From Brachybacterium endophyticum (GTDB taxonomy: Bacteria; Actinomycetota; Actinomycetes; Actinomycetales; Dermabacteraceae), in assembly GCF_003130585.1 (NCBI RefSeq), contig NZ_QFKX01000002.1:434001-498000 (forward strand): a DNA stretch of 64,000 nucleotides, in the 5' to 3' direction. The position numbers and the translations under genes were made by a program. Positions 1 to 64,000 of the stretch are shown here, one piece after another. How positions within the stretch are numbered: the stretch's first letter is position 1; the number at the start of each line of letters is the position of its first letter. The notes under the pieces are model-generated. The model saw only the letters and a list, made by a program, of their open reading frames with translations. It was not told the DNA's origin and searched no databases.

Positions 1-560
1 CGGGGAAGATCGCGGCGGCCGACTCCCGAGCCGTCCACGACACGGTGCGCGGCCTCGACCTCGATGCGCTGACGCGGGTCGCGGACGCCGTCGCCCCGGC
101 CCGCCGCATCATCCTCTTCGGCGTGGGCGCCTCGGCGCTGCCCGCGACCGACGAGCAGCAGAAGCTCACGAGGCTGGGCCTTCCCGCCGCCGTCCACATC
201 GAGGCCCACAACGGACTCCCGGCCGTCGCCCTCCTCGAGGCGGGGGACGTGCTGATCGCCTTCTCCCACTCGGGGCGCACGGCCGAGGCCCTGGACGCCG
301 CCCGCATCGCGCACGAGGGCGGCGCCCGGGTGGTCGCGGTGACCGGCGCCGCCGGATCGCCGCTCGCCCACACGGCCGACGACGTGCTGCTGACCGCCGC
401 CGTCGAGTCCGAGCTGCGCTCCGGGGCGACCGCCTCGAGGATCGCCCAGCTCACGGTCGTGGACTGCATCTTCGTGGCCGTCGCGACCCGGGTCCCCGAC
501 CTGGGCCGTGACGCTCTCGCCCGCACCCGGGCCGCGGTCGACGACCGCCGCGTGCACTGA
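1..560 (+). CDS. RpiR-family transcriptional regulator, C-terminal SIS domain (partial)
   Basis: Only the 3' part is in the window; the frame is open from base 3. The visible ~185 residues carry a sugar-isomerase (SIS) fold: the segment RRIILFGVGASALPATD is the first strand and phospho-sugar loop, and IAFSHSGRTAEALDAA holds the typical S-x-S-G-x-T phosphate-binding signature. The linker before it (a 'DTVRGLDLDALTRVADAV'-like helix) is what RpiR/MurR regulators have between the N-terminal HTH_6 domain and SIS, so I prefer a sugar-phosphate-responsive regulator over a free-standing isomerase. The HTH would lie upstream of the window and is not seen. It converges on the aldo/keto reductase, with 46 bp between stop codons. 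Confidence 0.8.
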   Translation, partial: GKIAAADSRAVHDTVRGLDLDALTRVADAVAPARRIILFGVGASALPATDEQQKLTRLGLPAAVHIEAHNGLPAVALLEAGDVLIAFSHSGRTAEALDAARIAHEGGARVVAVTGAAGSPLAHTADDVLLTAAVESELRSGATASRIAQLTVVDCIFVAVATRVPDLGRDALARTRAAVDDRRVH

Positions 561-606
561 GCAGGGCCTCGGGGCGGGCCCCGGAACGGGGACTCGGAGC
601 GGGGCC

Positions 607-3487
<2,881 letters not shown>

Positions 3488-3514
3488 CGGGAGCGGGTCC
3501 CGTCGGAGAGGAGG

Positions 3515-4243
3515 TCACCGCTCGACGTCAGGTCTCTCCACCTCGAAGCTGACCACGTCCACCGGATCGACGTCCCGCACGCCCGGGTAGTGACGCTCGA
3601 GCGCCTCGTGCAGAGCGGTGAGATCAGCGAATCCGTCGAGCACGGCATCCCGCTCGGTGAGCTTGCCCCGGGTCGTCGTCCGTACGGTCGTCACCGTCGC
3701 GGGCAGCATCACCTCGTCACCGCCCTGCTTCTCGACCACGATCTCCGCGGGCCCGGGATGGAAGGGGTCGTCGATGCGGATCGTCTGGCGCTTCGCCCCC
3801 GAACGGATCAGCGGTTCGTACCCCTCCCACAGGCCGATGCGCTGCGGCCGGTCGTGGTGGGTGCTGTCGTAGGAGAAGGGCAGCAGCTCGCGAGCGCTGC
3901 GGGTGATGAGCCCGGAGGCGTCGCGCACCACGAACCGGATCTCCGGGTCGACGTCGTGGAGCACCTGACGGCACTTCCCACACGGCGCCATCACGTCCCC
4001 CGTCGGCCCGTAGACCGCGGCCGAGGCGACGATCGGGTCGTCGGCCGCGCTCGCCGCATGGTTCGAGAGCGCCGCGATCTCGCCGCAGGGGCCTCCGAGG
4101 AAGTGGAACGTGTTCATCCCCAGCACGACGCGCCCGGAAACCGTGAGGAGCCCGCCCGCGACGGTGTGGTCGGGGTCGTGGTGGTGGGCACGGGCGTGCT
4201 CGGCGGTGAGCCGCACCAGGTCCCGTTCGAGGTCGGTGAGCAT
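3515..4243 (-). CDS. Cytidine/blasticidin-S deaminase-like domain fused to an ASCH domain
   Basis: A 242-aa two-domain protein. Residues 1-130 are a CDA-fold zinc deaminase: GGPCGEIAAL gives zinc ligand C53 and proton-shuttle E55, and APCGKCRQVL gives C88 and C91. The spacing and the following VVRDASGLITRSARELLP segment closely resemble blasticidin-S deaminase (C54/E56/C88/C91 in the Aspergillus enzyme, from memory). Residues ~134-242 (GLWEGYEPLIRSGAKRQTIR onward) have the ASCH signature G-x-K-x-x-T-x-R; ASCH domains bind RNA or hydrolyse N4-acylated cytidines. The fusion suggests a nucleoside- or modified-base-processing enzyme. Start at the ATG before LTDLERDL; an upstream in-frame ATG would add a poorly conserved leader. 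Substrate unknown. Confidence 0.82.
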   Translation of the reverse strand: MLTDLERDLVRLTAEHARAHHHDPDHTVAGGLLTVSGRVVLGMNTFHFLGGPCGEIAALSNHAASAADDPIVASAAVYGPTGDVMAPCGKCRQVLHDVDPEIRFVVRDASGLITRSARELLPFSYDSTHHDRPQRIGLWEGYEPLIRSGAKRQTIRIDDPFHPGPAEIVVEKQGGDEVMLPATVTTVRTTTRGKLTERDAVLDGFADLTALHEALERHYPGVRDVDPVDVVSFEVERPDVER

Positions 4244-4406
4244 GCCCGGATGCTTCCAGGGCAGCGGTCGTCGGGCAACGGACTTTTCTGTGGCCCGCCG
4301 TGCGCGTTCCTGCCACACCCATCCCTGCCCACCCGTCCCCGTCACACCCGTTCACGTTCGCCCCGGATCCTTGCGCTCCCGCGCACCCCTCGCCGACGGT
4401 GTCCCC

Positions 4407-5759
4407 ATGTCCGAGAACGACGCCGCCCAGACGCCCACCGAGACCACTGCGACGACCATCGGCGCCTCCGCCCCGCACTTCGAGACCCTCGCGATCCACG
4501 CCGGGCAGACCCCCGACTCCGAAACCGGTGCCCGCGCCCTGCCGATCTACCAGACCACGAGCTTCGTCTTCCCGAGCGCGAAGACGGCGGCCGACCGCTT
4601 CGGCCTCGCCGAGCTCGGCCCGATCTACACGCGGCTGACGAACCCCACCCAGGAGGCGGTCGAGAACCGGATCGCCGCGCTCGAAGGGGGAGTGGCCGGC
4701 CTGCTGGTCGCCTCCGGTCAGAGCGCGATCACGCTCGCGATCCTGAACCTCGCCCAGGCCGGCGACAGCATCGTCGCCTCCCCGAGCCTGTACGGCGGCG
4801 CGTACTCGCTGCTGAAGAACACGCTCAGCAAGCTCGGCATCGAGACCGTCTTCGTGGAGGACCCCGACGACCTCGACTCCTGGCGCGCCGCGGTGCGCCC
4901 GAACACGAAGGCCTTCTTCGCCGAGACCATCCCGAACCCCCGCCAGGACATCCTGCGCGTCGAGGAGGTCTCGGCCGTCGCCCACGAGGCCGGTGTCCCG
5001 CTGATCGTCGACAACACCGTCGCCACGCCCTACCTGCTGCGTCCGCTCGAGCACGGGGCCGACATCGTCGTGCACTCGGCGACGAAGTTCCTGGGCGGGC
5101 ACGGCACCGCGATCGCCGGCGTGATCGTCGACGGCGGCTCCTTCGACTTCGCGGCGGAGCCGGAGCGCTTCCCGCTGCTGAACGAGCCCGACCCCGCGTA
5201 CCACGGGCTCGTCTACACCTCGCTCGCGCCCGACCTGCCGCCGTATGCGATCCGAGCCCGCGTGGCCCTGCTGCGCGACCTCGGCCCCGCGCTCTCCCCG
5301 CACAGCGCCTTCCTCATCGCGCAGGGACTGGAGACGCTCCCGCTGCGCATCGAGCGGCATGTCGAGAACGCCGGCAAGGTCGCCGACCACCTGGCCACGA
5401 AGACCGGCGTCTCCTCGGTGGCCTACGCGGGCCGACCCGAGTCCCCGTACTACGACCGCGCCCAGAAATACCTGCCCCGCGGCGCGGGCTCGGTGCTGGG
5501 CTTCGTCCTGGAGGGCGGCCACGACGCCGGGGTCGCCTTCGTCGACGCCCTCGAGCTGCACTCGCACGTGGCCAACATCGGCGACGTGCGCAGCCTGGTG
5601 ATCCACCCGGCCTCGACCACCCACTCCCAGCTCGAGGCCGACGAGCAGCGCGCCGCGGGCGTCGAGCCCGGCTTCGTGCGCCTCTCGGTGGGGCTCGAGC
5701 ACATCGACGACATCCTCGCCGATCTCGACAAGGGGTTCGCGGCGATCGCGGACGTCTGA
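4407..5759 (+). CDS. metY: O-acetylhomoserine sulfhydrylase (aminocarboxypropyltransferase)
   Basis: A PLP enzyme of the Cys/Met-metabolism family, 450 aa, the length typical of MetY. It makes homocysteine from O-acetylhomoserine and sulfide in the cytosol. Seen: [13 protein letters not shown] at the N-terminus, Y-x-R in IYTRLTNPT (the residues contacting PLP of the neighbouring subunit), and the Schiff-base lysine K227 in [12 protein letters not shown]. The C-terminal [17 protein letters not shown] helix (here [13 protein letters not shown]) is also standard. The ATG at 4407 has no good Shine-Dalgarno; the next in-frame start would remove conserved sequence. The 163-bp upstream region shows no recognisable SAM riboswitch. 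It stands alone, without metX next to it. Confidence 0.93.
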
Positions 5760-5770
5760 GGGGTGCAGGT

Positions 5771-5817
5771 CGACGGGGGCTGATCGACGGGTACCTGACC
5801 GACGGGTGAACGACGGG
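5771..5817 (+). repeat. Degenerate tandem repeat after the metY stop
   Basis: Four copies of CGACGGG begin at 5771, 5785, 5800 and 5811, with 11-15-bp spacing and TGA triplets between them. The array starts 11 bases after the metY stop codon. It resembles other arrays placed at gene ends in this window. Confidence 0.6.
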
Positions 5818-5928
5818 CCCACCGCGAGGTGAACATCCCGTTCCTCCCCAGGTCACGACGGGTGCCGGGGGTCTCACGCCGCCCCGCACCCGTCGCCGTC
5901 GGCGCCCCCTCCGTGAGACGCTGGGGCC

Positions 5929-6654
5929 GTGAACCCGGCCACCGATCATCCCAGCGACGCAGCATCCGCCACCGCGGCAGGCCCTCTCGAGGACTGGCCC
6001 CCGCGCTGGAGTCCGCGCGCGGTGGTGTTCGACTGCGACGGACTGCTCGTGGACACCGAGTCCGAGTGGCTCGCCACCCAGGCCCGCTACCTCGCCGTCC
6101 ACGACGCCACGATCGACGAGGCGGAGCGTCGCGCGCTGACGGGGCGGAGCATCGAGACCGTCGTGCGGGCGCTCTCCGCCCACACGGGACAGGACCCGCT
6201 GGTCGCCGCCGACGAGCTGATGGAGATCCACCGTGAGGCCCTGAGCGATGCGGTGGGCGTCCTTCCCGGCGCCGTGGAGACAGTCCGCGCGATCGCCTCC
6301 CGGGTCCCCGTCGCGATCGCCTCGAACTCCCCGCGCGACCTCCTGGACGACGCGATCGAGGGCCTCGGGATCGCCGACGTGGTCACCACCAGCGTGAGCG
6401 TGGACGACGTCGCCGAGGGCAAGCCCGCCCCGGACATCTACGCCGAGGCAGCCGCCCGCCTCGGCGCCGACCCGGCCGAGACCCTCGCCTTCGAGGACTC
6501 CGAGACCGGTGCACGGGCCGCCCGGGCCGCAGGCCTGACCCTGATCGCCGTCCCCTCGATCCCCGGCCAGGAACCGGTCGCCGACCGCACCCTGGCCAGC
6601 CTCGAGGACCCCGACCTGCACACCTGGATCCGCACCTGGGAGACGACCCGATGA
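5929..6654 (+). CDS. HAD-superfamily phosphatase/phosphomutase (first of tandem pair)
   Basis: A 241-aa haloacid-dehalogenase-fold hydrolase, subfamily IA (beta-phosphoglucomutase/phosphatase-like). Motif I VVFDCDGLLVDTE supplies the nucleophile Asp and the acid/base Asp. Motif II is in VAIASNSPRD, the motif III lysine in EGKPAPDIY and motif IV in [19 protein letters not shown] helical cap sits between motifs I and II. The start is GTG at 5929; the first ~25 residues are a low-complexity Ala-rich leader. It overlaps the next gene by ATGA, so the two are translationally coupled. Substrate is a small phosphorylated metabolite, not identifiable here. Confidence 0.88.
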   Translation: MNPATDHPSDAASATAAGPLEDWPPRWSPRAVVFDCDGLLVDTESEWLATQARYLAVHDATIDEAERRALTGRSIETVVRALSAHTGQDPLVAADELMEIHREALSDAVGVLPGAVETVRAIASRVPVAIASNSPRDLLDDAIEGLGIADVVTTSVSVDDVAEGKPAPDIYAEAAARLGADPAETLAFEDSETGARAARAAGLTLIAVPSIPGQEPVADRTLASLEDPDLHTWIRTWETTR

Positions 6655-7343
6655 CCACCTCCGCCACCGCTGCCGCCCCCGAGATCTTCGAGGAGGTCTT
6701 CGGTGCCTGGACCCCGCGCGCCGTCGTCTTCGACTGCGACGGCATGCTCCTGGACACCGAGGCCGCCTGGAGCCACCGCACCCAGCCCGCGGTCCTCGCC
6801 CGCTACGGCGTGGATCCGGCGGCCGCCGAGGACGCCCTTCCGCTGGGCCTGACCGTCCAGGACGCCTCGAAGGTCATCGCCGATCTCGCCGGCGCCCCCT
6901 ACGAGGAGGTCCTCGAGGTAACCCGCGAGCGCTTCCGGGCCGACGTCGCCGGCGACCTCGAGGTGCTGCCGGGGGTGCGCGAGGTCCTCGCCGCCACCAG
7001 CGCGCGGGTCCCGATCGCGTGCGCCTCGAACTCCTGGCACGAGATGCTCGAGGACAAGCTGCGCCGGGCCGGGCTGCGTGACTTCTTCGAGGCCCTCGAG
7101 TCCACCGACACCGTCGAGCGCGGCAAGCCCTTCCCGGACATGTACGAGGCGGGCGCCCGTGCGCTCGGCGCCGAGCCGGCCCAGGCCCTCGCCTTCGAGG
7201 ACTCGCACACGGGAGCGAGCGCGGCGCGCGCGGCCGGCCTGCGTCTGATCACGATCCCCCAGGCCGGTGAGGCGCCGCCCGCCGACCTGTCGCTGACCAC
7301 GCTGGCAGACCCCCGCCTGCTGAGCTGGATCGAGACCTGGTGA
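6651..7343 (+). CDS. HAD-superfamily phosphatase/phosphomutase (second of tandem pair)
   Basis: A 230-aa paralogue of the preceding gene with the same motif order: VVFDCDGMLLDTE (I), IACASNSWHE (II), ERGKPFPDMY (III lysine), LAFEDSHTGASAARAAGL (IV). The pair probably arose by duplication; the cap regions differ most, which suggests different substrates. The start overlaps the upstream stop (ATGA). The gene ends inside a 23-bp tandem repeat that copies its final codons and stop three times. Confidence 0.88.
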   Translation: MTTSATAAAPEIFEEVFGAWTPRAVVFDCDGMLLDTEAAWSHRTQPAVLARYGVDPAAAEDALPLGLTVQDASKVIADLAGAPYEEVLEVTRERFRADVAGDLEVLPGVREVLAATSARVPIACASNSWHEMLEDKLRRAGLRDFFEALESTDTVERGKPFPDMYEAGARALGAEPAQALAFEDSHTGASAARAAGLRLITIPQAGEAPPADLSLTTLADPRLLSWIETW

Positions 7344-7400
7344 AGGTCCGGACCGCGACCTGGTGAGGGAGCGGACCGCGACCTGGTGAGGCATCGGCCC
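7332..7400 (+). repeat. Three 23-bp tandem copies spanning the HAD stop codon
   Basis: Units at 7332-7354, 7355-7377 and 7378-7400 share the core GACCTGGTGA. The first contains the real TGA stop. Because the period is 23 (not a multiple of 3), the copied TGAs at 7341, 7364 and 7387 fall in three different frames. The function is unknown; it may be simple slippage or duplication. Confidence 0.75.
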
Positions 7401-7427
7401 CCTCGCGTCGGCGAGGAGCTCGGGGCC
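7396..7427. terminator. Possible hairpin terminator after the HAD pair
   Basis: GGCCCC/GGGGCC arms enclose a second CTCGC/GCGAG stem with a six-base bulge. There is no T tract, as is common for high-GC actinobacteria. It sits between the HAD pair and the NHLRC2-like gene. Confidence 0.4.
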
Positions 7428-7572
7428 TCGTCACACGCGGACACACGCCCGCGTCGGCTCGGTCACGGGGCGGCCGCGGCGCCCCAGGTGGTGCCGATCC
7501 CGGTGTGACCGACCCGTCGGGCCACGGCGCGGGACTGGCACGGCCGCCGCGGCACGGTGTTGACTGGCGCCC

Positions 7573-9705
7573 ATGACTTCACCAGGCGACCCCACCGACG
7601 CGCAGACCGCGGGCTCCGGCGCCGACGCCGCAGCCCCCGCCGGCAGCGCCGCAGACACCGGCGACGCCGCCACGAACGGTGGTGCCGCAGCGACAGGCGG
7701 TTCCTCGGTCCTCGACGGCGGCTGGCTGAACACCGGACCCATCACCCCGGCCACCCCCGTCACCCCGCCCACGGGGGAGAACCCCGAGGTGGCGACGGGG
7801 CACAGCGCGGGAGGCGCCCGTGACGTCCGCGTCCACGGCAGCCCCCTGCGCGGGCGCGGCTGGCTGAACACCGGCGGCGTCGAGCTGGACCTCGAGGACC
7901 TGCGTGGCAAGGTCGTCGTCCTGGACTTCTGGGCCTTCTGCTGCGTGAACTGCCTGCACGTGCTCGACGAACTGCGTCCCATCGAGGAGAAGTGGTCCGA
8001 GGAGCTCGTCGTCATCGGTGTGCACTCGCCGAAGTTCGAGTTCGAGAAGGACCCCGACGCGCTCGCGGCGAACATCGAGCGCTACGAGGTCACCCACCCG
8101 GTGCTCGACGACCCCGAGCTGTCCACCTGGAGCGAGTACGGAGCCCGCGCCTGGCCCACCCTGATCGTCCTGGACACCCATGGTCGGATCGCCGCGAACC
8201 TCTCCGGCGAGGGCCACGCGGACACCATCGACGCGCTGGCCGCCCAGCTCACCGCCGAGGCCGAGGCCGACGGCTCCCTGCGCCGCGGCCCCGCTCCCGC
8301 GGTGGTCGCCGACCGCGTCCCCCAGACCCTGCGCTACCCCTCCAAGGTCACCACCGTGGACGACGGCCGCCTGGTCGTCTCCGACGCCGGTCAGCACCGC
8401 CTGGTCGTCTTCGAGCCCGACGGCTCCACGGTCGACGAGGTCGTCGGCGAGGGCCGTCGCGGTCATGCCGACGGCGAGGGCGAGCAGGCCCGCTTCGCCG
8501 AGCCCAACGGCGTCCTCACACTGCCGCCGGAGGTCGCCGACGAGGTCGGTTACGAGCTCCTGGTGGCCGACAGCGCCGGACACCGCCTGCGCTCGGTGGA
8601 GCTGGGCCGCAGCCGCCTGCTGCGCTCGCGCACCACCTCCGTGGTCGGCACCGTCGCGGGCAACGGCGAGCAGTGGATGCAGGGGCAGCCGCTGCCGACC
8701 GGCGAGGGCGATCCGCTCGACTTCGCGCTCTCCACGCCGTGGGACCTGACCTGGTCCCACGTGCTGGACCGGGCCGTGATCACCATGGCCGGCATCCACC
8801 AGATCTGGACCTTCGACCCGCGCACCGGCTCCCTCGCCGTCCTCGCCGGCACCACCCAGGAGGGCCTCGTCGACGGCCCGCTCGTCTCCTCCTGGTGGGC
8901 GCAGCCCTCCGGGATCGACGAGATGAACGACGGCACCCTCGCCGTCGCCGACTCCGAGTCCTCCGCGATCCGTCTGCTGGACCCCCAGCGCCTGACCGTG
9001 CGCACCGTCGTCGGCAAGGGACTGTTCGACTTCGGCCACGTCGACGGCAGCGCCGACCACGCCCGCCTGCAGCACCCGCTGGGCGTGACCGTCCTGCCCG
9101 ACGACCGCCTCGCCGTCTGCGACACCTACAACGGTGCGGTCCGGCTGATCGACCCCGCCGGGGCCGACGGCCAGGGCAGCGTCGTCACCGTCGCCCTCGA
9201 TCTCGCCGAGCCCTCGGACGCGGTGGTCGGGGCGCCGATCGACGGGATCGGCCAGCTGATCGTCGTGGAGTCCGGCGCCCACCGCCTGACCTGGGTCCCG
9301 GTGGCGAAGGCCGCGGAGCGCGTGCTCGACGAGGGCGCTCAGCGGACCTCCCGCCCGGTCACCGAGGTCGGCCCGGGCACGCTCACCGTGCGGGTGCTGT
9401 TCACCCCGCCGCCCGGGCACAAGCTCGACGACTCGCTCGGCCCCTCGACGCAGGTCTCGATCTCCACGACGCCCACCTCGATGCTCACCTCCGGCTCGGG
9501 CACCTCGACGGCGCTCGAGCGCACCGTCGTGCTGGACCCCGCCTACTCCGACGGGGTGCTGCACGTGAACGCGCGGGCGGCCTCGTGCGACGCCGACCCG
9601 AGCGTGGAGTTCCCGGCCTGCCACATGCACCAGCAGGACTGGGGCGTCCCGATCCGCGTCGTGGACGGCGCCCCCGACGTCCTGGACCTCTCGCTGCTGG
9701 GCTGA
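7573..9705 (+). CDS. Thioredoxin-like/NHL-repeat protein (NHLRC2-like)
   Basis: A 710-aa, probably cytosolic protein. Residues 1-95 are low-complexity Ala/Gly/Thr. A thioredoxin fold follows, with VVVLDFWAFCCVNCLHVLDE; the redox pair is C124-C127 (CVNC), the same CCxNC arrangement as animal NHLRC2. Residues ~250-580 hold several NHL beta-propeller blades (FAEPNGVLTLP, LQHPLGVTVLPDDRLAVCDTYNGAVRLID and similar). The C-terminal beta domain ends with a Cys pair in ASCD...PACHMH. No signal peptide or TM segment is evident. The role is probably thiol redox chemistry on an unknown partner. The motif GWLNTG occurs twice (about residues 55 and 96), which may mean the true start is later than 7573. 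Confidence 0.85.
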   Translation: MTSPGDPTDAQTAGSGADAAAPAGSAADTGDAATNGGAAATGGSSVLDGGWLNTGPITPATPVTPPTGENPEVATGHSAGGARDVRVHGSPLRGRGWLNTGGVELDLEDLRGKVVVLDFWAFCCVNCLHVLDELRPIEEKWSEELVVIGVHSPKFEFEKDPDALAANIERYEVTHPVLDDPELSTWSEYGARAWPTLIVLDTHGRIAANLSGEGHADTIDALAAQLTAEAEADGSLRRGPAPAVVADRVPQTLRYPSKVTTVDDGRLVVSDAGQHRLVVFEPDGSTVDEVVGEGRRGHADGEGEQARFAEPNGVLTLPPEVADEVGYELLVADSAGHRLRSVELGRSRLLRSRTTSVVGTVAGNGEQWMQGQPLPTGEGDPLDFALSTPWDLTWSHVLDRAVITMAGIHQIWTFDPRTGSLAVLAGTTQEGLVDGPLVSSWWAQPSGIDEMNDGTLAVADSESSAIRLLDPQRLTVRTVVGKGLFDFGHVDGSADHARLQHPLGVTVLPDDRLAVCDTYNGAVRLIDPAGADGQGSVVTVALDLAEPSDAVVGAPIDGIGQLIVVESGAHRLTWVPVAKAAERVLDEGAQRTSRPVTEVGPGTLTVRVLFTPPPGHKLDDSLGPSTQVSISTTPTSMLTSGSGTSTALERTVVLDPAYSDGVLHVNARAASCDADPSVEFPACHMHQQDWGVPIRVVDGAPDVLDLSLLG

Positions 9706-9848
9706 GTCCGCACAGGCGGATCGCGTAGCCTCGGTCCCGCGGTCGGCGGCTCCCCGCCGAGCAGCCGGCCGCGGAGGACCGGGCTCCCTCGGTCGGCCGA
9801 CGACCCGCGGCCCCTCCGGGGCGCGCTTCCCACCTGGCAGGAGAATCC

Positions 9849-12572
9849 GTGGAGTTCATCACCGATTTCGCCCTCGGGGACGACATCGCCGTGCTGCTGA
9901 TCGTTCTCGGCGTGCTCGCCGTCGCCGCGATCGTGCTCGGGGCGCTGATACCGCCCCGCCTGGCCCACCACGGCGCGGCGATCGCGCGGCGCCGTGCCGA
10001 GAGCCGTGAGGACACGGACGAGGCAGAGGACGAGGACGGCGTCGCTGCGCGCGCAGTCGGCGCGGACGAGGATCCCGACGACGCCGACGAGGACATCGCT
10101 CCCGCCGACGAGGACGACCCGGACCTGCTGACCGAGGAGGACTCGGACACCGGGGACCCGGCGATCGACCGCCACCTGGGCAGCCGTCTGGGCTCCCTCG
10201 TCACCAGCGCCACGGTCGTCGCCACCTGGGTCGGCGTCCCCGCGGCGCTGCTGCTCCTGCTGGTGCCCGGCTCGACCGACGTGCGCGTCCTGCGCCTGGG
10301 CTTCTTCCTCGTCGGCCTGATGGCGGGACCCCTCGCCGCCTGGCGTGCGAGCGGCATGATGATGAGCGCCTTCGGCATCGCCCCGAGCGACCGCCCCCGG
10401 GCGATCTCCCGCTTCGGCGGCCTGTTCGTCGCCTCCTCGCTGGGCATCGCCGCCCTCCCGATCGCGCTGGCCCTGTACTTCATGCACCAGGCGGCGGCCT
10501 CCCCGCTGATCGCCTACGCCGCGGGTGCCGCGGTCTTCGCGCTCGCCCTGCACGCGATCGCCTCCCTCGCCCACACCACCGGGCACGCCGCCACCATGCT
10601 CGTCGGCTCCGACGAGAACGAGATCCACGCCGAGGACGAGACCAACCCCGGCGGCCCCCACCTGCGCCTCGCCCAGGTGCTGCGCCGCGGGCCCGCCCGC
10701 AGCGCGACGCTGGTCGCGCTCACCGCGGCCCTGACCGCGGCGAGCGTGCGCGTGTCGGTGCCCGTCTTCGGCGCCCAGGGGATCGGCGTGACCGTGCTGG
10801 GTCTCGCCGTCGCCATCGCCGTGGCGCTCGCCGTCGCCGTGTTCCCGCACCTCGGCCGCGCGGGCCGCGAGCGCACGGCCCTGCGGGCCGGCCAGCTCGT
10901 GCCCGCCCTGCTGAGCGTCGGCGGGATGGTCGCGGGCGTCGCCCTCTGGCTGCCCTCGGCCTACAAGGGCCTGCGCTTCGACTCCGTCGGGCTGGGGCAG
11001 TTCACCGACAAGGCCATCACCGGATCGGACAAGCCCGTCGCGCGCTCGGAGATCGTGGGGCAGATCGAGTCGGCGATCGGCGACATGTCGCAGTGGATCT
11101 CCTCGACCGACGAGTCGCAGTACGCCACGACGTTCCTGAACACGCTCACGCTGTACAAGACCCACCCGCAGGTGCTCGCGGCCCTCGCGATCGCGAGCGG
11201 CGCGATCATCACGCTCGCGGCGCAGCTGATCGTCTCGCGGGTGCTGAACCCGCACGAGGCCACCGCCCTGCGCGCCGCCCGCAGCAGCCGCACGGGCGGC
11301 GCCCTCGGGGCCGTCACCGTGCTGGGCAGCGCCGCCCTCGCGACCTCCGGCATCCTCGCCCTCGGCGGGCTCGTGCTCGCGGTGGTGACCGTGCTCGCCG
11401 CCGGCGTCACCAGCCTCGCGCTCTCGCTCGTCGCCTTCGCGGGCGTGGGCGGCCTCGTGGTGATCGCCGCGAGCTCCGCGCTGCACACCTCCGGTGCCTT
11501 CGCGGACCGTCCGGGGACCGCCGAGCCGTGGCGCGCCGCCAGCCGCACCGGCGGCGCCGAGACCGCCGTCGGCATCCAGGTCGCCAGCGCGCTGGCCGCG
11601 CTGCCGTTCCTCTCCACGATCGTCGGCGCGGTCGCCGGCGCGGACCGCGCCAAGACCGTGTGGGAGGACCGTGCCCTGCACGCCCTCACCCCCGACTCGA
11701 CGGCCGTGCTGGGCGGCATCGCGCTCGCCCTGATCACCCTCGTGCTGATCGCCTCCACCCTCCTGCACGGCCTGCGCCGCCTGGGCGTCGCCTCGGTGGT
11801 CGAGACCCGCACCGCGATCCTCGATCAGCGCGAGAGCGTCGACTTCGTGGACCTCGGGACGACCTCGCGCCGGGCCGCCCTCGCGCCGGTCGCGATCTCC
11901 GCCCTGATGCCCGTCGTCGCCGGCTTCGCCTTCGGCCCGTCGGCCCTGCCGGCGTACGTCGGCGGCCTCGTGCTGTTCGCGCTCGGTGCCGCCGTCTGGT
12001 CCACGATCTCGGCGGGCCTGGGCACCGCCTCGGTGCGGGTCATCGAGTCCGGCCGCTACGGCGGGCCCGGCTCCTGGGGTCACTCGGGCGCGCTGGGCAC
12101 CACGGTGCTGGTGGGCGCGCTGCGCAACGCGCTCGGCAGCTTCGTCTCGATGGCCGCGCTCGTGGGCACCCTGGTCGGCGTGCTCTCGGTGGCCTCGATG
12201 GTCAACGCGATGATCGACGGGACCAACGAGTTCCTGCGCTGGGGCGTCGCCCTGATCGCCCTGCTCGCCATCGGAGCCAGCTGGGTGTACGCGATCACCG
12301 CCGCCCAGACGGACCTCGAGGACGAGCTGGGGGAGACCTCGAAGCCCCTGTTCGCCCGGGCCGACGAGGACGAGGACGACGACGGGACCGACCCCCTGCT
12401 CATGGACTGGGACGACGAGGACGACGAGTCCGTCGCCGCCTCGCCGCGATCCCGTCGGCAGAAGGGCTCGGACCGGACGACGGCCGGCAGCGGATCGGCG
12501 CAGTCCCGCGGCTCGAAGAGCGGTGCGGGCTCCGGCAAGGGCGGGCGCGGGAAAAAGAAGAAGAAGCGCTGA
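9849..12572 (+). CDS. Degenerate membrane pyrophosphatase homologue (probable pseudoenzyme)
   Basis: A 907-aa polytopic membrane protein with about 15-16 hydrophobic segments. Several stretches line up with H+/Na+-translocating pyrophosphatase (HppA) in order. AEDETNPGG (~261-269) sits where HppA has EDDPRNPA. NPHEATALRAARSSRTGGA (~467-485) matches the PV.EIA.AS.TGPATN segment. SGAFADRPGT...AASRTGGAETAVG (~548-575) matches the D..GNTTKAVTKG loop. FVDLGTTSRRAAL...PVVAGFAFGP (~666-697) and RVIESGRYGGPGSWGHSGALG (~730-750, interrupted here) match the C-terminal third. The Asp/Lys ligands for Mg-PPi are missing at nearly every site. Extras are an acidic cytosolic insert (~50-105) and a charged tail ending GKKKKKR. 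GTG start with AGGAGA upstream. It cannot be a normal PPase by these residues; its actual job is unknown. Confidence 0.65.
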   Translation: MEFITDFALGDDIAVLLIVLGVLAVAAIVLGALIPPRLAHHGAAIARRRAESREDTDEAEDEDGVAARAVGADEDPDDADEDIAPADEDDPDLLTEEDSDTGDPAIDRHLGSRLGSLVTSATVVATWVGVPAALLLLLVPGSTDVRVLRLGFFLVGLMAGPLAAWRASGMMMSAFGIAPSDRPRAISRFGGLFVASSLGIAALPIALALYFMHQAAASPLIAYAAGAAVFALALHAIASLAHTTGHAATMLVGSDENEIHAEDETNPGGPHLRLAQVLRRGPARSATLVALTAALTAASVRVSVPVFGAQGIGVTVLGLAVAIAVALAVAVFPHLGRAGRERTALRAGQLVPALLSVGGMVAGVALWLPSAYKGLRFDSVGLGQFTDKAITGSDKPVARSEIVGQIESAIGDMSQWISSTDESQYATTFLNTLTLYKTHPQVLAALAIASGAIITLAAQLIVSRVLNPHEATALRAARSSRTGGALGAVTVLGSAALATSGILALGGLVLAVVTVLAAGVTSLALSLVAFAGVGGLVVIAASSALHTSGAFADRPGTAEPWRAASRTGGAETAVGIQVASALAALPFLSTIVGAVAGADRAKTVWEDRALHALTPDSTAVLGGIALALITLVLIASTLLHGLRRLGVASVVETRTAILDQRESVDFVDLGTTSRRAALAPVAISALMPVVAGFAFGPSALPAYVGGLVLFALGAAVWSTISAGLGTASVRVIESGRYGGPGSWGHSGALGTTVLVGALRNALGSFVSMAALVGTLVGVLSVASMVNAMIDGTNEFLRWGVALIALLAIGASWVYAITAAQTDLEDELGETSKPLFARADEDEDDDGTDPLLMDWDDEDDESVAASPRSRRQKGSDRTTAGSGSAQSRGSKSGAGSGKGGRGKKKKKR

Positions 12573-12594
12573 TCGTCCCGTCGCCCGGCGGCCG

Positions 12595-13179
12595 TCAGAC
12601 CTTCGCGCCGACCGCGCGCTGGATGAAGCGCACGAGTTCCGTCTCGTCGGTGCCCTTGGGCAGGTCCCGGCCGATCAGCATCGCGTTGATGATGCGCAGC
12701 GTCGCCTCGATGTCGAGATCGGCGGCGAAATCTCCCGTGGCGATGCCCTCCTCGAGGATCGAGCTGAGCACGCGCTCGATCAGGACCACGTGCTCGCGCA
12801 TGCGGCGGGCGATCTCGGGATCCAGGTTCACGCGGCCGCGGGTGCTGGAGAGGTGGAAGGACGAGCTCAGCCCCAGCTGCGTGCGCACGTACAGCTCGAT
12901 CGCCTCGATCGGCGTGGAGGCGCCGCGGATGCCCTCCTGCAGCTGATCGAGGTAGTCGCTGGTCTCGTGCATCGTGTACTCGACCAGGAGCGTGTCCTTG
13001 TCGGGGAAGTGGTTGTACATCGCCGTGCGCCCGACCTGGGCCTCCTCGGCGATCCGGGAGAAGGTGATGTCCTCGAAGGGATCCGTCGCCATGAGCTCGC
13101 CGAGAGCGGCGAAGATCTTCTCGCGCGTCCGCTCGCGATGCTCCTCCAGGGAGCCTCCGATGATCTTGGGCATGGACAT
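12595..13179 (-). CDS. TetR-family transcriptional regulator
   Basis: A 194-aa DNA-binding repressor. The N-terminal HTH (residues ~18-65) reads REKIFAALGELMATDPFEDITF, interrupted, then RIAEEAQVGRTAMYNHFPDKDTLL; the recognition helix is in VGRTAMYNHF. The C-terminal ligand domain (70-194) is not diagnostic. The start is either 13179 or the ATG two codons later; neither has a strong Shine-Dalgarno. It converges on the pyrophosphatase-like gene, 22 bp apart, and is divergent from the small conserved protein at 13252. Ligand unknown. Confidence 0.88.
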   Translation of the reverse strand: MSMPKIIGGSLEEHRERTREKIFAALGELMATDPFEDITFSRIAEEAQVGRTAMYNHFPDKDTLLVEYTMHETSDYLDQLQEGIRGASTPIEAIELYVRTQLGLSSSFHLSSTRGRVNLDPEIARRMREHVVLIERVLSSILEEGIATGDFAADLDIEATLRIINAMLIGRDLPKGTDETELVRFIQRAVGAKV

Positions 13180-13204
13180 ATTCTTGCACCGTGTCAGCTC
13201 GATT

Positions 13205-13251
13205 CCGCCCGTGAGCGTGAACTTCGCTCCGGGCGGACTAGACTCACCGGC
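13205..13251 (+). promoter_or_regulatory. Dyad plus leaderless promoter for the 13252 gene
   Basis: A hairpin-forming dyad, CCGCCCG-T-GAGCG, loop TGAACTT, CGCTC-CGGGCGG (13205-13236), lies in the -35 area. A TAGACT -10 box at 13239-13244 is followed by seven bases and then the GTG start, so the transcript would be leaderless. The dyad could also be an operator for the divergent TetR gene. Confidence 0.5.
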
Positions 13252-13689
13252 GTGATCGACGTGGACATCGCCCGCCGCCTCCGGGACTTCGGCCTGTCAT
13301 GGGACCCTGCCGAGGGCGACCGCTTCGCGATCGACGTGCCCGATCTGCGCGAGCAGACCTTCCTGCTCTCCTCGATGGTGGTCGAGCCGGGGCGCGGCCG
13401 CCGGGGCGAGCCCCTCCTGAAGTTCAACGGCACCACCGAGTGGGCGCTCGACTCGATCGAGGAGGGCGAGGCGGTCTGGATCCCCCGGGAGGACCAGCTG
13501 CGCGATGCTCTCGGCGAGACCTTCGTCGGCCTGCGTCGTGAGCGCTCCGAGTCCGGGCGTGAGGTCCACGTGGTCTCCCTCGCCGGACCCGAGGAGCCGC
13601 GGGAGATCCGCGCCGGCCGCGCCGAGGACGCCTATGCGGGAGCGCTGCTGGTGCAGCTCGAGGAGCGTGCGCACCACGGGGGGAGCTGA
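13252..13689 (+). CDS. Conserved actinobacterial hypothetical protein
   Basis: 145 aa, soluble, acidic. Recognisable landmarks are IARRLRDFGLSWDPAEGDRF at the N-terminus, LLKFNGTTEWALDSIE in the middle and IPREDQLRDALG. Similar small proteins are widespread in actinobacteria and sometimes carry a misleading pilus-assembly label; I know of no established function. GTG start chosen because a TAGACT box lies exactly seven bases upstream (leaderless). The next reported gene downstream is convergent (VOC). Confidence 0.75.
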   Translation: MIDVDIARRLRDFGLSWDPAEGDRFAIDVPDLREQTFLLSSMVVEPGRGRRGEPLLKFNGTTEWALDSIEEGEAVWIPREDQLRDALGETFVGLRRERSESGREVHVVSLAGPEEPREIRAGRAEDAYAGALLVQLEERAHHGGS

Positions 13690-13765
13690 CGCGCGGTCAC
13701 GGCTGATCCGTGCTCACTCCAGAACGGTCCCCTTCGCCGCGATCGGTTCCTGCCTCGGCGGCTGT

Positions 13766-14212
13766 TCACCGGCCGGACGGGTTCGCGTCCTGGTCCGACG
13801 GGATGGACGTCGGCCGGGCGGCGAACCGCTGCCGGGCATCCTCGGTGACGGGGGAGAACAGGTTCACGAGATTGCCGTCCGGATCGCGCAGCAGCGCGGA
13901 GCGGTTCCCCCACGGCATGTCGGTCGGCTCCTGGACCCAGGACCCGACGTGCGGGCGTAGCCGCGCGACCTCCGCGTCGACGTCCTGGACGCGCAGCTCG
14001 AGGATCGCCGTGCGATTGGAGGCGGCCTGGGCGACGTCCTCCCCGAACAGGGCGAGAGTCTGCGTGTGCCCGATCGCGAGGGTGGCCAGCGGCGTCACGA
14101 ACTCGGCGAAGACCGGCGCGGGCCGGGAGGCGGGAACGCCCGTCACCTGCTCGTAGAACGTGACCATGCGGTCCAGGTCGTCGGTGATGAGGCGGACGGA
14201 TGCGAACTCCAT
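13766..14212 (-). CDS. VOC/glyoxalase-bleomycin-resistance family protein
   Basis: A 148-aa single-module protein of the vicinal-oxygen-chelate superfamily: strand VRLITDDLDRMVTFYEQVTG opens the first beta-alpha-beta-beta-beta unit, and LLRDPDGNLVNLFSP closes the second. Members are metal-dependent dioxygenases, isomerases or drug binders; nothing here selects one. The start is placed at ATG 14212 because GAGGAG lies six bases upstream. It is divergent from a TetR gene with a perfect 11-bp inverted repeat between them, so TetR control is likely. Confidence 0.85.
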   Translation of the reverse strand: MEFASVRLITDDLDRMVTFYEQVTGVPASRPAPVFAEFVTPLATLAIGHTQTLALFGEDVAQAASNRTAILELRVQDVDAEVARLRPHVGSWVQEPTDMPWGNRSALLRDPDGNLVNLFSPVTEDARQRFAARPTSIPSDQDANPSGR

Positions 14213-14248
14213 GAGCTTCTCCTCGGAGCGGAACGGTCTGGGGCCGGG

Positions 14249-14323
14249 CGACGTGACGAGCAGTGGCGTGACGACCAATGGCGTGACGACCAAGGAGGTG
14301 ACGATCCGTGGCGAGGTGATCTG
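14249..14323. repeat. Five 15-bp tandem repeats in the VOC leader
   Basis: Units at 14249, 14264, 14279, 14294 and 14309; the second and third are identical (TGGCGTGACGACCAA) and the others diverged. They lie between the VOC start and the TetR operator, so they would be in the VOC 5' leader. Confidence 0.7.
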
Positions 14324-14344
14324 CGTCGGCCCGGTGCGGTAGAA

Positions 14345-14367
14345 CGCTACGCTACTGTAGCGTAGCG
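14345..14367. promoter_or_regulatory. Perfect 11-bp inverted repeat, probable TetR operator
   Basis: CGCTACGCTAC-T-GTAGCGTAGCG is perfectly symmetric. It is 43 bp upstream of the TetR start at 14410 and 133 bp upstream of the VOC start, in the shared promoter region. TetR regulators typically bind such short-spaced palindromes. Confidence 0.75.
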
Positions 14368-14409
14368 ATACGTCAAGGGTCGGGCAGATGCCGGAAGGGG
14401 CGTCGACGC

Positions 14410-15051
14410 ATGAGCGAGGAGCCGAGGGTGGGTCACGCCAACGCAACGAGCGAGACGGCGAGCGGGGCGGGGGAGCAGGGTGACGGGCTGTCGGCCCGCT
14501 CCCGCCGGTCGCGAGCCGTCATCCTCGACGCGGCCGCGGAACTCCTGGTCGACGGGGGAGTGGGTGGGTTCACCGTCGACGCGGTCTCGCGCCGATCCGG
14601 CGTCGCCAAGACGACGATCTACCGTCACTGGCCCACGCGGGAGAGTCTCGTCCTGGATGCCTGCGCGCGTCTCGACGCCGAGTACGACGTGCCGGACACC
14701 GGGACCCTCGGGCAGGACCTCCGGGCCTTCGCGGGGGACATCGCCGGGATGCTCCAGGAGGCGGAGTGGGCCTCGGTGCTCCCCTCGATCGTCGATGCGG
14801 CCGAGCGCAGCAGCGAGTTCGCGGCGCTGCACGCGGAGATCCAGCGCCGGCACGCGGCGCCGGTGACGGTCATGCTCGAGCGTGCGATCGCACGTGGCGA
14901 GCTCGACGCGGAGCCGGAGTCGACCGTGGTCGCCGCCTCGATCCTGGGGCCGCTCTTCTATCGCCGATGGTTCTCGCGCGAGCCGCTGGACGAGGGTTTC
15001 CTCGACACGGTCGTGCGGCAGGCGGTCGGGGGTGTCGGGGCTCGGCTCTGA
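14410..15051 (+). CDS. TetR/AcrR-family regulator (probably controls the divergent VOC gene)
   Basis: 213 aa. The HTH spans residues ~33-80: SRAVILDAAAELLVDGGVGG then VDAVSRRSGVAKTTIYRHWPTRESLV, with the recognition helix at AKTTIYRHW. The C-terminal domain (TetR_C_11-like by its DLRAFAGDIAGML and FYRRWFSREPLDEGF segments) is the ligand/dimerisation part. The first ~30 residues are Gly/Glu-rich and probably disordered. The strong palindrome upstream argues for autoregulation. Confidence 0.88.
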   Translation: MSEEPRVGHANATSETASGAGEQGDGLSARSRRSRAVILDAAAELLVDGGVGGFTVDAVSRRSGVAKTTIYRHWPTRESLVLDACARLDAEYDVPDTGTLGQDLRAFAGDIAGMLQEAEWASVLPSIVDAAERSSEFAALHAEIQRRHAAPVTVMLERAIARGELDAEPESTVVAASILGPLFYRRWFSREPLDEGFLDTVVRQAVGGVGARL

Positions 15052-15056
15052 CCATG

Positions 15057-15119
<63 letters not shown>

Positions 15120-15156
15120 GGTGACCCGGGATCCTGGAGCTGGAAGCCGGACAGCA

Positions 15157-15190
15157 AGAAGCTCCCCGGACGATCGTCCGGGGAGCTTCT
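15157..15190. terminator. Bidirectional terminator (34-bp perfect palindrome)
   Basis: AGAAGCTCCCCGGACGA followed directly by its exact reverse complement. It lies between the convergent TetR gene and tRNA-Gly and can end both transcripts. Confidence 0.8.
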
Positions 15191-15212
15191 GTCGTGCCGC
15201 TTCGGCGCGCGG

Positions 15213-15283
15213 AGCGGGTGACGGGAATCGAACCCGCGCTGTCAGCTTGGGAAGCTGAAGTTCTACCATTGAACTACACCCGC
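15213..15283 (-). tRNA. tRNA-Gly (anticodon CCC)
   Basis: The minus strand folds as a 71-nt cloverleaf: acceptor GCGGGTG/CACCCGC, D-arm with AATGGTA, anticodon stem TCAGC/GCTGA with loop TTCCCAA, and T-loop GGTTCGATTCC. The loop places CCC at positions 34-36, reading GGG codons. CCA is not encoded. The palindromic terminator follows at 15190. Confidence 0.93.
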
Positions 15284-15484
15284 GTATCCGTCTCGACCTG
15301 CTGGAACATGCCATCGGCGAGGCGAACGGGGTCCAGCATAGCGTGCGATGGGCGCCCATGCGAAAACGCCCGCGGACCGCTGCCGCGCACGTCACGCGTG
15401 CGCGGCGGAATCGGTGGCCGGGCGGCGTGGGATCCGCCGGGGGACTGCCGGTGGGACCGGTGCCGCCCGCGCCCGGGCTCCCGA

Positions 15485-15496
15485 TAGGCTGGCCCC
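15485..15496 (+). promoter_or_regulatory. Leaderless -10 element for dcd
   Basis: TAGGCT at 15485-15490 is followed by six bases and the GTG start of dcd, with no Shine-Dalgarno. Confidence 0.5.
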
Positions 15497-16102
15497 GTGC
15501 TGCTGAGCGACAACGACATCCGAGCCGAGATCGACGGCGGTCGCGTCCGCCTGGACCCGTTCGACCCCGAGATGGTGCAGCCGGCCTCCGTGGACGTGCG
15601 CATCGACCGGTTCTTCCGGCTCTTCGACAATCACAAGTACGCGATGATCGACCCCGCGGTCGAGCAGTCGGGACTCACTCGCGAGGTCGCGGTCGACCCC
15701 GAGGAGCCGTACATGCTGCACCCGGGGGAGTTCGTGCTCGCCTCCACGTACGAGCAGGTCACCCTGCCGGAGGACGTCGCCGCGCGCCTCGAGGGCAAGA
15801 GCTCGCTGGGGCGACTGGGCCTGCTCACCCACTCCACCGCGGGCTTCATCGACCCCGGGTTCACCGGGCACATCACCCTCGAGCTCTCGAACATGGCGAC
15901 CCTCCCCGTCGCGCTGTGGCCGGGCATGAAGATCGGCCAGCTGTGCTTCTTCCGCCTGTCCTCCGCGGCGCAGAGCCCCTACGGCAGCGAGGGCAACCTC
16001 AATCGCTACAGCGGCCAGCGCGGGCCCACCGCTTCCCGCTCCCACCTGAACTTCCACCGCACCCTGATCCCCGTGGAGCGTGAGGCGACCGATGGTCGCT
16101 GA
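15497..16102 (+). CDS. dcd: dCTP deaminase (possibly bifunctional dCTP deaminase/dUTPase)
   Basis: 201 aa. It deaminates dCTP to dUTP, and in mycobacterial relatives goes on to dUMP, supplying thymidylate synthesis. Seen: [18 protein letters not shown]-terminus, [20 protein letters not shown] with the phosphate-binding S-S-x-x-R, catalytic E129 in HITLELSN, and the C-terminal lid [16 protein letters not shown]. The T-A pair in HSTAGF resembles the bifunctional actinobacterial type. GTG start supported by a leaderless -10 box. It overlaps the next gene by 11 bases. Confidence 0.95.
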
Positions 16103-16976
16103 GCAGGCGACCTCCGAGGAGATCGCCTCGCACCGACTCCAGCTGCCCCACGGCACGCCCGCGGAGTCGGTGCTGATGATGGTCCGCAACGTGATCCCCC
16201 GCGCCGAGATCGCCGACGGCGTCATCGACCTCGGTGACGGTGCCGTGCTGGAGGAGGACGCTCGTCGGCCGGCTCGCTGGACGCTTCGCACGCCGCGGAT
16301 CCGTGACACCGAGCCGGCATCCGGGCGCCCCGATTCCCATGGGTACGGCCGTGCCTTCGCCGAGGGCATGCCGTACGGCCAGGAGCACGCGATGCTCGAC
16401 CTGATCTGGTCGCTCGCGCGGCGCCTGGAGGGGGCCGTGGTCACCGACTCCCACCATCGGCTCGAGCCGCATCCCTGTCACGTCCGCGATCTCACGGTGA
16501 CCAGCCCGCACGCGCTCGACCCCGAGGATCTGCTCGAGCTGCTGCACGCTGTCGAGGCAGACGCGCAGCTGGTCCGTCCGCCGGCCGGCGCGGAGACCAC
16601 GAGCTTCGTGGTGCGCATCCCGCTCGGTGTGCCCGAGACGGGGGCGGGGATCCGGACCTCGGGGGCCGGGTCCGTGCTGATCGACGCCGACGAGGACGAG
16701 CCCGAGGAGGAGATCCACGTGCGCGTGGGCCCCACGGGCGCGCCCACCGCCCTCGGGGCGCTGCCCTGGCTCGAGGACGCAGTGGATTACGCGATCGTGC
16801 ATCTCCCGCTCGACGAGGCCGAGAACGAGACCGATCTGCCCGACGCCGCGACCGCAGAGCGGTGGGCGGAGATCTACCGGCGCATCGGACGGATCGCCGG
16901 CGTGCTCGCCGAGACCGTCGGCGGGTACGTGACCGACCTCGAGGGGTTCCTGGTCGATCCGGCTGATCTGGCGTGA
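16092..16976 (+). CDS. Conserved hypothetical protein coupled to dcd
   Basis: 294 aa, acidic, soluble, no recognised domain. The ATG at 16092 overlaps the dcd stop; a GTG four codons earlier is the alternative. The N-terminal half has a basic patch ([14 protein letters not shown]), then [23 protein letters not shown] and [14 protein letters not shown], and the C-terminus has [22 protein letters not shown]. Overlap with dcd suggests co-expression, but I can support no link to nucleotide metabolism beyond that. Confidence 0.7.
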
Positions 16977-17131
16977 TACCGGGCTGAGCAGGCCTGACGC
17001 GCCGCTGTCGGGCGGGGAGGCCCCGTCGATCGTGCTGCGGGGACCGCCTCGCCGAAAGCGTGACGCAGTTCACACCTGTGCTGTCCACTCCGACGGCTTC
17101 GTTTGTCGGACCCCCCGAGGAGCATGGCTCC

Positions 17132-19273
17132 ATGGATCACGATGGACACCGCATCGGCCCCGGCGCCGAGCCGACGACGGGCAGCAGCACGGCCCGTCGC
17201 GCGGGTGCGCCGTCGGTCGGCGCGGTGTCGATGCGTGTGGTCCCCGGTGGGCAGATCCTCGCCACCCCACCGGTCGCGGGGATCGAGGAAGCGCCCACGG
17301 CGATCGACCTCGTCGAGACCGCGCGGGTGATCGGCGAGACCGCGACCGTGCAGGATGCGACCTTCACCGGCGCGGAGAACGGACTCGACGCGCAGGAGCT
17401 CTCGCGGGTGCTCTCCGGGATCGACCGGCTCACCTCCGCCCTCGCCGCCCTCGAGATGCGCACCATGACGGCGCTCGACGAGCGGATTCGCGCGGAGGAT
17501 GCCGAGGCCCGGGTCCCCCTCAAGGAGCAGGGCCGGCGCACGGCGGGGGAGATCCGGATGGCCTCCCGCATCTCACCTGCCACCGCATCACGACGCCTGC
17601 GCTCGGGGGAGCGACTGGTGCGCGAGATGCCTCGCGTCTTCGGTGCTCTGGCCGACGGACGTCTTGCGGTCGATGCCGCCTACGCGATCGGTCGCGGCAG
17701 CGGCCCGGTCTCCCCGGAGCTGCGCCCGGCGGTCGACGAGGTCATCGAGACGCATCTCCCGGATCTCGAGGGCATCAGCACCGGCCGATGGAGCCAGGAG
17801 ATCAGCGCGATCGCGCAGTGCCTCGAACCCGAGGGAGCGCCGGACCGCCACCGGGAGGCCGTCCGCGAGCGCAGTGTGAGCGTGACGCCGGGCGCTCACG
17901 GCATGGGCACCGTGAGCGCGCATCTCTCCGGGCTCGATGCCGCCGCGATCCGTCGCAAGCTGTCCCTGCAGGCCGAGTCCCTGCGCGCCCAGGGGGACCG
18001 GCGCACGCACGCCCAGATCATGGCCGACCTGTTCGCCGACACCCTGCTGGGACGCGACGAGACGATGGACCCCGTGCATCTCGACATCGGCGTCGTGGTC
18101 TCCGAGCGCAGTCTGCTCGCCCCGGAGCACGGCGAGCCCGCCCACCTCGAGGGCTACGGGGTCATCGAGGCGAGTCAGATCCGGGATCGGGTGCAGAGCC
18201 CTCGACCTGAGCGCCGGCCGACGGGTTCCGAAGCTCCTCTGGGAGCGCGCGGGCGCGCCGGGAACGGCGAGGTCGACACCGACGCCGTCGATGAGACGGC
18301 CGAGCAGAGAGAACTGCGGCTCGCCGCTCAGGTCGCTCGCGAACTCGCTGGTCACAGTGCTGGCGCAGCCCACTCCGAACAGGAACGTCCGCGCCCGCGC
18401 CTGGTCGCTCCTCCACAGGGCGCCGATCCCACGAGCGACCCGCAGCTGCCACCGCCGACGTCCACGGCCCCGCCGACCCCTCCGGCCCCGGCGGATCCGC
18501 CGGCCTCGCCGGATCTGCCGGATCCCGTCGCCACAGAGACCATCCATCACCTGCGACGCCTCTACACGCATCCCACGGCGGGCGAGCTCGTGGCCGTCGA
18601 ATCGCGCTCGCGCGCCTTCCCGCCGGGGCTCGCGCGGCTCATCCGACTGCGCGACCAGCGATGCGCGGCGCCGTACTGTGATGCGCCCATCCGGCATCTC
18701 GACCACATCCGTCCCGTCTCCGAGGGCGGTGCGACCAGCGCCGAGAACGGACAGGGTCTCTGTGCGCACTGCAACCTCACCAAGGAGGTGCTCGGTCGGG
18801 TCGAGCACACGCCCACGGCCGACGGCCGCCACGCGGTGACCTGGACGACCCGGCTCGGCCGGACCGCGACGGTCTCGCCCCGGTCGCTCACGGGGCTTCC
18901 CCTGACCGGTTCACGCACGCAGCGACAGGACCAGGAAAGGGAAGAGCAGGAGGCAGTGCTCGCCTCGGCGGCAGCCAGGTCGGAGCGCGATGACGGAGTC
19001 CCCTCGCTGCCCGACGAGCTCCAGTGCACCGTGCCGACCGCCGACCCCGCCACGATCCTGCGGCGGCTCGAGGAGCTGCAGAGGGAGTCGTCAGCAGAGC
19101 CGGGTGGAGCGGAGCGCGAGGAGCGAGTCGGGTACGGCCTCGAGCCGGAGCCGGAGCCGACGATCGCGGAGAGCGAGGCGATGTACCGTGCCGCCGTCGC
19201 CTCGTGGCCTCCGGCGGGAGCGCTCGAGGACGAGGACGAGATCCTCGCCCACCTCGCGCAGATGGTGGCCTGA
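17132..19273 (+). CDS. DUF222 / HNH-endonuclease domain protein
   Basis: 713 aa from the ATG at 17132. The N-terminal two-fifths is the helical DUF222 region (ELSRVLSGIDRLTSALAALE; SRISPATASRRLRSGERLV; GRLAVDAAYAIGRGSG). A Pro-rich linker follows (~430-470), then an HNH nuclease motif at ~510-555: AAPYCDAPIRHLDHIRPVSEG, interrupted, and GLCAHCNLTKE, with the zinc-binding Cys pairs and catalytic H. This architecture occurs in many copies in actinobacterial genomes; its role is unproven and mobility is suspected. The start is set by GAGGAG at 17117; an upstream in-frame GTG at 17060 would add 24 residues. Confidence 0.85.
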   Translation: MDHDGHRIGPGAEPTTGSSTARRAGAPSVGAVSMRVVPGGQILATPPVAGIEEAPTAIDLVETARVIGETATVQDATFTGAENGLDAQELSRVLSGIDRLTSALAALEMRTMTALDERIRAEDAEARVPLKEQGRRTAGEIRMASRISPATASRRLRSGERLVREMPRVFGALADGRLAVDAAYAIGRGSGPVSPELRPAVDEVIETHLPDLEGISTGRWSQEISAIAQCLEPEGAPDRHREAVRERSVSVTPGAHGMGTVSAHLSGLDAAAIRRKLSLQAESLRAQGDRRTHAQIMADLFADTLLGRDETMDPVHLDIGVVVSERSLLAPEHGEPAHLEGYGVIEASQIRDRVQSPRPERRPTGSEAPLGARGRAGNGEVDTDAVDETAEQRELRLAAQVARELAGHSAGAAHSEQERPRPRLVAPPQGADPTSDPQLPPPTSTAPPTPPAPADPPASPDLPDPVATETIHHLRRLYTHPTAGELVAVESRSRAFPPGLARLIRLRDQRCAAPYCDAPIRHLDHIRPVSEGGATSAENGQGLCAHCNLTKEVLGRVEHTPTADGRHAVTWTTRLGRTATVSPRSLTGLPLTGSRTQRQDQEREEQEAVLASAAARSERDDGVPSLPDELQCTVPTADPATILRRLEELQRESSAEPGGAEREERVGYGLEPEPEPTIAESEAMYRAAVASWPPAGALEDEDEILAHLAQMVA

Positions 19274-19328
19274 CTGCCCGGGAGTCTCGCGGCCCGCGCC
19301 GGCCTGGCGCGGCCCGAGCCGGGCTCGT

Positions 19329-20591
19329 TCACATCGCCCGTGTCGTCCCGTCGACCTGCGGGACCTCGACCCAGGAGCGTGAGGCCGCCGATCGCACGAT
19401 CGCGTCGGTGATCTCGGCCGCCGCCAGACCGTCGGCCGTCGTCGGGGCCACGAGCGCGCCGGCCCCGACGCCGAGACCGCCGGCCCCGTCGCCCGTGACT
19501 CCGTCACCGAGACCCCCGTCGCCGGCGTCACCGACGACCCCCGCGAGGAACTGCGCGCACTCGATGGCCTTGAGGTCGTCGAAGCTCATCGGGATGCCGG
19601 GACCCGGCTGGAAGCGTCCGTAGTCGCCGTGGCCTGCGCCTGCGAAGACCGTCGTGTAGCCGTGCTCGAGGCCGCCGTCGCCGATCATCACCTCGAACTC
19701 GTTCATGCGGGTGAAGGTCCAGCGGGCGGATCCCTCGGTGCCGAACACCTCGAGCACATAGTCGCTGCGGTGTCCGCGGGCGACCCGGGAGGATTCGAGC
19801 GTCGCGTGGGCACCGCCGTCGAGCGTCGCGAGGGCGGCCACCCAGTCCTCGTTGCCGACGGGTCCGCGCTCGTCACCCACCTCGACGCTGCCGTGGCCGA
19901 CGCCGGTCGAGGTGGGGATCGGCCGATCGCGGATGAGCACGTCGGTGGTGGCGCTGACCTCGGTGATCGCCTGCCCGGTGACGTACTGGACCAGGTCCGA
20001 GCCGTGGGAGAGCAGGTCGGCGATCACGCCTGCGCCCGCCCGCTCGCGGTCGTAGCGCCAGGTCAGCGGTCCGTCGGGAGAGGCGGCGTAGTCGGCGTCC
20101 ATCCGGCACCGCACGTTCGTGATCCGTCCCAGCCGGCCCTCCCGGACGAGCGCCCGGATGTGCTCGACCGCGGGCGCATGCCGATAGTTGAACCCGACCG
20201 CCGTGGCCACGCCCGCCGCGCGTGCCGCGTCATGGATCTCCCGGCTCTGGGCGGCGTCGACCCCCATCGGCTTCTCGATCCAGAAGGGTTTGCCGGCCTC
20301 GGCGGCGGCGAGGGCGAGGCCGCGGTGCAGGAAGTTCGGCGAGCAGATCGAGACCGCCGCGACCGACGGGTCGGAGAAGACGGCGGCCGCGTCGTCGACC
20401 GCGCGCTGGGCCTCGAACTGCTCGAGCGCGGCCCCCTGTGCCGCCGCGCTCGGGTCCGCGACCACCCGGAGCCGCGGCCGCAGACCGAGCTCGGGGAACC
20501 GGGCGGGAATCCGCTGGTAGGACGAGCAGTGCAGGCGACCCATCCAGCCCAGGCCGACCACGCCGACGCCCACCTCGCGCAGGGCGGCCAT
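19329..20591 (-). CDS. Gfo/Idh/MocA-family oxidoreductase (inositol locus, left arm)
   Basis: 420 aa, cytosolic NAD(P)-dependent sugar or inositol dehydrogenase. The Rossmann motif is GVVGLGWMG, the EKP lysine is in WIEKPMGVD, and the C-terminal alpha/beta domain starts near VGFNYRHAPAVEHI. Unlike relatives it carries a ~30-residue Gly/Asp-rich insertion before the last helix (GDAGDGGLGDGVTGDG region). The start is two bases from the upstream stop, so it is the last gene of the leftward operon. It probably oxidises an inositol isomer or keto-inositol derivative; the exact substrate is not readable. Confidence 0.88.
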   Translation of the reverse strand: MAALREVGVGVVGLGWMGRLHCSSYQRIPARFPELGLRPRLRVVADPSAAAQGAALEQFEAQRAVDDAAAVFSDPSVAAVSICSPNFLHRGLALAAAEAGKPFWIEKPMGVDAAQSREIHDAARAAGVATAVGFNYRHAPAVEHIRALVREGRLGRITNVRCRMDADYAASPDGPLTWRYDRERAGAGVIADLLSHGSDLVQYVTGQAITEVSATTDVLIRDRPIPTSTGVGHGSVEVGDERGPVGNEDWVAALATLDGGAHATLESSRVARGHRSDYVLEVFGTEGSARWTFTRMNEFEVMIGDGGLEHGYTTVFAGAGHGDYGRFQPGPGIPMSFDDLKAIECAQFLAGVVGDAGDGGLGDGVTGDGAGGLGVGAGALVAPTTADGLAAAEITDAIVRSAASRSWVEVPQVDGTTRAM

Positions 20592-20593
20592 GC

Positions 20594-21478
20594 TCACTCG
20601 CCTCCGAGCTCGGAGAGGATCCGTTCGCGCATCCTGCGGTTGATCGCGTCGGCGTCCTCCTCCCATCCGAAGACGCACACCGAGACGGGGCCGTCGTACT
20701 CGCGCTCGCGCAGCGCGGCGAAGGCGTCGTCCCAGTCGATCTCGCCGTTGCCGATCTCGTTGTGCTGGTGCACGCGGGCGTCGATCCCGGGCGGGTTCAC
20801 GATGTAGCGGTTGCCGACGTTCGCGGTGTGGTCGAAGACGTCGGCCATGTGCAGGTGCTTCAGCCGGTCGCCCGCGTAGTCGAGCATCGAACGGAGGTCC
20901 GCGCCGGGCCTGCCGGGGGATCCTCCGGCGAGGTGGAAGGAGTGGGGGAAGCAGAACTCGTAGTTGAACCAGTCGCGGTCGACGCCGCGCACGATCTGCA
21001 CGGCCCGCTCGTTGGTCTCGGCGAAGTCGTAGGGGTGCGCCTCGACGGTGCACTCGATCCCGTAGCGTTCGAAGTCGGGGATCAGCTCCTCGATGGAGCG
21101 GTAGAACTGCGCCTCGCTGCGGCGCGACCGGTTCGGGTCTCCCGAGAGCTCGGCCGCGATCATCGGCACCTCGAGGGCGTCGGCGATCTCGAGCAGACGC
21201 CGCCAGTTGCGCACCTGCGCCTGACGCTCCTCCTCGTCGGGGCTGGACCAGTCGAAGACCGGGTTGAACGTCCAGATCCTCGTCCCGGTCTCGCGCATCG
21301 CCTGCTTCACCTCGGCGATCTGGTGGCGGTCGACCTTGGGGTAGTGGTGCCACTCGTGGAAGTCGGCGCGCGGGGAGAGCTCGATGTAGCGGAAGCCGAG
21401 CTCGGCGGACTTGTGCACCTCCTGCGCGACCGTCAGCTGCGGGTGGTACATGCTCGGGTCCAGCAGGACCTTCACCAT
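20594..21478 (-). CDS. Sugar-phosphate isomerase/epimerase (AP-endonuclease-2 TIM barrel)
   Basis: 294 aa, xylose-isomerase-like TIM barrel. Metal-binding residues are visible in the C-terminal half: the E in CTVEAHPYDF, the H in LKHLHMADVFDH, and the segment ARVHQHNEIGNGEIDW with H and E ligands. Members in inositol clusters are IolH/IolI-like inosose isomerases or epimerases. It follows iolE at 36 bp and precedes the dehydrogenase at 2 bp, so it belongs to the leftward operon. I do not assign IolH versus IolI. Confidence 0.85.
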   Translation of the reverse strand: MVKVLLDPSMYHPQLTVAQEVHKSAELGFRYIELSPRADFHEWHHYPKVDRHQIAEVKQAMRETGTRIWTFNPVFDWSSPDEEERQAQVRNWRRLLEIADALEVPMIAAELSGDPNRSRRSEAQFYRSIEELIPDFERYGIECTVEAHPYDFAETNERAVQIVRGVDRDWFNYEFCFPHSFHLAGGSPGRPGADLRSMLDYAGDRLKHLHMADVFDHTANVGNRYIVNPPGIDARVHQHNEIGNGEIDWDDAFAALREREYDGPVSVCVFGWEEDADAINRRMRERILSELGGE

Positions 21479-21514
21479 CGGATGCTCCTTCGCTCGATCA
21501 GGGGAGGGGTTCGC

Positions 21515-22474
21515 TCACTTCACGCCCAGGCCGCACTCGGCCAGGAACTCGCGGGTCTTCACGGCATTGGGCAGCGGCAGCGAGGGATCGCACGGGTACA
21601 GGTCCTGCTCGCAGATCACGTAGAGCTCCCGATCCAGCGTCGCCAGCTTCGCGACCAGGTCCTTCATGTCGGGCAGCCCGGCCGGCGGTCGCACCGAGGC
21701 GCCCTTCGCGACGGCCTGTCCGAAGGGCCAGTCCTTCTCGTGGGCCTCGCGGGTGATGTCGGCGTCGAAGGCCTTGATGTGCACGTACCCGATGCGCTCG
21801 GGGTACTCCTCGATCATCGTCAGCGGGTCCCCGCCGCCGTAGACCACGTGCCCGGTGTCCAGGCAGAAGGAGACGAGCTCCGGGTCGGTCGCCTCGAACA
21901 CACGGGCGATCTCCTCGGGGGTCTCGATATGGCTGTCCCCGTGGGGGTGCAGCACCATCGTCAGCCCGTAGTCCTCCTTCAGGAGCCGGCCCAGTCGGTT
22001 GGCGTTCTCGACGTACAGCCGCCAGGCCTCACCCGTCAGCTGACGGTCATCGGTGAACTCCCACGTCTTGTCATCGCGGTACAGGGGCGGCAGATGCACC
22101 ATGTACTCGGCGCCGACGGCGGCATGGGTCTCGGCGATCGCGCGGAAGGTCCGCTCGGTCTCGGCCCAGGCCTCCTCCTTGTGCAGGATGCCCCAGCCGG
22201 TCCCCGCCACCACCCGGAACCCGTGCTCGTCCATCACATGACGCAGATCCGTGGCGTCCTTCGGGAAGTAGCCCCAGGGGCCGGTCTCCGTGACCGAGAA
22301 CCCGGCCTGCGCCATCTCGGCCAGCGCCGTGCGCCAGGGGATCTGCTTCTCGTCCTCGGGGAACCACACGCCCCACTGATCGGGGCACACCCCGATGGTG
22401 AGGTTGTCGAACGGGGCCTCGGGATTGCGCGAGAGGTCGGTGCGGGCAGGGGCGCCCACGGCAGGGTCGGTCAC
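21515..22474 (-). CDS. iolE: Inosose dehydratase
   Basis: 319 aa TIM barrel; dehydrates 2-keto-myo-inositol to the trihydroxycyclohexane-dione substrate of IolD. The IolE signature is clear: IGVCPDQWGVWFP, WRTALAEMAQAGF, then ETGPWGYFP. Candidate metal ligands lie in MVLHPHGDSH, FCLDTGHVVYGGGDP and GYVHIKAFD. Third gene of the leftward operon, 40 bp after mmsA. The start ATG follows a weak GGAGATG-like site. Confidence 0.9.
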   Translation of the reverse strand: MTDPAVGAPARTDLSRNPEAPFDNLTIGVCPDQWGVWFPEDEKQIPWRTALAEMAQAGFSVTETGPWGYFPKDATDLRHVMDEHGFRVVAGTGWGILHKEEAWAETERTFRAIAETHAAVGAEYMVHLPPLYRDDKTWEFTDDRQLTGEAWRLYVENANRLGRLLKEDYGLTMVLHPHGDSHIETPEEIARVFEATDPELVSFCLDTGHVVYGGGDPLTMIEEYPERIGYVHIKAFDADITREAHEKDWPFGQAVAKGASVRPPAGLPDMKDLVAKLATLDRELYVICEQDLYPCDPSLPLPNAVKTREFLAECGLGVK

Positions 22475-22514
22475 GGTGCATCTCCTTCGATGGGTGACGG
22501 ATGGATGTCGGCGC

Positions 22515-24008
22515 TCAGTCGTGCGTCGGGAAGCTCATCGAGGCCTCGAGGTGCTCCTCCTGGTGGGGCCAGCGCGAGGTCACGGCCTTCTGCTTCGTGT
22601 AGAACTCGAGGCCCTCGGGCCCGTGCGCATGGTGCTCGCCGAACAGCGAGTCCTTCCAGCCGCCGAAGGAGTAGTAGCCCACGGGGGTCGGGATCGGGAC
22701 GTTGATGCCGACCATCCCCACCTCGATCTCCTCCTGGTAGCGACGGGCGTAGTGGCCCGACCCGGTGAAGATCGCGGTGCCGTTGCCGAAGCGCGAGGAG
22801 TTCACGAGCTCGACGGCCTCGTCGAAGTTGTTCACGTGCATGACCACCAGCAGCGGTCCGAAGACCTCCTCGGTGTACGTCGGGTGGTCGGCGGGCAGGT
22901 CGGTGACCACCGTCGGGCCCACGAAGTTGCCGTTCTCGTAGCCGTCGACGACCAGTCCGCGGCCGTCCACCACGAGCCGTCCGCCGGCCTGCTCGGCCTC
23001 GTCGGCCATGCGGATCACGCGCTCGCGGGCGTCCTTCGTGATCACCGGGGGCATGTCGGTGGCCGGATCGGAGCCGGGGCCGACGGTCAGTTTCTCGGCC
23101 TCGGCGGCGATCGCCTCGAGGAACTGCTCGTGGATGTCGCCCACGGTGACCGCGACCGGGACCGCCATGCAGCGCTCGCCCGCGGAGCCGAACGCTCCCG
23201 AGGCGACCTGCGAGGCGGCGAACTCGACGTTCGCGTCCGGCATCACGACGGCGTGGTTGTTCGCCCCGCCCAGGGCCTGCACGCGCTTGCCGGCGGCCGA
23301 GGCGGTCGCGTGCACGTGCTGGGCGATCGGGGTCGAGCCGACGAAGGAGACCGCGGCGATGTCCTCGTGGGTGCACAGCGCGTCGACCGTGTCCTTGCCG
23401 CCGTGGACGACCTGGAACACCCCGTCGGGCAGACCGGCCTCCTGGTAGAGGCGGGCGACGATGTTCGAGGCGGAGGGGTCGCGCTCCGAGGGCTTGAGGA
23501 TGAAGGCGTTGCCGGTCGCGATCGCGATCGGGTGCATCCAGAAGGGGACCATCGCGGGGAAGTTGAAGGGCGTGATGCCCGCGACGACACCCAGCGGCTG
23601 GCGGAACGTGTAGCCGTCCACGCCCGTGGAGACGTTCTCGGAGAAGCCGCCCTTGAGGTCCTGCGTGATCGAGGTGGCGAACTCGAGGGTCTCCTGGCCG
23701 CGGGCGATCTCGCCCTTGGCGTCGGCCACGGTCTTGCCGTGCTCGCGGGAGATCACCTCGGCGATCTCGCCGGTCGCCTCGATCAGCAGCTGACGCATCC
23801 GGTACATGATCTGGGTGCGCTTGGACAGCGAGACCTGCGCCCACTCGCGCTGCGCGGTGCGGGCGACCTGCACGGCCTGGTCCACCGTCGAGGCGTCGCC
23901 GAGGTGCAGGGTCGCGATCTCCTCGTTCGTCGAGGGATCCAGGATGGGCTGGGTGGAGCCGGTGCTCGCGGTCTCGCGGCCGTCGATCCAGTGCTTGACG
24001 TCTGTCAT
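22515..24008 (-). CDS. iolA: CoA-acylating methylmalonate/malonate-semialdehyde dehydrogenase
   Basis: 497 aa ALDH-superfamily enzyme of the MmsA/IolA type; converts malonate semialdehyde (from inositol) to acetyl-CoA, or methylmalonate semialdehyde to propionyl-CoA. Catalytic C280 sits in SAGERCMAVPVAV, which is the MmsA version of the ALDH motif. TPFNFPAMVPFWMHPIAI and the C-terminal PVGYYSFGGWKDSLFG also match this subgroup. It lies between iolD and iolE and is translated with them. The role in valine degradation cannot be excluded, but the position argues for inositol. Confidence 0.95.
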   Translation of the reverse strand: MTDVKHWIDGRETASTGSTQPILDPSTNEEIATLHLGDASTVDQAVQVARTAQREWAQVSLSKRTQIMYRMRQLLIEATGEIAEVISREHGKTVADAKGEIARGQETLEFATSITQDLKGGFSENVSTGVDGYTFRQPLGVVAGITPFNFPAMVPFWMHPIAIATGNAFILKPSERDPSASNIVARLYQEAGLPDGVFQVVHGGKDTVDALCTHEDIAAVSFVGSTPIAQHVHATASAAGKRVQALGGANNHAVVMPDANVEFAASQVASGAFGSAGERCMAVPVAVTVGDIHEQFLEAIAAEAEKLTVGPGSDPATDMPPVITKDARERVIRMADEAEQAGGRLVVDGRGLVVDGYENGNFVGPTVVTDLPADHPTYTEEVFGPLLVVMHVNNFDEAVELVNSSRFGNGTAIFTGSGHYARRYQEEIEVGMVGINVPIPTPVGYYSFGGWKDSLFGEHHAHGPEGLEFYTKQKAVTSRWPHQEEHLEASMSFPTHD

Positions 24009-24123
24009 GTCGTCCTCCGTGGTGGTGAGGTGCGGATGGTGCGGTGCACGTGGGTGGTGCAGGGGAGTGATGCAGGTGGAGCCGTGAGGGCGGGGCCGTG
24101 CGGGTGCGCCGCCTCCGGTGCGC

Positions 24124-26070
24124 TCACAGGTAGTGGCGCTGGGGCGCCTTCTCGCTCTCGTAGGCGGCCGACGCCTCCCGCGTCGACTCCAGGCGGGAGG
24201 TCTGGGAGACGGGCACGTCCCACCAGCCGATGCCCGGCGGGTTCGGGCCGTACAGGTCGGTGTTCACGACGATCGCGCTCGCGTGCTCGGAGGCCTCGGC
24301 ACGGCGGAAGGCGTCGCGGAAGTCCGCGGTCGCGCTCACCTCGCTGACCTCGATGCCGTAGGAGCGGATGTTCGCGGCGATGTCCATCGGCAGCTTCTCG
24401 CCGTCGAGCAGTCCCGACTCCTTGCTGCGCATCCGGTAGCGGGTGCCGAAGCGCTGGGAGCCGTGGGACTCCGAGAGCGAGCCGATCGAGGACCAGCCGT
24501 GGTTCTGCAGGATCACCAGGATCACCTTGAGGTCCTCGGCGACGATGGTCGCGATCTCCTGCGGGGCCATCTGGAAGGTGCCGTCGCCGATGATCGCGAC
24601 GACCTCGCTCTCCGGTGCCGCCATCTTCGCGCCCAGCGAGGCCGGCAGCTCGTACCCCATGCAGGAGTAGCCGTACTCGAGGTGGTACTGCAGCGGGGTG
24701 CGCGCACGCCACAGCGCCTGCAGGTCCCCGGGCATCGACCCGGCGGCGTTGATGACGATGTCGCTCTCGCCCATCATCTCGTTGAGCGCCCCGAAGATCT
24801 CCGTCTGCGCGGGCAGCTCCTGGTCGTGCGGGGCGAAGCAGGGGGCGATGCGCTCCTCCCACTGCTCCCGCAGCTCGCGGGCACGATCCTGGTGCTCCTG
24901 CGGCGCGCGGTATCCGTCCGCGGAGCCGGTCGTCCCCGCCAGCGCAGCGGTCAGCGCCTCGAGCCCGGTGCGGGCATCGGCCACGACCATCTCGGCCGAG
25001 TGCTTGGCCGCGTCGAACGCCTTGACGTTGAGGTTCACGAAGCGCACGTCGGGATCGCGGAACGCCGTGTGCGAGGCGGTGGTGAAGTCCGTGTAGCGGG
25101 TGCCCACGCCGATCACGACGTCGGCCTCCGCGGCGAGGGTGTTCGCGGCGTCGTTGCCGGTCGCGCCGACGCCGCCCACGCTCGCGGGGTGGTCGGCGCT
25201 GAGCGCGCCCTTGCCGGCCTGGGTGTCGGCGACCGGGATCCCTGTCGCCTCGGCGAAGGCCGCGAGCGCCTCGCTCGCCTCCGAATAGACGGCGCCGCCG
25301 CCGGCCACCAGCAGCGGCCGACGCGCGGATCGGATGACCTCGAGGGCGCGATCCAGCGCGGCGGGCTCGGGCACGGAACGCGCCACGTGCCAGGTGCGCT
25401 CGCGGAAGAACTCGAGCGGCCAGTCGTAGGCCTCGGCCTGGACGTCCTGCGGCAGGGCGAGGGTGACCGCGCCGGTCTCGGCCGGATCGGTGAGGACCCG
25501 CATCGCGGCGAGGGCGCTCGGGATCAGCTGCTCGGGACGCCAGATCCGATCGAAGTAGCGGGAGACGGGACGGAAGGCGTCGTTCACGCTCACGTCCATC
25601 GCGCGCTCGTCCTCGAGCTGCTGGAGCACCGGGTCGACCGCCCGGTTCGCGAACACGTCGCTGGGCAGGATCAGCACGGGGATGCGATCGATCGTCGCGA
25701 GCGCGGCGCCGGTCACCATGTTCGTGGAGCCCGGTCCGATGGAGGCGGTGCAGGCGAGCGTCTGCAGACGATTCCGGGTGCGCGCGTAGGCGACCGCAGC
25801 GTGCACCATGTTCTGCTCGTTGCGGGCCTGGTAGTAGGGCATCTCGGCCTCGCCCTCGGCGGGGTCGACCGCGTTCTGCAGGAGGGCCTGGCCCACGCCC
25901 GCGACGTTGCCGTGGCCGAAGATGCCGAAGGTGCCGGGGATCAGCCGCTGCCGCTCGCCGTCGCGTTCGGTGTGCTGCGCGGCGAGGAACCGGACCAGCG
26001 CCTGGCCGACGGTGAGCCGGACCGTGGGTGCGGCGGGGGACGGCGTCGTCGTGCCGCTGTGCTCGCTCAT
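24124..26070 (-). CDS. iolD: 3D-(3,5/4)-trihydroxycyclohexane-1,2-dione acylhydrolase
   Basis: 648 aa ThDP enzyme that opens the inositol-derived ring to 5-deoxyglucuronate. Catalytic glutamate E85 is in QARNEQNMVHAA; the ThDP/Mg motif runs from IGDGTFQMAPQEI to LQNHGWSSIGSLS. The central domain is acetolactate-synthase-like. The frame stays open far upstream, but the start is fixed by GGAGG six to ten bases before the ATG at 26070. First gene of the leftward operon; its leader holds a strong hairpin and a GntR-type operator. Confidence 0.95.
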   Translation of the reverse strand: MSEHSGTTTPSPAAPTVRLTVGQALVRFLAAQHTERDGERQRLIPGTFGIFGHGNVAGVGQALLQNAVDPAEGEAEMPYYQARNEQNMVHAAVAYARTRNRLQTLACTASIGPGSTNMVTGAALATIDRIPVLILPSDVFANRAVDPVLQQLEDERAMDVSVNDAFRPVSRYFDRIWRPEQLIPSALAAMRVLTDPAETGAVTLALPQDVQAEAYDWPLEFFRERTWHVARSVPEPAALDRALEVIRSARRPLLVAGGGAVYSEASEALAAFAEATGIPVADTQAGKGALSADHPASVGGVGATGNDAANTLAAEADVVIGVGTRYTDFTTASHTAFRDPDVRFVNLNVKAFDAAKHSAEMVVADARTGLEALTAALAGTTGSADGYRAPQEHQDRARELREQWEERIAPCFAPHDQELPAQTEIFGALNEMMGESDIVINAAGSMPGDLQALWRARTPLQYHLEYGYSCMGYELPASLGAKMAAPESEVVAIIGDGTFQMAPQEIATIVAEDLKVILVILQNHGWSSIGSLSESHGSQRFGTRYRMRSKESGLLDGEKLPMDIAANIRSYGIEVSEVSATADFRDAFRRAEASEHASAIVVNTDLYGPNPPGIGWWDVPVSQTSRLESTREASAAYESEKAPQRHYL

Positions 26071-26202
26071 GCTGCCTCCGTGGACGATGCGGGCGGTGTG
26101 GGCCGCATGCTGCGGCCCGGGATCCGTGCCATCGCCGGGTCGAACGACGCGGCGATGGGTCGTGGCACCAGCATGCCGACATCTCTGCCGCCATGTCAAT
26201 CT

Positions 26203-26214
26203 TTTGTACTGACA
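26203..26214 (+). promoter_or_regulatory. Putative IolR operator 1 (iolD side)
   Basis: TTTGTACTGACA. Shared with sites before iolT, iolC and gntR (consensus TTTGWNNKGACA). The 3' ten bases match the Corynebacterium glutamicum IolR motif KGWCHTRACA (recalled) at nine positions. Confidence 0.6.
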
Positions 26215-26311
26215 AGCGACAGCAACCCATGGCGTATCCGCCCTGGCGGACGTGGGTTCCCTGCCTGCGGAGTGCGTGTTAGGGTCATCCGCTATCTGCT
26301 GCGGCAGACAC

Positions 26312-26323
26312 TTTGACCGGACA
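26312..26323 (+). promoter_or_regulatory. Putative IolR operator 2 (iolT side)
   Basis: TTTGACCGGACA, 80 bp upstream of the iolT start. Same motif family as the other three sites. Confidence 0.55.
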
Positions 26324-26403
26324 AGTTGCTCGCTGACGAGTGGACGCAGGAGCGCCCCGGTCCGCGCCGGATCCCGGCGCCACTCACGTTCCGAGGAGGG
26401 GAC

Positions 26404-28014
26404 ATGAGCACTCACCCCACCGCGGCCCCGTCGCGGCTGACGGCCATGGTCCGTCACACCCCGCCGACCGGCCGCCGCCGATCGATCGCGTTCCTCGCGG
26501 TCGTCGCGTGCCTGGGCGGATTCCTGTTCGGCTACGACACCGGGGTCATCTCCGGGGCCCTGCCGTACATGATGATGCCCGGCGAGGCCGGCGGGCTCGG
26601 GCTGAACTCCGTCGAGGAGGGCCTGGTCGGAGGGTTCCTGCTGGCCGGATGCGCCGTCGGCGCGGTCGTCGGGGGCCGGCTCTCGGACCGCTACGGGCGC
26701 CGGCACAACATCCTGCTGCTCGCGGTCGTCTTCTTCATCGGTGCGCTGGGCTGCGCGCTCTCGTGGCACATCGCCGTGCTCTACGTGTTCCGCTTCGTGC
26801 TGGGGCTCGCGGTGGGCGGTGCCTCCACGACGGTCCCCGTCTACCTCTCGGAGAGCGCGCCCCGCGAGGCGCGCGGCAGCCTGGTCGCCGTCGACCAGCT
26901 GATGATCGTCACCGGTCAGTTCGCCGCCTTCGTCATGAACGCGATCATCGCGAGCAGCCAGGGCGGGCCCTCGGCCGTGGTCGAGGACGACCCCTCCGGC
27001 ACCTACGCGAGCGGCAGCACCCAGACCTGGGACGCCCTGTCCGGCATCGCCGGACTGACCATCTCCGACGGCAACGGCCATGCCTGGCGCTGGATGCTCG
27101 TGCTGTGCTCCGTCCCCGCGATCGGTCTCTGGCTGGGGATCCGCATGATGCCCGAGTCCGCCCGCTGGTACGTGTCCCAGGGCAGGATCCGTGAGGCCAT
27201 CGGGAGCCTGAAGCGGCTGCGCACGGAGGGGCGCCACGACGTCGCCGCCGAGCTCGCCGAGATGGTCGAGGTCCACGAGGAGGAGAAGCACCGCGAGACG
27301 CTCTCCCTGCGCCGAGCGGTGCGCATCCCGTGGCTGCGCTCGATCATCGTCTTCGGCGGCATCTTCGCGATGCTCCAGCAGCTGACCGGCGTGAACACGA
27401 TGATGTACTACGCGCCCCAGGTGCTGATGGCCGCGGGCTTCAGCTCGCAGGCCTCGATCATCCTGAACGTCTTCACCGGCATCGCCTCGGTGATCGGCTC
27501 CGGCCTGGGCCTGCTCGCCCTGCGCCGCTTCGGCCGGCGCCAGGTGCTGCTGGTCGGCCAGGTGCTCCTGACCGTGTCGCTGATCGCGATGACCGTGATC
27601 TTCCTGATCGGGATCAACCCCTACATGGATGCCGGCGGAGCGGTCTCCTCCGAGGTCCCGGGCTTCGTGCCCTACCTCGTGGTCGTCGTGATCGTGCTGT
27701 TCATGCTCGGCATGCAGTCCGGTCCCGGGCCCGTCATGTGGGTCATGCTCTCCGAGATCTTCCCGGGCGCCGTGCGCGGGGCCGCCAACGGCTTCACCGT
27801 CATGATCCTGTGGATCACCAACATGATCATCACCTTCGTGTTCCCGACCATCATGTCCGGCCTGGGTCCGGTCACCACCTACGCCCTCTTCGCCCTGGTC
27901 AACGTCGGCGCCGTGATCTGGTACTTCCTGCGCATCCCCGAGACCAGGACGTACACGCTCGAGGAGATCGAGCAGACCTTCCGCGAGGCGGGAGGGGTGA
28001 AGCGACTGCGCTGA
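26404..28014 (+). CDS. iolT: MFS sugar/inositol transporter
   Basis: 536 aa, sugar-porter family, 12 predicted TM segments, inner membrane. Motifs: FGYDTGVISGALPYM in TM1, DRYGRRHNIL loop 2-3, PESARWYVSQGR in the central loop, QQLTGVNTMMYY in TM7, PETRTYTLEEIE at the C-terminus. Proton-coupled myo-inositol uptake is the likely job, by position and similarity to IolT. An unusual ~40-residue loop after TM5/6 (EDDPSGTYASG region) is shared with the second transporter. The ATG at 26404 is six bases after GAGGAGGG. Confidence 0.9.
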   Translation: MSTHPTAAPSRLTAMVRHTPPTGRRRSIAFLAVVACLGGFLFGYDTGVISGALPYMMMPGEAGGLGLNSVEEGLVGGFLLAGCAVGAVVGGRLSDRYGRRHNILLLAVVFFIGALGCALSWHIAVLYVFRFVLGLAVGGASTTVPVYLSESAPREARGSLVAVDQLMIVTGQFAAFVMNAIIASSQGGPSAVVEDDPSGTYASGSTQTWDALSGIAGLTISDGNGHAWRWMLVLCSVPAIGLWLGIRMMPESARWYVSQGRIREAIGSLKRLRTEGRHDVAAELAEMVEVHEEEKHRETLSLRRAVRIPWLRSIIVFGGIFAMLQQLTGVNTMMYYAPQVLMAAGFSSQASIILNVFTGIASVIGSGLGLLALRRFGRRQVLLVGQVLLTVSLIAMTVIFLIGINPYMDAGGAVSSEVPGFVPYLVVVVIVLFMLGMQSGPGPVMWVMLSEIFPGAVRGAANGFTVMILWITNMIITFVFPTIMSGLGPVTTYALFALVNVGAVIWYFLRIPETRTYTLEEIEQTFREAGGVKRLR

Positions 28015-28084
28015 GCCCGACGCTCCCCATGCACCCGTCACCCGTCGATCTCCCGCCGCACCACCTCTCGAGAGGATCCCGCTC

Positions 28085-29308
28085 ATGAGCACCGCACCCC
28101 GCAGCACGACCCCCGGCAGCACCGAGCCCCTGTCCGTCGCCGTCATCGGTGCCGGCATGGCCGGCCGCACCCACGCCAACGCCTGGCGCCAGGCCACCAC
28201 CGTCTACGAGCTGGGCCTGCCGCCGGTGCGCCTGGCGACGATCGCCGACGCGCACCTGCCCTTCGCCGAGGACGCCGCCGCCCACTACGGCTACGAGAAC
28301 GCCGTGGGGGACTGGCGCGAGGTCGCCGAGGACCCCTCGATCGACATCGTCTCGATCGTGGTCGGCAACGCCCTGCACCGCGAGATCGCCGAGGCCATGG
28401 TCGCCGCGGGCAAGCACGTGCTCTGCGAGAAGCCGCTGGCCGGCACCCTCGAGGACGCCGCGGCGATGGCGGAGCTCGAGGCCGCGCACCCCGATCCCGT
28501 GCTCTCGACCGGCTTCACCTTCCGCCGCAACGCGGGCGTCGCCCAGCTCGCGAAGCTCGTGGCCGACGGCAACCTCGGCACCGTCAACCATCTCGACGCC
28601 CGCTACTCCTGCGACTACGGCGCGGACCCGCTGACGCCGATCGCCTGGCGGTACAAGGGGCCCATGGGCAGCGGCGCGCTCGGGGACATCGGCAGCCACC
28701 TCGTGGACACCGCCGAATTGATCGGCGGGCCGATCGCCTCGGTCTCCGGCGCCGTGCTGGTCACCTCGATCACCGAGCGTCCGGTCGCCTCCGGGGCGGT
28801 CGCCGGCGGCCGCGGCCTCACCGCGAGCGCCGATGACCCCACCGAGCCGGTCGAGAACGACGACGTCGCCACCTTCACCGCGCACTTCGCCAGCGGAGCC
28901 GCCGGCACCTTCTCGTGCTCGCGCGTGGCCTTCGGCAGGCCCAACCAGATGATGATCGACGTCGCCGGCAGCCGGGGGAGCGCGAGCTGGGACCTCGCTC
29001 GCGCCGGGGAGATCCAGCTGGCCGACGACTCCAGCCCGGCGGGCCTCGGCGGCTTCCGCCAGGTCCTCGCCAACCCCTCCTTCCCCTACTTCGACAAGGG
29101 GTCCTCGATGGCCTTCGCCGGCGTCGGCCTGAACCAGATCGAGCAGTTCACCTACCAGGCGCACGCCTTCCTGCAGCAGGTCGCGGGCATCACCGACGGG
29201 GCGCTCCCGGTCTGCGCGACCTTCGCCGACGGCTACCGCGAGATGCGGATCCTGGACGCCGTCGCACGCTCGGCCGAGAACGACGGCGCGAGCGTCGACG
29301 TCGCCTGA
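28085..29308 (+). CDS. Gfo/Idh/MocA-family oxidoreductase (right arm, first)
   Basis: 407 aa. Rossmann GxGxxG in AVIGAGMAGRTHANAW, EKP lysine in LCEKPLAGTLED, catalytic-domain start at STGFTFRRNAG, and GDIGSHLVDTAELIGG with the D/H pair. It follows iolT at 70 bp. A third inositol-type dehydrogenase in the locus; candidates are scyllo-inositol or D-chiro-inositol oxidation, neither demonstrable here. Confidence 0.88.
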   Translation: MSTAPRSTTPGSTEPLSVAVIGAGMAGRTHANAWRQATTVYELGLPPVRLATIADAHLPFAEDAAAHYGYENAVGDWREVAEDPSIDIVSIVVGNALHREIAEAMVAAGKHVLCEKPLAGTLEDAAAMAELEAAHPDPVLSTGFTFRRNAGVAQLAKLVADGNLGTVNHLDARYSCDYGADPLTPIAWRYKGPMGSGALGDIGSHLVDTAELIGGPIASVSGAVLVTSITERPVASGAVAGGRGLTASADDPTEPVENDDVATFTAHFASGAAGTFSCSRVAFGRPNQMMIDVAGSRGSASWDLARAGEIQLADDSSPAGLGGFRQVLANPSFPYFDKGSSMAFAGVGLNQIEQFTYQAHAFLQQVAGITDGALPVCATFADGYREMRILDAVARSAENDGASVDVA

Positions 29309-29393
29309 GCAGACCCGCTCGACCCGCCAGACCCGCCAGACCCGCTCGATCCGTACGACCCGCCTGATCCTCGATCACTGAACGGAGAACTCC

Positions 29394-30398
29394 ATGGCAT
29401 TCACCTACGGCGCCTACACCGCCTGCCTGCAGGACCGCACGCTCGAGGAGGCCCTCGAGGTCCTCGCGGGCGTCGGCCTGAGAGGAGCGGAGGTCAACAC
29501 CGGAGGGTTCATCCCCTCACCCCACGCCCCCGTCGACCTCCTGCTCGCGAGCGAGCGGGCACGGCGCGAGTACCGCGCGGTGTTCGCGGCGGCGGACATG
29601 CAGCTCACCGGGCTCACCGTCTCGGGGAACCCGCTGTCCCCGCTGCCCACCGAGGGTATCGGCCACGCCGAGGACCTGCGCCGCACGATCGAGCTCGCCG
29701 GGGCTCTCGAGGTCCCCGAGGTGGTCGCGATGTCGGGCACGCCGGGCACGGACCCGGGAGCCGGGTACCCGGCCTGGATCGTCAACCCCTGGAACGGGAT
29801 CGACCTCGAGATCCTCGAGTACCAGTGGTCCGTCGCCGTGCCCTTCTGGAAGCGGATGGACGCCCTGGCTCGCGAGCGCGACGTGAAGATCGCCTTCGAG
29901 CTCCATCCGCGCAACCTGGTGTTCTCCCCGCCCACGTTCGAGCAGTTCCTGGAGCGCGTCGAGCCCACGAACATCGGCGTGAACCTCGACCCCTCGCACC
30001 TGTTCTGGCAGCAGATGGAGCCGCTGGAGTGCATCGAGCGCCTGGCGGAGCACATCCTCCACGTCCACGCGAAGGACACCGCCGTGCTGCCCGGCGCCGG
30101 CACCCGCGGCGTGCTCGACACGGCCTTCGACCCCGTCCCCGAGGACCCCGCCGAGCGCACCCCCACCGGCATCGGCCACTGGTGCTCGAGCTGGCCGGCG
30201 GACCCGGCCTGGCGCTTCGTCGCGCTCGGCGAGGGTCACGACGTGGACTACTGGACCCGCTTCCTCGGCGCTCTCGCCGCCGTCGACCCGGATCTGACCA
30301 TCAACATCGAGCACGAGGACGCCGCGTTCGACCGGATCGAGGGCATCGAGCGCGGTGCCCGGACACTGCTCGAGGCCGCCGCCCGGTCGGGTGCCTGA
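29394..30398 (+). CDS. Sugar-phosphate isomerase/epimerase (TIM barrel)
   Basis: 334 aa AP-endonuclease-2/xylose-isomerase-like barrel. Metal ligands appear in IAFELHPRNLVF (E, H), NLDPSHLFWQQ (D, H), HVHAKDTAV (H, D) and INIEHEDAAF (E). GGAGAACTCC precedes the ATG. It sits 85 bp after the dehydrogenase; the gap contains short ACCCGCC/GACCCGC repeats. The pair dehydrogenase + epimerase mirrors the pair at the end of the left arm. Confidence 0.85.
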   Translation: MAFTYGAYTACLQDRTLEEALEVLAGVGLRGAEVNTGGFIPSPHAPVDLLLASERARREYRAVFAAADMQLTGLTVSGNPLSPLPTEGIGHAEDLRRTIELAGALEVPEVVAMSGTPGTDPGAGYPAWIVNPWNGIDLEILEYQWSVAVPFWKRMDALARERDVKIAFELHPRNLVFSPPTFEQFLERVEPTNIGVNLDPSHLFWQQMEPLECIERLAEHILHVHAKDTAVLPGAGTRGVLDTAFDPVPEDPAERTPTGIGHWCSSWPADPAWRFVALGEGHDVDYWTRFLGALAAVDPDLTINIEHEDAAFDRIEGIERGARTLLEAAARSGA

Positions 30399-30463
30399 GC
30401 GCGCCGCCGCTGCCCACACCCGCCGTGGGCGGCACCCCGCCGGGTCCGGAGAGGAGAGATGAC

Positions 30464-30854
30464 ATGCCGCTGGTGCGGATAACGCTGCAGGAGGGCCGCA
30501 CGGCCTCGCAGAAGAAGGAGCTCGCCGACGCCGTCCAGGAGGTCATGCTCGAGCACTTCTCGGCACCCCCCGGGGGACCGCTATCAGATCCTCGAGGAGG
30601 TGCCGGTGGGCAGCATCATCGCCGAGGACACGGGACTCGGCATCGAGCGCAGTCACGGCGCGACGATCATCCAGATCCTGCAGCAGGGGCGCTCGCAGGA
30701 GCAGAAGCAGGCGATCTACGCCCGGCTCGCCGAGCGTCTCGGGGAGGCGGGGCTGGTCCGACCCGAGGACCTCATCGTCTCGGTCGCCGAGAACGGCCGG
30801 GAGGACTGGTCCTTCGGTCACGGCCGCGCCCAGTTCCTCACCGGGGAGCCCTGA
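30464..30854 (+). pseudogene. Tautomerase-family gene split by a +1 frameshift
   Basis: ATG 30464 opens a frame MPLVRITLQEGRTASQKKEL..., with Pro1 as in tautomerases. The frame changes inside a CCCCCCGGGGG run at 30566-30576. The expected continuation, YQILEEVPVGSIIAED..., through EDWSFGHGRAQFLTGEP, is in the frame one base later and stops at 30852-30854. Deleting one base of the run restores a continuous ~129-aa Tautomerase_2-like protein. A ribosome site GAGAGGAGAG precedes the start. Either a real mutation or a homopolymer base-call error. Confidence 0.8.
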
Positions 30855-30912
30855 GGCCGGCCGCGCCGACCTCCGTGGTCCGCCGGCCGGTCCGACCCGA
30901 CCCGACCCAAAC

Positions 30913-30924
30913 TTTGTATGGACA
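30913..30924 (+). promoter_or_regulatory. Putative IolR operator 3 (iolC promoter)
   Basis: TTTGTATGGACA in an AT-rich island about 100 bp upstream of iolC, the only AT-rich stretch in the gap. It implies a second promoter inside the right arm, starting at iolC. Confidence 0.6.
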
Positions 30925-31021
30925 TATAGATCGCAGCGTGACAACATAGTCGCACCGAGCCGGACGGCACGAGGGCGTGCCCTCGGAGCGGACCGCACGT
31001 GTGCAGAGAGGCATCATTCCC

Positions 31022-32047
31022 ATGGCATCAGCAGATCTCGACATCATCACCTTCGGTCGCAGCGGGGTGGACCTGTACCCGCTGGCCGTCGGGACGGGGC
31101 TCGAGGACGTCTACAGCTTCGGCAAGTTCCTGGGCGGCAGCCCCGCCAACGTGGCCGTCGCCGCAGCCCGGCTGGGGCACCGCCCGGCCGTGATCACCGG
31201 CGTCGGGGACGACCCCTTCGGGCGCTACGTCGTGGCCGAGCTCGAGCGGCTCGGTGTGAGCGGGCAGTTCGTCGTCACCGACGAGGTGCTGAAGACCCCG
31301 ATCACCCTGTGCGAGATCTACCCGCCCGACGACTTCCCGCTCTACTTCTACCGTGAGCCCAGCGCCCCGGACCTGCAGGTCGCCCCCGAGGACCTCGACC
31401 TCGAGGCGATCAGCTCCGCACCGCTGTTCTGGTTCTCCGGGACGGGGCTGTCGGAGGAGCCCAGCCGCTCCGCGCACCACGCCGCCCTCGAGGCGCGCGG
31501 TCGCACCCGCCACACCGTCTTCGACCTCGACTACCGGCCGATGTTCTGGTCCTCGACGCAGGAGGCCCGCGAGGAGTACCACCGGGCGCTGCAGTACGCG
31601 ACGGTCGCCGTGGGCAACCGCGAGGAGTGCGAGGTCGCGGTCGGGGAGACCGAACCCGAGCGCGCCGCCGACGCGCTGCTCGACGCCGGTGTGGAGGTCG
31701 CGATCGTCAAGCAGGGCCCCAAGGGCGTGCTCGGCAAGACCCGCGACGAGCGCGTCGAGGTGCCCCCGAACATGATCCAGGTGATCAACGGCCTGGGCGC
31801 AGGGGACAGCTTCGGCGGGTCCCTGTGCCACGGCCTGCTCTCGGGCCAGTCGCTCACCGAGACCCTCACCCGCTGCAACGCCGCGGGCGCGATCGTCACC
31901 AGCCGCCTCGAGTGCTCGACCGCCATGCCCACCACGGACGAGATCGACCAGCTGCTGGCGGGCGAGGACCCCAACCACGGCCGGACCATCGACGAGATGC
32001 TCGCGGGGATCCGCTCCCGGGGTCTCCAGGAGGGTGCTCAGCGATGA
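31022..32047 (+). CDS. iolC: 5-dehydro-2-deoxygluconokinase
   Basis: 341 aa PfkB-family kinase; phosphorylates 5-keto-2-deoxygluconate using ATP. The N-terminal ribokinase signature FGKFLGGSPANVAVAAARLG and the C-terminal INGLGAGDSFGGSL with catalytic D262 are both present, as is GRSGVDLYPLAVGTGLEDV, typical of IolC. The ATG at 31022 is preferred over an upstream ATG because conserved sequence begins there. It overlaps the next gene by ATGA. Confidence 0.94.
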   Translation: MASADLDIITFGRSGVDLYPLAVGTGLEDVYSFGKFLGGSPANVAVAAARLGHRPAVITGVGDDPFGRYVVAELERLGVSGQFVVTDEVLKTPITLCEIYPPDDFPLYFYREPSAPDLQVAPEDLDLEAISSAPLFWFSGTGLSEEPSRSAHHAALEARGRTRHTVFDLDYRPMFWSSTQEAREEYHRALQYATVAVGNREECEVAVGETEPERAADALLDAGVEVAIVKQGPKGVLGKTRDERVEVPPNMIQVINGLGAGDSFGGSLCHGLLSGQSLTETLTRCNAAGAIVTSRLECSTAMPTTDEIDQLLAGEDPNHGRTIDEMLAGIRSRGLQEGAQR

Positions 32048-32931
32048 CCGACAGCTTCGTGGACAGCTACGAGGAGATCACCCGGGTGCGCGTCCAGGAC
32101 CCGGGCCGGATCGGACGGCTGCTCCGGGCACGACGACGCCGGACCGTCGCCGACACCGACGGCTCGCTGATGATCGTCGCGGCCGACCATCCCGCCCGCG
32201 GGGCCCTCGGCGTCGGCGATCGGCCCGAGGCCATGGCCAGCCGCACCGACCTGCTGGACCGCATGCGCGCCGCGCTCGCCGTGCCCGGCGTGGACGGCGT
32301 GCTGGGCACCGCCGACATCCTCGAGGACCTGCTGCTGCTCGGTGCGCTCGAGGACAAGGTCGTGTTCGCCTCGATGAACCGCGGCGGCCTGCAGGGCGCC
32401 TCCTGGGAGATCGAGGACCGCTTCACGGCCTACGACGCGGAGGCGATCGCGCAGGCCGGCTTCGCGGGCGGCAAGATGCTCACCCGCATCGACCTCGCCG
32501 ACGATCGCACCTCGACGGCCCTGCAGTGGAGCGCCGAGGCGATCGACGACCTCGCCCGCCACGAGCTGATCGCGATGATCGAGCCCTTCTGGTCCTCGCG
32601 CACGGCCGGGAAGGTCGTCAACGACCTCAGCCCCGAGGCCGTGATCCGCTCGATCCACGTGGCCCAGGGGCTCGGCGCGACCAGCGCGTACAGCTGGCTC
32701 AAGCTGCCCGCCGTGGCCGACATGGAACGCGTCATGGACGCGACCACGCTGCCCACCCTGATCCTGGGCGGGGACCCCGGTGCGAGCGAGGCCGAGGCCG
32801 TCTACGCGAAGTGGCGCAGCGCGCTGGCGCGGCCGAACGTGCGCGGACTGGTCGTCGGCCGCACCCTGCTGTACCCGGGCGACGACGACGTCGAGGCCGC
32901 GGTGGGCACCGCGGTGCAGATGATCCGCTGA
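32044..32931 (+). CDS. Cgl0159-family (beta/alpha)8 aldolase-like protein
   Basis: 295 aa TIM barrel of the type found next to iolC in Corynebacterium (Cgl0159). Recognised from VADTDGSLMIVAADHPARGALGVG, interrupted, VFASMNRGGLQGASWE and AYSWLKLPAV. By position it should cleave 2-deoxy-5-keto-gluconate-6-phosphate to DHAP and malonate semialdehyde, replacing the classical IolJ, which is absent. Candidate Schiff-base lysines are in GGKMLTRID and SWLKLPAV. Translationally coupled to iolC. Confidence 0.82.
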   Translation: MTDSFVDSYEEITRVRVQDPGRIGRLLRARRRRTVADTDGSLMIVAADHPARGALGVGDRPEAMASRTDLLDRMRAALAVPGVDGVLGTADILEDLLLLGALEDKVVFASMNRGGLQGASWEIEDRFTAYDAEAIAQAGFAGGKMLTRIDLADDRTSTALQWSAEAIDDLARHELIAMIEPFWSSRTAGKVVNDLSPEAVIRSIHVAQGLGATSAYSWLKLPAVADMERVMDATTLPTLILGGDPGASEAEAVYAKWRSALARPNVRGLVVGRTLLYPGDDDVEAAVGTAVQMIR

Positions 32932-32957
32932 GAGACGAGGCGAAGGAAGGCGAGACG

Positions 32958-33854
32958 ATGAGTGAACTGCACATCCCCGCGGGGTCCTCGGCGCAGGGCC
33001 CCTACGACACCGTCATCGACCCGGGGGAGCGGGAGGACTGGGCCCACACCGGCCTGCGTGTGCTCGCCCTCGAGCCCGGGGGATCGGCGCACCTGGGCAC
33101 CGGCCGCACCGAGATCATGGTGGTCCCGCTCAGCGGGTCCTGCCACGTGAGGGTCACCGACCGCGCCGGCGACCACGAGTTCGACCTGGCCGGGCGCAGC
33201 GACGTGTTCTCGGCGGCGACCGACGTCGCCTACGCGGGCATCGAGTCCGAGCTCGCGGTCAGCAGCTCGGGCGGCGGCCGGTTCGCGCTCGCGATCGCGG
33301 TCGCGACGGCCTCCCACCCCGCCGCGAGGATCGCCGCCGAGGACGTGCCCGTCGAGATCCGCGGCGGCGGGAGCATGACGCGGAAGGTGCGGAACTTCGG
33401 GACCGTCGGATCGTTCGACGACTGCGACTCGCTGATCGCGTGCGAGGTCATCACCCCGGGCGGCAACTGGTCGAGCTACCCCGCCCACAAGCACGACACC
33501 ACCGTCGAGGACCCCGAGCACCCCGAGTCGGACCTCGAGGAGATCTACTACTACGAGATCCAGGACGCCCCCGACGGCGGTCCCGGCTTCGGCTACCACC
33601 AGACCTCCTCCACCGACCCCGAGCGGCCGATCGACACCCTGGTGGAGGTCCGCGCGGGCGACGTGGTGCTGGTGCCCCACGGCTGGCACGGACCCTGCGC
33701 CGCCGCCCCCGGCCACGACATGTACTACCTCAACGTGATGGCGGGCCCCGCGCCGCAGCGGGCCTGGAACATCACCGACCATCCCGATCAGACCTGGGTG
33801 CGCGGCACCTGGGAGGACGCCGGGCCCGACCCCCGTCTGGCCGGCGAGGCCTGA
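32958..33854 (+). CDS. iolB: 5-deoxy-glucuronate isomerase
   Basis: 298 aa bicupin; isomerises 5-deoxyglucuronate to 5-keto-2-deoxygluconate. Metal-binding cupin motif in the second half: SSYPAHKHDT, the glutamate in EEIYYYEI, and VPHGWHGPCAAAPGH. The N-terminal cupin is degenerate, as is usual. It follows the aldolase at 26 bp, with GAAGGAAGG upstream of the ATG. Confidence 0.94.
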   Translation: MSELHIPAGSSAQGPYDTVIDPGEREDWAHTGLRVLALEPGGSAHLGTGRTEIMVVPLSGSCHVRVTDRAGDHEFDLAGRSDVFSAATDVAYAGIESELAVSSSGGGRFALAIAVATASHPAARIAAEDVPVEIRGGGSMTRKVRNFGTVGSFDDCDSLIACEVITPGGNWSSYPAHKHDTTVEDPEHPESDLEEIYYYEIQDAPDGGPGFGYHQTSSTDPERPIDTLVEVRAGDVVLVPHGWHGPCAAAPGHDMYYLNVMAGPAPQRAWNITDHPDQTWVRGTWEDAGPDPRLAGEA

Positions 33855-33903
33855 GAGCGCCCGAGCGCGATCCGACATCCACGTCCCGAAGGAGAGACAC
33901 CCC

Positions 33904-34950
33904 ATGAGCAGCAGTGAGCAGGACGCGTCCGCAGCGCCGGCCGACGTCCGCGTCGGCGTCATCGGCGTCGGCCAGATGGGCGCCGACCACGTCGTGCGCA
34001 TCCGCGACCGGATCAAGGGCGCCCGCGTCAGCGTCGTGACCGACTACCTCCGCGAGAAGGCCGAGGAGATCGCGGGCACGGTTCCCGGCGCCCGCGTCGT
34101 GGACACCCCCGAGGAGCTCATCGCCGCGGACGACGTCGACGCCGTGCTGATCGCGAGCCCCGGCGCCTTCCACCGCGACCAGGCCATCGCCTGCATCGAG
34201 GTGTCCAAGCCGGTGCTGTGCGAGAAGCCGCTCGCCATGAACCCCGAGGACGCCTACCGCGTGGTCGAGGCCGAGCAGGCCTCCGGCGGCGCGTACGTCT
34301 CGCTGGGCTTCATGCGCCGCTTCGACCGCGACTACGCGGAGCTCAAGGACGCGATCGACTCCGGTGAGCTCGGACAGATCAGCGTGCTGAACTGCAAGCA
34401 CCGCAACGCCACCACGCTGCCGGGCTTCACCGACACGATGATGGTCTACGACTCGGCCGTGCACGAGATCGACGCGATCCACTACTTCCTCGACGAGCCC
34501 ATCACCGCGGTGCAGGTGGTGCTCCCGCTGCCCGGACCACGCGCGGACGAGGGCCAGCACGATCCGATGCTGCTGCTGTTCCGCACCGCATCCGGTCGCA
34601 TCGTCACCGATGAGCTCTACGTCAACACCGGTTCGGGCTACGAGGTGCGCACCGAGGCGCTGGGCTCGAAGGGCATCGCCACCATCGGCCAGGAGAGCGG
34701 CCGCATCACCACGCACCGCGAGGGCGGCCAGTGGGGCGGGGCGATCCCCGCCGACTTCCGTCCCCGCTTCCTCGACGCCTACGACGCCGAGGTGCAGGCC
34801 TGGATCGGCGCGGTCCGCGAGGGCACGAACGTGGCCGCACGCTCCGCGGGCGTCTGGGACGGCTACCTGGGCGCCGCCGCCTGCGCGGCAGCGGAGAAGG
34901 CCCTCACGACCGACGGCTTCGTGCCCGTGGACGTGCGCGAGCGGCCGTGA
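33904..34950 (+). CDS. iolG: myo-Inositol 2-dehydrogenase
   Basis: 348 aa Gfo/Idh/MocA enzyme, first step of the pathway (myo-inositol to 2-keto-myo-inositol with NAD+). Rossmann VGVIGVGQMGADH, K108 in LCEKPLAMN, and catalytic D183/H187 in VYDSAVHEID, the IolG spacing. AAGGAGAGA lies just before the ATG. Of the three dehydrogenases in the locus this is the best match to IolG because of FMRRFDRDYAELK and the DSAVHEID motif. Confidence 0.9.
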   Translation: MSSSEQDASAAPADVRVGVIGVGQMGADHVVRIRDRIKGARVSVVTDYLREKAEEIAGTVPGARVVDTPEELIAADDVDAVLIASPGAFHRDQAIACIEVSKPVLCEKPLAMNPEDAYRVVEAEQASGGAYVSLGFMRRFDRDYAELKDAIDSGELGQISVLNCKHRNATTLPGFTDTMMVYDSAVHEIDAIHYFLDEPITAVQVVLPLPGPRADEGQHDPMLLLFRTASGRIVTDELYVNTGSGYEVRTEALGSKGIATIGQESGRITTHREGGQWGGAIPADFRPRFLDAYDAEVQAWIGAVREGTNVAARSAGVWDGYLGAAACAAAEKALTTDGFVPVDVRERP

Positions 34951-35011
34951 ACCGGATGTCCGAGGCGGGCACCGAGATGCCCGAGACCCACACCGAGACC
35001 GGAGGACGATG

Positions 35012-36646
35012 ATGTCCACACCCAGCGAACCCCGCCCCGGTGAGGGGACCGGGCCCCGACGGGGCGAGGTCCCCGCCACCGGCGAGATCCCCTCGCTCGT
35101 CGGCCGGATCAGGGCGTCCGGACGGCGCCGCGGACCGCTCGTGATCGCGGCCGTCGCCACCATGGGCTCCCTGCTGTTCGGCTACGACACCGGTGTGATC
35201 GCCGGCGCCCTGCCCTACATGCACCTGCCCGGCCCGGCCGGAGGCCTCGGCCTGAGCGCCGCCGAGGAGGGGCTGGTGACCTCGCTGCTCGCCTTCGGCG
35301 CGGCCGCCGGGGCCCTGCTGGGAGGTCAGCTCAACGACCGCATCGGCCGTCGTCGGGCGATCATGGTGCTCGCGATCGTGTTCGTCGTCGGCACGCTGGG
35401 CTGCACCTTCGCGCCGAACGTCGCCGTGATCGCGCCCTTCCGCTTCGTCCTCGGGATGGCCGTGGGCGGAGCCTCCTCGACGGTGCCGCTGTACCTCGCG
35501 GAGGCCGCGCCCAAGCGGATCCGCGGGCCGCTCGTCGCGATCGACCAGTTCATGATCGTCTTCGGGCAGTTCGTCGCCTACTCGATGAACGCGGTCATCG
35601 CGCGGATGCACTCCGCCCCGCAGGCGACCGTGCAGGACGACCCCTCGGGGAAGTACTCCTCGGGCGACGTCGTCTCCTGGGACGTGCTCCAGCACATCGA
35701 GGGGATCGTCGTCTCCGACGGCAACGGCGAGGCCTGGCGCTGGATGCTCGTGCTCGCCACCATCCCCGCGATCGTGCTGTGGGTCGGGATGCGCGTGATG
35801 CCGGAGTCCCCGCGCTGGTTCGCCGCGAACAAGCGCTACTACGACGTCATCGCGAGCCTGAAGGCACTGCGCGACCCCGCCAAGGACGACATCGCCGACG
35901 AGGTCGTCGAGATGGTCGAGCTCGAGGAGAAGCAGGCACGCCAGACCGAGTGGACGCTGCGGCAGGGGTTCACCCGGCGCTGGGCACGGCGACTGATCCT
36001 CATCGGCATCGCCCTGGGCATCTTCGACCAGCTCACCGGCATCAACACCGCCATGTGGTACATGCCCACGATCCTCGGCGCGGCGGGATTCTCGACGGCC
36101 GACGCGATCACGCTGAACGTCGTCACCGGGCTGGTCTCGGCGGTGGGGTCTGCGGTGGGGCTGTACGTGGTCTTCCGCTTCGCCCGGCGTCACGTGGGCA
36201 TGGCCCAGGAGTTCGGCGTGGCCGTGGCCCTGTTCGTGCTCGCGGGCCTCTTCCACTTCGGCATCGAGCCCCACATGAAGGCCGACGGCAGCATCGCCGG
36301 GACGATCCCCGTCGTGGTGCCCTGGCTGGTGCTCGTGGTGGTCTCGCTGTTCGTGTTCGCCAAGCAGGCAGGGACCGTCACCTGGGTGCTGCTCGCGGAG
36401 ATCTTCCCCGCGAAGATCCGCGGCGGGGCGCAGGGGATCTCGGTGGGCATGCTGTGGCTGTTCAACGGCATCGTCGCGGCCGTCTTCCCCTCGATGATGG
36501 CGGGCCTGGGCGGCGCGAAGACCTACCTGGTGTTCGCGATCATCAACGTCGTCGCGTTCCTGTTCTACTGGCGGATCGTCCCCGAGACCCGGGGCGTCTC
36601 GCTCGAGGAGTTCGAGGAGCGCTACCAGGCCACCCACGGGGACTGA
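35012..36646 (+). CDS. MFS sugar/inositol transporter (second copy)
   Basis: 544 aa, paralogue of iolT with the same landmarks: FGYDTGVIAGALPYM, DRIGRRRAIM, PESPRWFAANKRYY, DQLTGINTAMWYM, PETRGVSLEEFEERY. 12 TM segments. It shares the ~40-residue DDPSGKYSSG loop, so the pair likely arose by duplication. Two consecutive ATGs are possible; 35012 has the better spacing to GGAGG (35001-35005). Last structural gene before the regulator; it may differ in affinity or isomer preference. Confidence 0.88.
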   Translation: MSTPSEPRPGEGTGPRRGEVPATGEIPSLVGRIRASGRRRGPLVIAAVATMGSLLFGYDTGVIAGALPYMHLPGPAGGLGLSAAEEGLVTSLLAFGAAAGALLGGQLNDRIGRRRAIMVLAIVFVVGTLGCTFAPNVAVIAPFRFVLGMAVGGASSTVPLYLAEAAPKRIRGPLVAIDQFMIVFGQFVAYSMNAVIARMHSAPQATVQDDPSGKYSSGDVVSWDVLQHIEGIVVSDGNGEAWRWMLVLATIPAIVLWVGMRVMPESPRWFAANKRYYDVIASLKALRDPAKDDIADEVVEMVELEEKQARQTEWTLRQGFTRRWARRLILIGIALGIFDQLTGINTAMWYMPTILGAAGFSTADAITLNVVTGLVSAVGSAVGLYVVFRFARRHVGMAQEFGVAVALFVLAGLFHFGIEPHMKADGSIAGTIPVVVPWLVLVVVSLFVFAKQAGTVTWVLLAEIFPAKIRGGAQGISVGMLWLFNGIVAAVFPSMMAGLGGAKTYLVFAIINVVAFLFYWRIVPETRGVSLEEFEERYQATHGD

Positions 36647-36700
36647 CCCCTGACGGGGGAACGACCCCGGCGTGGGGCGGCCCCGAAGGCACTGTGTACA

Positions 36701-36712
36701 TTTGTCAGGACA
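36701..36712 (+). promoter_or_regulatory. Putative IolR operator 4 (gntR promoter)
   Basis: TTTGTCAGGACA, 61 bp upstream of the GntR-family gene. Suggests autoregulation. Confidence 0.6.
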
Positions 36713-36773
36713 GCGGCAGCGCTGAGGGGTGCCATGTCACCCCTGACGCCGACACCGGGACGAGGAGGGACCC

Positions 36774-37529
36774 ATGGGCGCGGAGAGCATCCCCCCGACC
36801 GAACTGATCATCCCCATCGACCGCGGCTCCTCGACGTCCCTCTACCTGCAGCTCTCCGCTGCGATCGAAGGGGCGATCCGCGACGGGCAGCTGCCCCCGG
36901 GCTCGCGGATCGAGAACGAGCTGCAGCTCGCGAGCCGGCTGAAGCTCTCACGCCCCACGGTGCGCCAGGGCATCCAGGAGCTCGTGGACAAGGGACTGCT
37001 GGTGCGCAAGCGCGGGGTCGGCACCCAGGTCGTCGAATCCCAGGTCAACCGCCCCGTCGCGCTGACCTCGCTGTTCGACGACCTCGCGCGGGAGGGCAAG
37101 CGCCCCCGCACCGAGGTCCTCGAGTACCGGATCGGTCGCCCCTCGGCGGAGGCCGCGGGGCGCCTGCTGCTGGGCGCCGGCGAGCTCGTGCTGGAGCTGG
37201 TGCGCGTGCGCTACGCCGACGACGAACCGCTCGCCGTCATGCGCAACACCCTGCCGGAGAAGTTCGCGCCCACCCGTGAGGAGCTGCTGGAGAAGGGGCT
37301 GTACGCGGCCCTGCGCGAGCGCGGGATCGCCACCGCCGTCGGCCACGAGCGCATCGGCGCGGTCACGGCCGACGAGGAGCACGCGACACTGCTCGAGGAA
37401 TCGGTCGGCGCGGCGCTGCTGACGATGGACCGCAAGTCCTTCGCCAACGACGGCTCCGTGATCGAGTACGGCCACCACGTCTATCGCGCCTCGCGCTACT
37501 CCTTCGAGGTGACGCTCGTCGACGGCTGA
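36774..37529 (+). CDS. iolR: GntR/HutC-family regulator of the inositol locus
   Basis: 251 aa. Winged-helix GntR domain at residues ~20-85 (YLQLSAAIEGAIRDGQLPPG; LSRPTVRQGIQELVDKGLL; GVGTQV wing). UTRA effector domain ~100-245 (LEYRIGRPSAEAAGRLL, ELVRVRYADDEPLAVM, IEYGHHVYRASRYSFEV). By position and by the motif shared among locus promoters it probably represses the iol genes until an inositol metabolite binds UTRA. The symbol is by analogy with Corynebacterium IolR and is an inference. Confidence 0.8.
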   Translation: MGAESIPPTELIIPIDRGSSTSLYLQLSAAIEGAIRDGQLPPGSRIENELQLASRLKLSRPTVRQGIQELVDKGLLVRKRGVGTQVVESQVNRPVALTSLFDDLAREGKRPRTEVLEYRIGRPSAEAAGRLLLGAGELVLELVRVRYADDEPLAVMRNTLPEKFAPTREELLEKGLYAALRERGIATAVGHERIGAVTADEEHATLLEESVGAALLTMDRKSFANDGSVIEYGHHVYRASRYSFEVTLVDG

Positions 37530-37540
37530 CCCGCGCCGGT

Positions 37541-39007
37541 TCAGCCGGAAGCGCTGGTCCGCTCGGACGCGCCGGGGCGCCCGGGAGCACCGGGCCGGTC
37601 CGCCGGGTCGAGGGCACCCGCCCGTCCCGCCGCTCCGAGGCGGATGGGCACGAAGGCGAGCAGCCCCAGGGCGATCACCACGATGATCCCGATGATGCCC
37701 ATGCGGGTGTCGTGGAACAGGGCGACCGAGGCGGAGAACGCGGCGGTGCCGAGGAAGCCGAGCGCCCTGCCCGTGGTCGCGTAGAGGCCGAAGTTCTCCG
37801 TCTCGCGCCCCGGGGCCGAGAGCCGGGTCAGCAGGTTCCGCGAGGAGGACTGCACCGGGCCGACGAACAGGCAGATCGTGAGGCCCATCACCCAGAACAC
37901 CAGCTGGGCCTCGAGAAGGAAGATCACCAGGCCCAGCACGACGATCGCCGCGCAGCCGATGATGATCACGGCGCGCGAGCCGATGCGGTCGTCCAGCCGC
38001 CCGCCCAGGAAGACCCCGACGCCCGCGATCAGGTTGGCGGCGATCCCGAACACGATCACCTCGACGGTCGAGAACCCGTAGGCGTTCGCGGCGAGCACCC
38101 CGGCCACCGAGAACACCGCGCCCAGCCCGTCCCGGTAGATCGCGGAGGCCGCCAGGTAGGCGAGGGTCGCGGGTTCCTCGCGGAAGGCGCGGACGACCCG
38201 GCGCACGATCGCCGCATACCCCTGCCAGGGGGTCCACCGGGTCCTGCCCGTCTGGACCCGCCGTTCGCCCTCAGTCGCCGCGTCGTCACCGCCCTCGATC
38301 TCGCCGCGTGCGCGATGACGCGGTGCCCACAGCATCAGCGGGAGGGTGCCCAGCAGGATCCAGAGCGCGGTGAACAGCGGGATCGCCCGCAGGTTCCAGC
38401 CGTCGTCCGCGGGGATGCCGAGGATCCCGGTGCCGGGCATCACGAAGAGCACGAGCACGAGCACCAGGCACAGGATCGACCCCCAGTAGCCGACGGCCCA
38501 GGCGGTGCCGGAGACGCGCCCGCGGTTCTCCGTCGTGGAGATCTCCGGCAGCACCGAGTTCACGAAGACCCCCGCGAGCTCCGAGAACACGACCGCGAGG
38601 GCGATCAGCACGGCACCGAGCGTCAACGAGTCCGCGTCCAGGGCGACCAGGGGCATCGCCGCGATCGTCGCCACCGTCGCCAGGGTGGTGATGCGCAGCA
38701 GCGCGTTGCGCGATCCCCCGGAGTCCGCGAGGTTCCCCAGCAGCGGCGCCAGCAGCGCGATCGCGACGGCGCCCGCGGCCTGCCACGAGGTGAGCACCTG
38801 GGAGCCGTGGTCCTGCGCCGCCTTGATCGCCTCCTCGCCGACGGCCCCCTGGGTGGCGACGGCGTTGGTCACGTAGGTCGCGAAGACGAACGTCAGGATC
38901 ACCGAGCTGAACGCGGACATCCCGCCGTCCCACAGGGCGAAGGAGACGAGGGAGCGGCGGGAGCGGGCCGCCGGGGCAGGTCCGGATGAGGAATGGGGCA
39001 CGCTCAT
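37541..39007 (-). CDS. Atg22/UMF1-type MFS transporter
   Basis: 488 aa, about 12 TM segments. The N-terminus SFALWDGGMSAFSSVILTFVFA and TAWAVGYWGSILCLVL (with G-Y-x-G) are characteristic of the UMF1/vacuole-effluxer-like MFS group; GPVQSSSRNLLTRLSAP is the matching C-terminal-half motif. Putative exporter, substrate unknown. The C-terminal ~30 residues are Pro/Gly/Ala-rich. It converges on gntR (11 bp) and is divergent from mrpA. Confidence 0.85.
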   Translation of the reverse strand: MSVPHSSSGPAPAARSRRSLVSFALWDGGMSAFSSVILTFVFATYVTNAVATQGAVGEEAIKAAQDHGSQVLTSWQAAGAVAIALLAPLLGNLADSGGSRNALLRITTLATVATIAAMPLVALDADSLTLGAVLIALAVVFSELAGVFVNSVLPEISTTENRGRVSGTAWAVGYWGSILCLVLVLVLFVMPGTGILGIPADDGWNLRAIPLFTALWILLGTLPLMLWAPRHRARGEIEGGDDAATEGERRVQTGRTRWTPWQGYAAIVRRVVRAFREEPATLAYLAASAIYRDGLGAVFSVAGVLAANAYGFSTVEVIVFGIAANLIAGVGVFLGGRLDDRIGSRAVIIIGCAAIVVLGLVIFLLEAQLVFWVMGLTICLFVGPVQSSSRNLLTRLSAPGRETENFGLYATTGRALGFLGTAAFSASVALFHDTRMGIIGIIVVIALGLLAFVPIRLGAAGRAGALDPADRPGAPGRPGASERTSASG

Positions 39008-39104
39008 GTGCGCACCCTATGTCCGGCCCGCAGGGAAAGGTCACTCCGACCCAGCGGCGGCACAGGGCATGCAGATAGAATTCCGAGTATCCCCAGCCGC
39101 CCTC

Positions 39105-42044
39105 ATGGACGGAGTGCCCGTGCTCGCTGTGCTCGTCGCGCATCTCGCAGCCGCCCTGCTCGGGCCGCTCGCGGTGAGGGTGATGGGGCGCAGCGCCTTC
39201 TACCTCCTGGCCGTGGTCCCCGCGGCCAGCGCCCTGTGGCTGGCCACGCTGGACCCGGCGGCGCTCACGACCTCGCCACGGGTGCACTCGATCCCCTGGA
39301 TCCCGCAGTTCGGGATCACGCTGACCTTCCGGCTGGACACCCTGAGCTGGCTGCTCGCGATGATCGCCACGGCGGTCGGCGCGCTCGTGCTGGTCTACTG
39401 CGCGCGCTACTTCAAGAACACCGAGCCCGGGCTGGGGCGCTTCGCCGGCGTGCTGACCGCCTTCGCCGGCGCCATGGTGGGGCTGGTGCTGGCCGACGAC
39501 GTCATGGTCATGTTCGTGTTCTGGGAACTGACCACGATCTTCTCCTACCTGCTGATCGGCCACTACGCCGAGAAGCGGGCCTCGCGCCGTGCCGCGATCA
39601 ACGCGCTGATCTCGACCACGGCCGGCGGGCTGGCGATGTTCGTCGGGCTGCTGATGCTCGCCGAGCGGGCGGGCAGCATGAGCCTCGCCGCGATCGTGGA
39701 GAGCCCGATCTGGCACGGCGACGACGCCTATCTCGTGATCGCGCTGCTGCTGATCGCCGCGGGCGCCGTCAGCAAGTCCGCGCTCGTGCCCACCCACTTC
39801 TGGCTGCCCGGTGCGATGGCGGCACCGACCCCCGTCTCCGCCTACCTGCACGCCGCTGCGATGGTGAAGGCGGGCGTCTACCTGGTGCTGCGCCTGGACC
39901 CCGCGATCGCCCAGGTGCCGTACGTCGGCCCGGTGATCGTCGTGCTCGGCGCGGCGACGATGCTGCTGGGCGGCTGGCGTGCTCTGCGCCAGGTCGACAT
40001 CAAGCTGCTGCTGGCCTACGGGACCGTCTCCCAGCTGGGCTTCCTGATGGCCGTCGCCGGTCTCGCGACCCCCGATGCGGTGCTCGCCGCGAGCGCCATG
40101 CTGGTCGCCCACGCCGCCTTCAAGGCGCCGCTGTTCATGGTGGTCGGCATCATCGACAAGAAGTACGGCACGCGTGACATGCGGGTGCTCTCGGGCGTGT
40201 GGCGTGCCGCCCCGATCGTCTCTGTGATCGGGCTGATCTCGGCCGCCTCCATGGCCGCCGTCCCGCCGCTGCTCGGCTTCGTCTCCAAGGAGGCGATCTT
40301 CACCGCCCTCTGGTACGGCGGGACCGCCCAGCGCCTCCTGCTGGTCGCGCTCGTCGCCGGGTCGGTGCTCACGGTCGCCTACTCGTGGCGCTTCCTCACC
40401 GGTGCGCTCGGGCGCGCCCCGGGTGCGCCGCCCGTGCGGGCGGCCGCCATCAGCCCCGGGTTCTGGCTGCCGCCGGCCGTGATCACGCTGGCGACGCTCG
40501 CCCTGCCCGTGCTCGCCCACGGCCTCGAGGTGATCACGGCCCGGATCGCCGACGGCGTCCCCGGCGAGCACGCCGGGGTGCACCTGGCGATCGTCCCGCA
40601 CCTGGGAGTGCCCCTGCTGCTGAGCGCCGTGACGCTCGGGCTCGGCGTCCTGGTGGCGGTCCTGGCACGGCCCGTCGAGCGATTCCAGCGCGCCGTCTCC
40701 CCGCAGCGCTGGGCGCCCGGACGCGCCGGGGTGCTGCTGGACGCCGAGCGCGGGTTCCGCGGGCTGATGCGTGCGGTGGACAGCATCGCCGTGCTGGTCA
40801 CCCCGCTCTACCAGAGGGGCTCGCTGCCCTTCACCCTGGGCACGATGCTCGTGGTCATCATCGCCATGGCCGCGCCGATCCTGTTCTGGCAGAACCCCCT
40901 GCCCGACAACTTCGTGCCCTTCATGCGCCCGGTCGAGATCCTGCTGCTGGTGGTCGCGGCGATCGCGTCGATCGGCGCGGCGAGGGCACGCCGGCGACTG
41001 CGCGCGGTCTTCCTGATCACGGTCACCGGCTACGTGGTCGCCCTCTACTTCCTGCTCGCCGGTGCCCCCGACGTCGCCCTCACCCAGGTGCTCGCCGAGA
41101 CCATGATGACCGTGGTGCTCGTGCTCGCCCTGCGGCGCATGCCCGCGTACTTCTCCCGTCGTCCCCTGAACCTCGACCGCTGGCTGCGTTGGACGATCGC
41201 GATCGGCACCGCGGCGGCGCTCTGCGGCGTCGCGGTCTACGCGGCGGCGGCCCGCCAGGACGATCCGCTGGGGCGTGACCTCATCGAGGCGGCGTACACG
41301 ATCGGCGGCGGCCACAACGTCGTCAACGTGACCCTCGTGGACGCCCGCGTCTGGGACACCTTCGGGGAGATCTCGGTGCTGCTGGTGGTCGCCACGGGCG
41401 TCGCCTCCCTGATCTTCGTCACCCAGCGCGAGCAGTCGATCGCCCGGGTGGAGTCGGTGCGGCCCTCGCGCACGATCTGGAACCGTCGGGCCGACACCGA
41501 GCTGCCCCGCAACCTCCTGGAGCTCGACACGCGCCCCGAGGACGTCAGCGGCAACCGCTGGCGCACCTGGCTCTCCGCGGGACGCACGCTGGCCCCGCAG
41601 CGTCGCATGGTGGTCCTCGAAGTGATGACCCGGCTGTCGTTCCCGCTGATGATGATGTTCTCCGTGTACCTGCTGATGGCCGGTCACAACCATCCCGGCG
41701 GCGGTTTCGCAGGCGGCCTGGTCGCGGGCATCGCGCTCACCCTGCGCTACATCGCCGGCGGCCGCTACGAGCTCTCCGAGGCCGCGCCGGTGCAGGCCGG
41801 TCTGGTGCTCGGCGTCGGCATGGCGACCGCGGTGGCGGCGGCGGTGCTGCCCGTGTTCTTCGGCGGCAGCGTGTTCTCGACCGCGACCCCCGTCGTGCAC
41901 GTCCCGGTGCTCGGCGAGCTGCACTTCCCCAGCGCGCTGCTGTTCGACATCGGCGTCTATCTCGTGGTGATCGGAGTGGTGCTGGACATCCTGCGCAGCC
42001 TGGGGTCCCAGATCGATCTCCACCAGGAGGCCGAGACCGAATGA
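39105..42044 (+). CDS. mrpA: Na+/H+ antiporter subunit A with fused B domain
   Basis: 979 aa from the ATG at 39105, about 21 TM segments. The NuoL/ND5-like core includes FWELTTIFSYLLIGHY and the proton-channel lysine region SKSALVPTHFWLP; an MnhB domain is fused at the C-terminus (SFPLMMMFSVYLLMAGHNHPG, shown in part, GGGFAGGLVAG). It is the largest subunit of the multi-gene Mrp cation/proton antiporter in the cytoplasmic membrane, serving pH and Na+ homeostasis. Upstream ATGs at 39069 and 39006 are alternatives, but homologues begin at about LAVLVAHL. No separate mrpB exists, consistent with the fusion. Confidence 0.92.
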   Translation: MDGVPVLAVLVAHLAAALLGPLAVRVMGRSAFYLLAVVPAASALWLATLDPAALTTSPRVHSIPWIPQFGITLTFRLDTLSWLLAMIATAVGALVLVYCARYFKNTEPGLGRFAGVLTAFAGAMVGLVLADDVMVMFVFWELTTIFSYLLIGHYAEKRASRRAAINALISTTAGGLAMFVGLLMLAERAGSMSLAAIVESPIWHGDDAYLVIALLLIAAGAVSKSALVPTHFWLPGAMAAPTPVSAYLHAAAMVKAGVYLVLRLDPAIAQVPYVGPVIVVLGAATMLLGGWRALRQVDIKLLLAYGTVSQLGFLMAVAGLATPDAVLAASAMLVAHAAFKAPLFMVVGIIDKKYGTRDMRVLSGVWRAAPIVSVIGLISAASMAAVPPLLGFVSKEAIFTALWYGGTAQRLLLVALVAGSVLTVAYSWRFLTGALGRAPGAPPVRAAAISPGFWLPPAVITLATLALPVLAHGLEVITARIADGVPGEHAGVHLAIVPHLGVPLLLSAVTLGLGVLVAVLARPVERFQRAVSPQRWAPGRAGVLLDAERGFRGLMRAVDSIAVLVTPLYQRGSLPFTLGTMLVVIIAMAAPILFWQNPLPDNFVPFMRPVEILLLVVAAIASIGAARARRRLRAVFLITVTGYVVALYFLLAGAPDVALTQVLAETMMTVVLVLALRRMPAYFSRRPLNLDRWLRWTIAIGTAAALCGVAVYAAAARQDDPLGRDLIEAAYTIGGGHNVVNVTLVDARVWDTFGEISVLLVVATGVASLIFVTQREQSIARVESVRPSRTIWNRRADTELPRNLLELDTRPEDVSGNRWRTWLSAGRTLAPQRRMVVLEVMTRLSFPLMMMFSVYLLMAGHNHPGGGFAGGLVAGIALTLRYIAGGRYELSEAAPVQAGLVLGVGMATAVAAAVLPVFFGGSVFSTATPVVHVPVLGELHFPSALLFDIGVYLVVIGVVLDILRSLGSQIDLHQEAETE

Positions 42045-42595
42045 GCGTGAGCCTGACCCTGGTCCTGACCGCCGGCGTGCTGATCGCCTGCGGCGTCTAC
42101 CTCGTGCTCGAACGCACCCTGACCCGCATCATCCTGGGCTTCGTGCTGCTGGGCAACGGGGTGAACCTGCTGTTCATCGTCGCCGCCGGGCCGTGGGGCG
42201 AGCCGCCCTTCGAGGGCAGCGGGGATCCCGGGACCATGACCGACCCGCTGCCGTTCGCGATGGTGCTGACCGCCATCGTCATCACCCTGGGCGTGACCGC
42301 CTTCGTGATGGCGCTGGCCTACCGGGCCTGGCAGCTCTTCGGCCACGACGAGGTCCCCGACGACGTCGAGGACCGGCGCGTGCTGCGCCGCTCCCGCGGG
42401 CGCACCGGGCAGGGCATCGAGGTGGGCTGGGCCGACCAGCTCGACGAGGACGCCCGCCGCGGCGCGCTCGCGACATCGCAGGGACTCCCGGAGCGTCGCG
42501 AGGCCGACCCGCTGGGCGAGGACCTCTCGGGCGACGAGGACGTCCCGCAGGACTACACCGAGGCCGACGAGGCAGAGGGGGAGGAGCGCCGATGA
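42041..42595 (+). CDS. mrpC: Na+/H+ antiporter subunit C with long hydrophilic tail
   Basis: 184 aa. Residues 1-100 are the NuoK-like three-TM MnhC domain (GVYLVLERTLTRIILGFVLL, GNGVNLLFIVAAGPWGEPP, VLTAIVITLGVTAFVMAL). The last ~80 residues are very charged (EVPDDVEDRRVLRRSRGRTG onward), longer than the usual 110-130-aa subunit. It overlaps mrpA and mrpD by ATGA. Confidence 0.93.
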   Translation: MSVSLTLVLTAGVLIACGVYLVLERTLTRIILGFVLLGNGVNLLFIVAAGPWGEPPFEGSGDPGTMTDPLPFAMVLTAIVITLGVTAFVMALAYRAWQLFGHDEVPDDVEDRRVLRRSRGRTGQGIEVGWADQLDEDARRGALATSQGLPERREADPLGEDLSGDEDVPQDYTEADEAEGEERR

Positions 42596-44160
42596 GCATC
42601 GAGCTGCTGCTGGCCCTGCCCGTCGTCCTGCCCCTGGGCGGCGCGGCCGCCTCGCTGATCCTGCGCCACCACGCACGGCTGCAGCGTGCGGTGAGCATCG
42701 CGACCCTGGTCGCGATCCTGGTGGCCGCCCTCGCCATCGGCTACGGGGTGAGCGCGGACGGCACGCTCGTGCTGCAGATCGCGAGCTGGACGCCGCAGCT
42801 CGGGATCGTGCTGGTCGCCGACAGGCTGACGGCCCTGATGCTGGTCGTCTCCAGCATCGTCACCCTCGCCGTGCTGATCTACTCCAGTGCGCAGACGGTC
42901 AGCGAGAACACCGAGCGCACCCCGGTCGCGATCTACCACCCGACCTACATGGTGCTGGTCGCGGGCGTCTCCAACGCCTTCCTCGCCGGGGACCTGTTCA
43001 ACCTGTACGTGAGCTTCGAGATCCTGCTCGCGGCGAGCTACGTGCTGCTGACCCTGGGCGGGTCCGCGAGCCGCATCCGCGCCGCGACCACCTACGTGAT
43101 CGTCTCCCTGCTCAGCTCGATCATCTTCCTGGCCGGCATCGCCGCGGTCTACGCCGCGGTGGGGACGGTGAACCTGGCCGAGCTCGCGGTGCGCCTTGAC
43201 CAGCTGCCCGACGCCACCCGCATGGGGCTCGAGCTCACGCTGCTGGTCGCCTTCGCGATCAAGGCCGCGATCTTCCCGCTCAGCGCCTGGCTGCCGGACT
43301 CCTACCCGACGGCGCCGGCGCCGGTGACCGCCGTGTTCGCCGGACTGCTGACCAAGGTGGGCATCTACGCGATCATCCGCCTGGAGACGCTGCTGTTCCC
43401 GGCCTCCCAGCTGGAGGTGCTGCTGCTCGCGGCCGCCGGCGCCAGCCTCGTGATCGGGATCCTGGGCGCCGTCGCCCAGACGGACCTCAAGCGTGTCCTA
43501 TCCTTCACGCTGGTCTCCCACATGGGCTTCATGCTGTTCGGCATCGGGGTGACCACGCGGCTCGCGATCGCCTCGACCATCTACTACGTCGCCCACCACA
43601 TCACCGTGCAGTCCACGCTGTTCCTGGTCGCGGGGCTCATCGAGCACCGCACGGGCACCACGAACCTGGGCAGGTTGGGCGGCCTGGCCAAGGCGGCCCC
43701 GCTGCTGGCCGTCCTCTTCTTCCTGCCGGCCATGAACCTCGCGGGCATCCCGCCCTTCTCCGGGTTCCTCGGCAAGGTCGGCCTGGTGGAGGCGGGCATC
43801 GCCCGCGGCAACGAGGCCTCCTGGATCCTCGTGGTGATCAGCGTGGTGACGAGCCTGCTCACCCTGTACGCGATCGCGAAGATCTGGAACCGTGCCTTCT
43901 GGCAGAGCCCGCCGAGCGGCACCGACATCGACCGCACGGGAGCTCCCGTCCCCGCGCTCATGTTCGGCGCGACCGGCGCCCTGGTGATCGTCTCCGTGCT
44001 GCTGACGGTCCTGGCCGGTCCGCTGCTGCACTACACCGACGAGGCCGCCCGTTCGGTCCTGGACCGCAAGCCGTACGTCAGCGCCGTGCTCGGTGAGGAC
44101 GCCGCATCGCACCTGCACTGGCGCATCGGTGACGACGGCACCCGGGTGGAGGGGCGATGA
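42592..44160 (+). CDS. mrpD: Na+/H+ antiporter subunit D
   Basis: 522 aa, about 14 TM, NuoN/NuoM-like. Landmarks: VSFEILLAASYVLLTLGGS, the conserved ion-path lysine in AFAIKAAIFPLSAWLPDSY, and TDLKRVLSFTLVSHMGFMLF. Start ATG after GAGGAG at 42581, coupled to mrpC. Normal length. Confidence 0.95.
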   Translation: MSIELLLALPVVLPLGGAAASLILRHHARLQRAVSIATLVAILVAALAIGYGVSADGTLVLQIASWTPQLGIVLVADRLTALMLVVSSIVTLAVLIYSSAQTVSENTERTPVAIYHPTYMVLVAGVSNAFLAGDLFNLYVSFEILLAASYVLLTLGGSASRIRAATTYVIVSLLSSIIFLAGIAAVYAAVGTVNLAELAVRLDQLPDATRMGLELTLLVAFAIKAAIFPLSAWLPDSYPTAPAPVTAVFAGLLTKVGIYAIIRLETLLFPASQLEVLLLAAAGASLVIGILGAVAQTDLKRVLSFTLVSHMGFMLFGIGVTTRLAIASTIYYVAHHITVQSTLFLVAGLIEHRTGTTNLGRLGGLAKAAPLLAVLFFLPAMNLAGIPPFSGFLGKVGLVEAGIARGNEASWILVVISVVTSLLTLYAIAKIWNRAFWQSPPSGTDIDRTGAPVPALMFGATGALVIVSVLLTVLAGPLLHYTDEAARSVLDRKPYVSAVLGEDAASHLHWRIGDDGTRVEGR

Positions 44161-44693
44161 GGGCGATGCTGCGCGAACTGCCCAGCCGGTGGCTGGGCCT
44201 CGCCGTCACGACCGTGTTCTGGTGCCTGCTGTGGGGCGGGTTCTCCCCGCGGGACGTGCTGGGCGGGCTCGCGGTCGCGATCCTCGTCTACGTCGTCTTC
44301 CCCCTGCCCTCGATGGCCCGCGAGGTGACGCTGCGGCCGCTGGCGTTCCTGTGGCTCTGCGTGCGCTTCCTGTGGGACATGACGGTCTCGGCCGTCCAGA
44401 TCGCCTGGTGGGCCGTGCGCCCGGGGCCCGAGCCGCCCACGGCCGTGATCGCGGTGCCCCTGGCCTCGCGCTCCGACCTGTTCCTCACCTTCACAGCGGC
44501 GCTGTCGACGTTGATCCCCGGTTCCGTGGTGGTCGAGGCGCAGCGCGCCACGGGGACCCTGTTCCTGCACGTGATCGGTGTGGGCACCGAGGAGGCGGCC
44601 GAGGTCGCGCGGGAGCGGACGCGGGCCCAGGAGATGCGCCTGCTGCAGGCCCTGGCCCGCAAGGACGTGCTCGAGGAGGCCGAGGCCTCATGA
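44157..44693 (+). CDS. mrpE: Na+/H+ antiporter subunit E
   Basis: 178 aa MnhE subunit: two to three N-terminal TM segments (VTTVFWCLLWGGFSPRDVLG, LAVAILVYVVFPLP), then the soluble ferredoxin-like part with LTFTAALSTLIPGSVVVE. Overlaps both neighbours by ATGA. Typical size. Confidence 0.93.
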   Translation: MRAMLRELPSRWLGLAVTTVFWCLLWGGFSPRDVLGGLAVAILVYVVFPLPSMAREVTLRPLAFLWLCVRFLWDMTVSAVQIAWWAVRPGPEPPTAVIAVPLASRSDLFLTFTAALSTLIPGSVVVEAQRATGTLFLHVIGVGTEEAAEVARERTRAQEMRLLQALARKDVLEEAEAS

Positions 44694-45349
44694 GCCTGGA
44701 CATCATGCTGCTGGTGATCGCCGTGGTGCTCGGCCTCGCCGCGATCCCCGCCGTCCACCGGATGGTCGTGGGGCCGACGGTCCTGGATCGTGCGGTCGCC
44801 TCCGACATGCTGATCGTGCTGGTGATCGCCGGGATGGCGCTCTACACGGCGGGCAGCGGCACCGAGTACGCGGTGCCGCCGATGCTCGGCCTGACGGCGC
44901 TCGCCTTCGTCGGCACCCTGGTGGTCGCACGGTTCGTCTCCCGCGACCGGGCCGTCAGCGGTGAGGCGATCCATCACGGGGACCCGGGGTCGCGGGGCCA
45001 GGTCGCCGCCGGGCCGGCGGAGGATCCGGGATCCGGGGACGGGGCCGAGCAGGTCGCCGCTGCGGTGCGGGCTCCGGGCGCGCAGCAGGTCGACGCGGCG
45101 GAACGGGCCGACGTGGCGGATCAGGCCGACGCGGCGGATCCGGCCCACGCACCGGAGCCTGCCGGCGGAGCAGAGCAGGCAGATCGAACAGAGCAGGCCG
45201 ACCGAGCGGAGCCCGCGGAGGCTGCCGGGAACGCTCCCTTCACCGACGACTCCGGGGAGCGTCTGCGCCACGGGACCGGCCGCGGAGCGGGACCGCGGCT
45301 GCCGGGTCCGGCGAGCGACGCGCACGAGCCGGACAGGGAGGAGTCATGA
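44690..45349 (+). CDS. mrpF: Na+/H+ antiporter subunit F with repetitive tail
   Basis: 219 aa, more than twice the usual ~90. Residues 1-85 form the three-TM MnhF domain (HRMVVGPTVLDRAVASDMLI). From ~90 a hydrophilic tail follows, rich in Ala, Asp, Glu and Gln with repeats of the form ADVADQADAADPAH and AEQADRTEQADRAEPAE. The tail is probably disordered and cytosolic. It is in frame and coupled by ATGA to mrpG, so it is not an obvious misassembly. Confidence 0.88.
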   Translation: MSLDIMLLVIAVVLGLAAIPAVHRMVVGPTVLDRAVASDMLIVLVIAGMALYTAGSGTEYAVPPMLGLTALAFVGTLVVARFVSRDRAVSGEAIHHGDPGSRGQVAAGPAEDPGSGDGAEQVAAAVRAPGAQQVDAAERADVADQADAADPAHAPEPAGGAEQADRTEQADRAEPAEAAGNAPFTDDSGERLRHGTGRGAGPRLPGPASDAHEPDREES

Positions 45350-45945
45350 CGGTGATGGACGTCCTCGGCCTGGTGCTGATCGCACTCGGGTCCCTGTTCG
45401 CGTTCGTGGCCTCGATCGGCCTTCAGCGCTTCACCGACGTGCTGCGTCGGATGCACGCCGTTTCCAAGCCGCAGACCGTGGGCCTGCTGCTGATCCTGGC
45501 CGGTGGCGCCCTGATCGCCGGCAGCTGGACGATCGCCGGATCGATGCTGCTGGTGATGCTCGCGCAGATGGCGACGGTGACCGTCTCCAGCACGATGGTG
45601 GGCCGGGCCGCTTTCCGACGGGGCTTCGTCGCCGGCAGCGCGTACACCATCGACGAGCTGACCCCGCGTCTGGCGGCGACCTTCGACGAGGACGACGACG
45701 AGGACGGCTTCATCGACGAGGCGCAGGGCCCGCACCTCGGCGACGAGGAGCCCTCGCGCTTCCCCGAGAACGTGGTGGGCAGCGCGCACGAGGACGCCGA
45801 CCTCTCGGGGCTCAGCAACTGGGGCGAGCCGGAGGACTCCGAGGCGGCGTCGGCCCTGGACATCGACATCGACCTCGAGGACGAGACCGAGAAGGAGCTC
45901 GAGGACGTCGTCGAACGACGCTCGCGCAGCGAGAACGGGATCTGA
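45346..45945 (+). CDS. mrpG: Na+/H+ antiporter subunit G with acidic tail
   Basis: 199 aa. Residues 1-100 are the MnhG domain with three TM segments (GSLFAFVASIGLQRFTDVL, RMHAVSKPQTVGLLLIL). The remaining ~95 residues are strongly acidic (FDEDDDEDGFIDEAQ and DIDIDLEDETEKELED). Last gene of the six-gene operon; converges on the flavin reductase gene. Confidence 0.92.
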   Translation: MTVMDVLGLVLIALGSLFAFVASIGLQRFTDVLRRMHAVSKPQTVGLLLILAGGALIAGSWTIAGSMLLVMLAQMATVTVSSTMVGRAAFRRGFVAGSAYTIDELTPRLAATFDEDDDEDGFIDEAQGPHLGDEEPSRFPENVVGSAHEDADLSGLSNWGEPEDSEAASALDIDIDLEDETEKELEDVVERRSRSENGI

Positions 45946-45984
45946 GGGCGGGACCCGTGCGACCCGGCGCGTGAGGTGACGCGC

Positions 45985-46590
45985 TCAGTCCGGTCGGCGC
46001 ATGTCGAACCGCAGCGCCTGATCGATGCCGAAGTATGCCGTGGGGCCGCCGCCGCGCAGCACCGGGTCGGCCACGACCGTGTCGAAGACGCCGTCCACCA
46101 GGACGGACTCCTCGAGGTGCACGCCCACGACCTCACCCACGGTGAACCGCGAGCCCGCGAAGGCGCCGGCCGACGTCTGCAGGTCGATGATCTGCGTGAC
46201 CCTGCACTCGAAGCTCACCGGCGAGGCGGCCACCCGTGGGGGCTCGACCTCGAGCGAGGGGGCGGTGAGGATGCCCGCGGCCTCGAACTCGTCGACCGCG
46301 GCGGTGGTCGAGGTCGCGTTCATCTGCTCGGCCTGCGCGCGCGAGACCAGGTTCCAGGTGAACTCCCCGGTCGCCTCGCAGTTGGCCACGGTGTCCTTCC
46401 AACCGTTGCTGGAGAAGCCGATCAGCGGGGGCCGGTAGTTCAGGGCGTTGAAGAACGAGTACGGCGCGAGGTTGTGCCTGCCCTGCGCGTCGACGGTGGC
46501 GATCCAGCCGATGGGCCGGGGCGCCACGATGGCGTTGAACGGATCGTGGGGGAGCCCGTGCCCGTCGGCCGGGCGGTAGAAGTAGGTCAC
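45985..46590 (-). CDS. Flavin-reductase-like FMN-binding protein
   Basis: 201 aa, split-barrel flavin reductase family. FNAIVAPRPIGWIATVDAQG is the standard FMN-binding start, followed by PYSFFNALNYRPPLIGFSSN and TVANCEATGEFTWNL. Members reduce FMN/FAD with NAD(P)H or act as small flavoproteins; the partner is unknown. GTG start. tRNA-Phe lies upstream on the same strand. Confidence 0.88.
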   Translation of the reverse strand: MTYFYRPADGHGLPHDPFNAIVAPRPIGWIATVDAQGRHNLAPYSFFNALNYRPPLIGFSSNGWKDTVANCEATGEFTWNLVSRAQAEQMNATSTTAAVDEFEAAGILTAPSLEVEPPRVAASPVSFECRVTQIIDLQTSAGAFAGSRFTVGEVVGVHLEESVLVDGVFDTVVADPVLRGGGPTAYFGIDQALRFDMRRPD

Positions 46591-46646
46591 CCTGCCATTC
46601 CAGCACGTGCCGGGGGAGTCGAGCTGCGCCGGGGGGGGTATGAGAA

Positions 46647-46676
46647 GGGGCCCTCACGCGTGTGCGTGAGGGCCCC
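46647..46676 (-). terminator. Terminator of tRNA-Phe
   Basis: 13-bp perfect stem GGGGCCCTCACGC/GCGTGAGGGCCCC with loop GTGT, seven bases after the tRNA 3' end. Confidence 0.8.
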
Positions 46677-46682
46677 TGGTGG

Positions 46683-46755
46683 TGGCTCCGACCGGCGTCG
46701 ATCCGGTGACCTTTCGATTTTCAGTCGAACGCTCTACCAACTGAGCTACAGAGCC
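46683..46755 (-). tRNA. tRNA-Phe (anticodon GAA)
   Basis: 73-nt cloverleaf on the minus strand: acceptor GGCTCTG/CGGAGCC (with a G-U-type mismatch position), D-loop CAGTTGGTAGAGC, anticodon stem TTCGA/TCGAA with loop CTGAAAA (anticodon GAA), and T-arm GGATCGACGCC. CCA not encoded. Confidence 0.92.
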
Positions 46756-46860
46756 GTGATCGCTCGAGGCGACCGACGACAAGGCTAGCAGGCGGCGTGC
46801 GGTGCTCCCAACCGGTCGACACGGGTGAGAGGCATGCCACGGGTGCGAGAGCGGGTGGCC

Positions 46861-47883
46861 TCAGGAGACCTGCACGATCGTCTTGCCGAGGTTCGCTCCG
46901 CGCAGCATCCCCACGAAGGCATCGGGGGCGCTGTCCAGTCCCTCGTGGATGTCCTCGATGTAGCGGACCCGGCCGCTCTCCACCCAGCCGGTCATCTCCC
47001 GCAGGAAGTCCTCGAACATCGTCGGCGCGAACTCGCGCTGGATGAAGCCGCGCAGGGTCAGGCTCTTGCGGAGCACAGCGCCCATGAGCTGGCCGCTGCG
47101 GTCCGGCCCGTCGGGGAGCGAGGTCGCGTTGTAGCTCGCGGCGAGGCCGCACACCGGCACGCGGGCGAACTCGTTGAGCCGGGGGAGCACGGCGTCCCAG
47201 ACCCTCCCGCCGACGTTCTCGAAGTACACGTCGATGCCGTCCGGGGTGACCTCGGCGAGGCGGGCGCCGAGGTCCGGGGTGCGATGGTCCAGTGCGGCGT
47301 CGAACCCGAACTCGCGCAGGCGCTCGACCTTGTGCTCGCCCCCGGCGATGCCCACCGCGCGCGCTCCGAGGACCTGCGCGATCTGTCCCACGGCGGAGCC
47401 CACCGGGCCCGTCGCCGCGGCCACGGCCACGGTCTCCCCGGGCTGTGGCCTGCCGATCGCGAGCAGCCCCGCGTAGGCGGTGAAGCCGGGCATCCCCAGC
47501 ACGCCGAGCGCGGTGGTGAGGGGCGCGCCGTCCGGGTTGAGGACGCGCAGGCTCTCGGCCGCCTCCACGCTGTACTCCTGCCAGCCGCCGTAGGAGAGCA
47601 CGACGTCACCGGCGGTGAAGCCCTCGGCGGCGGACTCGACGACCTCCGACACGGTCGCGCCCACGATCACGTCGCCGATCTCCATGGGGGCGGCGTAGGA
47701 CTCGGCATCGCTCATCCGGCCGCGGACGTACGGATCGAGCGAGAGGTAGCGAGTGCGCAGGAGCACCTGGCCGTCGGCGGGGGAGGGGACGTCCACGACG
47801 TCGTGCTGGTAGTCCGTGCTGGTGGGCTCCCCGTGCGGGCGCGCGGCGAGGCGGATGCGGTGGTTCCGGAGTCGTGTGCTCAT
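46861..47883 (-). CDS. Zinc-independent MDR-family NADP-dependent oxidoreductase
   Basis: 340 aa, medium-chain dehydrogenase/reductase of the leukotriene-B4-dehydrogenase/CurA type. LLRTRYLSLDPYVRGRMSD is the subgroup signature, AAATGPVGSAVGQIAQVLGA the cofactor motif, VYFENVGG the substrate-loop motif, LRGFIQREF the C-terminal motif. It reduces enone-type double bonds with NADPH. It lies between tRNA-Phe and the divergent GH109 gene; a 259-bp region separates the two starts. Confidence 0.9.
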   Translation of the reverse strand: MSTRLRNHRIRLAARPHGEPTSTDYQHDVVDVPSPADGQVLLRTRYLSLDPYVRGRMSDAESYAAPMEIGDVIVGATVSEVVESAAEGFTAGDVVLSYGGWQEYSVEAAESLRVLNPDGAPLTTALGVLGMPGFTAYAGLLAIGRPQPGETVAVAAATGPVGSAVGQIAQVLGARAVGIAGGEHKVERLREFGFDAALDHRTPDLGARLAEVTPDGIDVYFENVGGRVWDAVLPRLNEFARVPVCGLAASYNATSLPDGPDRSGQLMGAVLRKSLTLRGFIQREFAPTMFEDFLREMTGWVESGRVRYIEDIHEGLDSAPDAFVGMLRGANLGKTIVQVS

Positions 47884-48142
47884 CCCTCGAGCGTAGGAGG
47901 CTCGCACCGGTGGCGGGTGCTCGGGGTGGCCCGGCACCTTCGTCCCGATCTGGTGTGATTCGATTGACATCCGGACGGATCGGTGGGAGTTTCACACCAG
48001 CCCCGGTTCGTCCGGGACGTTCCGGAGCCTCCGGTCTGCACGAGGACGTGCTCTCCGAACGACCCGATGTCCGTCGGCCGCGCCCATGCGCGGCCGGGCG
48101 CACGTGCGTCGGCCATCCCTCCCCACAGCAAGGTGACTGACC

Positions 48143-49570
48143 GTGAGCACTGCGCGCACGCCATCGAGAAGAACACTCCTGGGAGGGGCCGGGCTCGCCG
48201 GCCTCGCCGGCGCCGGCACCGCCCTGCCGGCCGGAGCCGCTCCCGCGGAGACGACCAGCGGCTCCACGGGCGACTCGCCCCTGAAGGGGCGCGCGAGCAT
48301 GATCGGCGTCCCCTTCGCCCAGCGCGACACCGTGCGGATCGGGCTGATCGGCCTGGGACAGCGCGGCGGGACGATGTGGCAGGGATGGGCCGCGGTGCCC
48401 GGCGCCCGCATCGATGCCGTCTGCGACATCCGCGCCGATCGCGCGACCAAGGTCGCCGACCAGCTCGAGGACGACGGCCACGACCGGCCCCGGGAGTTCG
48501 GCGGGTCCGAGGGATCCTTCCAGGACATGCTCGACGAGGTGAAGCTCGACCTCGTCTACATCGCGACGCCGTGGGAGTTCCACTACGCCCACGGCAAGGC
48601 CGCCCTCGAGGCGGGCGCGAACGCGGCCGTCGAGCTGCCCATCGCCACGGAGCTCGACGAGATCTGGGACCTCGTCGGAACGGTCGAGAAGACCAGGAAC
48701 CACCTGTTCCTCTCGGAGAACTGCTGCTACGGGCGCAACGAGCTGGCGATGATGCGCGCCGCCCACGCCGGGGTGTTCGGCGACCTCAGCGACGGGGCCG
48801 GCGGATACTGCCACGACCTGCGTCCGCTGCTGTTCGACGAGGACTACTACACCGACCACTGGCGTCGCACCTGGCACACGAAGCACAACCGCTCCTTCTA
48901 CGCGATGCACGGCCTGGGGCCGGTCGCCAACGCCATGGACATCAACCGCGGCGACCGGATCACGACGATCAGCGCGCAGGCGAGCGCCGCCCGAGGCCTC
49001 GCGGACTACCGCAAGCGCTTCATGCCGGCCGACCACCCCTCGTGGAACGACACCTACGTCACCGGCGACCTCGTCACCTGCCTGCACGAGACCGAGAAGG
49101 GGCGCTCGATCCGCACCGAGCTGAACACCACCACGGCCCGCCCCTACAGCCGGATCAACTCGATCCAGGGCACCCGGGGTCTGTTCGAGGACTACGTGGG
49201 CACGGGTGACTCCGGGGCGCGGATCTACGTCGAGCCCGATCACGGCGACGACGCCTGGCACAGCTTCGACCCCTTCCTCGAGGAGTTCGACCACTGGCTG
49301 TGGAAGGAGGTCGGCGACGACGCGGAGGCCAACGGCGGCCACGGCGGCATCGACTACCTGCTGCAGTGGCGCACCGTCCAGTCCATCCGGCTGGGGCTGG
49401 TGCCGGACATCGACGTCTACGACTCCGCCACCTGGTGCGCGGCGGTGCCGATGAGCGAGATGTCCATCGAGCAGGGCGGAGCCACGCTCGAGTACCCCGA
49501 CTTCACCCGCGGGCGCTGGAGCGAGCTGCGCCAGGGGATCGACTCGAAGCAGAAGGAGATGCCGAAGTGA
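48143..49570 (+). CDS. Tat-exported GH109-like NAD-dependent glycosidase
   Basis: 475 aa. Tat signal peptide at residues 1-33 (PSRRTLLGG then a Gly/Ala-rich hydrophobic stretch, AGAAPA). Rossmann motif IGLIGLGQRGG and the block SENCCYGRNELAMM, which is typical of GH109 (alpha-N-acetylgalactosaminidase, NAD as catalytic cofactor; known family fact). Tat export fits an enzyme that folds with its nucleotide in the cytosol. GTG start. Overlaps the next gene by GTGA. Substrate assigned by family only. Confidence 0.82.
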   Translation: MSTARTPSRRTLLGGAGLAGLAGAGTALPAGAAPAETTSGSTGDSPLKGRASMIGVPFAQRDTVRIGLIGLGQRGGTMWQGWAAVPGARIDAVCDIRADRATKVADQLEDDGHDRPREFGGSEGSFQDMLDEVKLDLVYIATPWEFHYAHGKAALEAGANAAVELPIATELDEIWDLVGTVEKTRNHLFLSENCCYGRNELAMMRAAHAGVFGDLSDGAGGYCHDLRPLLFDEDYYTDHWRRTWHTKHNRSFYAMHGLGPVANAMDINRGDRITTISAQASAARGLADYRKRFMPADHPSWNDTYVTGDLVTCLHETEKGRSIRTELNTTTARPYSRINSIQGTRGLFEDYVGTGDSGARIYVEPDHGDDAWHSFDPFLEEFDHWLWKEVGDDAEANGGHGGIDYLLQWRTVQSIRLGLVPDIDVYDSATWCAAVPMSEMSIEQGGATLEYPDFTRGRWSELRQGIDSKQKEMPK

Positions 49571-50640
49571 ACCCGATGAGAACACCCGCCCCGACCCCGA
49601 GCCGCACGGACGACCGACCCGCGGCGGCGACGCTGCCGGCGACGTCGACGAACCGCGTGCTCGCGCTGCGGCGCATCCCGCAGACGATCCTGCTGGCCCT
49701 CGCGCTCGTGCTCGGGGCCGCCGTGCCGGCGCTCGCCGCGAGCCAGACGCCGCGGCAGATCGACGCCCAGGTGTCGATGGTCGACCTGGCGGAGCAGGAC
49801 TCGATCCAGACCCTGTCGGTGACGATCACGAACTCCTCGCGCGAGGCGATGACGGGCACCACGATCACCCTGCACGGGCCGGAGGGGTGGACCACCTCGC
49901 CCGAGGCCATCACCGTCGCGAAGCGGATCCAGCCGGGCTCCAGGGTCACCAGGACCTTCGACGTGCGGGTCCCCACTCTCCGCGACGGCTTCCACTCCTA
50001 CACCTTCACGGCCGACATCGCCTACACGGGCGGGGACGGGCACGGCAGCATCACCGGGGAGCGGGTCCAGACCTCCGGCGAGCCGATCGCGAGTCTCGCG
50101 GCGGCCCGCAACAACGTGGGGACCACCTCCCTCGCGCAGCGAGCGGCGGGCGAGTTCGACGGCGAGGGCAACTCCTTCTCCGACGCCGCGCTGAAGAAGG
50201 AAGGGGTGAGCCGGGGCAGCGAGATCGAGGGCGCCGGGGCGACCTTCACCTGGCCGGACCTCGGGCCCGCCGCGAAGGACAACGTGGTCGCCCAGGGGCA
50301 GGCCATCAGCGTCGACGGCAGCGGCTCCGCGCTCGCCCTGCTCGCCTCGGGCTCGGGACTGAACGCCGCCGGGACGGTGACCGTGTACTACACCGACGGC
50401 ACCACCAGCACCGGCTCGCTCGCCGTTCCCAACTGGACCGGCGTGGGCGCCGGCGTCGACACCGCCGAGGAGGTCGTCGCCTCCGCCGGTCGCAACACCC
50501 CCGACGGCTACGCGAACCAGGACGGGACGTACCGGCTGTACGCAGTGGGCGTCCCGCTGGACTCGGGGAAGGAGATCGAGGCCGTGCAGCTGCCGGCGAA
50601 CGCCACGATCCACGTGTTCGACCTGCAGATCGTCGGCTGA
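49567..50640 (+). CDS. Secreted NEW3/NPCBM-associated-domain protein
   Basis: 357 aa. After ~30 Pro/Thr-rich residues a hydrophobic segment (TILLALALVLGAAVPALA) acts as Sec signal or anchor. Residues ~65-150 form a NEW3-type beta sandwich (TLSVTITNSSREAMTGTTIT; GPEGWTTSP; FDVRVPTLRDGFHSYTFTA). The C-terminal half (~165-357: AQRAAGEFDGEGNSFSDAAL, ATFTWPDLGPAAKDNV, YYTDGTTS) resembles beta-sandwich modules appended to actinobacterial glycoside hydrolases. No catalytic domain. Translational coupling to the GH109 gene suggests a glycan-binding partner. The start may instead be the ATG at 49576. Confidence 0.75.
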   Translation: MNPMRTPAPTPSRTDDRPAAATLPATSTNRVLALRRIPQTILLALALVLGAAVPALAASQTPRQIDAQVSMVDLAEQDSIQTLSVTITNSSREAMTGTTITLHGPEGWTTSPEAITVAKRIQPGSRVTRTFDVRVPTLRDGFHSYTFTADIAYTGGDGHGSITGERVQTSGEPIASLAAARNNVGTTSLAQRAAGEFDGEGNSFSDAALKKEGVSRGSEIEGAGATFTWPDLGPAAKDNVVAQGQAISVDGSGSALALLASGSGLNAAGTVTVYYTDGTTSTGSLAVPNWTGVGAGVDTAEEVVASAGRNTPDGYANQDGTYRLYAVGVPLDSGKEIEAVQLPANATIHVFDLQIVG

Positions 50641-50696
50641 CCTCGGCGGCCGTCGGGCGCTGACGTCCGCGACGACCCGACGCGGACGCGGACATG

Positions 50697-50732
50697 CGAG
50701 AGGCCCCGGAGCATCTGCTCCGGGGCCTCTCG
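50697..50732. terminator. Bidirectional terminator (NEW3 gene / tRNA-Asp)
   Basis: 17-bp arms CGAGAGGCCCCGGAGCA and its exact complement around a two-base centre. Confidence 0.82.
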
Positions 50733-50739
50733 TGCGGGG

Positions 50740-50813
50740 CGACCCTGACCGGGCTTGAACCGGCGACCTCCGCCGTGACAGGGCGGCACTCTAACCAACT
50801 GAGCTACAGGGCC
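50740..50813 (-). tRNA. tRNA-Asp (anticodon GTC)
   Basis: 74-nt cloverleaf on the minus strand: 5' GGCCCTG acceptor with 3' CAGGGTC, D-loop CAGTTGGTTAGAGT, anticodon stem CCGCC/GGCGG with loop CTGTCAC (GTC), and T-arm CCGGTTCAAGCCCGG. CCA not encoded. Confidence 0.92.
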
Positions 50814-50863
50814 ATTCTCATCGTCCTCGCTCGCGCGTTTCCGACCTGAACAACTCTACCGGA

Positions 50864-50932
50864 CCAATCCGGGCCCCTCGACCACTCGGCCTGTGAAACA
50901 CCTCGCAGTGAGGCCGAGGAGCCCGGGATTGG
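50864..50932 (-). terminator. Long imperfect hairpin after fdh
   Basis: CCAATCC-GGGC-CCTC...CTCGGCCT pairs with AGGCCGAG-GAG-CCCGGGATTGG. It lies between the fdh stop and tRNA-Asp, both leftward, and probably ends the fdh transcript. Confidence 0.6.
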
Positions 50933-50962
50933 GTCGGCGTCGCAGAAGCGGACCCGGCCGGA

Positions 50963-52123
50963 TCAGCTCAGCTGATACGTGCTGGACCCGGTGCCGGCGA
51001 GGTCGCCGCCGTCGATGATCAGGTAGTCCTCCTCGATCCCGGTGCCCTCGAGGAAGCGCTGCAGGATGTCCAGGGCGCCGGCGGCGTAGCGGGCCTGCGC
51101 GGAGAGGGTCGTGCCGGAGACGTGAGGGGTCATCCCGTTGAACGGCATCGTCCGCCACGGGTCCTCGGCGCTCGGAGGCTGCGGGTTCCAGACGTCGCCC
51201 GCGTACCCGGCCAGTTGCCCGGAGTGCACGGCCTCGACGACCGCGTCCGGGTCCACCAGCTCACCGCGCCCGCAGTTGATCAGGTACGTCCCGCGCTTCA
51301 TCGAGGAGAGCATGTCGGCGTCGATGATGTGGCGCGTCGCCGGGTACAGCGGGATCTGCAGGCTCAGGATGTCCATCTCCTTCGCCATCTCGCCGATGTC
51401 CTCGTGGTACGAGAGGTCGAGCTCCTTCTCGGTCTCCTCGTCCAGGCGGTGACGCTTGGAGTAGTGGAGATCGAGACCGAAGGGCTGCAGGCGGCGCAGC
51501 GCGCCCATGCCGATCGCCCCGCCGCCGACGGCACCGAAGGACATGCCCTTGACGTCGTAGGCGCGGGAGACGCAGTCGGCGATGTTCCAGCCACCGGCCT
51601 GGGCGATCGCATGGGAGGGCAGGTAGTTGCGCACGAGGGCGAGCGTCATCATCACCACGTGCTCGGCGACGCTCTCGGAGTTCGAGCCGGTCACCTCGGC
51701 GACGGTGATGTCGGCCTCGGCGGCCGCGTCGAGGTCGACGTGGTCCGAGCCGATGCCCGCGGTGATCGCGAGCTTCAGCTTCTTCGCCTTCGCGATCCGC
51801 TCCTTCGTGAGGTAGCCGGGCCAGAACGGCTGGGAGATGACGACGTCGGCCTTCGGCAGCAGACGCTCGAACGCGGAGTCCTCGCCGTCCTTGTCGCTGG
51901 TGACGAGGAGCTCGTGGCCGTTGTTCTCGAGGTAGTCGCGCAGGCCCAGCTCACCCGAGACGCTGCCCACCAGCTCGCCGGGGGTGAATCCGAGCGGAGC
52001 CTCCGGCTTCGGGGCGTCTTCGCCTCCCACCTGCCACGGGACGTCGGGGATCGAGTCGCGCACGGCGGGCGGCGGGTAGCCGGCCTGGGGGTCGGGATAC
52101 AGGACGCAGAGGATCGTCGCCAT
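50963..52123 (-). CDS. fdh: NAD(P)-dependent formate dehydrogenase, probable NADP-preferring variant
   Basis: 386 aa D-2-hydroxyacid-dehydrogenase-type FDH, oxidising formate to CO2 without metals. With a constant +2 offset to Pseudomonas sp. 101 FDH (recalled), the catalytic residues are kept: N148 (VTGSNSES), R286 (NCGRGELVD), Q315 (WNPQPPS), H334 (MTPHVSG). The residue matching D221, which binds the NAD ribose, is K223 in LHYSKRHRLD, next to R224, and the glycine loop reads GAVGGGAIG, lacking the usual Arg. This points to NADP+. ATG after AAGGAG. Transcribed alone, between tRNA-Glu and tRNA-Asp. Confidence 0.9.
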   Translation of the reverse strand: MATILCVLYPDPQAGYPPPAVRDSIPDVPWQVGGEDAPKPEAPLGFTPGELVGSVSGELGLRDYLENNGHELLVTSDKDGEDSAFERLLPKADVVISQPFWPGYLTKERIAKAKKLKLAITAGIGSDHVDLDAAAEADITVAEVTGSNSESVAEHVVMMTLALVRNYLPSHAIAQAGGWNIADCVSRAYDVKGMSFGAVGGGAIGMGALRRLQPFGLDLHYSKRHRLDEETEKELDLSYHEDIGEMAKEMDILSLQIPLYPATRHIIDADMLSSMKRGTYLINCGRGELVDPDAVVEAVHSGQLAGYAGDVWNPQPPSAEDPWRTMPFNGMTPHVSGTTLSAQARYAAGALDILQRFLEGTGIEEDYLIIDGGDLAGTGSSTYQLS

Positions 52124-52373
52124 GATGGTCAGCTCCTTCTGACATGAGCGGACGCCGTCGCGATCGGTGTCCACCGCATCGCGCCGAGGCGCGTCCGCTC
52201 GGGAATGCCCCGGGACAGCCATCGAAACACACGGGGAAGGCGTCGCGGCAGGGGAGGGTGGGCCTCTCAGAGCATCGCGGTCTGCAGCTCGCTGCCGTCG
52301 GAGTCGCCGGTGGCGGGTGCCGTGCGGGCGCGGGCGGAGAGGGCTCGAGAGCCATTCGCATGGAGAAGAGAAG

Positions 52374-52446
<73 letters not shown>

Positions 52447-52566
52447 CCACGCGGAAGCATACCGATCCGGGGGCGCGGGTCGCGAACGGGTTCCCGCTCG
52501 ATGCGGCACACCCGACATCGGGAGGACACAGGGAACTCCCGCAGGGTCGCGTGGTTCGATGAGCGC

Positions 52567-52938
52567 ATGATCAGCATCAGCCACGAGGACTTCGAGGAAG
52601 CAGTCGACGACGCCCTGGATTCCCTGCCGGAGGAGACCGCGCGACTGATCGCGGAGTCCAACGTGGTGATCCTGATCGAGGAGGAGCCCGACCCGGTTCG
52701 CGACGGCCGTCAGAGCTCCGAGCTGCTCGGCATCTACCACGGCATCCCCCTGGACCAGCGCAGCACCTTCGACAGCTACATCGAGCCCGACCGGATCCTC
52801 ATCTTCCGCGGCCCCATGCAGCGGGTGTGCGCGAGCCGCGACCAGCTGGGCGCGGAGATCCGGGTGACGGTGCTGCACGAGCTCGGCCACATGTTCGGAC
52901 TCTCCGAGTCGAGGTTGCACGAACTCGGGTGGGGGTGA
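52567..52938 (+). CDS. Minimal zincin-like metallopeptidase
   Basis: 123 aa, acidic, cytosolic. The only clear motif is VTVLHELGHMFGLSE (HExxH, about residues 102-106) with a third candidate ligand downstream in the ESRLHELGWG tail. N-terminal helix ISHEDFEEAVDDALDSLPEE. This 'metallopeptidase family' type is common in actinobacteria with no known substrate. It faces the propeller protein across 24 bp. Confidence 0.85.
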   Translation: MISISHEDFEEAVDDALDSLPEETARLIAESNVVILIEEEPDPVRDGRQSSELLGIYHGIPLDQRSTFDSYIEPDRILIFRGPMQRVCASRDQLGAEIRVTVLHELGHMFGLSESRLHELGWG

Positions 52939-52962
52939 GGTCGCGGGCCTCCCGCAAGTGCT

Positions 52963-54267
52963 CTAGTCGACGACGTCCCAGGACCTCTCGTGCCCGTCGC
53001 CCCGTGAGACCAGGACGAAGTGTCCACCGGTGGGGTGGATGTCGCCGGGATGGCGGATCTCGGTGGTGGTCAGCATCGTCCCGTTCTTCGCGGACAGCAC
53101 CGTGACCTGCTCGGAATCAGGGTGCAGCCAGCTGCGGTACGGGGACCAGGCGGTCGGCTTCGAGGTGATCACGACCTGCCCGTTCGCGACCGCCACGACC
53201 TGCTGATCGGCAGGGGCGCCGGGGATCTGCTGGCGCCAGGCCCTCGCGCCGTCGGGCTCCACGAAGAGCGTGGAATCCTCCAGGGCGAACGCGAACCCGG
53301 GGGTCTCCGCGAGGCGCCGCTGAGGGTGGGCCTCGTCGACCTCGAAGGAGCTCGAGCGGGGCTCGGTGGGGGTGTACGTGCTCATGAGGACATCGGGATC
53401 GAGGTCCGGGTTCGCGGGGGCCTCGGTGCTGCCGGTGCGCGGATCGAGCAGAACCGGATCACGGGTTCCCGGATCCATCCCGAAGCCGCGCAGAGGGATC
53501 GGGTGCCGATCGAGGTCGTAGCCCGTCCCGTAGCCCAGCTCGGTGGACCAGCCCGTGCTCCCGTCCGGGGTGGTCCCGGTGACGCGGCAGGTCGTGGGCG
53601 TCGCCGACGTGTCGCTCTCCGGTGGGCAGATGCGAACCGCGGCGTACCCGTCCTCGGCGGCGATCACGTCCAGCGTGCCGTTCTCGGGGACCACGAACGA
53701 CCCCACCCGGGTCCGCTTGCCGTCGGATACCCGCCAGACGTCCCGTGATCCGTCGAGGGCCTCGGACTCGACGTAGACATCGCCCGACGACGACAGACGG
53801 CTGCTCTCGCGGTCGGCTCCGTCGGTGCTCAGGGTCCGTCCGGACGAGGTCTCCACGACCTCCGTCCTGCCCCCACGTGTGAAGACCAGGTGGTTCTTCC
53901 CGACATAGGGAGCCGAGTGCTCGTCCTGGGGGAGGTCGTCCCGGTGCCAGGCGACCGCGCCGTCCACGCGCACCGCCGTCACCAGGATCGGAAGACACAG
54001 GGTCGCTGCCGCCACGGCGAGACCTGCGAGAGGTGCGAGGACGGTGCGCACGCGTCCGTGCAGCACGGCGCGCAGCAGCAGGAGGAGGGCCAGCCCGAGG
54101 AGGAGGCACCCGGCGATGTACACCCAGGTCTGGGTGAGCACGACCATGGCGACGCTCGCACCGCCCAGCACGACCGGCAGGACCAGCGCGGGCCACGTGT
54201 GTCGCAGGGGTCCCACCGTCACCGCGAGTGAGGACGTCGGCGTCTGTGCGTCGGGACCGGGAGGCAT
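52963..54267 (-). CDS. Membrane-anchored PQQ-like propeller protein of unknown function
   Basis: 434 aa. Three N-terminal TM segments (LVLPVVLGGASVAMVVLTQ; WVYIAGCLLLGLALLLLLRA; LAPLAGLAVAAATLCLPILV) are followed by an extracellular beta-rich region with propeller-like blades, e.g. HLVFTRGGRTEVVETSSGR, YVESEALDGSRDVWRVSDG, QVTVLSAKNGTMLTTTEI. There is a Cys pair in ICPPESD...TTCRVTG, plausible disulfide. No enzyme motif seen. Confidence 0.7.
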   Translation of the reverse strand: MPPGPDAQTPTSSLAVTVGPLRHTWPALVLPVVLGGASVAMVVLTQTWVYIAGCLLLGLALLLLLRAVLHGRVRTVLAPLAGLAVAAATLCLPILVTAVRVDGAVAWHRDDLPQDEHSAPYVGKNHLVFTRGGRTEVVETSSGRTLSTDGADRESSRLSSSGDVYVESEALDGSRDVWRVSDGKRTRVGSFVVPENGTLDVIAAEDGYAAVRICPPESDTSATPTTCRVTGTTPDGSTGWSTELGYGTGYDLDRHPIPLRGFGMDPGTRDPVLLDPRTGSTEAPANPDLDPDVLMSTYTPTEPRSSSFEVDEAHPQRRLAETPGFAFALEDSTLFVEPDGARAWRQQIPGAPADQQVVAVANGQVVITSKPTAWSPYRSWLHPDSEQVTVLSAKNGTMLTTTEIRHPGDIHPTGGHFVLVSRGDGHERSWDVVD

Positions 54268-54353
54268 GGCTCATGGTCCCATCTGCGTGCGCGAAGGACG
54301 GGTATTGGGCGGTGTGAGGTCGTCCGGTGCCGCGGTGTGGCCATGCGAGGCGG

Positions 54354-55487
54354 TCAGTTCCCGAGGAAGACGGCGTTGCGCGTCCGGATGGCGTCCTCGG
54401 TCTCGGGGAAGAACAGCGAGACGCCGTTCTCCGCGGCCTGGGTCTGGATCCGCTCGACGGTGGGCCGGAGGGTGCGTTCGTACTCGACGAAGGCGGCGTC
54501 GATGTCGCCACCGGCCGTGGAAAAGGCGTCGGCCAGCGCGGTCGCGCCGATGATCGCGAGCGAACCGCCCATCCCCGCCGCGGGCGATGCGCAGTACCCG
54601 GCGTCGCCCACCAGCGCGATGCGGCCGGAGGACCAGCTCGGCACGCTGATCTGGCTGAGCTTGTCGAAGTAGAAGTTGTCCGCGGTGACGGCTCGCTCGA
54701 CCATCTCGACGAACGGGCCACCGGCATCGGCGAACGCCGTGCGCAGGAGCGTCTTCTGCTCCTCGTCGTCGTGGTAGTCGTAGGCGATCTCCTCGTCGGC
54801 GTGGAAGGCGAGGACGATGTCCGTGGTCGTCTCGTAGGAGTTCAGCATCAGGGTCCGGCCCGGGAGGCTGAGGATCCGCGTGGTGTCGGCAGGGATGAAC
54901 GTGTCGCCGACGATGGCGACGGTGAAGTAGTTGCGCAGGAAGCGGCTGTAGCCGCTCTCGGGGCCGAACCTCAGGCGCCGGACGGTCGAATGGTTGCCGT
55001 CGCAGCCCAGCACGAGCGCGTACTCCCCGGTCGAACCGTCGCGGAAGGAGGCCCGTACGCCGCCCTCCACGTCCGTCAGCTCGACGATGGAATTCCCGAA
55101 GCGGAGCTCGACGTCATCCTCGATCGCGGCGAACAGGATCGCCAGCAGATCGTCGCGGTGGATCTCGTAGCCGTCGGCGGGTCCGTCGACGCCTGGCGGC
55201 GAGGGCTCGATCCGGCCGATCACGCCGCCGTCGACGGTCGCCAGCTCCGTCGCACGGGGCGGCAGGGCTTTCGCGCGGATCGCCTCGAGCAGGCCCATCC
55301 GATCGACGATCGCGATCGTCTCGTCGCGGATGTCGACGGGCGTCCCGCCCTTCTTCACCCCGTGGCCGGTCTCCACGACCGTGACCTGATAGCCGAGTCG
55401 TCGCATCCAGAACGCCGACGCAAGACCGGCGAACCCCGCGCCGGAGATCAGCACTCGGTTCGGCATGTCCGTAGGGTTCGACCCCAT
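54354..55487 (-). CDS. FAD-dependent monooxygenase (PHBH fold)
   Basis: 377 aa group-A flavoprotein hydroxylase: N-terminal ADP-binding RVLISGAGFAGLASAFW, then DG-type motif LVLGCDGNHSTVRRL and the second FAD motif IALVGDAGYCASPAAGMG. TetX/PgaE-like overall. It hydroxylates or epoxidises small organics or antibiotics; substrate unknown. Start at 55487 because GAGAGGGA lies just upstream; the ATG seven codons later has none. Divergent from the NIPSNAP gene (197 bp). Confidence 0.9.
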   Translation of the reverse strand: MGSNPTDMPNRVLISGAGFAGLASAFWMRRLGYQVTVVETGHGVKKGGTPVDIRDETIAIVDRMGLLEAIRAKALPPRATELATVDGGVIGRIEPSPPGVDGPADGYEIHRDDLLAILFAAIEDDVELRFGNSIVELTDVEGGVRASFRDGSTGEYALVLGCDGNHSTVRRLRFGPESGYSRFLRNYFTVAIVGDTFIPADTTRILSLPGRTLMLNSYETTTDIVLAFHADEEIAYDYHDDEEQKTLLRTAFADAGGPFVEMVERAVTADNFYFDKLSQISVPSWSSGRIALVGDAGYCASPAAGMGGSLAIIGATALADAFSTAGGDIDAAFVEYERTLRPTVERIQTQAAENGVSLFFPETEDAIRTRNAVFLGN

Positions 55488-55672
55488 CGTGGTCCCTCTC
55501 GGTTCAGATTTGTGGTCCGGAAGCAGGTTCACGGCGTTCGTCGTGACTGTAGTCCTCCGCCCATGACGGCGCGGAGCGTCCGGGATCTTCCGGTCGGAGG
55601 GCGGTTCGGGAACATCGGTTGAACCTACGGGCCCATCTCTCCGATTCCTGCCGGCCGCACCCGCGACCGGCA

Positions 55673-55684
55673 TAGTCTCGCCGC
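55673..55684 (+). promoter_or_regulatory. Leaderless -10 element for the NIPSNAP gene
   Basis: TAGTCT at 55673-55678, then six bases, then ATG 55685; no Shine-Dalgarno. Confidence 0.5.
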
Positions 55685-56002
55685 ATGATTACCTGCCACG
55701 TCCGGTACGAGATCGACCCTGAGCAGATCGAGGCCTTCGAGCGGTTCGCCCGGCGCTGGATCGAGCTCGTGAACCGCCACGGCGGCGTCCACCACGGGTA
55801 CTTCCTCCCGGCCGAAGGGGCCAGCGACATCGCGTACGCCCTGTTCAGCTTCCCGAGCCTCGCCGACTACGAGCGGTACCGCGAGCTCTTCGGCGTCGAT
55901 CCGGACTTCATCGCGGCGGACAGGATCCGTGACGAGTCGGGCTGCGTGCGTCGCTACGAGCGCACGTTCCTGCGGCCGGTCACCGAGGGCTCCAGTGAGT
56001 GA
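55685..56002 (+). CDS. NIPSNAP-family protein
   Basis: 105 aa dimeric alpha/beta-barrel (ferredoxin-like) domain: ITCHVRYEIDPEQIEAFERF, HHGYFLPAEGASDIAYALF, FPSLADYERYRELF. Full length for a single NIPSNAP domain. Function of the family in bacteria is not established. Leaderless start. Confidence 0.85.
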   Translation: MITCHVRYEIDPEQIEAFERFARRWIELVNRHGGVHHGYFLPAEGASDIAYALFSFPSLADYERYRELFGVDPDFIAADRIRDESGCVRRYERTFLRPVTEGSSE

Positions 56003-56052
56003 GAGGTGCCCTGGCATGACGTCGCTGCGCATCGTCATCACGTGAACCTTGA

Positions 56053-56294
56053 TCAGCCCGCTGTTTTCGTCGCGAGCACGTACGAGGCCGTGGCAGCGAA
56101 GTTCAGTGCCACGGTTCGATGGCGGTGACGCTGCGTCCTGCCGACTCGGCTCGTGCAGCCAGGTCTCCTGCGCCGCAGCCGACGTCGAGCAGTGACCCGG
56201 GTCCGGTGTCCTCGAGCAGGCGATCCACAGTCCCTGCGCACAGTTTCCCGAAGGATCGCGGATAGGCGTCGGCGACGTCGCCCCAGGTGCTCAT
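56053..56294 (-). pseudogene. Remnant of a class I SAM-dependent methyltransferase
   Basis: The ATG at 56294 starts MSTWGDVADAYPRSFGKL and the SAM-binding motif SLLDVGCGAGDLAARAESAG, SVTAIEP, after which the frame stops (56103) at about 63 residues. In another frame, FAATASYVLATKTAG* resembles the last strand of such enzymes. The Rossmann middle is missing, so an internal deletion with frameshift is likely. A functional full-length methyltransferase would be ~200 aa. Confidence 0.6.
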
Positions 56295-56333
56295 GCGCCG
56301 ATTCTTTCCCATGCGATGCGGAGTGGCTTCGCT

Positions 56334-56894
56334 TCAGGGTCCCTTCTGCAGCATCCGCTCGACGGCGATGACGACCGAGCGTCGGCGGGCAGCGACCGTC
56401 TCGCTCTCGTCCGTCGCTTCCTCGAGGCCGGTGAGCCCCGCGGGGGAAAGCTGCCAGGCCTGGGCGATGGCGTAGACGAAGACGAGGACGTCCACGGGCG
56501 AGAGGGGACTCGCGTCGGCCGTCGCCACGGCGAGCGTCTTGTCGCGATAGGCCTCGCTCGGCTCGGCAGTGGCCTCCGGCCGCTCGAGCTGGGCCCACAT
56601 GCTCAGCCGGAGCACGTCGGGAAAGCGCTGATGGTGGTCGAACACGTCCCCGGCCCATTCGGCGAGGTCGTCCGGGCGCGGAGGGACGTTCTCGGCCATA
56701 CGCCGCAGCGCCTCCGCCACGGTCGCATCGAACAGGCTGCTCTTGCCGCCGTAGTACGCGTAGATCATCCGCACGTTGCTCTTCGCCTGCGAGGCGATCC
56801 GCTCCACGCGCCCGCCGGCGTAGCCGTGGGTCGCGAACTCCGCGGTCGCTGCGGCAAGGATCCGCTCCTTCGTGGCGTCGGCGTCACGTGGCAT
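56334..56894 (-). CDS. TetR-family regulator of the divergent SDR gene
   Basis: 186 aa. HTH at ~9-55: KERILAAATAEFATHGYAGG, RIASQAKSNVRMIYAYYGGK (recognition helix SNVRMIYAYY). The C-terminal domain has the TetR_C_2-like FDHHQRFPDVLRLSMWAQLE. An 18-bp dyad lies between it and the SDR start. Convergent side is the methyltransferase remnant. Confidence 0.88.
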   Translation of the reverse strand: MPRDADATKERILAAATAEFATHGYAGGRVERIASQAKSNVRMIYAYYGGKSSLFDATVAEALRRMAENVPPRPDDLAEWAGDVFDHHQRFPDVLRLSMWAQLERPEATAEPSEAYRDKTLAVATADASPLSPVDVLVFVYAIAQAWQLSPAGLTGLEEATDESETVAARRRSVVIAVERMLQKGP

Positions 56895-56950
56895 CGGGGT
56901 TCCCTCGAGTTCGGTGTTGACGGGCGCTTGGACCCGGTCTACTTTAGCGG

Positions 56951-56968
56951 TAAGTATTCATTTACTTA
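56951..56968. promoter_or_regulatory. Dyad TAAGTA-N6-TACTTA, probable TetR operator
   Basis: Perfect six-bp arms in an AT-rich island between the TetR gene and the SDR start (12 bp before the SDR ATG), where it would block both promoters. Confidence 0.65.
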
Positions 56969-56979
56969 TCGGAGCTGAC

Positions 56980-57726
56980 ATGACACGCATCGCCCTCGTC
57001 ACCGGAGCCAACCGCGGACTCGGCCGGGCCACCGCGCTCGTCCTCGCCCGGAACGGCATCAAGATCGTCGCTGCCGCGCGAGGGGACGCGAGCGACGTCG
57101 TCGACGAGATCGCCGCGTCGGGCGGTGAGGCCCTCGCGGTCCGGCTCGACGTCGCCGACCTCGCGTCCATCGCGTCGGCCCGTGACGCCGCGCTCGCCGG
57201 TATCGAGCAGCAGTGGGGCGCCCGAATGATCGACGTGCTGGTCAACAACGCCGGGGTCGGGCTCTTCGCGCCGCTCGGAGAGATCACGCCGGAGGACGTC
57301 GACACCACGTTCCAGGTCAACGTCCGAGGTCCGCTGTTCGTCACCCAGACCTTCCTGCCCCACCTCACGGAGGGCGCGCGGATCGTGAACGTGTCGAGCT
57401 CGCTGAGCCGGCACGTCAGTCCGGCCACCTCCGTCTACGCGGCATCGAAGCAGGCGCTCGAGGCGCTCACCCGCAGTCTCGCCCTCGAACTGGGGCCACG
57501 GGGGATCCGGGTCAACTCGATCGCACCGGGGCCGACGGCCACCGACTTCAACGGGGGAGCCATGCGCGACAGCGACTCCATGCGCGAGATGCTGTCCGGG
57601 CAGACCGCGCTGGGGCGTGTGGGCGAGCCCGGCGACATCGCCGGCGCGATCGCTGCCCTGGTGTCGCCGGAGTTCGGGTGGGCGACGGGCGAGCGCATCG
57701 AGGTGTCGGGAGGGGTGTTGATGTGA
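56980..57726 (+). CDS. Short-chain dehydrogenase/reductase
   Basis: 248 aa classical SDR: cofactor loop VTGANRGLGRATA, NNAG motif in VLVNNAGVGLF, catalytic S in VNVSSSLSR, Y-x-x-x-K in VYAASKQALEAL, and the C-terminal GRVGEPGDIAGAIAALVSPE, ATGERIEVSGGV. NADP(H) preference is plausible from the NRG in the Gly loop. GGAG precedes the ATG. Its last six codons lie in a 16-bp sequence copied 826 bp downstream. Confidence 0.92.
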   Translation: MTRIALVTGANRGLGRATALVLARNGIKIVAAARGDASDVVDEIAASGGEALAVRLDVADLASIASARDAALAGIEQQWGARMIDVLVNNAGVGLFAPLGEITPEDVDTTFQVNVRGPLFVTQTFLPHLTEGARIVNVSSSLSRHVSPATSVYAASKQALEALTRSLALELGPRGIRVNSIAPGPTATDFNGGAMRDSDSMREMLSGQTALGRVGEPGDIAGAIAALVSPEFGWATGERIEVSGGVLM

Positions 57727-57727
57727 G
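57712..57727 (+). repeat. Left copy of a 16-bp direct repeat (R1)
   Basis: GGGGTGTTGATGTGAG. Overlaps the SDR stop codon. The identical copy is at 58538-58553, bracketing the DUF2975-xre pair. Confidence 0.85.
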
Positions 57728-57781
57728 TGCCGAACGGGGGTGAGGGGCCGGTGCATCGTGAGCGCCGCCTCCGGATGCCTA

Positions 57782-57816
57782 TTGACTTTCGATAGAAACC
57801 TATCGATACTCGATAT
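57782..57816 (+). promoter_or_regulatory. Leaderless promoter with TCGATA dyads for DUF2975-xre
   Basis: TTGACT (-35, 57782-57787), 17-bp spacer, GATACT (-10, 57805-57810), ATG at 57817. TCGATA occurs at 57789, 57803 and 57810, and TATCGA at 57801, giving overlapping palindromes in the core promoter; likely binding site for the Xre partner. Confidence 0.65.
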
Positions 57817-58311
57817 ATGACTCGAGATCTCCCACGCCCGCCGTTCGCCCTCGTCGTCGCCACGGAAGCACTCCTGATCGTGCTCTTCCTCGTCGGCCTC
57901 GGTGCCATCGCTCTGCTTCCCGGGTTCTCTGCGGACGCCGCCGCGACCCTTCCCGAGTACGCAGGCCTTCGTGGCCCGCTCCTCGCGGTCGCGATCACCT
58001 TCACGATTCTCGGGCTCATCGCCCTGGCCATGGTCGGGCTGCTCGTGCACCGCGTCCACAGCGGGACCATGCTGACGAGCCCGTCCCTGCGCTGGGTCGA
58101 CGTGCTGGTCGCCACCCTCGGGTGCGCTGCCGTGCTGATCGTCGTGGGGTTCTTCGTGATCAGCAACGGTCAGGCCGGGAGCCCCTTCCTCGCGCTCATC
58201 CAGGTCATGGCGTGCATCGCCCTCGTCTCCACCATCTGCATCACGCTCGTGCTGCGGTCCCTGCTGGGCAATGCCATCCATCTGCGCGCCGAGCTGGACG
58301 AGGTGGTGTGA
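57817..58311 (+). CDS. DUF2975-family membrane protein
   Basis: 164 aa, four TM segments (ALVVATEALLIVLFLVGLGA; LAVAITFTILGLIALAMVGL; VLVATLGCAAVLIVVGFFVI; ACIALVSTICITLVLRSLL). The short loop 'VHRVHSGTMLTSPSLRWVD' and the AELDEVV end are typical of DUF2975 proteins (YoaS-like). These are nearly always followed by a small Xre regulator, as here (TGATG overlap). Function unknown; a membrane-sensor/regulator pair is a common guess. Confidence 0.85.
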   Translation: MTRDLPRPPFALVVATEALLIVLFLVGLGAIALLPGFSADAAATLPEYAGLRGPLLAVAITFTILGLIALAMVGLLVHRVHSGTMLTSPSLRWVDVLVATLGCAAVLIVVGFFVISNGQAGSPFLALIQVMACIALVSTICITLVLRSLLGNAIHLRAELDEVV

Positions 58312-58514
58312 TGCCGATCCGCATCACGATCGATCGCATGCTGGCCGAGCGCGGCATGAGTGTCAGGGACTTCGCGGACGCGGTCGGCATCACCCCGGCG
58401 AACGTCGCGGTGCTCAAGAACGGGCGCGCGAAGGCGGTGCGCTTCTCGACCCTCGACGCGATCTGCAGAGTCCTGGACTGCCAGCCCGGGGACCTGCTGC
58501 GATACGAGGACTGA
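58311..58514 (+). CDS. Small Xre-family HTH regulator
   Basis: 67 aa, a single HTH_26/Cro-like domain: ITIDRMLAERGMSVRDFADA, VGITPANVAVLKNGRAKAV, LDAICRVLDCQPGDLLRYE. YozG-like. Overlaps the DUF2975 stop (TGATG). Probably autorepresses the pair through the TCGATA dyads upstream. Confidence 0.9.
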   Translation: MPIRITIDRMLAERGMSVRDFADAVGITPANVAVLKNGRAKAVRFSTLDAICRVLDCQPGDLLRYED

Positions 58515-58537
58515 GGCGACGCGGCGGATCCGCGGGC

Positions 58538-58553
58538 GGGGTGTTGATGTGAG
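58538..58553 (+). repeat. Right copy of the 16-bp direct repeat (R2)
   Basis: Exact copy of 57712-57727, 24 bp after the xre stop. Confidence 0.85.
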
Positions 58554-58576
58554 CGAGTCGCACGGACCCGCCCCGC

Positions 58577-59248
58577 TCACCCCTCCGCCGGGTCGAGCCC
58601 TCCGCTCAGTCCGGCCTCGTGGGCGATGATCGCGATCTGCACGCGATTGGAGCAGTCGAGCTTGGCGAAGATCTTCGAGACGTGCGCCTTCACGGTCGCC
58701 TCGCTCATGAACAGCCGTTCGCCGATCTGCGCGTTGGACAGCCCCGCGCCCACCGAACCCAGCACCTCGCGCTCGCGCTCGGTGAGCTGATCCAGGCCGG
58801 GATGCTCGGCGCTCTGGGCGCCGGGGTTGGACTGCGAGAAGTGGGAGAGCATCCGCCGGGTGACCGTCGGGGCGAGCATGGCGTCGCCCTGGGCGACCAC
58901 GTGCACGGCGCGGATCAGGTCCTGCGGGGGAGTGTCCTTGAGCAGGAACCCGCTCGCCCCGGCCTCGAGCGCCTCGAACACGTACTCGTCCATGTCGAAC
59001 GTGGTCAGCATGATGATCTTCGGCGGATCGGTCTCGGCGCACACGGCCTCGGTGGCGGCGATGCCGTCCATCGAGGGCATCCGCACGTCCATCAGCAGCA
59101 CGTCGGGCCGGTGGCGCTGCACGAGCTGCACCGCCTGGTTCCCGTCGGATCCCTCGCCGACGACCTCGATGCCCGGATCGGCGCCGAGGATCATCGCGAG
59201 CCCGGCGCGCACCAGCGAGTCGTCGTCGATCAGAGCGATCCGCTTCAC
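58577..59248 (-). CDS. NarL/FixJ-type response regulator
   Basis: 223 aa from the GTG at 59248 (overlapping the kinase stop as GTGA; a GTG at 59266 is the alternative). Receiver domain 1-120: acidic pocket IALIDDDS, phospho-acceptor D54 in VLLMDVRMPSMDG, LTTFDMDEYV, and K in FLLKDTPPQD. LuxR-type HTH at ~155-215: LTEREREVLGSVGAGLSNAQ, MSEATVKAHVSKIFAKL. Pairs with the upstream kinase; likely controls the divergent ABC exporter. Confidence 0.93.
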   Translation of the reverse strand: MKRIALIDDDSLVRAGLAMILGADPGIEVVGEGSDGNQAVQLVQRHRPDVLLMDVRMPSMDGIAATEAVCAETDPPKIIMLTTFDMDEYVFEALEAGASGFLLKDTPPQDLIRAVHVVAQGDAMLAPTVTRRMLSHFSQSNPGAQSAEHPGLDQLTEREREVLGSVGAGLSNAQIGERLFMSEATVKAHVSKIFAKLDCSNRVQIAIIAHEAGLSGGLDPAEG

Positions 59249-60381
59249 CCCTGCTGATTCGGCCACGGGATCACCGCCTTCACCTCGAAACGTCCGTCGT
59301 CCGTGGGGCCCGACGTGAATGTCCCGCCGGCATGCGTCACCCGAGTCTCGATGCCGGAGAGCCCCATGCGGGCTCCGGGCAGATCCGAGGTGAACCCCTT
59401 GGGAAGCACATTACTGATCTCGATCAGCAGGTCGTCGCCCGGCTCGCCGATCAGCGCGACCCTGGCGCGCGTGTGACGGGCGTGCTTGTGGATGTTCGTC
59501 AGCCCTTCCTGCACCACCCGGTAGGCGGTGCGAGCGAGCGCGTCGGGCACGCGGACGTCGATGAAGTCGAACAGCTCGACCTGCACCCCGGCCTCCTTGG
59601 TCGCGTCCACCAGACGCCTGACGTCCTCCCAGGTGGGCTGCGGGTTCAACGGGGCGACCTCCTCCTCTCCGCGCAGCACACCGAGCACCTCGCGCAGCTC
59701 GGAGAGGGCATCGGCGGCGGTCTCCCGGATCAGCCCGGCGGATCGGGACACCTCCTCCCGCTCGAGGTTCTGGTTCACCTCGAGCGCTCCTGCCTGCAGG
59801 GCCACCAGGGAGATCTTGTGGGCGACGATGTCGTGCATCTCCCGCGCGATCCGGGTGCGCTCGGCACGGCGGGCGTCCTGCTCGGCGGTCGCCCGGCGGT
59901 GCTCGGCCTCCTCGGCCCGCCCGGTGAGCTCGCGCAGCAGCTCCGAGCGCGCGCGGGCGTACATGCCCATCAGCCCCGCGACCACCGCGACCAGACCGCT
60001 CACGATCGCGCCCGCGAGCGTGGGATGGGAGGGGTCGACCAGGTGCGGCAGGACGCCGGCGACCACCGCGAGAGCCATCACGCCGATCGGCTGCCAGCGG
60101 CCGCGCAGTCGCACCGTCAGCGCGAACGTCGCGACGGCGAGCACCACCTGGGAGGCGCCCAGGACGTCGACGACGAGCACGAGGGGCAGCAGCCAGCGCC
60201 ACCAGCGATGTCGGGCCAGCAGCGCGAGCCCCGCGAGCAGTCCGATGACGATCGAGAGCGGATCCTCGCCCGGACGCTGGGTGAGGTTCCACGCCACCCG
60301 CCCGGCGGTCTCGGCGAGTACCGCGATCACCAGCACGATCTCGACCCACGCCCGGCGTCCCGGCACCGCCTCCTGCTCCAT
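59245..60381 (-). CDS. NarL-family sensor histidine kinase (HisKA_3)
   Basis: 378 aa. Five to six N-terminal TM segments (~11-140) with almost no extracytoplasmic loop, an intramembrane-sensing type. Dimerisation/phosphoacceptor motif RIAREMHDIVAHKISLV with H183, ATP-binding domain with TAYRVVQEGLTNIHKHA (N box) and LPGARMGLSGIETRV (G box). Coupled to the response regulator. The ABC exporter starts 138 bp away in the opposite direction, an arrangement common for antibiotic/envelope-stress modules. Confidence 0.93.
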   Translation of the reverse strand: MEQEAVPGRRAWVEIVLVIAVLAETAGRVAWNLTQRPGEDPLSIVIGLLAGLALLARHRWWRWLLPLVLVVDVLGASQVVLAVATFALTVRLRGRWQPIGVMALAVVAGVLPHLVDPSHPTLAGAIVSGLVAVVAGLMGMYARARSELLRELTGRAEEAEHRRATAEQDARRAERTRIAREMHDIVAHKISLVALQAGALEVNQNLEREEVSRSAGLIRETAADALSELREVLGVLRGEEEVAPLNPQPTWEDVRRLVDATKEAGVQVELFDFIDVRVPDALARTAYRVVQEGLTNIHKHARHTRARVALIGEPGDDLLIEISNVLPKGFTSDLPGARMGLSGIETRVTHAGGTFTSGPTDDGRFEVKAVIPWPNQQG

Positions 60382-60519
60382 CGGGCCACTGTATCCAGCG
60401 CGAACCGGCGCCAGGTCGTCCTTCGGTCGCAGCTCGGGCACGCGTGCGGCGACCAAAGTCGGTGCCGAACACTCCTGCCGACGGATCCGCGGCGACGCCT
60501 CTTTCGGGAGGGTGGCCCC

Positions 60520-61515
60520 ATGACCACCACCACGCACCGCGCCGCCGACGGCTCCCGGGCCGCCGGATCGGCGACAGAGGGCTCATCCGCGGGCGGCCTG
60601 GAGCTGCGCATCGAGGGCCTCACCAAGTCCTACGGGGAACAGCGAGCCGTCGACGGCCTCGACCTGCTGTGCGAGCCCGGGAGCGTCACCGGGTTCCTCG
60701 GCCCCAACGGCGCCGGCAAGTCCACGACGCTGCGCATCCTCACCGGGCTCGCCGAGGCGGACGCCGGCCACGCGCTCGTGGGAGGCTCCCCCTTCCGTGC
60801 GCTCCCGCAGCCAGCGCGCACCATCGGCGTCATGCTCGATGCGCGCACCCTGCATCCCGGCCGCACCGGCATCGAGACGCTGCGCCTGGCGGCCCGCACC
60901 TGCGGGATGCCCGCGAGCCGCGCCGACGAGGTGCTCTCCCTGGTGGGGCTCGACGGCGCGGGACGCAAGCGCGTGCGCGGCTACTCCTACGGCATGCGGC
61001 AGCGCCTCGGCATCGGCGTCGCGCTCATCGGCGACCCCGCCGCCCTCGTGCTCGACGAGCCGGCCAACGGCCTGGACCCCGAGGGGATCCGCTGGATGCG
61101 CCGCCTGCTGCGCTCCTTCGCCGACGCCGGCGGCACCGTGCTGCTCTCCAGCCACCAGCTCCACGAGGTCCAGGCGACGGTGGACCGCGTCGCCATGATC
61201 GCCCACGGTCGCCTCGTCGCCGAGGGCACTCTCGAGGACGTCACCTCGCAGGGCGGCACGCGCGTGGCGGCCACGGACGTCGAGGCCCTACGCCGCGCGA
61301 TCGAGTCGTCGGGTGTCGCCTCGACCCCCAAGTCCGACGGCTCCTTCACGCTCGCCCTCGAACCGGCCGACGTGGGGCGCCTCGCCCTCGAGCACTCCCT
61401 CGTGCTGACCGAGCTGCAGCGACTGAGCGACGGCTCCCTCGAGGACGTCTTCTTCTCCCTGACCGACGACGACCGCGCGAGCACCGCGCCCGCGGCCCAG
61501 GAGGCATCAGCATGA
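60520..61515 (+). CDS. ABC exporter ATP-binding protein
   Basis: 331 aa. Walker A GFLGPNGAGKSTTLR, signature RGYSYGMRQRLGI (YSYGMRQ variant usual in BcrA-type exporters), Walker B AALVLDEPANGLDPEG, H-loop LLSSHQLHEV. DUF4162-like C-terminal extension. The first ~25 residues are Ala/Ser-rich. Coupled to the permease by ATGA. By similarity a drug or lipid exporter of the BcrA/NodI group; controlled probably by the divergent two-component system. Confidence 0.92.
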   Translation: MTTTTHRAADGSRAAGSATEGSSAGGLELRIEGLTKSYGEQRAVDGLDLLCEPGSVTGFLGPNGAGKSTTLRILTGLAEADAGHALVGGSPFRALPQPARTIGVMLDARTLHPGRTGIETLRLAARTCGMPASRADEVLSLVGLDGAGRKRVRGYSYGMRQRLGIGVALIGDPAALVLDEPANGLDPEGIRWMRRLLRSFADAGGTVLLSSHQLHEVQATVDRVAMIAHGRLVAEGTLEDVTSQGGTRVAATDVEALRRAIESSGVASTPKSDGSFTLALEPADVGRLALEHSLVLTELQRLSDGSLEDVFFSLTDDDRASTAPAAQEASA

Positions 61516-62345
61516 CCACGACGACCACCCCGAACCACTCCGGGCCTTCGAAGGCGTCCGCTCCCTCGCACCGCGCGTCGCCCGCCGGTCCCACGCGTGC
61601 CCCCGGCACCGTGCGTCCGCTGCTGGACCTGCGTCAGGTGCTCGACACCCTGGCGATGCGGATCCTGCTGGCCGTCAGCGGCGTGTGCGTGCTGGGCATG
61701 GCCCTGCTCGCCACGGTCCTGCAGCCGCTCATCCTCGAGCCCGACATCCAGGTCTCCTCCGGCGGCGCCCTGATCGCCGTCTCGCTCGTCCTCTCGGTCG
61801 TGCTGCCGGTGCTTACCGTGCTCACGGTCGCGGGGGAGTGGCCGCAGTCGATCCAGCAGACCTTCCTGCTGCGCCCGCGCCGCACGGGAGTGCTGGTCTC
61901 CAAGGTGATCGCGGCGCTCGCGATCACGATCCTGGTGATGGCCGTGACCTTCGGTCTCGCACTGGGACTCTCCGCGCTCGTCGGCTCCGTCTCGGGCCGC
62001 GGCGCCTCGTTCCAGAACCTCGGGGACAACATCCTGGGCCTGGGGCTCGCCGGCCTGTTCTCGGCTCTCTTCGCGATCGCCTGCGCCACGCTCCTCCAGG
62101 GCACGGCCCTGGCCATGGTCGTCTCGATCGTCGTGCCGTTCGTGGTCACCATCGCCGGCAACCTGATCGGCGCGCTGGGCTCGCAGACGGTCTCCGACGT
62201 GCTGAGGTACGTGGATCTCTCGACGGCGGCCCAGGCGATCGCGACGAACCAGATCGAGGTCTCCAGCATCATGGCCCCCGTGCTGCTCATCGTCCTGCCG
62301 TTCATCGCGGGCGCCATCCGCTGGTCGCGCCGCGAGATCGGCTGA
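61512..62345 (+). CDS. ABC exporter permease
   Basis: 277 aa with six TM segments (ILLAVSGVCVLGMALLATVL; ALIAVSLVLSVVLPVLTVLT; ALAITILVMAVTFGLALGLS; LGLAGLFSALFAIACATLL; AMVVSIVVPFVVTIAGNLIG; MAPVLLIVLPFIAGAIRW). VAGEWPQSIQQTFLLRPRR between TM2 and TM3 matches ABC-2-type permeases. Partner of the preceding ATPase. Its stop codon is inside a 17-bp tandem repeat. Confidence 0.9.
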   Translation: MTTTTTPNHSGPSKASAPSHRASPAGPTRAPGTVRPLLDLRQVLDTLAMRILLAVSGVCVLGMALLATVLQPLILEPDIQVSSGGALIAVSLVLSVVLPVLTVLTVAGEWPQSIQQTFLLRPRRTGVLVSKVIAALAITILVMAVTFGLALGLSALVGSVSGRGASFQNLGDNILGLGLAGLFSALFAIACATLLQGTALAMVVSIVVPFVVTIAGNLIGALGSQTVSDVLRYVDLSTAAQAIATNQIEVSSIMAPVLLIVLPFIAGAIRWSRREIG

Positions 62346-62380
62346 ACCGCGAGATCGGCTGATCCGCGAGATCGGCCTGG
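62331..62380 (+). repeat. Three ~17-bp tandem copies spanning the permease stop
   Basis: Copies of CGCGAGATCGGCTGAWC at 62331, 62348 and 62365 (third diverged). The first contains the real TGA; the second puts a TGA in another frame. Confidence 0.75.
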
Positions 62381-62419
62381 CCGGCCGTGGCTGAACGGGG
62401 CTCGGGGCGCCCGCGTCCC

Positions 62420-62425
62420 TAGGAT
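62420..62425 (+). promoter_or_regulatory. -10 element (TAGGAT) for the lipoprotein hydrolase
   Basis: 40 bp upstream of the ATG, with AGGAG at 62454-62458 as ribosome site. Confidence 0.4.
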
Positions 62426-62465
62426 GGGCGGGCACCCCGTGCCCCCGATCCCCAGGAGCAGCCCC

Positions 62466-64000
62466 ATGCAGCGCACCCGTTCGCACCGAGGCGCCCTGCG
62501 CGTGCTCGCCGGCGCCGCCGCGACAGCGCTCCTGCTCTCCGGGTGCAGCCTGCTCGACGCCGGCGGCGACGGCGACCAGCCGGGCGGCGGATCGAAGGGA
62601 TCGGGATCGAGCAGCGCGAGCGACGGCGCGTCGGCAGGGTCCTCGGCCGGGGCGTCCGGCGACGGGTCGACCCCGCCGCTCGCGGAGCTCGGCACCTCCC
62701 ACGCGAAGGACCTGCCCGGGGACCCGGCCGAGAGCTCGGACTACGCCGAGTACTACGACCAGCACGCGGACTGGGGGACCTGTGATCAGGGCGTGCGCGA
62801 CGAAGCCGCGATCCCGGGCCTCGAGTGCGCGAGCGTCAAGGTGCCGCGCGCCTGGGACGATCCCGGGGCGGAGGACGTCGAGATCGCGATGGTGCGCCTG
62901 CCCGCCACCGGCGACCCCAAGGGGACGCTCATGACCAACCCCGGCGGGCCCGGCAACTCCGGCGTCGACTTCCTCGCCGAGAACGGTGACTACCTGTTCA
63001 ACCAGGAGGTCCGCCGGAACTACGACCTCGTCAGCTTCGACCCCCGCGGGGTCTCCCGGTCCGAGGGCGTGCGCTGCCTCGATGATGAGCAGACCGACGA
63101 GTACCGCGCCGACACCTTCGACGGCGGCACCCCGGAGGGCCTCACGAAGTCCCTGGACTGGATGGAGAAGATCAGCGACGCGTGCGAGAAGAACTCCGGG
63201 GACCTGCTGCCCTACCTCGACACCTACTCCGCGGCGCGCGACATGGACGTGCTGCGCGCGGCCGTGGGCGATGATTCCCTGAACTACATGGGCTTCTCCT
63301 ACGGCACCTACCTCGGCTCGATCTACGCCGACCTCTATCCCGACCGGGTGGGGCGCTTCGTGCTGGACGGCGCGATGGAGCCGAGCCTGACGGCGGACGA
63401 GCTCGTCGCCGGCCAGGCCGAGGGGTTCCAGAAGGCCACCGAATCCTTCGCGAAGTTCTGCACCGAGCGCGAGGACTGCCCGATGGAGTCCTCCTCGCCG
63501 AAGCAGGCCACCAGCGAGCTCAGCGACCTGCTCGACTCGATCTCCGACGAGCCTCTGCCGACGACGGATCCCGATCGCCCGCTCACCGGCGCGCTCGCGG
63601 CTGCGGGCATGCAGATGACCCTGTACAGCAACGACTACTGGAGCCTGGGCGTCGACGCCCTGAAGGACGCGAAGAACGGTGACGGCACCGCGCTGCTGGC
63701 CCTGGCGGACCTCTCGGCCGGCCGTCAGGACGACGGCTCCTACAAGGGCAACGACCTCTTCGCGATCAACGCCGTGAACTGCCTGGACCGCCCGGGGGTG
63801 AAGGACCTGGACTGGCAGAAGAAGGAGAGCAAGCGCCTGCTGAAGGAGTACCCGGCCGCGGGCATGACCGACTACTCGCAGGCCATGTGCGACCTGTGGC
63901 CGGTCAAGCCCCTGCGGGAGCCCGCTCCCGTGCACGCCGAGGGCAGCGGCGAGATCGTGGTGGTGGGCACGACCAGGGATCCGGCGACCCCCTACGCCTG
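62466..64000 (+). CDS. Secreted TAP-like alpha/beta-hydrolase lipoprotein (partial)
   Basis: At least 511 aa; runs off the window. Lipoprotein signal with lipobox LLLSGCS (Cys ~27), then a Gly/Ser linker (GGGSKGSGSSSASDGASAG). The hydrolase core has oxyanion-region NPGGPGNSG, nucleophile S278 in MGFSYGTYLGS, and VGTTRDPATPYAW at the end, which is the start of the TAP C-terminal domain holding Asp/His. Tripeptidyl-aminopeptidase-like (SlpD/E type); cleaves short peptides or esters outside the cell. Own promoter, separate from the ABC exporter. Confidence 0.9.
   Translation, partial: MQRTRSHRGALRVLAGAAATALLLSGCSLLDAGGDGDQPGGGSKGSGSSSASDGASAGSSAGASGDGSTPPLAELGTSHAKDLPGDPAESSDYAEYYDQHADWGTCDQGVRDEAAIPGLECASVKVPRAWDDPGAEDVEIAMVRLPATGDPKGTLMTNPGGPGNSGVDFLAENGDYLFNQEVRRNYDLVSFDPRGVSRSEGVRCLDDEQTDEYRADTFDGGTPEGLTKSLDWMEKISDACEKNSGDLLPYLDTYSAARDMDVLRAAVGDDSLNYMGFSYGTYLGSIYADLYPDRVGRFVLDGAMEPSLTADELVAGQAEGFQKATESFAKFCTEREDCPMESSSPKQATSELSDLLDSISDEPLPTTDPDRPLTGALAAAGMQMTLYSNDYWSLGVDALKDAKNGDGTALLALADLSAGRQDDGSYKGNDLFAINAVNCLDRPGVKDLDWQKKESKRLLKEYPAAGMTDYSQAMCDLWPVKPLREPAPVHAEGSGEIVVVGTTRDPATPYA

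Follow-up and report, generated by a model that had tools for sequence, protein, structure and literature searches.

The window, a 64,000-nucleotide stretch of Brachybacterium endophyticum DNA, encodes a protein that has the modelled fold of a membrane pyrophosphatase (mPPase), has lost the catalytic and ion-gate residues of these pumps, is under purifying selection and lies in a conserved gene order. Because selection keeps this mPPase fold, free of its catalytic residues, beside a relative of NHLRC2, the data suggest that a group of related bacteria has reused a dead mPPase for another job. The reading frame at 9849–12572 (+), open and present as originally predicted, starts with GTG and encodes 907 amino acids. 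The features of the locus are as follows.

5929–6654, forward strand: HAD-family hydrolase 1 (locus comparison, domain search)
6651–7343, forward strand: HAD-family hydrolase 2, overlapping HAD 1 by 4 bases
7573–9705, forward strand: thioredoxin-like domain plus NHL beta-propeller with CCVNC, SOQ1/NHLRC2 orthologue, in an operon-like unit with pseudo-mPPase
9849–12572, forward strand: pseudo-mPPase (907 aa), with the mPPase fold but lacking the PPi/Mg hydrolytic centre
9849–9878, forward strand: conserved N-terminus MEFITDFALG, predicted extracytoplasmic (topology from mPPase homology)
9960–10175, forward strand: acidic loop joining helix 1 to helix 2 (residues 38–109), predicted cytosolic (alignment and model)
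10575–10703, forward strand: degenerate helix 5–6 catalytic block, residues 243–285 (alignment)
10950–11165, forward strand: enlarged conserved 8–9 loop, residues 368–439, predicted extracytoplasmic (model and alignment)
11619–11702, forward strand: conserved 12–13 loop with WEDRALHALTP, residues 591–618, predicted extracytoplasmic (alignment)
12015–12131, forward strand: degenerate helix 15–16 block, residues 723–761, with GRYGGPGSWGHSGAL; GDxxGDPxKD lost (alignment)
12297–12569, forward strand: C-terminal tail, residues 817–907, predicted cytosolic, with conserved DLED and PLFA (alignment and model)
12595–13179, reverse strand: convergent TetR-type regulator, a conserved neighbour within the genus

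The original prediction had read the protein as a pseudoenzyme of a branch not yet described. The first part is supported by the mPPase fold, the missing catalytic set, the orthologues and purifying selection; as to the second, no description of catalytically dead mPPase branches was found in the literature as judged from titles and the starts of abstracts, and the passage of a 2024 review (PMC11210485) found by term search is not about dead mPPases. Pseudoenzymes elsewhere, such as the bacterial pseudokinases described in part of PMC12599244, have likewise kept the fold and the gene while losing catalytic residues, but pseudo-mPPase has the frame of a polytopic ion pump, not of a kinase.

Homology and fold

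A Pfam search with the pseudo-mPPase sequence alone gave zero matches, and phmmer with the single sequence matched no PDB chain. The NCBIfam model of sodium-translocating pyrophosphatases (NF001952) gave an E-value of 2.6e-7 and 29 bits against a cut-off of 912, and PF03030, searched against the own genome, scored 23.3 bits, below its cut-off of 29.7, with no second match in that genome. A profile of 22 family members, including the query, matched the TmPPase structure 4av3 with an E-value of 4.8e-13 and the Vigna radiata mPPase with 6.7e-6, and 11 of these 22 members, the window's protein not among them, individually matched PF03030 (best 1e-12). With the family models the single sequence thus gives a weak match, whereas the family as a whole reaches significance, and homology to mPPases, as judged from the profiles, is real but remote. 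The structural model matched mPPases strongly, with a shared fold over about 650 residues, and no other PDB fold stood out. Family profile and model fold together confirm the HppA-like protein that had been proposed and, with the fold of the solved structures, place it in the mPPase superfamily; the model, as read here, contains 17 membrane-length helices and not the expected 16.

Besides fold and profile homology, mPPases (PF03030; VrPPase, TmPPase) share Arg149, Arg188, Glu256, Arg644, Arg654 and Arg797 with pseudo-mPPases, in which these residues are kept in 21 of 21 members. Pseudo-mPPase differs from them in lacking the PPi/Mg cage, the nucleophile-activating aspartate pair, K12.50 and the ion-gate K16.50, and in having an enlarged extracytoplasmic loop and a conserved cytosolic tail. 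Such natural variants, which retain the scaffold of the pump without its chemistry, could reveal the residues needed by the fold itself. The N-terminus reads MDLITQFPLG in many relatives. The acidic insert noticed earlier is present at residues 38–109, where model confidence is low in part, but its long form occurs mainly in the closest relatives; the lysine tail noticed with it varies among relatives, and model confidence in the C-terminal tail is low from about residue 821 onward.

Loss of the catalytic and gate residues

Catalytic positions were placed on conserved residues of 31 true mPPases through the spacing of published helix numbers. VrPPase residue numbers served as a guide in this placement. 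Pseudo-family members were compared in 28 rows, comprising 21 database proteins (Brachybacterium in every record that states a species), six proteins from three other genera and G035, a divergent member within the genus. The hydrolytic centre of mPPases consists of 12 acidic residues, three lysines and one asparagine, as listed in part of PMC6882861, and the pair D6.43/D16.39 activates the water (passages of PMC5150537 and PMC6882861). The asparagine, printed as N12.53 in the part of PMC6882861 concerned, is taken here to be that of the NTTK motif, at 12.43 by the same numbering.

Of these 16 residues, D11.57 (Asp553) alone survives in the window's protein. Glutamate replaces D5.77 (Glu262, a conservative change) and arginine replaces K16.38 (Arg759), while all other hydrolytic residues are lost, including D6.43/D16.39; in the helix 5–6 block K5.58, D5.61, D5.65, E5.76, D6.35, D6.39 and D6.43 are replaced. 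Across the 28 rows between zero and four of the 16 residues are kept, and none of the positions is kept in fewer than 30 of the 31 true mPPases. At the coupling and gate positions R5.50, D6.50, K12.50 and K16.50 the window's protein has His, Thr, Val and Leu, respectively; K12.50 and K16.50 are kept in none of the 28 rows, R5.50 in 21 and D6.50 in 18. Neither the hydrolytic centre nor the coupling and gate charges of a functional enzyme are therefore found in the window's protein, which has presumably lost pyrophosphatase activity. The earlier readings of the DVGADLVGK, EDDPRNPA and GDP-loop motifs agree with the alignments, subject to corrections: the EDDPRNPA block is degenerate, but acidic residues and an asparagine remain in it (Glu262, Asp263, Asn266), and the region described as GNTTKA-like has in fact lost its NTTK block. 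Likewise, the Asp/Lys cage is gone from this protein and from 27 other members, although one catalytic aspartate, Asp553, remains, and the catalytic aspartate set is not intact in the alignment.

Several of the changes are no neutral blanks. Among the 21 pseudo-mPPases, D6.43 has become arginine in 19 and histidine in two and K16.38 arginine in 20, and arginine occupies the canonical asparagine position (273 here) in 17 and that of D6.39 (276 here) in 12. An enzyme with a new active site, hydrolysing for example another phosphorylated compound at the old funnel, would agree with the invariance of Glu256 and Arg654, the near-invariance of His745 and the presence of Asp553 in 19 of 21 members. 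Glu256, Arg654 and His745 are conserved in true mPPases too, however, and may be structural, at most a few of the 12 acidic site residues remain, and Asp553 is replaced by serine in four of seven divergent members, so that a new enzyme seems improbable.

Distribution of conservation

With the topology taken from mPPase homology and conservation measured as mean pairwise identity, the 31 true mPPases reach 0.849 in cytosolic parts, 0.770 in helices and 0.503 outside, the corresponding values for the 21 pseudo-mPPases being 0.530, 0.520 and 0.579. The cytosolic peak is therefore gone and the outside slightly favoured; when the labels are shifted circularly, 56 of 737 shifts also reach the excess of outside over cytosolic identity. 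A strong displacement of conservation towards the outside was rejected in favour of a mild one. The strongly conserved new features are the N-terminus, the 8–9 loop (about 72 residues), WEDRALH, GRYGGPGSWGHSGAL and the DLED and PLFA of the tail.

These values bear on the view that pseudo-mPPase is a repurposed transporter or channel, whose old funnel would pass an anion or small solute, perhaps under regulation by the HAD and redox neighbours. The arginine replacements and the retention of nearly the whole helical body speak for it, but the helices are the least conserved class of the pseudo-family, whereas in true mPPases their identity greatly exceeds that of the outside; furthermore, the seven divergent members keep the arginines only in part (five of seven at D6.43, two of seven at K16.38). 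A transporter role is considered unlikely.

Distribution and selection

The first search returned 76 proteins besides the query, 39–80% identical over the aligned part, several of them named 'pyrophosphatase' or 'K(+)-stimulated pyrophosphate-energized sodium pump' and others 'hypothetical protein'; the enzyme names attached to part of the pseudo-family would mislead metabolic reconstructions. Pseudo-mPPase is present in 43 of 47 genomes of the same family-level group, namely in 37 of 38 genomes of the same genus (in a few of these the gene is fragmentary or broken) and in all six genomes of three other genera (g23, g24, g25), so that the expected orthologues exist genus-wide and beyond. In G025 only a true mPPase was seen, but its absence of pseudo-mPPase is not established because a contig ends within the NHL gene; G066 has a true mPPase only, and G067 and G068 have neither gene. 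In 149 genomes across the phylum no match exceeded 136 bits besides the 1089 bits of the own genome, and for this reason the branch is regarded, within the limits of the sampling, as restricted to this bacterial family. A large protein search (7,996 candidates scored) showed a gap from 950 to 139 bits among the best 120 of 189, and the five rows directly below the gap carry catalytic motifs; on both grounds a spread beyond the family was rejected.

The ratio dN/dS of pseudo-mPPase ranges from 0.09 to 0.22 for the 22 closest listed pairs, several of which represent the same genome twice, and that of the NHL neighbour from 0.12 to 0.20 where comparable. The gene is under purifying selection. A decaying pseudogene would account for its divergence, which is faster than that of the neighbouring genes, and for the distribution of the gene over several ORFs in G022 and G023; yet the ratios are near those of the NHL neighbour, the frames are open in most genomes and new invariant motifs have arisen, so that decay is scarcely credible and was rejected by dN/dS. 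At the locus in G022 (L100), a near-complete genome with a true mPPase, pseudo-mPPase is split into two ORFs, maybe through a sequencing error or a recent loss.

Relation to true mPPases and origin

True mPPases, defined as full-scoring PF03030 genes with more than 500 bits, occur in 18 of the 38 same-genus genomes. Among the 37 carriers of the pseudo gene in the genus, both genes occur in 17 and the pseudo gene alone in 20, 16 of the latter being at least 99% complete and four only 81–88% complete; no full-scoring PF03030 gene was found in the six other-genus genomes with the pseudo gene. Pseudo-mPPase is hence independent of the true enzyme. A regulatory or decoy subunit pairing with a true mPPase would be conceivable in the 17 genomes with both genes, mPPases being homodimers with known subunit asymmetry (part of PMC6882861), but more than half of the carriers within the genus and all six outside it contradict this; such pairing was rejected as a general role by presence and absence and is very improbable. 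The own genome belongs to the pseudo-only group and has two soluble family I pyrophosphatases (PF00719), at G000:C10:931748-932206 and G000:C2:29742-30200.

No HAD or NHL relatives were found near 13 true mPPase genes (about 8 kb on each side, less at contig ends), the only neighbour matches being a PLP-enzyme relative in L099, at 34%, and a weak match each in L088 and L089; a locus shared with true mPPases was thus rejected. In ten genomes of other families that carry an NHL and an mPPase gene, the two are, by eye, more than 100 kb apart or on different contigs. From these two observations it follows that the copy moved or was duplicated. At L088, L091 and L102 the true mPPases of the genus stand beside three shared neighbour genes, one encoding a several-helix membrane protein, transporter-like by eye, that the outgroup loci lack.

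In the evolutionary trees the pseudo branch splits from true mPPases with full support, on a branch of more than three changes per site, and takes a position within the actinobacterial mPPases or next to them; the wider tree joins it to an unresolved fork of these actinobacterial enzymes and not to mPPases of other phyla. The long branch and this fork make the attachment point unsure, and because of the long branch an origin near actinobacterial mPPases is only weakly indicated. By eye, the 8–9 loop most similar to that of pseudo-mPPase is found in the true mPPase of G066, whose genus belongs to this bacterial family and lacks the pseudo gene.

Gene neighbourhood and proposed role

The order HAD, HAD, thioredoxin/NHL, pseudo-mPPase is found in 25 of the 25 pseudo loci compared (24 genomes), and within the genus the TetR gene follows on the opposite strand. 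The gap between NHL and pseudo-mPPase genes is 10–160 bases in 29 same-genus loci, leaving out G027 (misread start), G022 and G023 (broken genes) and second genome copies, and in four of six other-genus loci the two genes overlap by 4 bases. Overlaps of 4 bases are commonly read as translational coupling.

Among solved structures, the 710-aa product of 7573–9705 matched plant SOQ1 (E-value 1.1e-78) and human NHLRC2 (1.8e-59). It combines a thioredoxin-like domain and an NHL propeller with CCVNC, in agreement with the motif CC(I/V)NC used to select SOQ1/NHLRC2 orthologues (a passage of PMC6107167). According to part of the same paper, SOQ1 is composed of a transmembrane helix and of HAD, thioredoxin-like and propeller domains, a HAD gene precedes the NHLRC2 gene in one actinobacterium, and human NHLRC2 is essential and disease-linked, its function being unknown. 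HAD, membrane and thioredoxin-like/NHL proteins are likewise encoded side by side at the pseudo-mPPase locus, and the gene set may by analogy represent the parts of SOQ1 as separate genes, with pseudo-mPPase as the membrane part. Unlike in SOQ1, there are two HADs, the NHL protein, which by eye has no signal-like N-terminus, is probably cytosolic, and the membrane part is a many-helix mPPase fold instead of one helix.

The gene order with a SOQ1/NHLRC2 orthologue narrows the 'channel, sensor or scaffold' of the original prediction. Owing to the resemblance to the parts of SOQ1, we propose, tentatively and at slightly less than an even chance, that pseudo-mPPase is kept as the membrane component of a HAD-HAD-thioredoxin/NHL module and docks its proteins. 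In an ancestor within the bacterial family, an actinobacterial mPPase copy would have been placed behind the HAD-HAD-thioredoxin/NHL genes, would have lost PPi hydrolysis and coupled pumping, and would have been retained for the module as an anchor or receptor. The helical body would carry an extracytoplasmic surface formed by the N-terminus, the 8–9 loop and the WEDR loop, and on the cytosolic side the old funnel and the DLED/PLFA tail would dock the SOQ1/NHLRC2-like protein and its HAD partners.

Against this proposal, the association with the NHL and HAD proteins is drawn from gene order, and both g27 genomes carry HAD-HAD-NHL-TetR without pseudo-mPPase, with TetR in the other orientation, so that it is dispensable for the module. 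Across the taxonomic order, NHL orthologues with no pseudo-mPPase beside them are common, and part of PMC6107167 reports no conserved neighbours of the NHLRC2 gene in seven bacterial genomes. The thioredoxin/NHL part of SOQ1 is lumenal (a passage of PMC6107167), implying a topology different from that of the bacterial protein, and the predicted outer surface is only mildly better conserved than the cytosolic one. The conserved order nonetheless offers a starting point for tests of what bacterial NHLRC2/SOQ1 orthologues do. In a bolder form, considered unlikely, the acidic PPi cage would have become an arginine-lined receptacle and the pump a ligand-sensing receptor controlling a SOQ1/NHLRC2-type HAD-thioredoxin-propeller complex from the cytosolic side; if true, a pump energised by pyrophosphate would have given rise to a pseudoenzyme receptor, in which bacterial NHLRC2 orthologues would have a genetic partner.

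The g27-type order without pseudo-mPPase was seen at L139 (G068) and L140 (G067), and at 16 outgroup loci no HAD relative was seen within 1.5 kb of the NHL gene. Elsewhere in the window, 17060–19273 encodes a DUF222-HNH endonuclease-type protein (Pfam matches), and the reverse-strand genes at 20594–25896 resemble, by eye, a myo-inositol catabolism cluster.
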